Source of the DNA: an uncultured Verrucomicrobiota bacterium
GTDB taxonomy: Bacteria > Verrucomicrobiota > Verrucomicrobiia > Limisphaerales > UBA9464
NCBI GenBank assembly: GCA_903916195.1
Contig: CAIWVP010000076.1
Location: 1 to 35,204 of the forward strand
Direction: 5' to 3'
DNA: 35,204 bases
Under the pieces are notes generated by a model that was not told the origin of the DNA, did not search any database, and saw only the letters and a program-made list of their open reading frames with translations. Below, piece after piece: positions 1 through 35,204 of this stretch (positions within the stretch are counted from its first letter, which is position 1; each line of letters opens with the position of its first letter). The translations under genes were made by a program, and so were the position numbers.

Positions 1-944
1 CCCGGGCCGACCTTCCAGCCCTTCGCCTGCGCGATCAGCTTCTCGGTGAAGGCGGCGAGCACGGGGCGCTCGACGATGACGCGGCTGGTCGCGGTGCAGG
101 CTTGTCCGGTGAGACCGAACCCGGCGCGCGCCACGAGCGACGCGGCGAGGTCGAGGTCCGCATCCGCGAGGACGATGGTGGGGTTCTTGCCGCCCATCTC
201 CATCTGGGCGCGGACCATCCGGGGCGCGAGCGCCTGGTAGATGCTCCTGCCGACGGCGGTGGACCCGGTGAAGCTGACGCCTTGCACCGCCGGGTTGGCG
301 GCGAGCTCGGCGGCGAAGGGGCGTCCGTCGCCGGTGACGACGTTGAGGACGCCGGCGGGCAGGCCGGCTTCGGCGAGGAGCTTCGCGAGCTCGAGCGCCA
401 TCGCCGGCGCCTGCGACGCGGGCTTGAGCACCATGGTGTTCCCGCAGACCAGCGCCGGGGCCATCTTCCAGGCCGGGATGGCGATGGGGAAGTTCCACGG
501 GGTGATGAGGCCGACGACGCCGAGCGGTTCGCGGCGCGTGAACATCAGGTTGCCCGGCAGGTCGTGCGGGATGGTCTGGCCGCCGAGCTGGTAGCCCAGC
601 CCGCCATAGAAACGGAAGATATCCGCCGCGCGCTGCACCTCGCCCGTCGCCTCGGCGAGCGTCTTGCCCTCCTCGCGCACGAGCAGCTCGGCGAGCTCGC
701 CCTTGCGCGCTTCGATGAGCTGCGAGGCCTTGGCGAGGATGCGTCCGCGCGCGACCGATGTCTGGGCGGCCCACTTGGGGAAGGCCGCCTTCGCCGCGGC
801 GACCGCCGCGGCCGCATCGGCCGCGCCGCCGAGCGCGTACTCGGCGACGGTCACGCGGGCGTCGGCAGGATCGGTGGTGCGGAAGGTCCTGCCGTCGGCA
901 GCGGGGACGGACTTGCCATCCAGGAAAAGGTCGTAGCGCATCAT
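1..944 (-). CDS. NAD(P)-dependent aldehyde dehydrogenase (C-terminus beyond window edge)
   Basis: About 314 N-terminal residues are visible; the gene runs off the left edge. It oxidises an aldehyde to an acid with NAD(P). The ALDH core is clear: TPWNFP (Asn151, oxyanion), VLKPA (cofactor-binding Lys), FTGSTAVG, the general-base Glu249 in MEMGGKNP and the nucleophile Cys283 in GQACTATSR. The GQACTATSRVIV segment resembles the alpha-ketoglutaric-semialdehyde / succinate-semialdehyde branch, but the substrate is inference. Adjacent ATGs at 944 and 941, plus one at 956, are all in frame; MMRYDLFLDG or MRYDLFLDG is the likely N-terminus. It is divergent from another ALDH-family gene at 1103. Confidence 0.93.
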   Translation of the reverse strand, partial: MMRYDLFLDGKSVPAADGRTFRTTDPADARVTVAEYALGGAADAAAAVAAAKAAFPKWAAQTSVARGRILAKASQLIEARKGELAELLVREEGKTLAEATGEVQRAADIFRFYGGLGYQLGGQTIPHDLPGNLMFTRREPLGVVGLITPWNFPIAIPAWKMAPALVCGNTMVLKPASQAPAMALELAKLLAEAGLPAGVLNVVTGDGRPFAAELAANPAVQGVSFTGSTAVGRSIYQALAPRMVRAQMEMGGKNPTIVLADADLDLAASLVARAGFGLTGQACTATSRVIVERPVLAAFTEKLIAQAKGWKVGP

Positions 945-1102
945 GAGCGCGAGCATACGGACCCGGCCGGGGCGGGGAACGGCAAACTGTCCCGTGTCAC
1001 CGAGACGGGAGCCGGCCCGCCTCCGGTCGGGCCGGCGATGAAACTTTTATTTGGCATTGCTACGCAGGCGTACCACTTTCGGCTGCCAACGAATTCGCCG
1101 CC

Positions 1103-2548
1103 ATGTCCACACCCGACAGCATCCCGCATCTCCCGGTCCTCCGCCTCGGCCGCAGCTACGAATCCCTCGAGAAGATCGAGGTCAAGGACCACCGCACGGG
1201 CGAGGTGAGGGCTCTCGTCTCCACCGTCAACGGCGGCATCGTGAAGCGCGACCTCGCGAAGATCGCGTCGTCGCGCGCCGCGCTGAAGAAGTTCACCGTC
1301 GCCCAGCTCATCGAGCTGTCGTCCAAGGCGGGCGAGCTCTTCCTGGGCGGCACGCTGCCGTTCGGCGACCGCGGCCACACGCAGACCCCGCAGCAGTACG
1401 TCGAGACGCTCAGCGGGACCTCCGGCCTGCCGCACGTGATGGTCCGGCGCAACATGGCCAAGCTGCACTACGCCCTCACGAACCTCGTCGAGGTGCTCAA
1501 CGGCCTGTCGCGCGGCCTCGATCTCTCGATCCTCGACCGGGGCTACGGCGAGCAGTTCGGCACCAAGCTCAGCTTCTTCCCCACCGCTTCGGCGCTCGGC
1601 CTCGTGATGCCGAGCAATTCGCCCGCGGTGAACTCGCTCTGGATCCCCGCCATCGCGCTCAAGACGCCGGTCGTCATCAAACCCGGCAGAGAAGAGCCTT
1701 GGACGCCTTACCGGTTGATCCAGGCGTTCATCGCCGCGGGCGTGCCGGCGGAGGCCTTCGGCTTCTACGCCACCGACCACGACGGAGCGGCGACCATCCT
1801 CAGCAATTGCGGACGGGCGCTCATCTTCGGTGACAAGTCCACCACCGCTCAATACGCCAACAACCCGGCCATCCAGTTGCACGGGCCGGGTTGGAGCAAG
1901 ATCCTCATCGGCGAGGACCAGATCGAGAACTGGCGCGAGCACATCGACGTGATGGTCAGCGCCATCAGCGACAACGGGGGGCGGTCCTGCATCAACGCCT
2001 CGGCCATCGTCGTGCCCCGCTACGCCGCGGAGATCGCCGAAGCGCTCGCGCAGAAGCTGGGCCCGGTGGAGCCCACGCGGCCCGACGACGAGAACGCACG
2101 GTTGTCCGGTTTCGCCAACCTCAAGATGGCCGACTTCATCGACAACCAGATCGAGGAGGGCCTGAAGACCCCCGGCGCCGAAGACGCCACCGCCCGGCAC
2201 CGCACCGGACCGCGCAAAGCCGTCTTCGAGGGCGGGACCTACATGCGCCCGACCATCGTGCGCTGCGATTCCTTCGCGCATCCGCTGGCCAACAAGGAGT
2301 TCCTCTGCCCGTACGCCAGCGTCGTGACCTGCGCGCAGGCCGACATGCTCGGCCAGATCGGCTACACGCTGGCCTGCACGGCCATCACCAAGGACCCGGC
2401 GTTCATCGAGCAGCTCGAGGCCTACCCGCACATCGAGCGGCTGAACATCGGCCCGGTCTCGACCATGAAGATCTCGTGGGACCAGCCCCACGAGGGCAAC
2501 ATGTTCGAGTTCCTCTGGCAGCGCCGGAGCATCGAGCGCGCTTGGTGA
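1103..2548 (+). CDS. Aldehyde dehydrogenase family protein lacking the general-base Glu
   Basis: A 481-residue protein with the ALDH fold. Visible: VMPSN (Asn172 at the oxyanion position), VVIKPG (Lys193, cofactor binding) and GGRSCINAS (Cys296, catalytic thiol). The position that normally reads E-L-G-G-K is LHGPGW (residues 259-264), so the general-base Glu needed for hydrolytic release is absent. Loss of this Glu is known in CoA-acylating aldehyde dehydrogenases and acyl-CoA reductases, so an acylating or reductive role is possible; this is inference. The first 150 residues are not typical ALDH. No Shine-Dalgarno is visible before the ATG. It stands divergent from the conventional ALDH gene, 158 bases away. 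Confidence 0.9.
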   Translation: MSTPDSIPHLPVLRLGRSYESLEKIEVKDHRTGEVRALVSTVNGGIVKRDLAKIASSRAALKKFTVAQLIELSSKAGELFLGGTLPFGDRGHTQTPQQYVETLSGTSGLPHVMVRRNMAKLHYALTNLVEVLNGLSRGLDLSILDRGYGEQFGTKLSFFPTASALGLVMPSNSPAVNSLWIPAIALKTPVVIKPGREEPWTPYRLIQAFIAAGVPAEAFGFYATDHDGAATILSNCGRALIFGDKSTTAQYANNPAIQLHGPGWSKILIGEDQIENWREHIDVMVSAISDNGGRSCINASAIVVPRYAAEIAEALAQKLGPVEPTRPDDENARLSGFANLKMADFIDNQIEEGLKTPGAEDATARHRTGPRKAVFEGGTYMRPTIVRCDSFAHPLANKEFLCPYASVVTCAQADMLGQIGYTLACTAITKDPAFIEQLEAYPHIERLNIGPVSTMKISWDQPHEGNMFEFLWQRRSIERAW

Positions 2549-2681
2549 ACGGCGGCCCGCTTCCTCCCGCTTACCATGGGCGTCCTGCGCGGGATGGCTT
2601 GCCCTGCGGCCGATGGTCGGGCGGGCGGCCCCTTGCTGACCGCTTGACCCGGCGGCCCCCGCACTCATCCTCCGCGGCCCT

Positions 2682-4847
2682 GTGCTGGATCTGGACACGC
2701 TGAACCCCGAGCAACGCCAAGCCGTGGTCACCCACCGCGGCCCGGTGCTCATCCTCGCGGGCGCCGGCACCGGCAAGACGCGCGTCATCACCCACCGCAT
2801 CGCGCACATGGTGAAGCGCGGCATCCCGACCGGGCAGATCCTGGCCGTCACCTTCACCAACAAGGCCGCGCGAGAGATGCAGGAGCGGGTCAACGAGCTC
2901 GTCCCCAAGCAGCCCCGCGGCGAGGACGGCTCCAAACCTGAGCGCCCGACCGTCTGCACCTTCCATTCGTTGTGCATGCGGATCCTGCGCCAGCACATCG
3001 AGAAGCTCGGCTACAAGCGGAGCTTCGTGATCTACGACCAGGGCGACCAGTTGGCGGCGGTGAAGAAGATCCTCTCGGCCATCTCCGCCAAGGGCGAGAA
3101 GACCGATCCCGGCGCGATCCTGGCGATGCTGAGCAAGTTCAAGAACGGCGGCTCGCGCGGCGGGGCGTTCGAGGACCCGGGCGTGCGCGCCCTCGCCGAG
3201 CACGTCGCCAAGCGCTACGAATCCGCGCTCCACGCCTGCAACGCGGTGGATTTCGACGACCTGATCCTGCTCACGATCCGGCTCTTCCGCGAGCATCCGG
3301 ACGCCTTGGAGGCCTGCCGCGACCGCTTCCGCTACGTGATGGTCGACGAGTACCAGGACACCAACGCATCCCAGTTCGAGCTCGTCCATTCGTTGACGAA
3401 GGAATCGCGCAACCTCTGCGTCGTGGGCGACGACGACCAGTCGATCTACGGTTGGCGCGGCGCCGAGGTGGCCAACATCCTCGACCTGGAGAAGCACTTC
3501 CCCGAGGTCAAGGTCATCAAGCTGGAGCAGAACTACCGCTCGACGAACCACATCCTCAACTCGGCGAACGCGGTGATCAAGAACAACGTCCAGCGCCGCG
3601 GGAAGAACCTGTGGTCCGCCAAGGGCGACGGCGAGAAGCTGCTGATGCAGTGCTTCGAGCACGACGAGGAAGAGGCGCGGGTCGTCGCCGAGAACATCGA
3701 GTACGACCGGCTCGCGCGCCGCGTGCCCTGGGGCGACCAGGCGATCCTCTTCCGCACCAACCAGCAGGCACGACCGCTGGAGACCGCGCTGCGCAAGGCC
3801 AAGATCCGCTACCACCTCATCGGCGGGCAGAGCTACTTCGACCGCCGCGAGGTCCGCGATTTCCTCGCCTACCTCAAGACCTTCCTCAACCCGCACGACG
3901 ACATCGCGCTGCTCCGCATCGCGAACACGCCCGCCCGCGGCCTGAGCGACGTGACCATGGAGCGCGTGCTCGAGGCCAGCCACACGCGCAACTGCAGCGT
4001 CTTCGCCACCCTGCGTCACACGGACGTGCAGGCGGGTTTCCAGGGGCGCACCGCCGGATCCATGCGCGAGTTCCTGCGCTTCATCGAGGAGACCCGCGCG
4101 CCGCTGCTCACCGACGGGTCCTTCTCGCTCGGCCGCTGGGCGGAGGAATGGCTCCAGAAGACCGGCTACATCGCCGACCTCCAGCGGGTCGAGAAGACGC
4201 CGGAGGCCGCGGAGAACCGGATCAAGAACATCCGCGAGCTCATCGAGACGCTCGACGACCCCGAAGGCCCGGCCGCACGCCGGACAGGGCCGAACTCCGC
4301 GGCGCCCGTCGTCGCGACCGATCTCGCGCTCGACGACCAGGACGAGGCGCTCGGGCTCACCGTGAAGCGGCCCGCTGCCGCTGCCGCGCCGCCGGCCGCC
4401 GTCCGGATCAGCCGCCATCCGCAGAAGCGCCTCGACGAGTTCCTCGAGGAGCTCACGCTCGACCACGAACGCGAGGAGGACAAGGAAGCCGGCGACGCGG
4501 TCACGCTCATCACCGTCCACGCCGCCAAAGGGCTCGAGTACCCGCACGTCCATCTCGTCGGTCTGGAGGACGGCCTGCTGCCGCACGCTCGCTCGAAGGT
4601 CGAGGGCACGATGGACGAGGAGCGCCGGCTCTTCTATGTCGCCATCACCCGCGCCCGCCAGACGCTCCGGCTCTCGCACTGTTCCGGCCGCAAGCGCTAC
4701 GGCCAGTTGCTGCCCTGCCATCCGTCGCCTTTCCTGAAAGAGATCCCGCCCGAGTGCGTGGAAGACGTCGACGTCGCGGCCAGCAAACCCGTGGCGAAGG
4801 ATTCAGGCGGCGATTGGTTCGCCAAGATGCGCGAGGCGCTCGAGTGA
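2682..4847 (+). CDS. UvrD/PcrA-family superfamily 1A DNA helicase
   Basis: A 721-residue 3'-5' ATP-dependent DNA helicase of repair and replication. Motifs in order: Q motif LNPEQRQAV, Walker A AGAGTGKT (26-33), Ia TFTNKAA, Walker B VDEYQDTN (221-228), motif III GDDDQSIYGWRG (249-260), motif IV EQNYRST (282-288), motif V TVHAAKGLE near 611 and motif VI VAITRAR near 652. It starts with GTG; no upstream in-frame start fits better. A roughly 50-residue Ala/Pro-rich insertion precedes motif V (residues about 525-580), and the C-terminal tail of PcrA (RNA polymerase contact) is short or absent. Whether it is UvrD, PcrA or Rep cannot be settled from sequence. Confidence 0.96.
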   Translation: MLDLDTLNPEQRQAVVTHRGPVLILAGAGTGKTRVITHRIAHMVKRGIPTGQILAVTFTNKAAREMQERVNELVPKQPRGEDGSKPERPTVCTFHSLCMRILRQHIEKLGYKRSFVIYDQGDQLAAVKKILSAISAKGEKTDPGAILAMLSKFKNGGSRGGAFEDPGVRALAEHVAKRYESALHACNAVDFDDLILLTIRLFREHPDALEACRDRFRYVMVDEYQDTNASQFELVHSLTKESRNLCVVGDDDQSIYGWRGAEVANILDLEKHFPEVKVIKLEQNYRSTNHILNSANAVIKNNVQRRGKNLWSAKGDGEKLLMQCFEHDEEEARVVAENIEYDRLARRVPWGDQAILFRTNQQARPLETALRKAKIRYHLIGGQSYFDRREVRDFLAYLKTFLNPHDDIALLRIANTPARGLSDVTMERVLEASHTRNCSVFATLRHTDVQAGFQGRTAGSMREFLRFIEETRAPLLTDGSFSLGRWAEEWLQKTGYIADLQRVEKTPEAAENRIKNIRELIETLDDPEGPAARRTGPNSAAPVVATDLALDDQDEALGLTVKRPAAAAAPPAAVRISRHPQKRLDEFLEELTLDHEREEDKEAGDAVTLITVHAAKGLEYPHVHLVGLEDGLLPHARSKVEGTMDEERRLFYVAITRARQTLRLSHCSGRKRYGQLLPCHPSPFLKEIPPECVEDVDVAASKPVAKDSGGDWFAKMREALE

Positions 4848-4853
4848 GAGGAC

Positions 4854-4868
4854 CCGCGGCCGCCGCGG
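4854..4868 (+). terminator. GC hairpin after helicase gene
   Basis: Perfect inverted repeat CCGCGG / CCGCGG with a 3-base loop, starting 7 bases after the helicase stop. There is no T-run after it, so an intrinsic terminator is only a possibility. The rest of 4869-5145 shows no convincing gene. Confidence 0.3.
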
Positions 4869-5145
4869 CACCGGAGCGCGATCAGCAAGGATCCTTTTCG
4901 CGACCAGTGATCCCGCGGTCGATGGTTTCGGCATCGCTGGAGCAGGTGCCCCGAAGGAACGGAACGGTGCCGTCGCCGGCGCGCAAGTATCGCCCTCGCT
5001 TCTTGGCCGGCCCTTCCTGTCGCGTCATCCCGCTCATCTCGGCGTCCATGCCCGGGCAAACCCCTTTTTGAGCGGATGGGTGCCGCACTCGCGGAACCCG
5101 CTCCGCCCTCGGCAACCTTCTTCTTGAGTCGATCCGACCCGCCAA

Positions 5146-6639
5146 GTGAACCGCCTCCGCCATCGCGACCTGCTGCTCACGCTGAAATACTCGACCATCG
5201 AGGCGTGTTTCAGCGTGCCCATGCTGAACCTCACGATGCCGAACTTCGCGTTCGTCATCGCGTTCGCGGTCTCCGTCCTCGGTTGGGGACCGCAGGCCAT
5301 CGGCCTCGCCGCGGCGCTGCCGCACCTCTGCAACTTCGCGCAACCGGTGGTCACGGCCGCGCTCCGGCGCGCCTTCTCGACCTACCAGATCATGTGCCTG
5401 AGCTTCATCTTCAGCGCTCTCCCATGGGGTTTGGTGGCGTTCCTGCCGTGGTTGAGTTCCGGGCAGGACCTCGCCTTCGGAGGCCTGCTGTTGGTGGCGA
5501 CGCTCGCGAACAGCATCGGCAGCGTGACCTGGTCCACGGCGATCGCGGAGGTGGTGCCCGAGCGCATCAGCGGCCGGTATTTCGGCCGTCGCAACCTGCT
5601 CTTCGGCGCGTGGACGCTGCTGGTGGTGATGTTCGCCGGCCACATGGCCGACCGCGGCGGCCGTTCGTTGGCCACCTTCGGTTGGATCTTCGCCGCCGCG
5701 GGCGCCTCGCGATTGGTCGGGCTCTTCTTCCTCACCCGGATGAAGTTCCCCGCCAGCGTCACGGGCAGGTCGGCCCGTGCCCTCGCCCTCGACGACCTGC
5801 GGGCGGTGTCCCGCGACACGAACTACCTTTGGCTCATCGCGTTCATCGGGCTCTGGGGGTTGCTGCTCAACATCGGGATGCCGTTCTACACGATGTTCCT
5901 CATGGACGGTCCCGGGCTTTCGGTGGGCGACGTGGTGAAGCTCACCACCACGGGGAGCCTCGGCGGCATCCTGACCTTGAAGGGCTGGGGGATGCTGGCG
6001 GACCGCTTCGGCAGCAAGCCGGTGCTCCTGGTGGCCGCGACCGTGTGGTCGTTGGTGGCGCTGGCGGCGTGGTCGCTCGCCGGCCCGACCTGGAAGCTGC
6101 ATCTCTACGCGAGCTACTTCGTCATCGGCGCGACGACGGCGGGCCTGCAGCTCTGCCAGTTCAACCTGATGGTGAAGCTCGTCCCGGCTGAGCGCCGCGC
6201 GGCCTACGTCTCGACGTTCTTCGCGCTGACGAGCCTGCTCACCGCGCTCGGTCCGACGCTCGGCGGCTGGCTGCTCGGACGCATCCCCGACCACCTCGGC
6301 GAGTTCCTCGGCCAACCGATCCGGGACTTCCATGTCGTCTTCGGCCTGTCGCTGCTCGGCTGCCTGCTCGTCACGAACCTGCTGCATCGCGTCCGCGAGC
6401 CGGCCGAACAGCCGGTCGGCGAGGTGTGGCGCACGATGCGCACGATGCGGTCGTTCAACCCCATGCTCGCGCTGGCGACGATGGGCGCGCTGCTCATCAC
6501 CCCGAGCGGCCTGCTCGGCTTGGCGCGGCGCTCCGTCCGCACGGTGAAGCGGCAGGTGAAGGTCCTGTCCGACGTGGGCGAAGAGCTGGTCGAAGGCGGG
6601 CACGAGGCGTTGAAGGCCCCTTTCACCCGACGCGACTGA
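5146..6639 (+). CDS. MFS transporter
   Basis: A 497-residue integral inner-membrane protein with about 12 hydrophobic segments in two groups, separated by a charged loop near residues 200-220 (SVTGRSARALALDDLR). The DRGGRS (residues about 167-172) and DRFGSKP (about 286-292) loops match the MFS loop motif after TM2 and TM8. The substrate cannot be deduced. Translation starts at GTG (MNRLRHRDLLL). A hydrophilic tail of about 30 residues follows the last segment. It lies 174 bases before trmB on the same strand. Confidence 0.85.
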   Translation: MNRLRHRDLLLTLKYSTIEACFSVPMLNLTMPNFAFVIAFAVSVLGWGPQAIGLAAALPHLCNFAQPVVTAALRRAFSTYQIMCLSFIFSALPWGLVAFLPWLSSGQDLAFGGLLLVATLANSIGSVTWSTAIAEVVPERISGRYFGRRNLLFGAWTLLVVMFAGHMADRGGRSLATFGWIFAAAGASRLVGLFFLTRMKFPASVTGRSARALALDDLRAVSRDTNYLWLIAFIGLWGLLLNIGMPFYTMFLMDGPGLSVGDVVKLTTTGSLGGILTLKGWGMLADRFGSKPVLLVAATVWSLVALAAWSLAGPTWKLHLYASYFVIGATTAGLQLCQFNLMVKLVPAERRAAYVSTFFALTSLLTALGPTLGGWLLGRIPDHLGEFLGQPIRDFHVVFGLSLLGCLLVTNLLHRVREPAEQPVGEVWRTMRTMRSFNPMLALATMGALLITPSGLLGLARRSVRTVKRQVKVLSDVGEELVEGGHEALKAPFTRRD

Positions 6640-6813
6640 CCCGTGCCCGCGGACCGGCGGTCAGGACGACATCGGCGGCATGCGGATGGGCCTCGGCGTG
6701 ACTTGTCCGATCGCGCCCGGTGGCCGCGAGGCGCTGGATCGACTTCGGCCTCCGGCGTCACCGCGTTTGGTTGTGCCGGACACGAGGACTGCGCTTCACT
6801 CTCCTCCACGACG

Positions 6814-7461
6814 ATGGACCTGCCCGCCACTCTTCCCGCACCGACGACAGCCCCGGCCCCGGCCGCGCTCCCGCCCGAAGGAGCGCTCCTGCTCCGCCCG
6901 GACATCATGCAGCGGCTCGACCTGGCCGCGATCTTCGGGAACGCCAACCCCGTCGAACTCGAGCTCGGCGCGGGCGACGGATCCTTCATCGCGCAGCACG
7001 CCGCCCTCCACCCCGGGCGCAACATCCTCGGCGTGGAACGCCTGCTCGGCCGGCTCAAGAAGATCGACCGCAAGGGCCGCCGCGCCGGTCTCACCAATCT
7101 CCGCGGCCTTCGCCTGGAAGCCGCCTACGTGCTGGAGTGGATGGTCCCTCCCGGATCGCTCAGCGCGATCCACGTCTACTTTCCTGATCCGTGGCCCAAG
7201 CGCCGGCATTGGAAGAACCGCTTGATCGACGAAGCCTTCACCCGCCTCGTCCACCGTGCGCTCGCACCGGACGGAGCGATCTACCTTCGCACCGACGAGC
7301 GGAGCTACTTCGCCCAGATGGAGCACGTGTTCGACGCCGACGCGGGGTTCGTGCGCGTCCCGGAACCACCCGGCTTGCTGGACGTCCAGACGGATTTCGA
7401 GCGGGGCTTCACCTCCAAAGGGATACCGACGAACCACGTCGCCTACCGCCGCGTCGGCTGA
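6814..7461 (+). CDS. trmB: tRNA (guanine-N7-)-methyltransferase
   Basis: A 215-residue SAM-dependent enzyme forming m7G46 in tRNA. Visible: SAM-binding ELGAGDGSF (50-58), LGVER, the TrmB signature FPDPWPKRRHWKNR (123-136), TDERSYF (160-166) and the C-terminal TDFE...SKGIPTNHVAYR block. I chose ATG 6814 because the frame extends upstream to a GTG at 6643, but those 57 residues are Arg-rich, resemble no TrmB N-terminus and lie in non-coding-looking DNA. The Pro/Ala-rich first 20 residues are poorly conserved. Confidence 0.95.
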   Translation: MDLPATLPAPTTAPAPAALPPEGALLLRPDIMQRLDLAAIFGNANPVELELGAGDGSFIAQHAALHPGRNILGVERLLGRLKKIDRKGRRAGLTNLRGLRLEAAYVLEWMVPPGSLSAIHVYFPDPWPKRRHWKNRLIDEAFTRLVHRALAPDGAIYLRTDERSYFAQMEHVFDADAGFVRVPEPPGLLDVQTDFERGFTSKGIPTNHVAYRRVG

Positions 7462-7510
7462 GCCGCACCCGGGCTTGCCTCGTCGCGGGGGGCTCCGCAC
7501 TTTGACGGCC

Positions 7511-9013
7511 ATGTCGTTGCGCATCGTCTGGTCGTTGCTCGCCGCGCTCTGCTTGGCGCTGCGCGCGGAAGCCCAGTTGACCGAGCGCCAGACCAAGGCT
7601 CTCGACGGGATCGCCCGCGAGCGCTACTCGACCCGCTGGACCGAGCTCGGGACCAACGAGCTCGCCACCTTGCGCAAACGGGCGGACGGCTACATCGACG
7701 ACCTCCGCGACCGCCATCTCGTCGGTGGCCTCGTCGCGAGCATCCGCTACCCGGACAAGGAACGGACGTCGGTCGTCCGCTACGAGGCCTTGGAGGACAG
7801 CGCGGCCTGGACGGGTCTGCTGCTCGCCGCCCATGCCTACCGGTATGCCGTCACCCGCGACGACCGCTCGGTGGTCCACGACAACCCGAGCCTCCCGGCG
7901 ATCCGCGACCTGCTCACCGGGATCGAGTCCCTGCTGCATGCCACCGGACGTCCGGGATATCTGCCGCGCTTCGTCGGCCGCGCCACCGATCCCGCTTACG
8001 CGAAATTCTACGCCACCTACGGCGGCGAGGACCCGGCCCGCCCGGGCTTCGGCCGGCTCGCGTTCCAAGGGACGGGCACCCATTCCGACGTCGTCTGGCT
8101 GGGCGGTCCGTCCCGCGACCCTTACGCCGCGCTCAACCTCGGCTTCGCCGCGGTCTGGCAGTTCGTGCGCAACGACCCGAAGATCCGCGAGCGTGTCACC
8201 GCTGCCGCGGTCCAGGTCATCGAACGCCTGCAGGCGGACCAGTGGTTGCTCGACGACGGCCGCGGCAACGTCACGTTCGTCACCCCGGCTCTCGCCGCCG
8301 CCGTGCTCCGGACCGGTGCCGTGGTCCGACCGGACCGTTTCGCCGCCCTCTATGTCCAGAAGACCCGGGCTTTCCTGGACCTTCCGGCGACGGGATTGGT
8401 CCGGTACGGTGACAGCCGACCGGGCGCCTTCACCGCCATCAACCTGCTCGCGCTCTCCCGCATGGAGACCAACGAGACGCGGCGTCTCACCTACCAAGAC
8501 CGGCTCACCCAGCTTTGGCGCGACAGCGGACCCCAGCTGAACCCTCTCGTGGCCGCTTGCTACATGAGCGCGTTCTACCCCACCCCCAACGACTTCACCG
8601 CCCAAGCGGTCCTACAGGGCGTGCTCAGCCAGTATCCCGATGCCCCGCGATGGTCCGCGGCGCACGATGTGTCCGGCGACGCCACCGTGCCCAAGATCGA
8701 TGTCGGAGGGGAGAAGTGGGCCCAGTTCGCGCAACCGCTCGACCGTCGGCCCGTCGCCCCTTTCCAGTGGGTGCGGTCGGCCTACCGGATCGGCGGCGGC
8801 GAAGACGCCCCGGTCGCGCATCCCGGCGTGGATTACCTGCTCGCCTTCTGGATGGCCCGCGAGGCGAGCGTGATCCCCAACGAGGATCTCGCGCCGACGG
8901 CCAAACTGACCCCAGCGGCACGCCGCCGATCTCCGGACACGCACGCACCGGCCCTCCCGCCGAAGACGGCTCCCGGGTCCGGCTCAGGCGGCACTTACCG
9001 GCCCAAGCCCTGA
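7511..9013 (+). CDS. Secreted protein of unknown function, possible alpha/alpha-toroid fold
   Basis: A 500-residue protein with a Sec signal peptide (MSLRIVWSLLAALCLALRAEA, cleavage before QLTERQ). The body has regularly spaced helices with aromatic and acidic residues, such as EDSAAWTGLLLAAHAYRYAV and PYAALNLGFAAVWQFV. This is reminiscent of six-hairpin glycosidase-like (alpha/alpha) barrels; the fold assignment is inference and no catalytic pair is identified. The C-terminal 40 residues are Pro/Ala/Ser-rich. It is 49 bases after trmB. Its 3' end overlaps the convergent comEC gene by 19 bases. A longer in-frame upstream start (7256) would overlap trmB and was not used. Confidence 0.75.
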   Translation: MSLRIVWSLLAALCLALRAEAQLTERQTKALDGIARERYSTRWTELGTNELATLRKRADGYIDDLRDRHLVGGLVASIRYPDKERTSVVRYEALEDSAAWTGLLLAAHAYRYAVTRDDRSVVHDNPSLPAIRDLLTGIESLLHATGRPGYLPRFVGRATDPAYAKFYATYGGEDPARPGFGRLAFQGTGTHSDVVWLGGPSRDPYAALNLGFAAVWQFVRNDPKIRERVTAAAVQVIERLQADQWLLDDGRGNVTFVTPALAAAVLRTGAVVRPDRFAALYVQKTRAFLDLPATGLVRYGDSRPGAFTAINLLALSRMETNETRRLTYQDRLTQLWRDSGPQLNPLVAACYMSAFYPTPNDFTAQAVLQGVLSQYPDAPRWSAAHDVSGDATVPKIDVGGEKWAQFAQPLDRRPVAPFQWVRSAYRIGGGEDAPVAHPGVDYLLAFWMAREASVIPNEDLAPTAKLTPAARRRSPDTHAPALPPKTAPGSGSGGTYRPKP

Positions 9014-11457
9014 CCGTCCGGCGCACCGGCAGCTCTGGGATCGCGGCCCGCGGACACCACACGGATCCGGGTGCCGTCCATCGCGACGGCTTCGCACACG
9101 CCGTCCCGGATGCGCAACGTCACCGCGCCGCTGTCGGCGGTGAAGATCACCGGCACATCGCGCTCCGCGAACCGCCGCCGCACGGCTTCCTTCGTCCGTG
9201 CCTGGGTCGCCCGTTCACCTGAAGCGACGACGACCAGGCGCGCCCCGGTGGCCAAGAGCAGCGGATCGCCCAACGGCGCGCCGTCGGACGGCATCCCGCC
9301 CACCACGACATCGGCCCTCGCTTCGCCCCGTCCGAGCAAGCTCCGCTGGCCTTCGCGGCCGAGGTCGGCAAGCCAGAGAACGCGGACGCCCCCGATCTCC
9401 CGCACCAGCACCAACCCGTTGTCGTCGAGCTTCGCGAAACGGTCGCCTGCCACCGGATGCAGCACCTCCCAGCCGGCAACCCGTTCGCCGGACGCGACGA
9501 TGCGCGACAGGAGCCCCAAGGCGGCCGACGTCCGCCGCAACTCGCCGAGCGGTCTCGACCGCATGTTCTCGGGACCGAAGACCACGCACCGCGGCAAGAA
9601 CATCGCGACGACGGACGGTGCGCCGCCGAGGTGCCGGACATCGCCGCGCGTCGCCGCGAAGAACGGCAACCGGTCGAACCCGTTCACATGGAGGAACGGC
9701 ACGACCAACCCGTCACCGGAGCGCAGGTCCCCGGCGTCCAGCAGGATGTCCTCCGCGTGCCACGGGGCGTCCACGAGGACGGCCTCGCCGCCGCCGAGCA
9801 CGGTGATACTCGCCTCCCCTTGGCGGACCATCCACGCCACCGATGCCGCCCCGAGCCAGATGGCCGTGCCGCATCCCCACCACCGCACTTCTACCGGTCG
9901 CAAGACCCCCCCGGTCACCACGCCGATGAGCAGCGCGTAATAGGGCACCCACCATGCCCACGCCGGTGACGCCACATACCAATGGCCGCCCGGGATCTCG
10001 GTCGCGAAGCGGCTCAGCGCGATCATGCCCTTCATCCATACCCACGCGCTGGCGTTGAAGACCTCGCCCAGCCAAGACCACCACGGCCCGGTCGCCAGCG
10101 ACGCGAAATTCGCCGCCAACGCGAAACTGGAGAGCGGGACGACGACGAGGTTGGCGATCAAGCTCACCGGGTTGAGCAGATGGAAGTGATGCCACGTCAA
10201 CGGCAACGACGTGACGAAGGCGCCGACGCACGTCGCCATCGAGAGCGCCAGCCAACGCAGCGGTAGATCGAGCCGTCGTCGCCATCCGGGACGCAGCTCG
10301 TCCGGCAAGAACGGATCCGCATCGAGCCGGAGCCACCGCAGGAAGAGCGGTTCCAACCGCGGCACCAGCAGCGCGAGCCCGGCCACCGCGCCGAACGACA
10401 ACTGGAACCCCGCCTGGAAGAGCTGGCCCGGGTCCCACAGCAGGACCGCGATCGCGGCGGCGGCCAGCGAGTTCACCAGGTCGCTCGGACGTTCCAGCGC
10501 CCAGCCTCCGACCACCACCGTGCTCATGATGGCCGACCGGATCGCCGAGGGTTGCCAACCGGTCGCGCCGACGTACGCCCAGATGAGCGGCACCGCCACC
10601 ACCCCGCACCCGGCACGGGAGAGCCGCACCAAACGCAACGACCGGACCAGCAGGCCGGCGATCAACGCGATGTGCAGCCCTGAGATCGCGAAGACGTGCA
10701 TCGTCCCCGACTGCATGAACACATCGTCGACCTCGCCCGTGAGCGGCGTCTTCCATCCGAGCGCCATCGCCGCGAGCAGCCGCGTCGCTTCGTCGTCGGG
10801 CAGACCGCGGGAGAGCATCGCCTGCGCCCACGGGAGGAAACGCTCGCTCCACGGAGCTGCGGCGACCGCATCCGGAGCCGGCCGCCAATCAGCCGGACCT
10901 TCCGCCAGCAGCGTCCTCCACACACCGCGGAGCCGCAGAGCCGCGCGGTAGTCGAAGAGCCCTTCCGCGACCGGCCCGGGCGGCAGGCGCAGCACACCGG
11001 TGACCTCGATGCGCTGGGTCCGGAAGAACTCCGCCGACAGCGCTCCCGCCGTGCCCACCGCGACATCGCCGATGGCGGGTTGCCACCCGTCGCCGCGCCG
11101 CAACGCCGTCACGCCCACGCGCACCAAGGTCCGGCCCGCGAGGGTCCCCTTCCGCTCCACCAACCGGAGGGTCGGCGTCTCAAGGATCGTGCCGCGGAGG
11201 GTCACGATCTCCGGATCCGTTCCCGAGATGCGTCGCAGGTCGTGCGGCGCGAGCGACGCTTGGGCCAAGAGCATCGCGAGCCGACCGACAGCGAAGAATC
11301 CCGCGCCCAGCGCGATGGTCCTGGCGGGTGGCCACAACGCCGCGAGCCACGCGACGACGCTCGCCATCGCTGCCACCTGCCACGAGCCGCCCGACAGCTC
11401 CGCCCCCATGATCCCGGCCGCGATGAGCAAGGCGGGCAGGAGCAGCGGGCGTTTCAT
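8995..11457 (-). CDS. comEC: ComEC/Rec2-family DNA-uptake channel with degenerate metallo-beta-lactamase domain
   Basis: An 820-residue inner-membrane protein with N-terminal hydrophobic segments, an OB-like DUF4131 region (about 60-190), and the Competence domain with HVFAISGLHIALIAG and LNPVSLIANLVVVPL (about 260-530). The C-terminal domain (about 560-800) aligns in pattern with the ComEC metallo-beta-lactamase domain, but the metal-binding HxxxDH block is replaced by ATRGDVRHLGG and the usual LTGD by LADLG, so nuclease activity looks lost. The family transports single-stranded DNA during transformation. I chose ATG 11457 (MKRPLLLPALL) over upstream ATG 11487, as it begins directly with a membrane segment. 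Confidence 0.92.
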   Translation of the reverse strand: MKRPLLLPALLIAAGIMGAELSGGSWQVAAMASVVAWLAALWPPARTIALGAGFFAVGRLAMLLAQASLAPHDLRRISGTDPEIVTLRGTILETPTLRLVERKGTLAGRTLVRVGVTALRRGDGWQPAIGDVAVGTAGALSAEFFRTQRIEVTGVLRLPPGPVAEGLFDYRAALRLRGVWRTLLAEGPADWRPAPDAVAAAPWSERFLPWAQAMLSRGLPDDEATRLLAAMALGWKTPLTGEVDDVFMQSGTMHVFAISGLHIALIAGLLVRSLRLVRLSRAGCGVVAVPLIWAYVGATGWQPSAIRSAIMSTVVVGGWALERPSDLVNSLAAAAIAVLLWDPGQLFQAGFQLSFGAVAGLALLVPRLEPLFLRWLRLDADPFLPDELRPGWRRRLDLPLRWLALSMATCVGAFVTSLPLTWHHFHLLNPVSLIANLVVVPLSSFALAANFASLATGPWWSWLGEVFNASAWVWMKGMIALSRFATEIPGGHWYVASPAWAWWVPYYALLIGVVTGGVLRPVEVRWWGCGTAIWLGAASVAWMVRQGEASITVLGGGEAVLVDAPWHAEDILLDAGDLRSGDGLVVPFLHVNGFDRLPFFAATRGDVRHLGGAPSVVAMFLPRCVVFGPENMRSRPLGELRRTSAALGLLSRIVASGERVAGWEVLHPVAGDRFAKLDDNGLVLVREIGGVRVLWLADLGREGQRSLLGRGEARADVVVGGMPSDGAPLGDPLLLATGARLVVVASGERATQARTKEAVRRRFAERDVPVIFTADSGAVTLRIRDGVCEAVAMDGTRIRVVSAGRDPRAAGAPDGQGLGR

Positions 11458-11491
11458 GGTTCGCCCAAGAAGGCCACATGCGCCCACGTTA

Positions 11492-11516
11492 GGACAATTC
11501 CGTTATATCACTAAGT
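11492..11516 (-). promoter_or_regulatory. AT-rich patch upstream of comEC with possible -10 (TATAAC)
   Basis: The only clearly AT-rich patch between vanZ and comEC. Read on the minus strand it gives TTAGTGATATAACGGAATTG, containing TATAAC about 45 bases before the comEC ATG. No convincing -35 lies 16-18 bases further upstream, so this is a weak call. Confidence 0.2.
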
Positions 11517-11535
11517 CGGATGGCACCGATGGCGG

Positions 11536-11550
11536 GATCGCGCCGCGATC
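11536..11550 (-). terminator. Palindrome just after the VanZ-family gene
   Basis: Perfect palindrome GATCGCG-C-CGCGATC, starting 7 bases beyond the VanZ-family stop codon in its direction of transcription. It has no T-run. It could be a terminator or processing hairpin separating this gene from comEC. Confidence 0.3.
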
Positions 11551-11557
11551 GGTCGGC

Positions 11558-12019
11558 TCATCGCCATCGCCGCCGGATCCGGCCGACGCACCAGACCATC
11601 CCGACCGCGAGCGCCGCACCGACGGCGTCGATGGCGACATCGCGCGGAGAACCTTCACGGCTCGGCACGAACGATTGATGGAACTCGTCGCTCACCGCGT
11701 ACGCGACGACCGTGATCCAGGTCGTCCACGCCAGTCCCGCCGGCCAAGGACGGACGCGCCCCAGGCCAGCTCCGTTCGACGCTCGCCAGACGAGCACCGC
11801 CAGCACCGCGTATTCGCACATGTGGCCGGCCTTGCGGATGGCGATCTGCACGGCCGCGACGGTTTCCGCGCCGATTCGCGGATCGATCCACAACAGGAAC
11901 GGCTTCAAGAACCGCGACGTGTGCGGCACCGACAACGCATCCGTCGATCCCCAGAAGATCAGCCCCGCCCAGAGGAGGACGGGCAACCATCGGCGCAGGA
12001 CGACAGATCGGTCAGGCAT
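11558..12019 (-). CDS. VanZ-family membrane protein
   Basis: A 153-residue protein with four predicted membrane segments and the VanZ-like signature: RKAGHMCEYAVLAVLVW in the middle, then SDEFHQSFVPSREGSPRDVAIDAVGA. VanZ was named from a teicoplanin-resistance locus, but most chromosomal homologues are of unknown function. The ATG at 12019 (MPDRSVVLRRWLP) was preferred to an in-frame upstream ATG because the upstream 15 residues read from repetitive GGCC-rich DNA. It is on the same strand as comEC, 100 bases upstream of it, and divergent from the protease at 12130. Confidence 0.88.
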   Translation of the reverse strand: MPDRSVVLRRWLPVLLWAGLIFWGSTDALSVPHTSRFLKPFLLWIDPRIGAETVAAVQIAIRKAGHMCEYAVLAVLVWRASNGAGLGRVRPWPAGLAWTTWITVVAYAVSDEFHQSFVPSREGSPRDVAIDAVGAALAVGMVWCVGRIRRRWR

Positions 12020-12093
12020 GGACCCGCCGATGCAACCGGCCGGCCGGCCACGAAGCGACCACAAAACCGCGGTCGCCGTCGCTGCGCCGCCGC

Positions 12094-12122
12094 TTGCAGG
12101 CAGGTCGGACCCGGCCTAGCGT
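12094..12122 (+). promoter_or_regulatory. Sigma-70-like promoter of the HtrA-like protease gene
   Basis: TTGCAG (12094-12099), a 17-base spacer, then TAGCGT (12117-12122). The ATG follows 7 bases later, so the transcript would be leaderless or nearly so. Confidence 0.5.
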
Positions 12123-12129
12123 TGGTTCC

Positions 12130-13140
12130 ATGCGCTCGCTGCTGTTCCCCGCACTGCTCGCCGCTTCGGTCGTCCTGCCCGCCACCGCCGCGACGGACAC
12201 GTTGCAGCTGAAGGACAAGGCATCCGTGAGCGGCAAGATCCTCGCGGAGAAGAAGGACATGGTCGTGCTCGACGTCGGCTACACCGTGCTCTCGGTGCCG
12301 CGGAACCAGATCGTGAAGGTCATGCGCGGCGACGACGAGAGCGCGGCCCCGGTCAAGGGCGCGCCGAAGCCGGCCCCGGCTCCGGTCCCCGCACCGGTCC
12401 TGGCCCAGGAAGCGGCCGGCAGTTTGTTCTCGGTCGCCACCGGCACCTTGGCCGAGCGTCCGGTGAAGGATTGGGTCGACCTGCTCGGCGAAGGCGTGGT
12501 CCAGGTGCGCACCCCGAGCGGCCTCGGCAGCGGGTTCTTCATCAACGAGGACGGCCACCTCATCACCAACTTCCACGTCATCGAGGGCGAGACCAAGCTA
12601 TCCATCGAGGTCTACCACCTGAAGGCCGGCCAACTGGACCGCAAGAGCTACAAGGACGTCCGCATCGTCGCGATGAACAAGTTCGCCGACCTCGCGTTGT
12701 TGAAGGTCGACGACAAGGACGCCCCCAAGTTCAAGCGCCTGCTGCTCGGCGACACCGACCTGCTCTCCCAGGGCGACCGGGTGTTCGCGATTGGTAGCCC
12801 CCTCGGCTTGGAACGGACGGTGACCGAGGGCATCCTCAGCACGACGTCGCGCCAGATGCAGGGCGACCTCTTCCTCCAGACCACGGCGCAGATCAACCCC
12901 GGTAATTCCGGCGGCCCGTTGTTCAACCTCCGCGGCGAGGTCGTCGGCGTGACCAACATGAAGCTCACCTTCGGCGAGGGCCTCGGCTTCGCCATCCCGG
13001 TCGACCAGGTGAAGCACTTCCTCAAGCACCGCGACGCCTACGCCTACGACAACGACAACCCGAGCAACGCCTTCCGCTACCTGGAGCCGCCGAGCCGGTT
13101 GCGGGGCGGTCCGAAGGACGCGGCCGCGCTCGCGCGCTGA
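12130..13140 (+). CDS. Secreted trypsin-like serine protease (HtrA/S1C type) without PDZ domain
   Basis: A 336-residue protein with a signal peptide (MRSLLFPALLAASVVLPATAA), a small beta-rich N-terminal module (residues about 23-65), an Ala/Pro linker (about 72-92) and an S1C protease domain. The catalytic triad is visible: His149 in TNFHVIEG, Asp187 in FADLALL and Ser260 in NPGNSGGP. Family members degrade or refold damaged envelope proteins. Unlike DegP/DegS there is no C-terminal PDZ domain; the protein ends about 45 residues after the protease core. An in-frame ATG at 12094 is rejected because the promoter-like TAGCGT lies between it and 12130. Confidence 0.92.
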   Translation: MRSLLFPALLAASVVLPATAATDTLQLKDKASVSGKILAEKKDMVVLDVGYTVLSVPRNQIVKVMRGDDESAAPVKGAPKPAPAPVPAPVLAQEAAGSLFSVATGTLAERPVKDWVDLLGEGVVQVRTPSGLGSGFFINEDGHLITNFHVIEGETKLSIEVYHLKAGQLDRKSYKDVRIVAMNKFADLALLKVDDKDAPKFKRLLLGDTDLLSQGDRVFAIGSPLGLERTVTEGILSTTSRQMQGDLFLQTTAQINPGNSGGPLFNLRGEVVGVTNMKLTFGEGLGFAIPVDQVKHFLKHRDAYAYDNDNPSNAFRYLEPPSRLRGGPKDAAALAR

Positions 13141-13255
13141 GGCCGGTGACCGATGGAGGCGGCGGATCCGGGCAGGTTGAACAGGGGATCGTGCGATCTC
13201 GATCCGTGCCATCCGACACCGACATCCTCGGGAGAGTCCATGTGGCGTTCGCCGG

Positions 13256-13435
13256 ATGCCGACGCATGAGCATTTCAACGGACTCACGCAATGCGAGGAG
13301 GGCGCCGACGATGATGAACTCCTGCGCTCTCGCGACATCCATACGTTCCGGATCGAAGATGTCGGCAACACGGGCTCGTATCCCGTTTACTTCATCGTGC
13401 CCTTCCTTTCTGGATTCGCGACAGAGAGAGCATAG
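13256..13435 (+). CDS. Possible small ORF of unknown function in an atypical stretch
   Basis: A 59-codon frame beginning MPTHEHFNGLTQCEEGADDD and ending PVYFIVPFLSGFATERA before TAG 13433. I do not recognise it. Its amino-acid composition is protein-like, but third-position GC (about 70%, counted by eye) is well below the neighbouring genes. The same frame stays open beyond the TAG to 13540, so it could be a decayed longer gene. The opposite strand is also open here and reads plausibly (VADIFDPERMDVARAQEF), so the strand is uncertain. No ribosome site is evident. It is the only candidate gene in the 396-base gap 13141-13536. Confidence 0.25.
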   Translation: MPTHEHFNGLTQCEEGADDDELLRSRDIHTFRIEDVGNTGSYPVYFIVPFLSGFATERA

Positions 13436-13536
13436 ACGCCCGCGAAGCTCGTCGTGAGCATCCGATCCTGGGTCGTCATCGGGATGGGCGGCCTGAGGTT
13501 CACGCTCAGCGACAGCCGCGGTACGCACACGGTTCG

Positions 13537-13785
13537 CTAGGCCCGGCCGGGCAGCATATGGACATACGCCTTCTCGGCCGATGACCGGACGTCCAAGAAG
13601 TAGGAAGCACCACACTGGTTGCAGGTGGCAGGATGGTCCTCGTCGCTACCACGTTGGTTGTCCATGGCGACTGCCAGCATCGGATGCCCGCATCCACGGC
13701 AGCAAAACGCGACATTGTTGCCATGCGCGTCGGCAGGAACTTCGTTCCCGCTGGAGTCCATGATGAGGAATCCAGTGATCTCCAT
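13537..13785 (-). CDS. Small zinc-ribbon-like protein
   Basis: An 82-residue protein (MEITGFLIMDSSGNEV...) with two cysteine pairs, CCRGCGHP (Cys29, Cys32) and CNQCG (Cys55, Cys58), spaced like a treble-clef or rubredoxin-type zinc site. Function unknown. The ATG is 32 bases after the stop of the isomerase gene on the same strand, with a weak GAAGG about 10 bases before it, so the two are probably cotranscribed. Codon use is less GC-biased than the surroundings, suggesting recent acquisition or weak selection. Confidence 0.7.
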   Translation of the reverse strand: MEITGFLIMDSSGNEVPADAHGNNVAFCCRGCGHPMLAVAMDNQRGSDEDHPATCNQCGASYFLDVRSSAEKAYVHMLPGRA

Positions 13786-13817
13786 GTTCTGTGCGCCTTC
13801 TTTGGAAGCGGACCACT

Positions 13818-14690
13818 TCACACATCGCAGATGCGGACGCCCTGCTTGAGCGAGGCGAGCACGTCGGGACGGGCAGGGATGAACTCCTGCGCCACGTGGC
13901 CCTTGAAGCCGGTCGCCACGATGGCCTGCATGATGGCCGGGTAGTTCAGCTCCTGCGTCTCGTCGATCTCGTGCCGGCCCGGCACGCCGCCCGTGTGGTA
14001 GTGGGCGAACCACTGGTGGTGCTTCTTGATGGTGGCGATCACGTCGCCCTCCATGATCTGCATGTGGTAGATGTCGTAGAGCAACTTGAAGCGCTCGCTG
14101 CCCACGGCCTCGCACAGTGCCACGCCCCACTTGGACAAGTCGCACTGGTAATCGGCATGGTTCACCTTGGAATTCAGCAACTCCATCACCAGCACGACCT
14201 TGTGCTTCTCCGCGATGGACAACAGACGCTTGAGGCCGACGGCGCAGTTCTTGATGCCGTCCTCGTCGGATTGGCCGGCGCGGTTGCCCGAGAAGCAGAT
14301 GATGTTCTCGCAACCGAGCTTCGCGACCGCGGGTGCGGTCGCCTCGAACCAAGCGGCGATGGCGTCGTGGTTCTCGACGCGGTTCAACCCCTTGGTGATG
14401 CCACCCGGGATGCCGCTGACCATCGCGCAGGTGAGCCCGTGCTTCTGGACGGTCGGGATCTCCTTCACCTCGAGCAGTTCGATGGAGCGCAGCCCGAACT
14501 CCTTGCCGGCGAGGGCCAGCGCCTCCAACTCGATCTTGGGATAACACCATTTGCAGACGGAGTGGTGGATGCGCCCCTTGGAACCGATGGCGGCCTCGGC
14601 GGCGGAAAGGCGTTGGCTGAGCGACGCGGCGGCGGATGCAGCGACGGCAGACGTGGCGGTGGCGATGGCGGAACGACGGGACATTTTCAT
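13818..14690 (-). CDS. Tat-exported hydroxypyruvate-isomerase-like TIM-barrel protein
   Basis: A 290-residue protein with an N-terminal twin-arginine-like tag (MSRRSAIATATSAVAAS) and an AP-endonuclease-2-type TIM barrel. Hyi-family blocks are visible: IELLEVKEIP, CENIICFSGNRAG, MELLNSKVNH (metal-ligand Glu), LLYDIYHMQIMEGD, HYHTGGVPGRHEID and VAQEFIPARPD. The enzyme family interconverts hydroxypyruvate and tartronate semialdehyde; exported Hyi-like proteins are frequent in Planctomycetes/Verrucomicrobia and their real substrate is usually unknown. Starts at 14690 (MKM) or 14684 (MSRRS) are equally possible. It is divergent from the RF3 C-terminal fragment. Confidence 0.9.
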   Translation of the reverse strand: MKMSRRSAIATATSAVAASAAASLSQRLSAAEAAIGSKGRIHHSVCKWCYPKIELEALALAGKEFGLRSIELLEVKEIPTVQKHGLTCAMVSGIPGGITKGLNRVENHDAIAAWFEATAPAVAKLGCENIICFSGNRAGQSDEDGIKNCAVGLKRLLSIAEKHKVVLVMELLNSKVNHADYQCDLSKWGVALCEAVGSERFKLLYDIYHMQIMEGDVIATIKKHHQWFAHYHTGGVPGRHEIDETQELNYPAIMQAIVATGFKGHVAQEFIPARPDVLASLKQGVRICDV

Positions 14691-14790
14691 GCGATAGGGA
14701 TCCGGCAACGAGCAGAGTCACCGGCCGGAGCAGCGGCAAGTTGAAAGTCAGGGGCGATACCCTCCGAGGACGTGATCTTGGCTTTGATCC

Positions 14791-14828
14791 GGACGTTGAG
14801 CGTTGAAGGTTGGACGTTGAACGTCCAA
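14791..14828. repeat. GGACGTTGA repeats with a TTGGACGTT palindrome
   Basis: GGACGTTGA occurs at 14791-14799 and again at 14812-14820. The second copy is part of the near-perfect palindrome TTGGACGTT-G-AACGTCCAA (14810-14828). It lies just upstream of the RF3 C-terminal half. From memory, similar GTTGAACGTT-type repeats are common between genes in Verrucomicrobia; copy number here cannot be checked. Confidence 0.6.
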
Positions 14829-14861
14829 CGTCGCTTGTCCGTCACCGACGGGCGCACGAAC

Positions 14862-15638
14862 ATGGCCGACGACCCCACCGCATCACACCGTTTCATCGGG
14901 CCGGAACATCCGGTCTTCTCCGGCTTCATCTTCAAGATCCAAGCGAACATGGACCCGAAGCATCGCGACCGCATCGCGTTCGTGCGGGTGGTGAGCGGGA
15001 AGTTCGAGCGCGATATGGTGGTGATCCACGTGCAGTCGGGGAAGAAAGTGCGACTCAGCTCGTCGCACAAGCTCTTCGGCAACGAGCGCGAGACGGTGGA
15101 CGAGGCGTTCCCGGGCGACATCATCGGCCTGGTGGGCCACGACGGCTTCGGCATCGGCGACACGCTGACGACCGACCCGAAGATCCGCTACGACGAGATC
15201 CCGCGGTTCACTCCGGAGGTCTTCGAGTATTTCCACAACCCGAACACGGCGAAGTACAAGCAGTTCCGCCAAGGCCTCGACCAGTTGCTGCTCGAAGGCG
15301 TGGCGCAGGCGTTCCATCTCACCAACACGGCGAGCCGCGTGCCGTTGCTGGCCGCGGTCGGCCCGCTCCAGTTCGAGGTGCTGCAATATCGGCTGGAGAC
15401 GGAGTACAACGCCGAGGCCCGGCGCGAACCGGCGCCGTTCCAGGTCGTGCGCTGGCTGCCCGTCGGCACGACACCGGAGGAACTGGAGACCTCTTCCTTG
15501 CCGACCGGCGCCCGGTTCGCCCACGACATCGACCAGAACGCCGTGGCGTTGTTCCCGACGGAATGGGCGATGAATTACTTCGCACAGAACCACCCGAAAC
15601 TGACGCTCAATCCGCTCGCCCCGAAGAAGGGGGGCTGA
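14862..15638 (+). CDS. prfC: Peptide chain release factor 3, C-terminal half (domains II-III) as a separate ORF
   Basis: A 258-residue protein matching only the second half of RF3. Diagnostic blocks: FSGFIFKIQANMDPKHRDR (19-37), EAFPGDIIGL, IGDTL, PRFTPEVFEYF, LLLEGVAQAF, GPLQFEVLQYRLETEYN and the C-terminal AMNYFAQNHPKL. There is no G domain. It starts at ATG 14862 (MADDPTAS), exactly where the linker into domain II would begin; an in-frame GTG at 14772 would add only residues read from repeat DNA. The matching GTPase half is at 20361-21218, same strand, about 4.7 kb downstream, so the halves are in reverse order. Together they total 543 residues, close to the 529 of E. coli RF3. No promoter is evident. 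Confidence 0.95.
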   Translation: MADDPTASHRFIGPEHPVFSGFIFKIQANMDPKHRDRIAFVRVVSGKFERDMVVIHVQSGKKVRLSSSHKLFGNERETVDEAFPGDIIGLVGHDGFGIGDTLTTDPKIRYDEIPRFTPEVFEYFHNPNTAKYKQFRQGLDQLLLEGVAQAFHLTNTASRVPLLAAVGPLQFEVLQYRLETEYNAEARREPAPFQVVRWLPVGTTPEELETSSLPTGARFAHDIDQNAVALFPTEWAMNYFAQNHPKLTLNPLAPKKGG

Positions 15639-15712
15639 ACCCGGGCCGGGCCCCGCGAACGCGGATTTCGAGGCATCCGGGCGGTCAGGCCGGATGTCGA
15701 GGGATGTCAGTT

Positions 15713-15898
15713 GCGATCGGAAGTGGCGGGCAGGTCGGCCGATGTGGCGCAGAGTTGGACTCTGCCGTATCGCGGATTTGGAATCCGCAGGCGCTACGGC
15801 AGGTAAGAAGCCGGGCCTTGCCGAAGCCCTGCCGAGTGCAACTCGGCGACACAGCAGGTTGCAAACCTGCGCTACGGATACCCGCCACTTCTGATCGC
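15713..15898. repeat. Hairpin array between 18-base terminal inverted repeats (MITE/REP-like)
   Basis: The ends are GCGATCGGAAGTGGCGGG (15713-15730) and CCCGCCACTTCTGATCGC (15881-15898), inverted with one mismatch. Inside are four perfect 7-bp stems with 3-base loops: GCAGAGT-TGG-ACTCTGC (15749-15765), GCGGATT-TGG-AATCCGC (15772-15788), GCCGAGT-GCA-ACTCGGC (15831-15847) and GCAGGTT-GCA-AACCTGC (15854-15870). Each of the two pairs is separated by exactly 6 bases. An imperfect fifth unit is at 15813-15829. GCTACGG follows the second and fourth hairpins. No gene is seen in 15639-16035. It may be a non-autonomous mobile element. Confidence 0.75.
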
Positions 15899-16035
15899 GC
15901 CCGGCGATGTCCGCTGGTTGGCGGCGCCAAGGTGGGTCGGCCACCGCGGCAAAGAAATGCCGCCGCTGGTTCGCTCAAAGCTTCTGCACGAGATCCTGGC
16001 TATCGACGGGGCTGAGACGGCTCTACCCTCAAGGG

Positions 16036-16701
16036 ATGCTCACGGTCGAACAGGCAGTCCGCGCGCTCCGGCGGGAGATCCTCACGGCGTTGGCCGAGGA
16101 CGCGACGCTCCCGCTGGGTGCGACCTTCTCGGCGGAACGGGTCACACTTTCCCTCGCCGTCCGGATCGATCCCCCGAGGGTCGCCGGCGGCGGCCCGGGC
16201 GCGCTCCAGGTCGCCGAAGATCCAGGACCTTCTGACCACCGGGTCACCGTGGAATTCCGGCTCGGTGAGATCCCGCTGCCGGTCCCCGCGACAACGGTCT
16301 CGTCGGCGCCGGCTCCATCGGCGGATCGGCCGATCACGGCCGATCACGACGGATCGATCGCATCCACCGGTCTGGCCCAGATCTTCGGCGCACCGGGGTT
16401 CGACAGCTCGGCGCGGGCGACGGTGTTCCGCGAGGCCTTGGAAGAACTCGACGCCGCGCAGCAGCGACAGGCCTTGCTCGGCCTCGGGGATCCGCCCTCG
16501 GCCGGAGAAGATCCCACCGTGATCCGGGCGCGCCATCTGATCCGCCGGCTCGCCGCGAGCGGGCCGGCGGGATCGACGAATGGCCCTCGGTTGCTCCGGG
16601 AGCTCGCGACGCGATGTCCGGTCGAGGACCTGGTCGCGCAGGCTGCCAACCAATGGCGGACGCAATCCGAATGGGCTGCCGACGCTGCCGGACGCCCGTG
16701 A
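16036..16701 (+). CDS. Hypothetical protein with Trypco2-like N-terminal domain
   Basis: A 221-residue soluble protein. Residues 1-90 (start MLTVEQAVRALRREILTALA, then SAERVTLSLAVRID and HRVTVEFRLGEI) match my recollection of trypsin-co-occurring domain 2: an amphipathic helix with ALR-E-L, then beta strands of the V-L-V type. This is tentative. A disordered Ala/Pro/Ser linker (about 95-115) leads to a helical region of unknown function. The frame is open upstream to 15907, but 16036 is chosen because the upstream part reads from the repeat region. TACCCT sits 6 bases before the ATG. In published surveys Trypco domains occur near peptidases and conflict systems; no such system is seen next to it here. 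Confidence 0.55.
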   Translation: MLTVEQAVRALRREILTALAEDATLPLGATFSAERVTLSLAVRIDPPRVAGGGPGALQVAEDPGPSDHRVTVEFRLGEIPLPVPATTVSSAPAPSADRPITADHDGSIASTGLAQIFGAPGFDSSARATVFREALEELDAAQQRQALLGLGDPPSAGEDPTVIRARHLIRRLAASGPAGSTNGPRLLRELATRCPVEDLVAQAANQWRTQSEWAADAAGRP

Positions 16702-16916
16702 CCGAGCAGGGTCCCCGGACCTCGGACCGGGAGCCCCTCGACACGCGCCCGCCCCAAGATCGCCGACTTTCTTGAGGAACGTCTTGTCCCGGCCCGGACC
16801 GACCACGGCATCGCAGGCGTCGGGGCCGTCGCATCCCGGCCGACCGTCGCACCGACCTTCCTCGGTCCGATCATCACTCCGATCCGTGCAGCCGATGGCA
16901 CGGCCCGGGGGCCAAC

Positions 16917-17657
16917 TCAGAGCGGGCGTTTCACCGGCTCTTTGTAGCCGCGATGCCACGACAAGGTCCAAAGCTGCTCGATCTTCACGGGCTCGACGTG
17001 GCCGTCGGTGAAGACCATGTGGATCGCGCCCGGCATCGGTGTGCCCGCCGCGACCTTGATCGATTTCTGCGCGGAGGACGAACCGTGCCGGGCGATGCAG
17101 AAGCGCTGCATCATCGCCGAGTTGCCGCCGGCCCCGAGGTCGCGGGCCGGCGCGTCGGTCGCCACGGGCCATGAATCGGCCCAGATGCTGTCGGCGAAGA
17201 TGGGTGTCTTCACGGGGTTCTCATAGCTGCTCTCGCCGGCGAACTGCTTCAGCGGATCCTGCACGCCTTCGCCGACCGGCGAATACATCCAGCCGTTCAT
17301 CCCGTAGCTGCTCTCGAACCCGGTGTTCCATTGCACCGGCGTCTTCATCGGACCGTACCAAGCGGCGGTGGCGGTGCCGATGGATTCACCGGTGGGAGTC
17401 CGCTTCGCCGGGACCGGCGCGGTCGGGCAGATGCGGATCTTGTCGGCCGGGACGTCCTTGCGGATCACCGCCATCCAGAACCGGTCGGGAGTATAGCCGA
17501 CGGGGAAGGTCTTCCCTGTCTCGGTGACGTACATGATCTGGCCGAGACCCATCTGCTTGAGATTGTTCTGGCAGACCGCGGCCTGGCCCTTGGCCTTCGC
17601 CTTGGACAGCGCGGGCAGCAACATGCCGGCGAGGATCGCGATGATGGCGATGACCAC
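16917..17657 (-). CDS. Type II pseudopilin-like protein with no start codon before its GFTLIELL motif
   Basis: The coordinates begin at the only canonical start in frame (GTG 17657), which lies inside the prepilin helix. The frame is open up to 17735 and clearly encodes [21 protein letters not shown] (Gly codon 17681-17679), the prepilin peptidase site plus hydrophobic helix, followed by [11 protein letters not shown] and a soluble domain ending with a TDGHVEPV block as in H-X9-DG proteins. Between the upstream gene's TGA (17738-17736) and the Gly codon there are 18 sense codons and none is ATG, GTG or TTG. It follows another pseudopilin gene in the same frame. Readthrough, a non-canonical start, an indel or a pseudogene are all possible. 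Confidence 0.75.
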
Positions 17658-17735
17658 GAGCAGTTCGATCAGGGTGAATCCACGGCGGGTCGCGGACCAA
17701 CGGAGCGGGGGCTGTCCGGGAGATCGGGGGCCGGA

Positions 17736-18548
17736 TCAATAGCCGACCGGCATGCGGGGCTTCACCGAGGTCGCGCCGGATTCGCCGCCCAGCGCAGGGT
17801 TCAGCCAAGGCGTCCAGCGGCGGTACCACTGCGAGGACTTCATGCCCACGGCGTGGCCGTCGATGAAGCCGACCTCGCCACGGCCGTCATGGCGGATGCT
17901 GGGCCCGCCCCAGTTGGCCTCGTCGGAGGCGACGGTGCCACCACCGAAACCGCCCACGTCGTCGAGCAGCCAGACCTCGGTCTTCTCGGGCGACGTCCGC
18001 GTCACGCAGAGCGCGGCATCGGTGGTATCCTTGGCCTTGGTGCCCGAATCGGTGATGTAGACCGTGGACGAAGGCCGTACGACATCGGAGTCCTTGACCG
18101 AGGACATGTGCCAGCCGCCGCCGGTGAACTCGCAGCCGCCGATCTGGAAGTTGGCGCCGTAACCGGCGACCATCTTGGTCGGATCGTAGATGTAGGTGTA
18201 CTTGATGCCGGGTTTCCGCTGTTTCGCCGGGCACAAGAAGGCGTTGGTGGCGGGCGCGTAGGGGCGGATGAAACTGAACCACGCGGTGCCGACGCCGCCG
18301 CCCGACGAGACGTCGAGGAACGAGAGCGGGTAGCGTTGCTGGTTGTCGCCGGCATACATCGCGGCGCCGAGGGTCATCTGGCGGACGTTGCTGAGGCAGT
18401 TCGCCGCCACGGCCTTGCCCTTTGCTTTGGCGAGCGAGGGCAACAGCATCCCGGCGAGGATCGCGATGATGGCGATGACCACCAGCAGTTCGATCAAGGT
18501 GAAGCCGCGACGGGACGCAGGCCGGCGGGGGGGGATGTCCGGTGTCAT
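17736..18548 (-). CDS. Type II pseudopilin, H-X9-DG type (prepilin N-terminal cleavage/methylation)
   Basis: A 270-residue protein. A basic leader ([14 protein letters not shown]) precedes the cleavage site and helix ([19 protein letters not shown]), then [19 protein letters not shown]. The C-terminal region has the H-X9-DG motif ([14 protein letters not shown]), which defines the large pseudopilin families of Planctomycetes and Verrucomicrobia. The protein is probably processed by PilD-like peptidase and placed in the inner membrane or a type II secretion/pilus-like assembly; its role is unknown. A good -35/-10 pair precedes it. It ends MPVGY then TGA, in frame with the next pseudopilin. Confidence 0.92.
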
Positions 18549-18564
18549 GGCGAGGTGTGCCGCC

Positions 18565-18593
18565 AAGTCAGTCCGCCCCGGGGGCATTGTCAA
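18565..18593 (-). promoter_or_regulatory. Promoter of the first pseudopilin gene
   Basis: On the minus strand: consensus TTGACA (18593-18588), 17-base spacer, TGACTT (18570-18565), then 16 bases to the ATG at 18548. The -35 is perfect; the -10 is moderate. Confidence 0.5.
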
Positions 18594-18655
18594 CGGAGTT
18601 CCACGGCCCGGCCGGGCGCACCAGGGTGCCCCGGCCGCGAGGCGCGATCCTCGGT

Positions 18656-20215
18656 CTACTTCTGCGGCTGCGGGTTGCGCCATTCGCAGCCGTCCTGCGC
18701 CAGCAGATCGTCGGCCGCGGTCGGGCCCCATGTGCCGGCGAGGTAGAACTCGCGGTTGGTGAGCGGCTTGTCCGTCCAGGAGTTGCGGATGGCGTCCACG
18801 ATGCCCCAGGCCGTCTCGACCTCGTCGCGGCGGATGAAGAGCGTGGCGTCGCCGGCGATGGCCTCGAGCAGCAGGCGTTCGTAGGCCTCGGGCGTGTAGG
18901 CGCCGAACTCGGTGTCGTAGCTGAAGCGCATGCGGACCGGCCGCAGCTCCATGGCGGCACCGGGCACCTTGCCGTTGAAGCGGAGCGTGATGCCCTCATT
19001 GGGCTGGAGGCGGAGCGTGAGCGAGTTGGGGTCGAGCTTGGTCTGCGACTGGGCGGCGAAGAGGATGTTCGGCGCGGGCTTGAACTGGATGCGCACCTCG
19101 CTCGCGCTGAGCGGGAGGTTCTTGCCGGTGCGGATGTAGAACGGCACGCCGGACCACCGCCAGTTGTCGATGAGCAGCTTCATCGCGACGAAGGTCTCGA
19201 CGTTCGACTTGGGGTTGACCTTGGGTTCGCTGCGATAGGCCGGCCGTGCCTCGCCCTCGACCTCGCCGGCGAAGTACTGGCCGCGCACGACGTTCTTGGC
19301 GACGTCGGCCGGCGTCATGGGCCGGATCGACTTGAGCAGCTTCACCTTCTCGTCGCGGACGTTCTCCGCTTCGAGCGAGACGGGGGGTTCCATGGCGACC
19401 AGCGAGAGCACCTGGAGCACGTGGTTCTGCACCATGTCGCGCATGGCGCCGGATTCCTCGTAGTAGCCGCCGCGGGCTCCGACGCCGATCTTCTCGCCGA
19501 CGGTGATCTGCACGTGGTCGATCGAGTCGCGGTTCCACAGATGCTCGAAGATGCCGTTCGAGAAGCGGAAGGTGAGGATGTTCTGGACCGTCTCCTTGCC
19601 GAGGTAATGGTCGATGCGGAAGATCTGCCGCTCGTGGGCGTGGCGGATGATCTCGGCGTTGAGTTCGCGCGCGCTGGCGAGGTCGTGCCCGAAGGGCTTC
19701 TCGACGACGAGCCGGTCGGGCGTGAACCCCTCCTCCCTGCGCAGCAGGCCGACCTCGCTGAGGTGGCCGGAGATCTCGCCGAACTGGCTGGGGTTCGTGG
19801 CGAGATAGAAGAGCAGGTTGGTGCGCAGTTTCTCGTGGTCGAAGCCGCCGATGATGTCCTTGAGCTTCTGGTAGCCGGCGACATCGGAGATGTCGGCCTG
19901 GCAATAGTGGATGTTGGCGGCGAAGGCGTCCCACACAGAGGTGTCGACCGGCTGCGTGCGGGAGAACTTCCCGATCGCCTCGCGCAGCTCGGCGCGCCAG
20001 GACTCGTCGGACTTCTCGCGGCGGGCGAAGCCGATGATGCGGTAGGGCGTGGGCAGGGCCTTCTCGAGGGCGAGATGGTAGAGCGCAGGGATCAGCTTGC
20101 GTGCGGTCAGGTCGCCGGACGCGCCGAAGATGACGACGGTGCAGGGTTCGATCTGGCGACGGGGCTGCGCGGCGCGGGAGGCCAGCAGCTCGTCGAGTTG
20201 GGACGAGTCGTTCAT
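18656..20215 (-). CDS. zwf: Glucose-6-phosphate 1-dehydrogenase
   Basis: A 519-residue enzyme for the first step of the oxidative pentose phosphate pathway: glucose-6-phosphate plus NADP to 6-phosphogluconolactone. Visible: nucleotide-binding [11 protein letters not shown] (31-41), VVEKPFGHD, the active-site signature RIDHYLGKE (around 200-206) and the C-terminal block [12 protein letters not shown]...[14 protein letters not shown] chose ATG 20215 ([10 protein letters not shown]) because the 19 residues read upstream of it lie in the promoter region. Length is normal for the family (about 490-520). It is divergent from the RF3 GTPase half. Confidence 0.97.
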
Positions 20216-20225
20216 GACGAGGGTC

Positions 20226-20254
20226 AACCTGCGGGATGGGGCCGGCGGATTCAA
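20226..20254 (-). promoter_or_regulatory. zwf: Possible zwf promoter
   Basis: Minus-strand TTGAAT (20254-20249), 17-base spacer, CAGGTT (20231-20226), 10 bases before the zwf ATG. The -10 is weak, but the spacing is canonical and the gap to the start is similar to that of other genes in this window. Confidence 0.3.
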
Positions 20255-20321
20255 CCGCGCATTCACCGCCACCCCGTGGAACGGGCCGCGGAAGTCGCCG
20301 CGACGAAGGCCGCGTTCCCTG

Positions 20322-20351
20322 TTGGAGCCCGGGACCGCTTTCGCCTAGGTT
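20322..20351 (+). promoter_or_regulatory. prfC: Promoter of the RF3 GTPase half
   Basis: TTGGAG (20322-20327), 18-base spacer, TAGGTT (20346-20351). The GTG start is 9 bases further on, predicting a nearly leaderless mRNA. Confidence 0.4.
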
Positions 20352-20360
20352 GGCCGTCCA

Positions 20361-21218
20361 GTGACCTTGCAGGAAGAAATCGCCCGGCGGCGGACGTTCG
20401 CCATCATCTCGCATCCCGACGCGGGCAAGACCACGCTCACCGAAAAGCTGCTGCTCTACGGCGGCGCGGTGCAGCTGGCCGGATCCGTCACCGCCCGCAA
20501 GAACCAGCGCGCGACCACATCCGACTGGATGGAGCTCGAGAAGAAGCGCGGCATCTCCATCAGCTCGACGGTGCTGCAGTTCGAGTACGACGGCTTCCGC
20601 GTCAACCTGCTCGACACGCCCGGCCACAAGGATTTCTCCGAGGACACCTACCGCGTGCTCACCGCCGTCGACGCGGTGATCATGGTGATCGACGCCGGCA
20701 AGGGCGTGGAGAACCAGACGCGCAAGCTCTTCGAGGTCTGCGCCCGCCGCGGCGTGCCGATCTTCACCTTCATGAACAAGCTGGACCGACCGGCCCGCGA
20801 CCCCATCGGCCTGATGGACGAGCTGGAAGCGGTGCTCGGCATCCGCTCGTGCGCGATGAACTGGCCGCTGGGCAACGGCGCCGAGTTCCGCGGCGTGTAT
20901 GACCGGGCCGAGAAGCGCGTCCACCTCTTCGAACGGGTGGTCGGCGGGAAATACCGCGCCGCCGTGAACGTGACCGGGCTCGAGGATCCGGTCGTGCGCG
21001 AGAAGCTGGACGACCAGACCTACGCCACCGTGCGCGAGCAGATCGAGATGATCGAGATGGCCGGCGCCGAGTTCGACCAGGAGAAGGTGCTGGCCGGCAA
21101 GCTCTCGCCGGTGTTCTTCGGCTCCGGCGTGAACAACTTCGGCGTGCAGCTGCTGCTCGACAGCTTCCTCAAGCACTCCTCGGCGCCCCGCGGGCGGATG
21201 GCGGTCGCCGCCGAGTGA
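20361..21218 (+). CDS. prfC: Peptide chain release factor 3, N-terminal GTPase half as a separate ORF
   Basis: A 285-residue protein matching only the G domain of RF3, the GTPase that removes RF1/RF2 from ribosomes after termination. G1 SHPDAGKTT (17-25), the switch region ATTSDWMELEKKRGISI (51-67), G3 DTPGH (85-89) and G4 NKLD (139-142) are intact, as is the end-of-domain block LSPVFFGSGVNNFGVQLLLD. Translation starts at GTG. It stops after APRGRMAVAAE, where domain II should begin; DNA after the TGA shows no remnant of domains II-III. Those domains are encoded at 14862-15638. Either the halves act together in trans or the gene was inactivated by rearrangement. Confidence 0.96.
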   Translation: MTLQEEIARRRTFAIISHPDAGKTTLTEKLLLYGGAVQLAGSVTARKNQRATTSDWMELEKKRGISISSTVLQFEYDGFRVNLLDTPGHKDFSEDTYRVLTAVDAVIMVIDAGKGVENQTRKLFEVCARRGVPIFTFMNKLDRPARDPIGLMDELEAVLGIRSCAMNWPLGNGAEFRGVYDRAEKRVHLFERVVGGKYRAAVNVTGLEDPVVREKLDDQTYATVREQIEMIEMAGAEFDQEKVLAGKLSPVFFGSGVNNFGVQLLLDSFLKHSSAPRGRMAVAAE

Positions 21219-21228
21219 CCCGGGCGGA

Positions 21229-21264
21229 CCCGTCGAGCGCCCCCCCGGGGACCCCCTCGACGGG
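21229..21264 (+). terminator. Inverted repeat after the RF3 GTPase half
   Basis: CCCGTCGAG (21229-21237) and CTCGACGGG (21256-21264) form a 9-bp stem with an 18-base C/G-rich loop, starting 10 bases after the stop. There is no T-run. It lies between convergent genes, so a terminator role is plausible. Confidence 0.35.
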
Positions 21265-21338
21265 CGTCCCGCTCCACGAGACGACCAGGCGATATCCACG
21301 GCTTCCGTCGCCGGACCGGTCATCGTCCTCGAGTTCTC

Positions 21339-21355
21339 GCAGGCCGGGGGCCTGC
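21339..21355 (-). terminator. 7-bp stem / 3-base loop hairpin after the S9 peptidase gene
   Basis: Perfect hairpin GCAGGCC-GGG-GGCCTGC, 12 bases beyond the peptidase stop codon. Its geometry is identical to the hairpin units at 15749-15870 and 29048-29277. There is no T-run. Confidence 0.35.
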
Positions 21356-21367
21356 CCTCCCGGCCGC

Positions 21368-23320
21368 TCAACGCACCGTCTCGCCGAGCAGATGCTCGCG
21401 CCAGAAGAGGATCGTGCCGAGGAACTGGAAATCCGCGTTCTTCTTCTTCTGGAAGCCGTGGCCCTCGTCCTTGGCCATCAGGTACCAGCACGCGCCGCCG
21501 TTCTCGCGGACGGCCTTCACCATCTGCTCCGCCTCGGTGACGGGCACGCGCGGGTCGTTCTTGCCCTGCACCACGAAGAGCGGGACGCGGATGTCCTTCA
21601 CGCGGGTCGTCGGCGAGATCCTCTCCAGATGCTCGCGCATCGCCGGGTCGCGCTCGTCGCCGTACTCCGCACGCCGCAGGTCGCGGCGGTAGTCCTGCGT
21701 GTTCTCCAGGAAGGTCACGAAGTTGGAGATGCCCACGATGTCGACGCCGCACTTCAGCCGGTCGCTGTAGTGCGTGAGCGCCGCGAGCGTCATGTAGCCG
21801 CCGTAGCTTCCGCCGGTGACGGCGATGCGCGACGGATCGAGGTCGGGCTGCGTCTTGATCCACTCGATGATCGCGCCGATGTCCTTCACCGAGTCCTCGC
21901 GGCGGAACCCGTTGTCGAGCGTGAGGAAGGTCTTCCCGTAGCCGGCCGAGCCGCGGACGTTCGGGAACACGAAGGCCATCCCCAGCTCGTCGAGGTAGTA
22001 GTTGTTGCGGCCCTGGAAGATCGGGCGCGACTGCGATTCCGGCCCGCCGTGGATGTGGATCACCACCGGCCGTTTGCCCGGGAAACGCGCCGGATCCGGC
22101 CGATGGACGAACGCGCTGATGGTCAGGCCGTCGAACGACCTCGTGCGCTCGACGGTGGGCGCGCGGAACTTCGCGGCGTCCAGCCCGCCGGTCTCGCTGC
22201 GCGTCCAGCGCGTCACGACGCCGGTGCGGGTGTCGAAGCTGTAGGCGTCGCTCGGCGAGTTCGCGTGGGCCAGCGCGAAGCCGAGGTCGCGGCCGTTCTC
22301 GTGCCACTCCAGGCCGCCGATGACGCCGAGCGGGAGCTGCGGCTGCGCGGCCTTCGCCTTACCGGTGCGGAGATCGAGCAGGCGCAGGACGCTCGAGCCG
22401 TCCTGGTTCACCACGAACGCCACCGTCCTGCCGTCGGGCGAGAGCTCGTAGAACTCGACGTCCCACGGGATGTCCTGCGTCAGGACGGTCATCACCTTCG
22501 TCGCGAGGTCGATGCGGACGAGCCGCTGGAACTCGCTGTCCTTGTCGGTGGTGCAGTAGACCGAACGGCCGTCCTTGGCGAAACGCGGGTCGGTGTACGC
22601 GACCTTCGTCGTCTCGCCGCCGGTGACCGGGGTCAGCTTGCCGGTGGCGAGTTCGAGCACGTAGAGCGCGCTCTCGTTGATCGAGACGTAGTTGCCGACC
22701 AGCAGCCGCGATTCGTCGTCGCTCCAATCGGCGACGCTCCAGCCGCCGCCGCCGGCCTTGTGGACCATCTTCGCCGCCTCGGGATGCAGGGGGTCCATCA
22801 CCCAGAGATCGGTGTCCTTGCCGTTGCGGCGCGTGGAGCTGTAGGCGATGCGCGAACCGGACCGCGCGAACTTCGCGCCGGTGTTCCGCGATCTGCCGTC
22901 GGTGAGCAGCACGGATTTGCCGGCGTCGGCGCCTTCCAGGTCATGACGGTGGAGCTGGTAGAACTCGCCGCCGCCGCTGTCCTGCGCGTACAAGATGTAG
23001 CGACCGGACTTCGGCTGGAACCGACCGCTCACCACCGGCTCGGCGGAGAAGGTGAGCTGCCGCCGGTCGCCGCCGGGATGGTCGACCATGTGCAGTTGCG
23101 CGGTATCGGCGAAGCGCGTGGTGATGAGCATCTCCTTGCGCTGCGGATGCCAGCCGAGGAACCCCGCGGTGCGGAACTCCAGATAACGGCCGACATCACG
23201 GCGGAGTTCCGGAGGGACGGGCGGCAGCCCTTCGGCGACGAGGTTGTCGGGGACGTAGGTCTGGGCGATCGCGGCGATGGAAGAGGTCACAAGAGCAAGC
23301 GCGGCGGGCAGCAGTTTCAC
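21368..23320 (-). CDS. Secreted S9-family prolyl oligopeptidase / dipeptidyl peptidase
   Basis: A 650-residue protein with signal peptide (MKLLPAALALVTSSIAAIAQ), an N-terminal beta-propeller with WD/TolB-like repeats (for example GRFQPKSGRYILYAQD, DPRFAKDGRSVYCTTD, ELSPDGRTVAFV), then an alpha/beta hydrolase domain. The catalytic Ser505 is in GGSYGGY, Asp589 in KNDPRVP and His621 in DEGHGF. HIHGGPE forms the oxyanion-hole region. It probably degrades peptides in the periplasm. The start is GTG 23320. It lies 85 bases after the outer-membrane barrel gene on the same strand. Confidence 0.95.
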   Translation of the reverse strand: MKLLPAALALVTSSIAAIAQTYVPDNLVAEGLPPVPPELRRDVGRYLEFRTAGFLGWHPQRKEMLITTRFADTAQLHMVDHPGGDRRQLTFSAEPVVSGRFQPKSGRYILYAQDSGGGEFYQLHRHDLEGADAGKSVLLTDGRSRNTGAKFARSGSRIAYSSTRRNGKDTDLWVMDPLHPEAAKMVHKAGGGGWSVADWSDDESRLLVGNYVSINESALYVLELATGKLTPVTGGETTKVAYTDPRFAKDGRSVYCTTDKDSEFQRLVRIDLATKVMTVLTQDIPWDVEFYELSPDGRTVAFVVNQDGSSVLRLLDLRTGKAKAAQPQLPLGVIGGLEWHENGRDLGFALAHANSPSDAYSFDTRTGVVTRWTRSETGGLDAAKFRAPTVERTRSFDGLTISAFVHRPDPARFPGKRPVVIHIHGGPESQSRPIFQGRNNYYLDELGMAFVFPNVRGSAGYGKTFLTLDNGFRREDSVKDIGAIIEWIKTQPDLDPSRIAVTGGSYGGYMTLAALTHYSDRLKCGVDIVGISNFVTFLENTQDYRRDLRRAEYGDERDPAMREHLERISPTTRVKDIRVPLFVVQGKNDPRVPVTEAEQMVKAVRENGGACWYLMAKDEGHGFQKKKNADFQFLGTILFWREHLLGETVR

Positions 23321-23405
23321 GGACGGCGATGGTGGCCGGTCGCGCCGCGGCCGGCAATGGCCGGCGGAAGAAGCAGCGCGCCGGGCCTCATGGCCGTCGC
23401 GCCGT

Positions 23406-24656
23406 TCAGCGGCCGAAGAGGCGGTCGAACCCGCGCCAGGTGTTCGGGTTGAGCCAACGTCCGGCGCGGCGCAACGGTCCGATGCCTCCCGCCTCCAGGT
23501 CGTATTCCATCACCAGCCCGACGTTGTGCGCGCCGCGATGGTCTCCTCGCATGGCATCGAAACCATAAGCGTAGCCGAGCACCCAGTGCCACGCGCCGTT
23601 CGAGGACGTGTAGCCGATCCCGCCGCCGGCGCCGCTGTGCCAATGCCGGGGCAGCTCCAGGCCGGGCAGGAACCCGATGTTGGCCACGCCTCCGTTCAGC
23701 GCGAGGTCCCAGCGGTGCGACCGGCTCAGCGGCACGGAGTAGGAGGTGTCCAGCAACGCGAACCGTCGCGCGCTCAGCTCCTGGAAATAATATCCCGGCA
23801 CCATCAGCGGGAACTCAGCGCCCAAAGGCAGCGCGCCGCCGAGCCGGTACGCGCTCAGGCGATCGGCATCCGCGCTGCCGCCGCCGGTCAGGGTGAACTC
23901 GATGCGCTGCTGCCCGGGGAACTCCCAGGCGACGAGGCCGCGTCCCCAGAGCAGATGCGTGCGGGCCTCGATCGTCCGGTCGCCCGAGTAGCCGTAGTCC
24001 TGCGGATCGGTGCGGAACTGTCCCTCGTACCACGCCGACAGCTCGACGGCACGATCGGCCACGAGCAGCGGTTCGCGACCGCCCCAGCGCAGTCCGATGC
24101 GGACGTGGTGCGCGAGCTTGTCCTCCGGCAACCTGAAGCCGGCCGCGGTCTCGTCCTCGCGCTGGTAGAACGAGTACCGCGCGGCATTCCGCACCACGAG
24201 CTGCAACGGCACGTCGCCGATGCCGGTGTGGTTCGTCTGCCCGGCCGGCATGGGGTTGAAGAGATGGTACACCGAGACGTTCGCCTCCGCGCCATGGCCG
24301 GTGAACGATTCTTCCCGCCACAGCTTGCCGCCGCGGACCTCCGAGTAGCTGTCGGCGAACCCGCCGCCGGCGAAGCCGAATCCCATGTCCGTGTGCTCGC
24401 CGAGCAGCCCGCGCACCCCGAGCTCGGTGTCGAGATAGGTCGGCGCGATCGCCGCGCGCAACGTCAGGTTCGTGCGGAGGAATCCCGGCTGGTTGTGGTA
24501 GTAGTAGGCGTAGCCCGCGATGGGGCCGCGGCCTCGGAGCGGCTGGTTGTAGCCGAACTGGATGAGTGCCCGCCGCTCCGGATCGATCTGCGCGAGCGCG
24601 ACAGGGATCCCGATGACGGAGAAGATCCAGAGCCAAGCGGACGATGACAAACGCAC
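23406..24656 (-). CDS. Outer-membrane beta-barrel protein of unknown function
   Basis: About 416 residues: signal peptide (VRLSSSAWLWIFSVIGIPVALAQ) then many alternating amphipathic strands rich in Tyr, Trp and Gly (IAGYAYYYHNQPGF, TDMGFGFAGGGFADSY, GGGIGYTSSNGAW), typical of an outer-membrane barrel. No family name can be given. Two GTG starts are possible, 24656 and 24719; the shorter gives a conventional signal peptide, the longer adds 21 residues with several Arg. It is probably cotranscribed with the S9 peptidase downstream. Confidence 0.75.
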   Translation of the reverse strand: MRLSSSAWLWIFSVIGIPVALAQIDPERRALIQFGYNQPLRGRGPIAGYAYYYHNQPGFLRTNLTLRAAIAPTYLDTELGVRGLLGEHTDMGFGFAGGGFADSYSEVRGGKLWREESFTGHGAEANVSVYHLFNPMPAGQTNHTGIGDVPLQLVVRNAARYSFYQREDETAAGFRLPEDKLAHHVRIGLRWGGREPLLVADRAVELSAWYEGQFRTDPQDYGYSGDRTIEARTHLLWGRGLVAWEFPGQQRIEFTLTGGGSADADRLSAYRLGGALPLGAEFPLMVPGYYFQELSARRFALLDTSYSVPLSRSHRWDLALNGGVANIGFLPGLELPRHWHSGAGGGIGYTSSNGAWHWVLGYAYGFDAMRGDHRGAHNVGLVMEYDLEAGGIGPLRRAGRWLNPNTWRGFDRLFGR

Positions 24657-24813
24657 GATCAGGACGGTCCGGGCCGCCCAGTCCCGGCGCAAGCGATCAG
24701 TCACCGCATCTCGCGGCACACGACGTCCACGGGACGCATCCGGGCCTCTGCACGGACCCGCGCTCCCGCGACCTACCGAAGGCGCACCTCCGCACGCTGG
24801 CGCGCCGGGCGGT

Positions 24814-25863
24814 TCACCGCGGCGTCTGCGTCACCACCACCTTGAGCGAATCCGGCGTGGGGCGGGCGGCCAGCGCGACGGCCGCCGCGGTCTCTTCCAA
24901 CGGGAACGTGTGCGTGACCAGCGACCGCACGTCGAAGCGCCGCGAGAAGATGAGCCGCGCCACCTCCCGCTGGAGCGTGAAGTCGGACGAATAGCTGCCG
25001 GTGAGCGACTTCTCGTCCACGCAGACGCGGGCCAGGTCGATCGGCGTCTCCTTGCCCCGGACGGTGTGCGCGAACAGCAGCACGGTGCCGCCGCCGCGGA
25101 GCGCTTCCTGCGATTGCTTCACCGCCGCGTCGCTGGGCACCGCGATCACCGCGGCATCGGCGCCGCGGCCCCGGGTGAGGCGCAGGACCTCGGCCGTCAG
25201 ATCGGGCCGCGATCCGTCGAGGGTCCGCCAGGCCCCGGATGCGCGGGCCAGCGCGAGCCGGCGCGGCAACAGGTCCGTCGCGACGACCCGCGCGCCCCGC
25301 AGCGAGAGCAGCCGGGTGAACATCAGCCCGATCGGGCCCTGGCCGACGACGAGGACGACGTCATCCGGCAGCAACGGCAGCTGGGCGACCGCCTTGAGCA
25401 CGGTGTTCACCGGTTCGAGCAGCGCGCCTTCGATGAAGGAGTTCTTCGCCGGGATCTTCACCACGCCGGGCAGGCAGACCGGCATCACGCGGACATACTC
25501 GGCGTATCCGCCGCCGGCGGGCTCGAACCCCGCGGTGATCCCCGTGCGCTTGTAGGTCGCGCACTGGGCGAAGGCCTTGTGCCGGCAGGAATGGCAGCGG
25601 AGGCAAGGCACGTGATGGTGCAATCCCACGCGGTCTCCGACACGGAAACCCCGGGCCAAGGCGCCGATCTTGACGATGGTCCCGGCCGTCTCGTGGCCGA
25701 AGATGCGCGGCGGCGGCACGGTGCCGTGGTGGATCTTCTTGATGTCGGTCGGGCAGACGCCGCAGGCGGCGACGCGCACCAGAAGATCGCCCGCGGCGAC
25801 GCGCGGCACGGGCACTTCCTCGGTGCGCAGGTCGTCCACGCCGCGGTACACCACGGCGCGCAT
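24814..25863 (-). CDS. Zinc-dependent alcohol dehydrogenase (MDR family)
   Basis: A 349-residue medium-chain dehydrogenase. Catalytic zinc site: Cys34/Cys37 (CGVCPTD) and GHE (56-58). The structural zinc site is complete with Cys87, Cys90, Cys93 and Cys101 (CLRCHSCRHKAFAQC). The Rossmann motif is GQGPIGLMF. The sorbitol/threonine-dehydrogenase-like subgroup is suggested by overall pattern, but the substrate is unknown. ATG 25863 (MRAVVYRGVDDLR) is the natural start; upstream in-frame residues are Arg-rich noise. It lies upstream of the barrel and S9 genes on the same strand, and divergent from the DUF1501 gene. Confidence 0.93.
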   Translation of the reverse strand: MRAVVYRGVDDLRTEEVPVPRVAAGDLLVRVAACGVCPTDIKKIHHGTVPPPRIFGHETAGTIVKIGALARGFRVGDRVGLHHHVPCLRCHSCRHKAFAQCATYKRTGITAGFEPAGGGYAEYVRVMPVCLPGVVKIPAKNSFIEGALLEPVNTVLKAVAQLPLLPDDVVLVVGQGPIGLMFTRLLSLRGARVVATDLLPRRLALARASGAWRTLDGSRPDLTAEVLRLTRGRGADAAVIAVPSDAAVKQSQEALRGGGTVLLFAHTVRGKETPIDLARVCVDEKSLTGSYSSDFTLQREVARLIFSRRFDVRSLVTHTFPLEETAAAVALAARPTPDSLKVVVTQTPR

Positions 25864-25972
25864 GGTTTTTGGGATCCGATCGGTCACGCGGCGATTGAAG
25901 CGCCAGGCCCGCGCCCGCGCCACGGCGAAGAAGGGCCCGCGCGCTCTCCGGCTCCCGGGCCGATCTCCCGCG

Positions 25973-26000
25973 TTGTCACCGGACGAAGGCGCGTTAACTT
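25973..26000 (+). promoter_or_regulatory. Promoter of the first DUF1501 gene
   Basis: TTGTCA (25973-25978), 16-base spacer, TAACTT (25995-26000), with only 6 bases to the ATG at 26007. This predicts a leaderless transcript. Confidence 0.5.
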
Positions 26001-26006
26001 CTCCCC

Positions 26007-27494
26007 ATGTCCGGCCCGTCCCATTCTCTCGAGAACGAACTGCGCCTCGCCCGGCTGCGATCGCTCACCCGCCGCGAGTTCTTCGCCCGCAGCGGTGCCT
26101 TCAGCCTCGGCGCGATCGCCATGGCCCAGATGGGCGGCTCGTCGCTGTTCGCAGGAACTGCCGCACCGGCGCCCGGACCGCTCGCCCCCAAGGCCCCGCC
26201 GCTGCCGGGCAAGGCCAGGTCGGTCATCTACCTGCACATGTCGGGCGCGCCGCCCTCGCTCGACCTCTTCGACTGGAAGCCGAAGCTGAAGGAGCTGCAC
26301 ATGCAGGACTGCCCGGAATCGCTGATCGCGGGACAGAAGTTCGCCTTCATCCGCGGCCGCCCGAAGATGCTCGGGTCTCCGTACAAGTTCGCCCGGCACG
26401 GCCAGTCCGGCGGCTGGTTCAGCGAGGCGATCCCGCACATGGCCGGCATCGCGGACGACATCACGGTCGTGCGCTCGATGTGGACGGACCAGTTCAACCA
26501 CGCGCCGGCGGAGCTGATGGTCCATACCGGCAACATGCGCGCCGGCAGCGCCAGCATGGGGGCGTGGACCACCTACGGCCTCGGTTCGGTGAACCAGGAC
26601 CTGCCCGGGTTCGTGGTGCTGCTCAGCGGCGGCACCGATCCGACGGGCGGCAAGAGCCTCTGGGGCTCCGGTTCGTTGCCCGGCGTCTACCAGGGCACCC
26701 AATGCCGCACCACCGGCGAACCGATCCTCTACGCGGACAACCCGCCGGGCATGAGCCGCGACAGCCGTCGGCGCACGCTCGACGCGCTCAAGGCGCTCAA
26801 CGAGGCCGAGCTCCGGCAGTTCGGTGATCCGGAGACCCGGACGCGCATCGAGCAGTACGAGCTCGCCTACCGCATGCAGGTCTCCGTGCCCGACGTCTTC
26901 GACATCGCCAAAGAGCCGGAGTCGATCCGCAAGGCCTACGGCGCGAAGCCGGGCGAGGGCGGCTTCGCCAACAACTGCCTGCTCGCGCGCCGGCTCGTCG
27001 AGAAGGGCGTCCGCTTCGTCCAGCTCTACGACTGGGGCTGGGATATCCACGGCACCGGCCCGGGCGACGACCTGATGGACGCCTTCCCCAAGAAGTGCCG
27101 CGACGTCGACCAGGCGGCCGCCGCGCTCATCACCGACCTCAAGCAACGCGGCATGCTCGACGAGACGTTGGTCGTGTGGGGCGGCGAGTTCGGCCGCACG
27201 CCGATGAACGAGGCCCGCGGCGGGTCGAAGTATCTCGGGCGCGACCATCACCCGGCGTGCTTCACGCTCTGGATGGCCGGCGGAGGGATCAAGCGCGGCC
27301 ACAACCATGGCGCGACCGACGACTTCGGCTACGGCATCGTGGACGACAAGGTGACCGTCCGCGATCTGCAGACGACCCTCCTGCACCAGATGGGCCTGGA
27401 CGCCCATGCGTTCAGCTACCGCTTCCAAGGTCTGGACCAGCGCCTCATCGGCCCGACCGGCGAAGGCCGCGTGGTGAAGGAGATCCTCGCGTAG
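26007..27494 (+). CDS. DUF1501 family protein (Tat-signal, sulfatase-fold related)
   Basis: A 495-residue protein. The N-terminal tag SLTRREFFARSGAFSLGAIAM resembles a twin-arginine signal. Characteristic DUF1501 blocks: VIYLHMSGAPPSLDLFDWKP, FKFARHGQSG-like (KFARHGQSGGW), FNHAPAELMVHTG, SMGAWTTYGLGS, LARRLVEKGVRFVQLYDWGWDIHG and VVWGGEFGRTPMNE followed by GRDHHPACFT. The fold is related to alkaline-phosphatase/sulfatase-type proteins. DUF1501 genes usually pair with a PSD1 gene; this one has no PSD1 partner beside it and faces a second DUF1501 gene 31 bases away. Confidence 0.93.
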   Translation: MSGPSHSLENELRLARLRSLTRREFFARSGAFSLGAIAMAQMGGSSLFAGTAAPAPGPLAPKAPPLPGKARSVIYLHMSGAPPSLDLFDWKPKLKELHMQDCPESLIAGQKFAFIRGRPKMLGSPYKFARHGQSGGWFSEAIPHMAGIADDITVVRSMWTDQFNHAPAELMVHTGNMRAGSASMGAWTTYGLGSVNQDLPGFVVLLSGGTDPTGGKSLWGSGSLPGVYQGTQCRTTGEPILYADNPPGMSRDSRRRTLDALKALNEAELRQFGDPETRTRIEQYELAYRMQVSVPDVFDIAKEPESIRKAYGAKPGEGGFANNCLLARRLVEKGVRFVQLYDWGWDIHGTGPGDDLMDAFPKKCRDVDQAAAALITDLKQRGMLDETLVVWGGEFGRTPMNEARGGSKYLGRDHHPACFTLWMAGGGIKRGHNHGATDDFGYGIVDDKVTVRDLQTTLLHQMGLDAHAFSYRFQGLDQRLIGPTGEGRVVKEILA

Positions 27495-27525
27495 GACGGT
27501 CCGTAAGACGAGCGACTGCCGGCCG

Positions 27526-28977
27526 TCAGGCGAACAGCTTCGTGACCAGCTCGCCGTGGACGTCGGTGAGCCGGAAGTCGCGGCCTTGGAACCGGAAGGT
27601 CAGCCGCTTGTGGTCGAGCCCGAGCAGGTGGAGCACGGTCGCGTGCAGGTCGTGGACGTGCACGCGGTCGCTCACCGCGCCGAAACCGAGCTCGTCGGTC
27701 TCGCCGATGATCCGGCCCGGTTTCACGCCGCCGCCGGCGAGCCAAACGGTGAAGGCGTCGATATGGTGGTTCCGCCCGGTCTTGTCGCGGCTCTCGCCCA
27801 TGGGCGTGCGGCCGAACTCGCCGCCCCACACGACCAACGTGTCGTCGAGCAGGCCGCGCGACTTGAGGTCCTTCACCAGAGCGGCCTGCCCTTGGTCCAC
27901 CTGGTGGCAGACCTTCTCGAGGTCGGTCTCCAGGTTCTCGCCCGGGCCGCCATGGCTGTCCCAGTTGGTGTGGTAGAGCTGCACGAAGCGCACGCCGCGC
28001 TCGATGAGCCGGCGCGCCAGCAGACAGTTCCGCGCGAACGACGGCGTGTCCTTCTCCACGCCATACAACGCCAGCGTCGCGTCGGTCTCGCCGCGGAGAT
28101 CCATCGCCTCGGGCGCGCTGGTCTGCATCCGGTAGGCCATCTCGTAGGCGGCGATGCGCGTGGTGATCTCCGGGTCGCCGGTCTCGGCGAGGCGCTGGAG
28201 GTCCAGGTCCTCCACCGCGGCGATCGTGCGGCGCTGGCTCGCGTCGCCGATGGGGGCGGGCGTGGCGAGGTCGAGGATGGGTTCGCCCTGGCTGCGCAGC
28301 GGGACGCCCTGATAGCTGGTCGGCAGGAATCCGCTGCCCCAGTTCACCGCGCCGCCGCGAGGACCGCGGGGCCCGCTCTGGAGCACGACGAACCCGGGCA
28401 GGTTGTCGGCCGCGCTCCCGAGCCCGTAGGTGGCCCACGCACCCATGCTCGGCCGGCCGAACTGCGACGAGCCGGTGTTCATGAAGAGCTTCGCCGGCGC
28501 GTGGTTGAAGACGTCCGTCGCGCAGGTGCGGATGAAGCTCACGTCGTCCACGATCCCCGCCGTGCGCGGGAACAGCTCGCTCACCCACATGCCGGATTGT
28601 CCGTGACGGCGGAAGGCCCGCTTCGATCCGAGCAGCTTGGACTTGTCCTTGAACGAGCTGTCCATGAACGCGAACCGCTTGCCCGCGAGATACGAGTCAG
28701 GGATCGCCTGGCCGTTGAGCTGCGCGAGGCGCGGCTTGGGGTCGAACAGGTCGAGCTGCGACGGACCCCCAGCCATGAAGAGGTGGATGACGTTCTTGGC
28801 GCGGGCCGGATGATGCGGCGGTTTCGGCGCGAGCGGATGCGACGCGGCCGGTGCCGCGGAGAGGGCGCCACGGTCCAACAACGAACCGAGCGCGATGGAG
28901 CCGAGCCCGAGCCCGCAGCGGCCGAAGAAGTGGCGACGGGTCAGTCGAAGTAGCGGGTCGGGCGGAGTCGAAGTCAT
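27526..28977 (-). CDS. DUF1501 family protein, partner of PSD1 gene
   Basis: A 483-residue protein with a twin-arginine-like tag (RLTRRHFFGRCGLGLGSIAL) and the same blocks as its neighbour: VIHLFMAGGPSQLDLFDPKP, RRHGQSGMWVSE, FNHAPAKLFMNTG, SMGAWATYGLGS, LARRLIERGVRFVQLYHTNWDSHG and VVWGGEFGRTPMGE with TGRNHHIDAFT. It is the last gene of the reverse-strand cluster sulfatase-sulfatase-PSD1-DUF1501. The 325-base gap from the PSD1 gene, unusually long for this pair, contains a structured inverted-repeat element. Confidence 0.95.
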   Translation of the reverse strand: MTSTPPDPLLRLTRRHFFGRCGLGLGSIALGSLLDRGALSAAPAASHPLAPKPPHHPARAKNVIHLFMAGGPSQLDLFDPKPRLAQLNGQAIPDSYLAGKRFAFMDSSFKDKSKLLGSKRAFRRHGQSGMWVSELFPRTAGIVDDVSFIRTCATDVFNHAPAKLFMNTGSSQFGRPSMGAWATYGLGSAADNLPGFVVLQSGPRGPRGGAVNWGSGFLPTSYQGVPLRSQGEPILDLATPAPIGDASQRRTIAAVEDLDLQRLAETGDPEITTRIAAYEMAYRMQTSAPEAMDLRGETDATLALYGVEKDTPSFARNCLLARRLIERGVRFVQLYHTNWDSHGGPGENLETDLEKVCHQVDQGQAALVKDLKSRGLLDDTLVVWGGEFGRTPMGESRDKTGRNHHIDAFTVWLAGGGVKPGRIIGETDELGFGAVSDRVHVHDLHATVLHLLGLDHKRLTFRFQGRDFRLTDVHGELVTKLFA

Positions 28978-29047
28978 GGCCGTGTCAGAAAGATCAGCAG
29001 GTTGGGTCGCGCTGCGTTCCGCGGAGATGCAGAGCGGTTTCGTCCGT

Positions 29048-29277
29048 CCACGCCGGAGGCGTGGCAGCCATTAGCCGTGGGTCGAGCGCAGCGATACCCC
29101 CGGAACCGGCCAAAGCATGATGCACCCCGAAGGGGTGCCAGAGGCTTGAGCGACGAACGAACCGACCGATGTTGATTCTGGCACCCTTTCAGGGTGCTAC
29201 CAAAAACGTGCACAGGTCCGGGGGTGTCGCGCTCCGCGCCCACCCCCCGGCTAATGGCTGGCAGCCCTCCGGGCTGC
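29048..29277. repeat. Inverted dimer of a two-hairpin module with covarying stems
   Basis: Four perfect 7-bp/3-base hairpins: CCACGCC-GGA-GGCGTGG (29048-29064), GCACCCC-GAA-GGGGTGC (29122-29138), GCACCCT-TTC-AGGGTGC (29181-29197) and GCAGCCC-TCC-GGGCTGC (29261-29277). The right half is the reverse complement of the left in layout: the CAGCCATTAGCCG block (29065-29077) recurs inverted at about 29248-29260, as does GCGATACCCCCGGAACC as a diverged copy. Loops match exactly between halves, while stems differ by compensating changes. It fills most of the gap 28978-29302 inside the PSD1-DUF1501 unit. No gene is seen in the gap. Confidence 0.8.
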
Positions 29278-29302
29278 GTCGGCAACGCTGTCGGTTCATT
29301 GT

Positions 29303-31828
29303 TCATTCCCTTGTGATGGTCTCGTCCAGGTTCAGCAGCACGCGGGCGAGGGTCGTCCAAGCCGCGGTCTCGTCGCCCTCGCGCCGCTCTTCCGCGAGGA
29401 GCGCGACCAGACGCTCGCGTTCGGCGGGCTTCGGAGGACGCGCCAAGCAGAGGCGGAACGCGTGGTCGATCCGGTCCGGCTCCTGCGCCTCGCGGACGAC
29501 GCGCCGCGCGAGCGATCCCGCCAGTTCCACGAAGGCCTCGTCGTTCAAGAGCGTGAGCGCCTGCAGCGGGGTGTTCGAGCGCATCCGCCGCGTGCAGGCG
29601 CTGAAGGCGTCGGGCGCATCGAACACCGCCAGCGCGGGATGCGGCGTCGCGCGCCAGAAGAACGTGTAGAGCCCGCGGCGGAAACGGTCCGCTCCCGTGC
29701 TGGCCTTCCAGTCGCGCCGCGATTGTCCGAGCGCCATCACGCCGTCCGGCTGCGGCGGGAACACACCCGGCCCGCCGATCCGGCGATCGAGCCGGCCGCT
29801 CGCCGCGAGCGCCACGTCGCGGATGATCTCCGCGTCGAGCCGCAGCCGGTCCTGCCGCGCGAGCAAGCGGTTCGCAGGATCCTTCTCCGCGAGGTCCGGA
29901 CGCGCCTTCGACGACCGGCGATAGGTGGCGGAGGTGACGATGAGTCGGTGGAGGCGCTTCAGGGACCAGGATCTGGCGTCTGGGGTCTCGGGGCTGGGAT
30001 CTGGGGCCCGAGGACCGGCAGCGTGTTCCTTCCCAGACCCCGGACGCCGGACCCCGGACGCCGGTTTCATCAGCTCGACCGCCAACCAATCGAGCAGCTC
30101 GGGATGCGTCGGCGGGATGCCCTGCGTGCCGAAGTCGTTCTCGGTCTCGACGATCCCGCGCCCGAAATACTGTTGCCAGACGCGGTTCACCGCCACCCGC
30201 GCGAACAGCGGACCCGCCGGATCCACCAGCCAACGCGCGAAGTCGAGCCGCGTCGGACGCGCGCTGCCGTCCTTCGGGGCCGGGAACGGATGGAGCACCG
30301 CGGGCGTGCCCGGCGACACATCGGGTCCGCGCCGGGTGAAGTCGCCCTTGATGAACACGTACGACTCGCGCGGTTGCTTGCGCTCGGCGAGCACGAGCGT
30401 CGTGGGGATCTTCGGCTCGTCGCGACGCGACGCGCGGAGCCGTTCCTCGATCGCCCGGTATCCGGCATCGGTCCGGCAGTGCGCCTCGCGGACAAGCTTC
30501 ACCTGGGCCGGCTTGCGGTCGGCGGGGAGCAGTCCGAGCACGTTGCGGACCTCCAGCGGGAGCTTGGCCCGGGCTTCCGGCGTGAGGCCGGATTCCCACC
30601 GGACGAACATCGGCTCCAACGCCGCCAACGCCGCGTCGAGCTCGTCCTGGATCGGACGCGTCCGCGTCCGCACGGCATCACGCACGGCGCGATCGGCCGG
30701 AGTAGCGGCCTCGATGGCCGGCTCGTCCTGGTCGTTGAAGAACGCGAAGAGCTGGAAGTACTCGCGCTGCGAGACCGGGTCGAACTTGTGGTCGTGGCAG
30801 CGCGAGCAACCGACGGTCAGGCCGAGCAGCGCGATGCCGGTGGTGTCCACCCGGTCGATCACCGATTCGATGCGGAACTGCTCCGGATCGATGCCTCCCT
30901 CCTCGTTGATCTGGGTGTTGCGGTGGAACCCGGTGGCCACGCGGAGATCCTGGTTCCGGGCCTCCGCCGCCGGGCCGGTCGCCCCGACGGCCGCATCGGC
31001 CAACAGGTCGCCGGCGAGCTGCTCGACGACGAAGCGGTCGAACGGCTTGTCGTCGTTCAACGCGCCGATGACCCAATCGCGCCACGGCCAGATCGTGCGC
31101 GGGGCGTCGATGCTGTAGCCGTTCGAATCGGCGTAGCGGGCGATGTCGAGCCACCATCGGGCCCAGCGCTCGCCGTGGTGCGGCGAGGCGAGCAGCGCGT
31201 CCACCGCGCGCTCGTAGGCATCGGGCCGCGAGTCGGCGAGGAAGGCGTCGACCTCCGCCGGCGTCGGCGGCAGGCCGGTGAGGTCCAAGCTCACGCGGCG
31301 CAGCAACGTGATGCGATCGGCCTCCGGCGAAGGCGCGATCCCGGCCTGGTCGAGCCGCGCGAGGACGAATCGGTCGATCGGGTTCCGGACGCGCGACAGA
31401 TCGGCGACCGCAGGCAACTCAGGACGCTTCGGCGGGACGAACGCCCAATGCACATCCACACCGGGCTTCTCTTCTGGCGGCACCGCGGCACCGGCGGCGA
31501 CCCATCGACGCAGGACAGCGACCTGTCCCGGCGCGAGCGGCGGCTTCTTGTAGGGCATCCGCTCGAGGTCGTCGTGCGGGCCTTCGGCCACGCGGAGGGC
31601 CAGGCTCTCCGACGGCTTCCCCGGCACGAACGCCGGACCGCGTCCGCCCCCGCGGAGCGCGGCGACGGCGGTGTCGAGCCGCAGCCCACCCTTGGGCCGG
31701 TCCGCCCCATGGCACGACACGCAATGCTCGGTGAGCACCGGTTTGACCTCGCGCAGATAGTCCACCTCCGCGGCCAGCCCGGCCGACGCAAGGCAGACCA
31801 CGGACGCAGATTTCCAGAAGGGGGACAT
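29303..31828 (-). CDS. PSD1 and planctomycete cytochrome c domain-containing protein
   Basis: An 841-residue exported protein: short signal peptide, a C-type heme motif CVSCHG (36-41, PSCyt1 domain), PSCyt2 region with HWAFVPPKRPELP and NPIDRFVLARL, a second CSRCHDHKFDPVSQ motif, and the C-terminal PSD1 domain (TRLDFARWLVDP, ARVAVNRVWQQYFGRGIVETENDFG, RMRSNTPLQALTLLND). Its function is unknown, but it nearly always pairs with DUF1501. An unusual segment of about 31 residues rich in Pro/Gly/Arg (codons 30064-29966) interrupts the conserved stretch between LAVELM and SWSLKRLH. The 129-base gap to the upstream sulfatase suggests cotranscription. Confidence 0.95.
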   Translation of the reverse strand: MSPFWKSASVVCLASAGLAAEVDYLREVKPVLTEHCVSCHGADRPKGGLRLDTAVAALRGGGRGPAFVPGKPSESLALRVAEGPHDDLERMPYKKPPLAPGQVAVLRRWVAAGAAVPPEEKPGVDVHWAFVPPKRPELPAVADLSRVRNPIDRFVLARLDQAGIAPSPEADRITLLRRVSLDLTGLPPTPAEVDAFLADSRPDAYERAVDALLASPHHGERWARWWLDIARYADSNGYSIDAPRTIWPWRDWVIGALNDDKPFDRFVVEQLAGDLLADAAVGATGPAAEARNQDLRVATGFHRNTQINEEGGIDPEQFRIESVIDRVDTTGIALLGLTVGCSRCHDHKFDPVSQREYFQLFAFFNDQDEPAIEAATPADRAVRDAVRTRTRPIQDELDAALAALEPMFVRWESGLTPEARAKLPLEVRNVLGLLPADRKPAQVKLVREAHCRTDAGYRAIEERLRASRRDEPKIPTTLVLAERKQPRESYVFIKGDFTRRGPDVSPGTPAVLHPFPAPKDGSARPTRLDFARWLVDPAGPLFARVAVNRVWQQYFGRGIVETENDFGTQGIPPTHPELLDWLAVELMKPASGVRRPGSGKEHAAGPRAPDPSPETPDARSWSLKRLHRLIVTSATYRRSSKARPDLAEKDPANRLLARQDRLRLDAEIIRDVALAASGRLDRRIGGPGVFPPQPDGVMALGQSRRDWKASTGADRFRRGLYTFFWRATPHPALAVFDAPDAFSACTRRMRSNTPLQALTLLNDEAFVELAGSLARRVVREAQEPDRIDHAFRLCLARPPKPAERERLVALLAEERREGDETAAWTTLARVLLNLDETITRE
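29975..30062. repeat. Repeat insertion inside the PSD1 gene
   Basis: GGCGTCTGGGGTCT (29975-29988) is inverted with one mismatch against AGACCCCGGACGCC (30035-30048), and a second near copy GGACCCCGGACGCC follows directly (30049-30062). The segment keeps the reading frame. Confidence 0.6.
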
Positions 31829-31957
31829 CGCCGGACCACGATAGCCGTCCTCCCGATCGGGACCAGTCCGGAGTCCGTCCCGTCGGCGCGGATCGGGCCG
31901 CGATCAATGGACGCCGACGAGGACCAGGTCGGCGCGGACGCAGGTCCGAGGGCGGGT

Positions 31958-33352
31958 TCAGCGGGCAGCGGACTTCAGCTCATGGAAACGACGGCGCAGC
32001 GCGGCGAGCCGGGTCGCTTGGGCGGGGACCGCTGCCAGATCGTTCTCTTCCTGCGGATCGGCGCGCAGGTCGAAGAGCTGGTCCGTCCCGAAGTCCGGCC
32101 AGAGGATGTATTTCCAATCCCGCCGGACCAGCGCCTCGGACGACGGGATCCGGTGGATGCTGGTGATGGTGGGATGCTCGTAGAAGAACTCCGTGCGCCA
32201 CGCGGGCTTCCGCGGAGCGAGGTAGAGCGGGGCGAGGTCCCGGCCCTGCAGGGCGCGCGGCGCCTTGATTCCAGCGGCGGCAAGGAGGGTCGGCGCCAGA
32301 TCGACGTTCAGCGTGAGGCTGTCGTCCGTCCGTCCGCGCGTCGTCCGGGCCATGCGCGGATCGCGCACGATGAGCGGCACGCGGATGCTCTCCTCGTGCG
32401 GATACCATTTGTCCGCCAACCCGTGCTCCGCGTGGAAGTAGCCGTTGTCGGTGGTGAAGAGGACCAGCGTGTCGTCGAGCCGCCCCTGCCGCGTCAGCTC
32501 CGCCAGCACGCGGCCGCAGGTCGCGTCCACCTCGGTGACGAGGCGGTAGTAGTCCTTCATGCTTTCCTGGAAATGCTCCGGCGTGTCGAAGCGCCAGCGC
32601 CAGCGCACCCGGCCTTCGTTCTGCTCGTTCGCCAGGAAGGACGGCAACCGGCGGAACGACGCGTCCGTCGCGTTGGACGGCACCGGGACCGCCACGTCAC
32701 GGTAGAGCGCCATGCTCGCCGGCTGCGGCAGATACTGCCGTGGGTTGTCGTCCTCGGCGTGCGTGGCGAAGAAGGCGAGCGTGAGGCAGAACGGTTTTTC
32801 CGCCGGTCGCGTGCGAAGGAACTCCAGCGCGTCGTCCTCGTTCTTCTGGGTGACGTGGATCCTCATGCCGTCCCGGTTGGTGATCCAATGCGTTCCCGAA
32901 TAGGCGCGAGCGAAGTCGTACTTCTCCGCAGGGAACTTCCCGTTGTGCCATTTGCCGACGTGCCCGACGTGATAGCCGTTCGTCCGGAGCAGGCCGGGAT
33001 AGGTCTCCGCCCACGGGGTCTTGAAGGCGTCGAAGGCGCGGTTGCCGTGGCGCGACATCCATTGCCCGGTGAGAAGCGACGCCCGGCTGACGCCGCAGAT
33101 GGAGGTCGTGACGCGGTTCTGGGTGAAGCGCACGCCGTCGCGTGCCAACTGGTCGAGGTGCGGCGTGCGGACCACGGGGTTCCCGGCGCAGCCCAGCGTG
33201 TCGTGACGCCAGTCGTCGGCGTAGAGCAGGACGATGTTGAGCGGCTTGGCGGCGGCGGCCACGTCGGCCACGTCGGCCACGTCGGCCACGAGCAAGCCGA
33301 GCAGGCCGAAAAGCAGATGGAGCCGGCTCATGATCAGGCGGCAGCCGCTCAT
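31958..33352 (-). CDS. Sulfatase (formylglycine-dependent, exported)
   Basis: A 464-residue arylsulfatase-family enzyme that removes sulfate esters, probably from polysaccharide. Metal-binding Asp46/Asp47 are in [10 protein letters not shown]; the modified cysteine is Cys86 in [13 protein letters not shown] (CxxSR, to be converted to formylglycine). Other blocks: [20 protein letters not shown] and [18 protein letters not shown] 33352 overlaps the stop of the upstream sulfatase (ATGA), implying translational coupling; ATG 33331 is also possible. The signal peptide contains a [11 protein letters not shown] run from a 9-base repeat. It lies directly upstream of the PSD1 gene. Confidence 0.95.
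33257..33292. repeat. 9-base microsatellite in sulfatase signal-peptide region
   Basis: GGCCACGTC repeated three times (33257-33283) with a fourth, altered copy GGCCACGAG (33284-33292). On the minus strand it encodes (V-A-D) repeats just before the predicted signal-peptide cleavage region. The unit is a multiple of three, so length changes keep the frame. Confidence 0.85.
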
Positions 33353-34809
33353 CGGATCGAGGACCGCGCCGGATCCATCAGTTTGCTCAAGGCCTCGTCG
33401 GGACCGCCCCCGAATTGTCGCCAGTAGCGTTCCTTGAACGGGTTCACCTTGGGCCCGACCGCGGCTTCGTTGACCAGCATCGGCTGCACCTCGCTCCACC
33501 ACTGGTCATAGGCGGTCCGCAACTTCGCCGCTTCCTCGGCATGGGCCGCCAGCACGTTGGTCCTCTGCCCAGGATCGGCCTTGAGGTCGTAGAGCTCGGT
33601 GTCGTTGACCAAGCTGAACCGGCGGTCGCGGATGGAAGAGGATGCGAACTTCGCCGCCGCCACCTGGCCCCGCGGCCAGCGGCCGAAATGGGTCACGAGG
33701 AAGCGGTCCGGCCACGCTGCGCCGGGATCCCGGAGCAGAGGCAGCAGGCTGCGGCCCTCGATCTGACGGCGAGTGGCGGCGTCCAAGCGGATGCCGGCGA
33801 TCTCGGCGAGCGTCGGGAAGATGTCCAGGTGCGCGGTGAGCGCCACGCAGTCCACACCGCCGCGGAACCCCGCGGGCCAGCGCCAGAAGGACGGCACGCG
33901 CGTCCCGCCTTCGTAGGGCGACCCTTTGCTGCCGCGCATACCGGCGTTGAAGGTGTCCACGCCGACGGTACCGCCGTTGTCGGTCATGAAGAGGACGAGC
34001 GTGTCCTTCTCCAGACCCCAGGCCTTGAGCTTGGCGAGCAGCACCCCGAAGTTGTCGTCGATGTTCTCGACCATGCCGTAGAACTTGGCGGTGTCGTCCG
34101 GAACCGTGCCGGCGTGCCGGCGGAAGTAGTTCGTCGGGCATTGCAGGGGACCGTGCGCGGCGTTGAGCGCGACAAAGGCGAAGAACGGTGCGCGGGCGGC
34201 GCGTCGGGTGTCGATCCACCGGAGCGCCTGACGGAAGAACACGTCGGTGCAATACCCTTCCGTCTTCTCGAACCGGCCGTTGTGGAGGATGGCCGGGTCC
34301 GCATACAGGTTGTCCGGAGCGTCCCCGCAGCTGCCCGGGTAGGTCTGTCCGATCCCGCCGCCGCCATGGATGAAGACCTCGTCGAACCCTCTCCGCTCGG
34401 GCTGATAGGCGGCTTCGTCGCCCAGATGCCATTTACCGAAGATCCCGGTGACGTAGCCCGAGCGTCGCAGGACCTGGGCGAGCGTCGTCGCGCGCAAGGT
34501 GAGGCGCTCGCGCTCGAGGATCGTGTGGGTGACACCGTTCTTGAACTCATGACGTCCCGTCATCAGCGCGGCCCGCGTCGGCGCGCAGGTGGGGCTCACA
34601 TGGAAATCGGTGAAGCGAACGCTCTCCTTCCAGAACGCATCCAGCGCGGGGGTCTTGACCAAGGGATTTCCCAGGCAGGCGAAGTCGCCGTACCCCACGT
34701 CGTCGGGCATGACGACGATGATGTTGGGCCGGACCGCCTTCGGGCCGGCCAGCGCGGGCAGGAGCCCCAGCGCGAACGCGAGGAGCCACGACAAAGGAGA
34801 TGTTCTCAT
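33349..34809 (-). CDS. Sulfatase (formylglycine-dependent, exported)
   Basis: A 486-residue enzyme of the sulfatase family with signal peptide ([22 protein letters not shown]). Asp36/Asp37 in [11 protein letters not shown] bind metal; the formylglycine site is Cys75 in [14 protein letters not shown] (CxPTR). [32 protein letters not shown] and [15 protein letters not shown] are typical. It is the first gene of the reverse-strand cluster and its stop overlaps the next sulfatase start by 4 bases. ATG 34809 is chosen; the frame continues upstream to a TTG but without signal-peptide character. Confidence 0.95.
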
Positions 34810-34814
34810 CGGTC

Positions 34815-34931
34815 TCAAGATGGGGCGCTGCTGGCGATGCCGACAATCCGCCACACCTCCGACTCGGATCGGGCGACGACATCGGGCTTCTCCAAAAAGT
34901 GGTACCTCGTCCAAGCGAGATCGTCGCGCAT
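34815..34931 (-). CDS. Possible small ORF just upstream of the sulfatase cluster
   Basis: A 38-codon frame beginning MRDDLAWTRYHFLEKPDVVA and ending 5 bases before the sulfatase ATG. I do not recognise it. The residues look protein-like, but the frame stays open well upstream of the ATG into Arg-rich, repeat-containing DNA, so it may be a leader peptide, the end of a decayed gene, or chance. Apart from this and the repeats below, 34810-35204 shows no gene. Confidence 0.2.
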   Translation of the reverse strand: MRDDLAWTRYHFLEKPDVVARSESEVWRIVGIASSAPS

Positions 34932-34948
34932 GTTGTGGAACTGCCCCG

Positions 34949-34970
34949 CGGGTCCGATGGGCCGGACCCG
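34949..34970. repeat. 8-bp inverted repeat upstream of sulfatase cluster
   Basis: CGGGTCCG (34949-34956) and CGGACCCG (34963-34970) with a 6-base loop. It lies about 140 bases before the first sulfatase start; it could be an operator or a terminator of an upstream gene. Confidence 0.35.
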
Positions 34971-35127
34971 AGGCGAGCTAGGTGATGAGAAGCCACCGGA
35001 ACCAAGTCCATCGGTCTGCTCCCGATCTCCGACCCCTATGACGATGGGGCCACGAACGCACGGGACGCGGCGGGTCCTTCGCGGCGTTGCGAGGATTCCT
35101 GCCGAGCGCCGGCAGCACGCAACCCTA

Positions 35128-35204
35128 CGTCGAGGCGTCGAGGCGTCGAGGCGTCGAGGCGTCGAGAAGCTCGGGAAGCTCGGGAAGCTCGGGAAGCTCG
35201 GGAA
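35128..35204. repeat. Two adjacent microsatellites at the window end
   Basis: CGTCGAGG is repeated four times exactly plus once with one change (35128-35167), followed by AAGCTCGGG four times exactly (35167-35202) and continuing off the window edge. Total length is unknown. Confidence 0.95.

What the first reader, a model, noticed from the sequence alone, without database searches (positions are those of the whole stretch)
29048..29277. Inverted dimer of hairpin modules with compensatory base changes inside an operon
Left and right halves are diverged inverted copies. Hairpin A is CCACGCC/GGCGTGG on the left and GCAGCCC/GGGCTGC on the right (read inverted), both with loop GGA; hairpin B is GCACCCC/GGGGTGC and GCACCCT/AGGGTGC, both with loop GAA. 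Loops are invariant while stems change on both sides. This is strong internal evidence of selection on structure, in RNA or single-stranded DNA. It sits between PSD1 and DUF1501 genes that are normally tightly linked, so it may affect mRNA stability or relative expression.
Basis: seen in the sequence. Interest (0 to 1): 0.75.

Follow-up and report, generated by a model that had tools for sequence, protein, structure and literature searches.

The report
Mobile hairpin pair in an operon
The paired hairpins look like one copy of a small mobile DNA element inserted between two genes of a bacterium (probably a verrucomicrobial one), and the same end pieces bracket a group of small transposase genes in several bacterial phyla, including pieces that a database lists as a bacterial RNA.

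Summary
A model of it gives 39 matches in this genome and matches in 30 of 57 relatives; stems covary. It is best read as a non-autonomous mobile element, not an operon-specific RNA. (1) A close relative lacks 339 bp here (28962-29300), and there PSD1 and DUF1501 overlap by ATGA. Six of ten other dimers are also absent at their sites there. (2) A TnpA-Y1 transposase gene of this genome lies between two half-units in the dimer's orientation; 48 of the 80 named-genome relatives kept (best of 550) show this on both sides. Inverted repeats flank 37/57, 60/79 and 20/24 such genes, against 1/11 other Y1 transposases (sets overlap slightly). (3) The protein carries the motif of TnpA-Y1 subclass 1.2, described as generally without terminal structures (PMC6006769). 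(4) Rfam's Acido-Lenti-1 "sRNA" overlaps the same units in 13 of 63 loci, mostly below threshold. Movement by this transposase is inferred, not shown. New variant of a known kind (REPIN/RAYT-like).

The parts
28962..29300 (.). whole inserted segment (339 bp) absent from the orthologous site of the close relative G003
   Evidence: BLAST: L292 1-1494 = window 27458-28961 (94%), L292 1496-3755 = window 29301-31560 (92%), one base between
29048..29141 (-). left half-unit (B-C-A read on the - strand)
   Evidence: model R1 91.8 bits; a training member of the model
29178..29277 (+). right half-unit (B-C-A read on the + strand)
   Evidence: model R1 91.7 bits; a training member of the model
29048..29064 (-). 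hairpin A of the left half-unit (stem 7 bp, loop TCC on unit strand)
   Evidence: sequence, fold, covariation of helix 3
29065..29074 (-). 10-nt linker CTAATGGCTG between hairpins C and A (left)
   Evidence: sequence; in 120 selected units the linker is 10 nt in 115 and GGCTA is present in 114
29075..29103 (-). hairpin C of the left half-unit
   Evidence: sequence, helix 2
29122..29138 (-). hairpin B of the left half-unit, preceded on its strand by CTG (29139-29141)
   Evidence: sequence, helix 1
29142..29177 (.). centre of the dimer (36 bp); the place that the tnpA gene occupies in the gene-bearing arrangement
   Evidence: compare L013: half-unit 1701-1796(-), tnpA 1809-2252(+), half-unit 2287-2387(+)
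29181..29197 (+). hairpin B of the right half-unit, preceded by CTG (29178-29180)
   Evidence: sequence, helix 1
29218..29250 (+). hairpin C of the right half-unit; with linker and hairpin A a sub-threshold Acido-Lenti-1 match at 29218-29276
   Evidence: (22.9 bits, gathering 37), helix 2
29251..29260 (+). 10-nt linker CTAATGGCTG between hairpins C and A (right)
29261..29277 (+). hairpin A of the right half-unit
   Evidence: sequence, helix 3
27526..28977 (-). DUF1501 gene; its start codon and first codons (MTSTP) lie in the insert, the relative starts MNADPLLRL at the ATGA overlap
   Evidence: Pfam E 1e-156
29303..31828 (-). PSCyt1-PSCyt2-PSD1 gene upstream in the operon; the insert lies just after its stop
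   Evidence: Pfam

Best explanation
The feature is a copy of a non-autonomous mobile DNA element (REPIN/MITE-like), about 340 bp as inserted here, whose core is two inverted copies of a three-hairpin module arranged A-C-B | B-C-A. The gene-bearing form is the same arrangement with a ~147-aa HUH-Y1 transposase gene (TnpA-Y1 subclass 1.2 type) in the centre. Likely mechanism: when the strand is single-stranded (as at a replication fork) the modules fold; the transposase, acting in trans, recognises the hairpins and the conserved CTA linker, cuts and rejoins the strand with its HUH and tyrosine residues, and so excises or copies the dimer to new sites. Shown here: the module and its covariation, dispersal, presence/absence between close relatives, and the regular placement of modules around transposase genes. 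Inferred: that this transposase moves the dimers, that the substrate is single-stranded DNA, the cut sites, and that the window site was empty first. Landing here would have split an ATGA-overlapping gene pair and given DUF1501 a new start.
For: Dispersed family: 49 BLAST pieces in the own genome, 39 model matches (26 of them in the training set), matches in 30 of 57 relatives, 0 to 67 each (at most 70 candidates scored per genome, so lower bounds). Twelve dimers outside the transposase locus all have the order (-,+), i.e. A-C-B | B-C-A. Six near-identical dimers have unrelated flanks. Empty sites: window 28962-29300 absent in G003; of ten further G000 dimers queried, six gave one match across the joined flanks, with 305-446 bp in G000 against -4 to 87 bp in G003. 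Transposase: PF01797 E 1e-20, NCBIfam IS200/IS605 above cut-off, PDB transposases 2fyx, 2xm3. Placement: outward half-units on both sides of 48 of 80 genes in named genomes, 8 on one side only, 7 inward only, 17 none (on the table). De novo inverted repeat of 40 bits or more flanking the gene: 37 of 57 loci in this genome and relatives against 1 of 11 other Y1 genes and 6 of 300 mismatched pairs; 60 of 79 against 37 of 396; 20 of 24 in the phylum of G059 against 3 of 200. Co-occurrence in 57 relatives: 25 of 36 genomes with 5 or more R1 or RF01687 matches have the gene, against 6 of 21 others (Fisher p 0.003).
Against: No excision, cleavage or transposition was observed. G003 carries 23 model matches but no transposase of this clade was found (89% complete). 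11 of 36 carrier genomes lack the gene. R1 copy number is higher only in genomes with a close gene (p 0.0016 at 125 bits, 0.008 at 150), not at 100 or 110 bits (p 0.17, 0.12) or with any such gene (p 0.09) (own genome left out; cut-offs mine). 20 of 57, 19 of 79 and 4 of 24 loci lack a 40-bit flanking repeat. Both Bacteroidetes loci (L285, L289) fail. No target-site duplication except a possible 4-bp AGCC at C58. The centres of eight dimers show no transposase remnant (only 7-8 base matches). Presence/absence alone does not say which state is ancestral; the loci tested are the best matches, not a random sample, and the sets overlap (L230/L343, L241/L064, L254/L066, L257/L067).
Confidence: 0.84

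Rival explanations
1. A structured RNA in the PSD1-DUF1501 mRNA (stabiliser, terminator or expression tuner) kept for its effect on this operon.
For: Very stable fold of the transcribed strand (z -9.4); covariation; position between two co-directional genes; REPs are reported to affect mRNA (passage of PMC6006769, abstract of PMC3733652).
Against: Same module at many other loci, absent at this site in a close relative, bracketing a transposase gene in several phyla. G-T (31) and A-C (44) pairs are both rare among 2607 cells, unlike what is usual for RNA helices (recalled). Gene context of the other copies was not analysed.
Confidence: 0.07
2. An Acido-Lenti-1 small RNA gene (RF01687), with two inverted copies.
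For: Sub-threshold matches on both halves (22.9 and 18.4 bits, gathering 37) and the same anatomy (alignments).
Against: Below the gathering score here. RF01687 matches themselves are dispersed (44 of 57 relatives), 7 of 11 loci scanned are inverted pairs, and some lie at both sides of transposase genes.
Confidence: 0.04
3. A REP/BIME-type element moved by another agent (a class 2 RAYT or an unrelated transposase), the subclass-1.2 gene being just another passenger.
For: Carrier genomes without the gene (11 of 36); Y1_Tnp genes of some kind are present in 52 of 58 genomes searched, own included.
Against: The subclass-1.2-like genes are the ones bracketed by inverted modules; 1 of 11 other Y1 genes has a 40-bit flanking repeat, and none of L010-L012 has a module.
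Confidence: 0.12

Closest known systems
REPIN / BIME (inverted REP doublets) with RAYT transposases
   Same: Inverted doublet of hairpin units, dispersed, found beside a Y1 transposase gene (definition from passages of PMC3116915 and PMC6006769).
   Different: Half-unit of ~100 nt with three hairpins instead of one; foot mostly CTG, not GTAG or CGTC; transposase with Y---Q--HH, not the class 2 Y..NP motif.
TnpA-Y1 subclass 1.2 (Quentin et al. 2018, PMC6006769; sections 13, 17, 18, 27 and passages read)
   Same: DH[VI]H, WQ, Y---Q--HH, ~147 aa.
   Different: Described as generally without terminal structures, low copy, mostly Cyanobacteria and Bacteroidetes; here flanked by inverted modules in most loci tested from other phyla, up to 21 matches in one genome, fragments included.
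TIRtron / TIRYT (PMC3733652, section 16 and passages read)
   Same: Y1 transposase gene between long inverted repeats, with dispersed repeats of the same kind.
   Different: 20 of the 26 described were placed in subclass 2.1 with an HTH domain, and a GGGG[AT][CG]A[CG] motif in most repeats (passage of PMC6006769); I do not see that motif in the consensus.
Acido-Lenti-1 RNA, RF01687 (PMC2864571, one table line seen)
   Same: Hairpin ending in GG, CUA-starting linker, terminal hairpin: hairpins C and A of the half-unit. R1 and RF01687 overlap on one strand in 13 of 63 transposase loci scanned with both.
   Different: Annotated as an sRNA; lacks hairpin B and the inverted partner. Only in 3 of those 13 loci (L077, L080, L351) does an overlapping RF01687 match reach gathering.
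IS200/IS605 (IS608, ISDra2)
   Same: Transposase fold by sequence, subterminal hairpins.
   Different: Their end hairpins lie in direct orientation on one strand (recalled); here the ends are inverted.

Membership tests
IS200/IS605-type element | Y1_Tnp domain with HUH and catalytic Y | tested here: met
   PF01797 E 1e-20; NF033573 61.6 bits, cut-off 55; D54 H55 H57 and Y113 invariant in 26 sequences
IS200/IS605-type element | end hairpins in direct orientation (recalled) | tested here: not met
   flanking half-units are mostly inverted: left - 57, right + 50, left + 6, right - 6
TnpA-Y1 subclass 1.2 | Y---Q--HH, DH[IV]H, WQ, ~148 aa | tested here: met
   P0001 has all, 147 aa; in alignment A2 Y113, H120, W93, Q94 invariant, Q117, H121 at least 90%
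TnpA-Y1 subclass 1.2 | placement inside the published subclass tree | not tested
   no tree with the published sequences was built
TnpA-Y1 subclass 1.2 | generally no terminal structures (as described) | tested here: not met
   inverted repeats at 37/57, 60/79, 20/24 loci; the two Bacteroidetes loci do lack them
REPIN | inverted doublet of hairpin repeats, dispersed | tested here: met
REPIN | GTAG or CGTC tag at the hairpin foot | tested here: not met
   B foot CTG in 77 of 120; 4 nt before A GCTG or TCTG in 62 of 120 (commonest entries seen)
REPIN | cognate class 2 RAYT | tested here: not met
   bracketed gene has Y---Q--HH; L010-L012 without modules
Class 3 REPtron | foot CnGA and YV[VI][AENY]EQ | tested here: not met
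   definition from PMC6006769 sections 17, 27
Acido-Lenti-1 RNA RF01687 | score above gathering (37 bits) for the window copy | tested here: not met
   22.9 and 18.4 bits
Acido-Lenti-1 RNA RF01687 | is transcribed as a small RNA | not testable with these tools
   no expression data
non-autonomous mobile element | presence/absence at orthologous sites | tested here: met
   window site plus six of ten others absent in G003
non-autonomous mobile element | moved by the proposed transposase | not testable with these tools
   needs biochemistry or population sequencing

The most novel reading that the evidence does not exclude
Subclass-1.2 Y1 transposases across Verrucomicrobiota, Planctomycetota, Acidobacteriota, Armatimonadota, Sumerlaeota and others form one class of HUH mobile elements with inverted, three-hairpin ends and an army of non-autonomous dimers; Rfam's Acido-Lenti-1 'sRNA' is not an RNA gene but the outer part of these ends; and because the ends are inverted, strand transfer must differ from the IS200/IS605 scheme.
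Probability: 0.5. Interest if true: 0.72.

Novelty: new variant of a known kind. Interest (0 to 1): 0.6.

Why it matters
It proposes a substrate for a transposase group that was described without one, links it to an abundant repeat class in under-studied phyla, and makes the claim testable with one protein and one 100-nt oligonucleotide. It also suggests that a catalogued 'small RNA' family should be re-examined as mobile DNA, which would correct many genome annotations. Locally, it shows an insertion parting an ATGA-overlapping operon pair.

Tried and rejected
Operon-specific RNA: rejected as main reading (dispersal, empty site). Acido-Lenti-1 RNA gene: rejected for the window copy by score, kept as a related label. 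GTAG/CGTC REP and class 3 REPtron: feet and Y motifs do not fit. Rfam hits such as mir-505 and MIR1437: far below gathering, taken as chance matches to hairpins. Cmscan of six G000 loci (L013, L014, L016, L017, L020, L021) gave no Rfam match at E 0.5 or less, and the own genome has one RF01687 match, so the link to RF01687 rests on units elsewhere. Target-site duplication: sought at seven empty sites, only a possible AGCC at C58. Strand test by wobble pairs: no clear strand. Transposase remnants in the centres of eight dimers: none. Of the ten flank pairs, C142 is filled in G003; C28 lacks the dimer but has 153 bp of other sequence, so I left it out of the six; C117 and C90 matched on separate contigs or in part and are undecided. 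A search for papers on verrucomicrobial dispersed palindromes with five terms found none.

Rows dropped: four of 31 core matches (two unrelated, two without an intact hairpin B) before the reference list, and L022:480-572 before alignment A1 (26 rows; four starts were set 1-4 bases further out than). From A2 four of the 30 loci L061-L090 were left out: L067, L086, L089 (stops inside) and L072 (partial). One search tested 57 of the matches listed; the others, all partial, were not fetched. Its controls were 13 other Y1 loci picked, of which L200 and L204 gave no test; their flanks were taken from stop-to-stop frames, so a start may be misplaced. One search kept the best 80 of 550; one search tested 79 of 80 (L271 too short). 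One search tested 24 of the 30 loci (L362-L367, weak or partial, left out); one search took 20 of those 24. One search took 11 of the 20 loci. Alignment A4 used only the 48 loci with modules on both sides. The first wobble count left out the outermost pair of hairpin A; one search includes it.

Not tested: gene context of the copies, a transposase tree, structure prediction, Cyanobacteria.

Full report
What is there. The whole 230 nt fold better than all 200 shuffles (z -7.4 as DNA, -9.4 as RNA).

It is a dispersed family. BLAST of the 230 bp against the own genome (G000, 4.39 Mb, 211 contigs) gives 49 pieces. A covariance model R1, built from 26 half-units of this genome, gives 39 matches there (the 26 match by construction, and the last three score only 36-37 bits) and matches in 30 of 57 relatives, up to 67 per genome (at most 70 candidates per genome were scored, so the counts are lower bounds). 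In one search twelve pairs outside the transposase locus are dimers, all in the order A-C-B | B-C-A. Stems covary: 91.0% of 569 cells paired, 51 both-side changes against 14.2 in shuffles, and 33-52% paired when partners are slid. In 120 half-units from 48 selected loci of named genomes the figures are 94.5% and 409 against 124.5 (fitted alignment, related sequences).

It moves, or is gained and lost. Six near-identical dimers in G000 sit in unrelated flanks, and their similarity runs some 40 bp beyond hairpin A on each side, to a further inverted stretch GGGCGCA.../...TGCGCCC. At the window's own site a close relative, G003, has 92-94% identical DNA on both sides and nothing in between: window 28962-29300 (339 bp) is replaced by a single base; R1 finds no module there. 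In G003 the PSD1 stop and the DUF1501 start overlap (GAATGAAC), and DUF1501 begins MNADPLLRL; in the window it begins MTSTPPDPLLRL, the first codons lying in the insert. So the insertion, if that is the direction, parted two overlapping genes and left DUF1501 with another start codon. I joined the outer flanks of ten further G000 dimers and searched G003: six gave one match running across the join, i.e. the dimer is absent (C81, C58, C9, C141b, C27, C141a), with 305-446 bp in G000 against -4 to 87 bp in G003. C142 is filled in G003; C28 lacks the dimer but has other sequence; C117 and C90 are undecided.

A transposase gene fills the centre. G000 has four Y1_Tnp matches. Three (L010-L012) have no module in the stretch held. 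The fourth, 147 aa (P0001), lies in L013 between half-units 1701-1796(-) and 2287-2387(+), with two more half-units outside (1512-1612(+), 2455-2552(-)): the window's arrangement with a gene in the middle. P0001 is a Y1 transposase by Pfam (E 1e-20), NCBIfam (IS200/IS605, above cut-off) and PDB sequences (2fyx, 2xm3). In an alignment with 25 relatives D, H, H of the HUH motif, WQ, Y and the first H of Y---Q--HH are invariant, Q and the last H at least 90%. This is the signature that Quentin et al. 2018 give for subclass 1.2, together with the words that it is generally without typical terminal structures (PMC6006769, sections 17 and 18 read).

Is the arrangement general? I compared the 250 bp on either side of each gene as an inverted repeat, without the model. 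A repeat of at least 40 bits flanks 37 of 57 genes of this clade in this genome and its relatives, against 1 of 11 other Y1 genes and 6 of 300 mismatched pairs. In the 80 best loci of named genomes (best of 550: mainly Verrucomicrobiota and Planctomycetota, with Acidobacteriota, Armatimonadota, Sumerlaeota, a Victivallales, Proteobacteria and Bacteroidetes, as the record titles name them) it is 60 of 79 against 37 of 396 (mismatched pairs also match there, probably because the ends are related). In the phylum of the Blastocatellia genome G059, 25 of 80 genomes have a match to the protein alignment and 20 of 24 loci tested have the repeat, against 3 of 200. With R1, half-units in outward orientation lie within 150 bp on both sides of 48 of 80 genes, on one side of 8, inward only in 7, none in 17. 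Both Bacteroidetes loci (L285, L289) fail on both tests. In the selected units the linker is 10 nt in 115 of 120 and GGCTA is present in 114 of 120.

Which organism. L241 (G006, same genus), L254 (G014) and L257 (G056) bear the titles Verrucomicrobia or Verrucomicrobiales, so it is probably a verrucomicrobial MAG; this is inference.

Link to Acido-Lenti-1. Rfam gives sub-threshold matches on both halves of the window copy, none at E 0.5 or less in six other G000 loci, and one in the own genome. Of 63 transposase loci scanned (E limits 10, 10, 1, 1) 23 carry an RF01687 match, 7 of them one at or above gathering (L077, L080, L083, L088, L348, L351, L358). L080 has matches at 1288-1333(-), 1448-1493(+, sub-threshold), 2003-2048(-) and 2163-2208(+): a whole inverted pair on each side of the gene at 1501-1944. 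L351 and L358 have one outward on each side, and in G059 the gene C10:267961-268389 has RF01687 at 267845-267890(-) and 268446-268491(+), both over the cut-off. The alignments show the anatomy: stem ending GG, CUA linker, terminal hairpin, that is hairpins C and A. R1 and RF01687 overlap on the same strand in 13 of the 63 loci: L067, L069, L072, L074, L077, L080, L084, L251, L279, L344, L346, L351 and L368; in three of them (L077, L080, L351) the overlapping match reaches gathering. RF01687 matches 44 of 57 relatives and 15 of 16 genomes that carry the gene, 12 of 16 over the cut-off. Of 11 RF01687 loci scanned, out of 20 fetched, 7 are inverted (-,+) pairs, one is tandem, three single; among the 88 G059 rows printed there are 17 (-,+) pairs within 250 bp and none in the other order. 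The original paper lists the motif for Acidobacteria and Lentisphaerae, marked y in the column 'RNA?' (PMC2864571, one table line seen). A search for 'Acido-Lenti-1' listed three papers, of which I looked into that one only; a search with RF01687, RAYT and TIRYT listed none that joins them among the 15 shown. That is all I can say about print.

Mechanism. I think the dimer is moved in trans by the subclass-1.2 transposase acting on folded single-stranded DNA. Shown: dispersal, presence/absence, structure, orderly placement around the gene. Inferred: the mover, the single-stranded substrate, the cut sites. Hairpins A of the two arms of the window copy differ in stem sequence and fold locally in the predicted structure while the linkers pair across, which fits two separate protein sites at the ends. 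G-T (31) and A-C (44) pairs are few among 2607 cells, no sign of RNA-level selection on either strand. Co-occurrence: in 57 relatives, 25 of 36 genomes with 5 or more R1 or RF01687 matches have the gene against 6 of 21 others (p 0.003), and RF01687 counts are higher with the gene (p 0.0004). Against: R1 counts are higher only with a close gene (p 0.0016 at 125 bits, 0.0017 at 140, 0.008 at 150; 0.17 at 100, 0.12 at 110; any gene 0.09), G003 has modules but no gene found, and 11 of 36 carriers lack it. MAG incompleteness and assembly breaks at repeats may explain part of this; several G000 copies lie at contig ends (C148, C126, C62, C105).

Compared with what is known. It works like a REPIN with its RAYT (passages of PMC3116915; abstract and outline of PMC8266576 seen) but fails the tests for the tagged REP families and for class 2 and class 3 transposases. 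It resembles the TIRtrons of PMC3733652 (section 16 read), most of which were assigned to another subclass. I file it as a new variant of a known kind.

Noticed in passing
window 28962-28977: The DUF1501 start codon and its first codons lie in the insert; the relative starts at the ATGA overlap. A case of an insertion supplying a new start.
   Followed up: partly
L013 1400-1480 and 2225-2255: By eye, the end of a second, diverged transposase copy precedes the first module pair: the gene and its modules look tandemly duplicated.
   Followed up: no
L015 around 1242 (- strand): A different repeat-like stretch with CCCGGCTAAAGCCGGGTGC, possibly another palindromic family of this genome.
   Followed up: no
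six dimers of G000: An outer inverted stretch GGGCGCA...CAGTTTCTTGCAG / CTGCAAGAAAC...TGCGCCC lies beyond hairpin A in one subfamily and may mark the true ends.
   Followed up: partly
L022 405-572: The linker-plus-hairpin-A part is repeated in tandem (CTAATGGCTGGCAGCC...) with a degenerate C hairpin between.
   Followed up: no
L130 1665-1777: Match of 44.3 bits to the microRNA family MIR9772 (gathering 64), probably a chance match to a long palindrome.
   Followed up: no
window 26007-27494 and 27526-28977: Two DUF1501 genes meet tail to tail; part of the first matches G003's copy of the second at 70% over 430 aligned columns.
   Followed up: no
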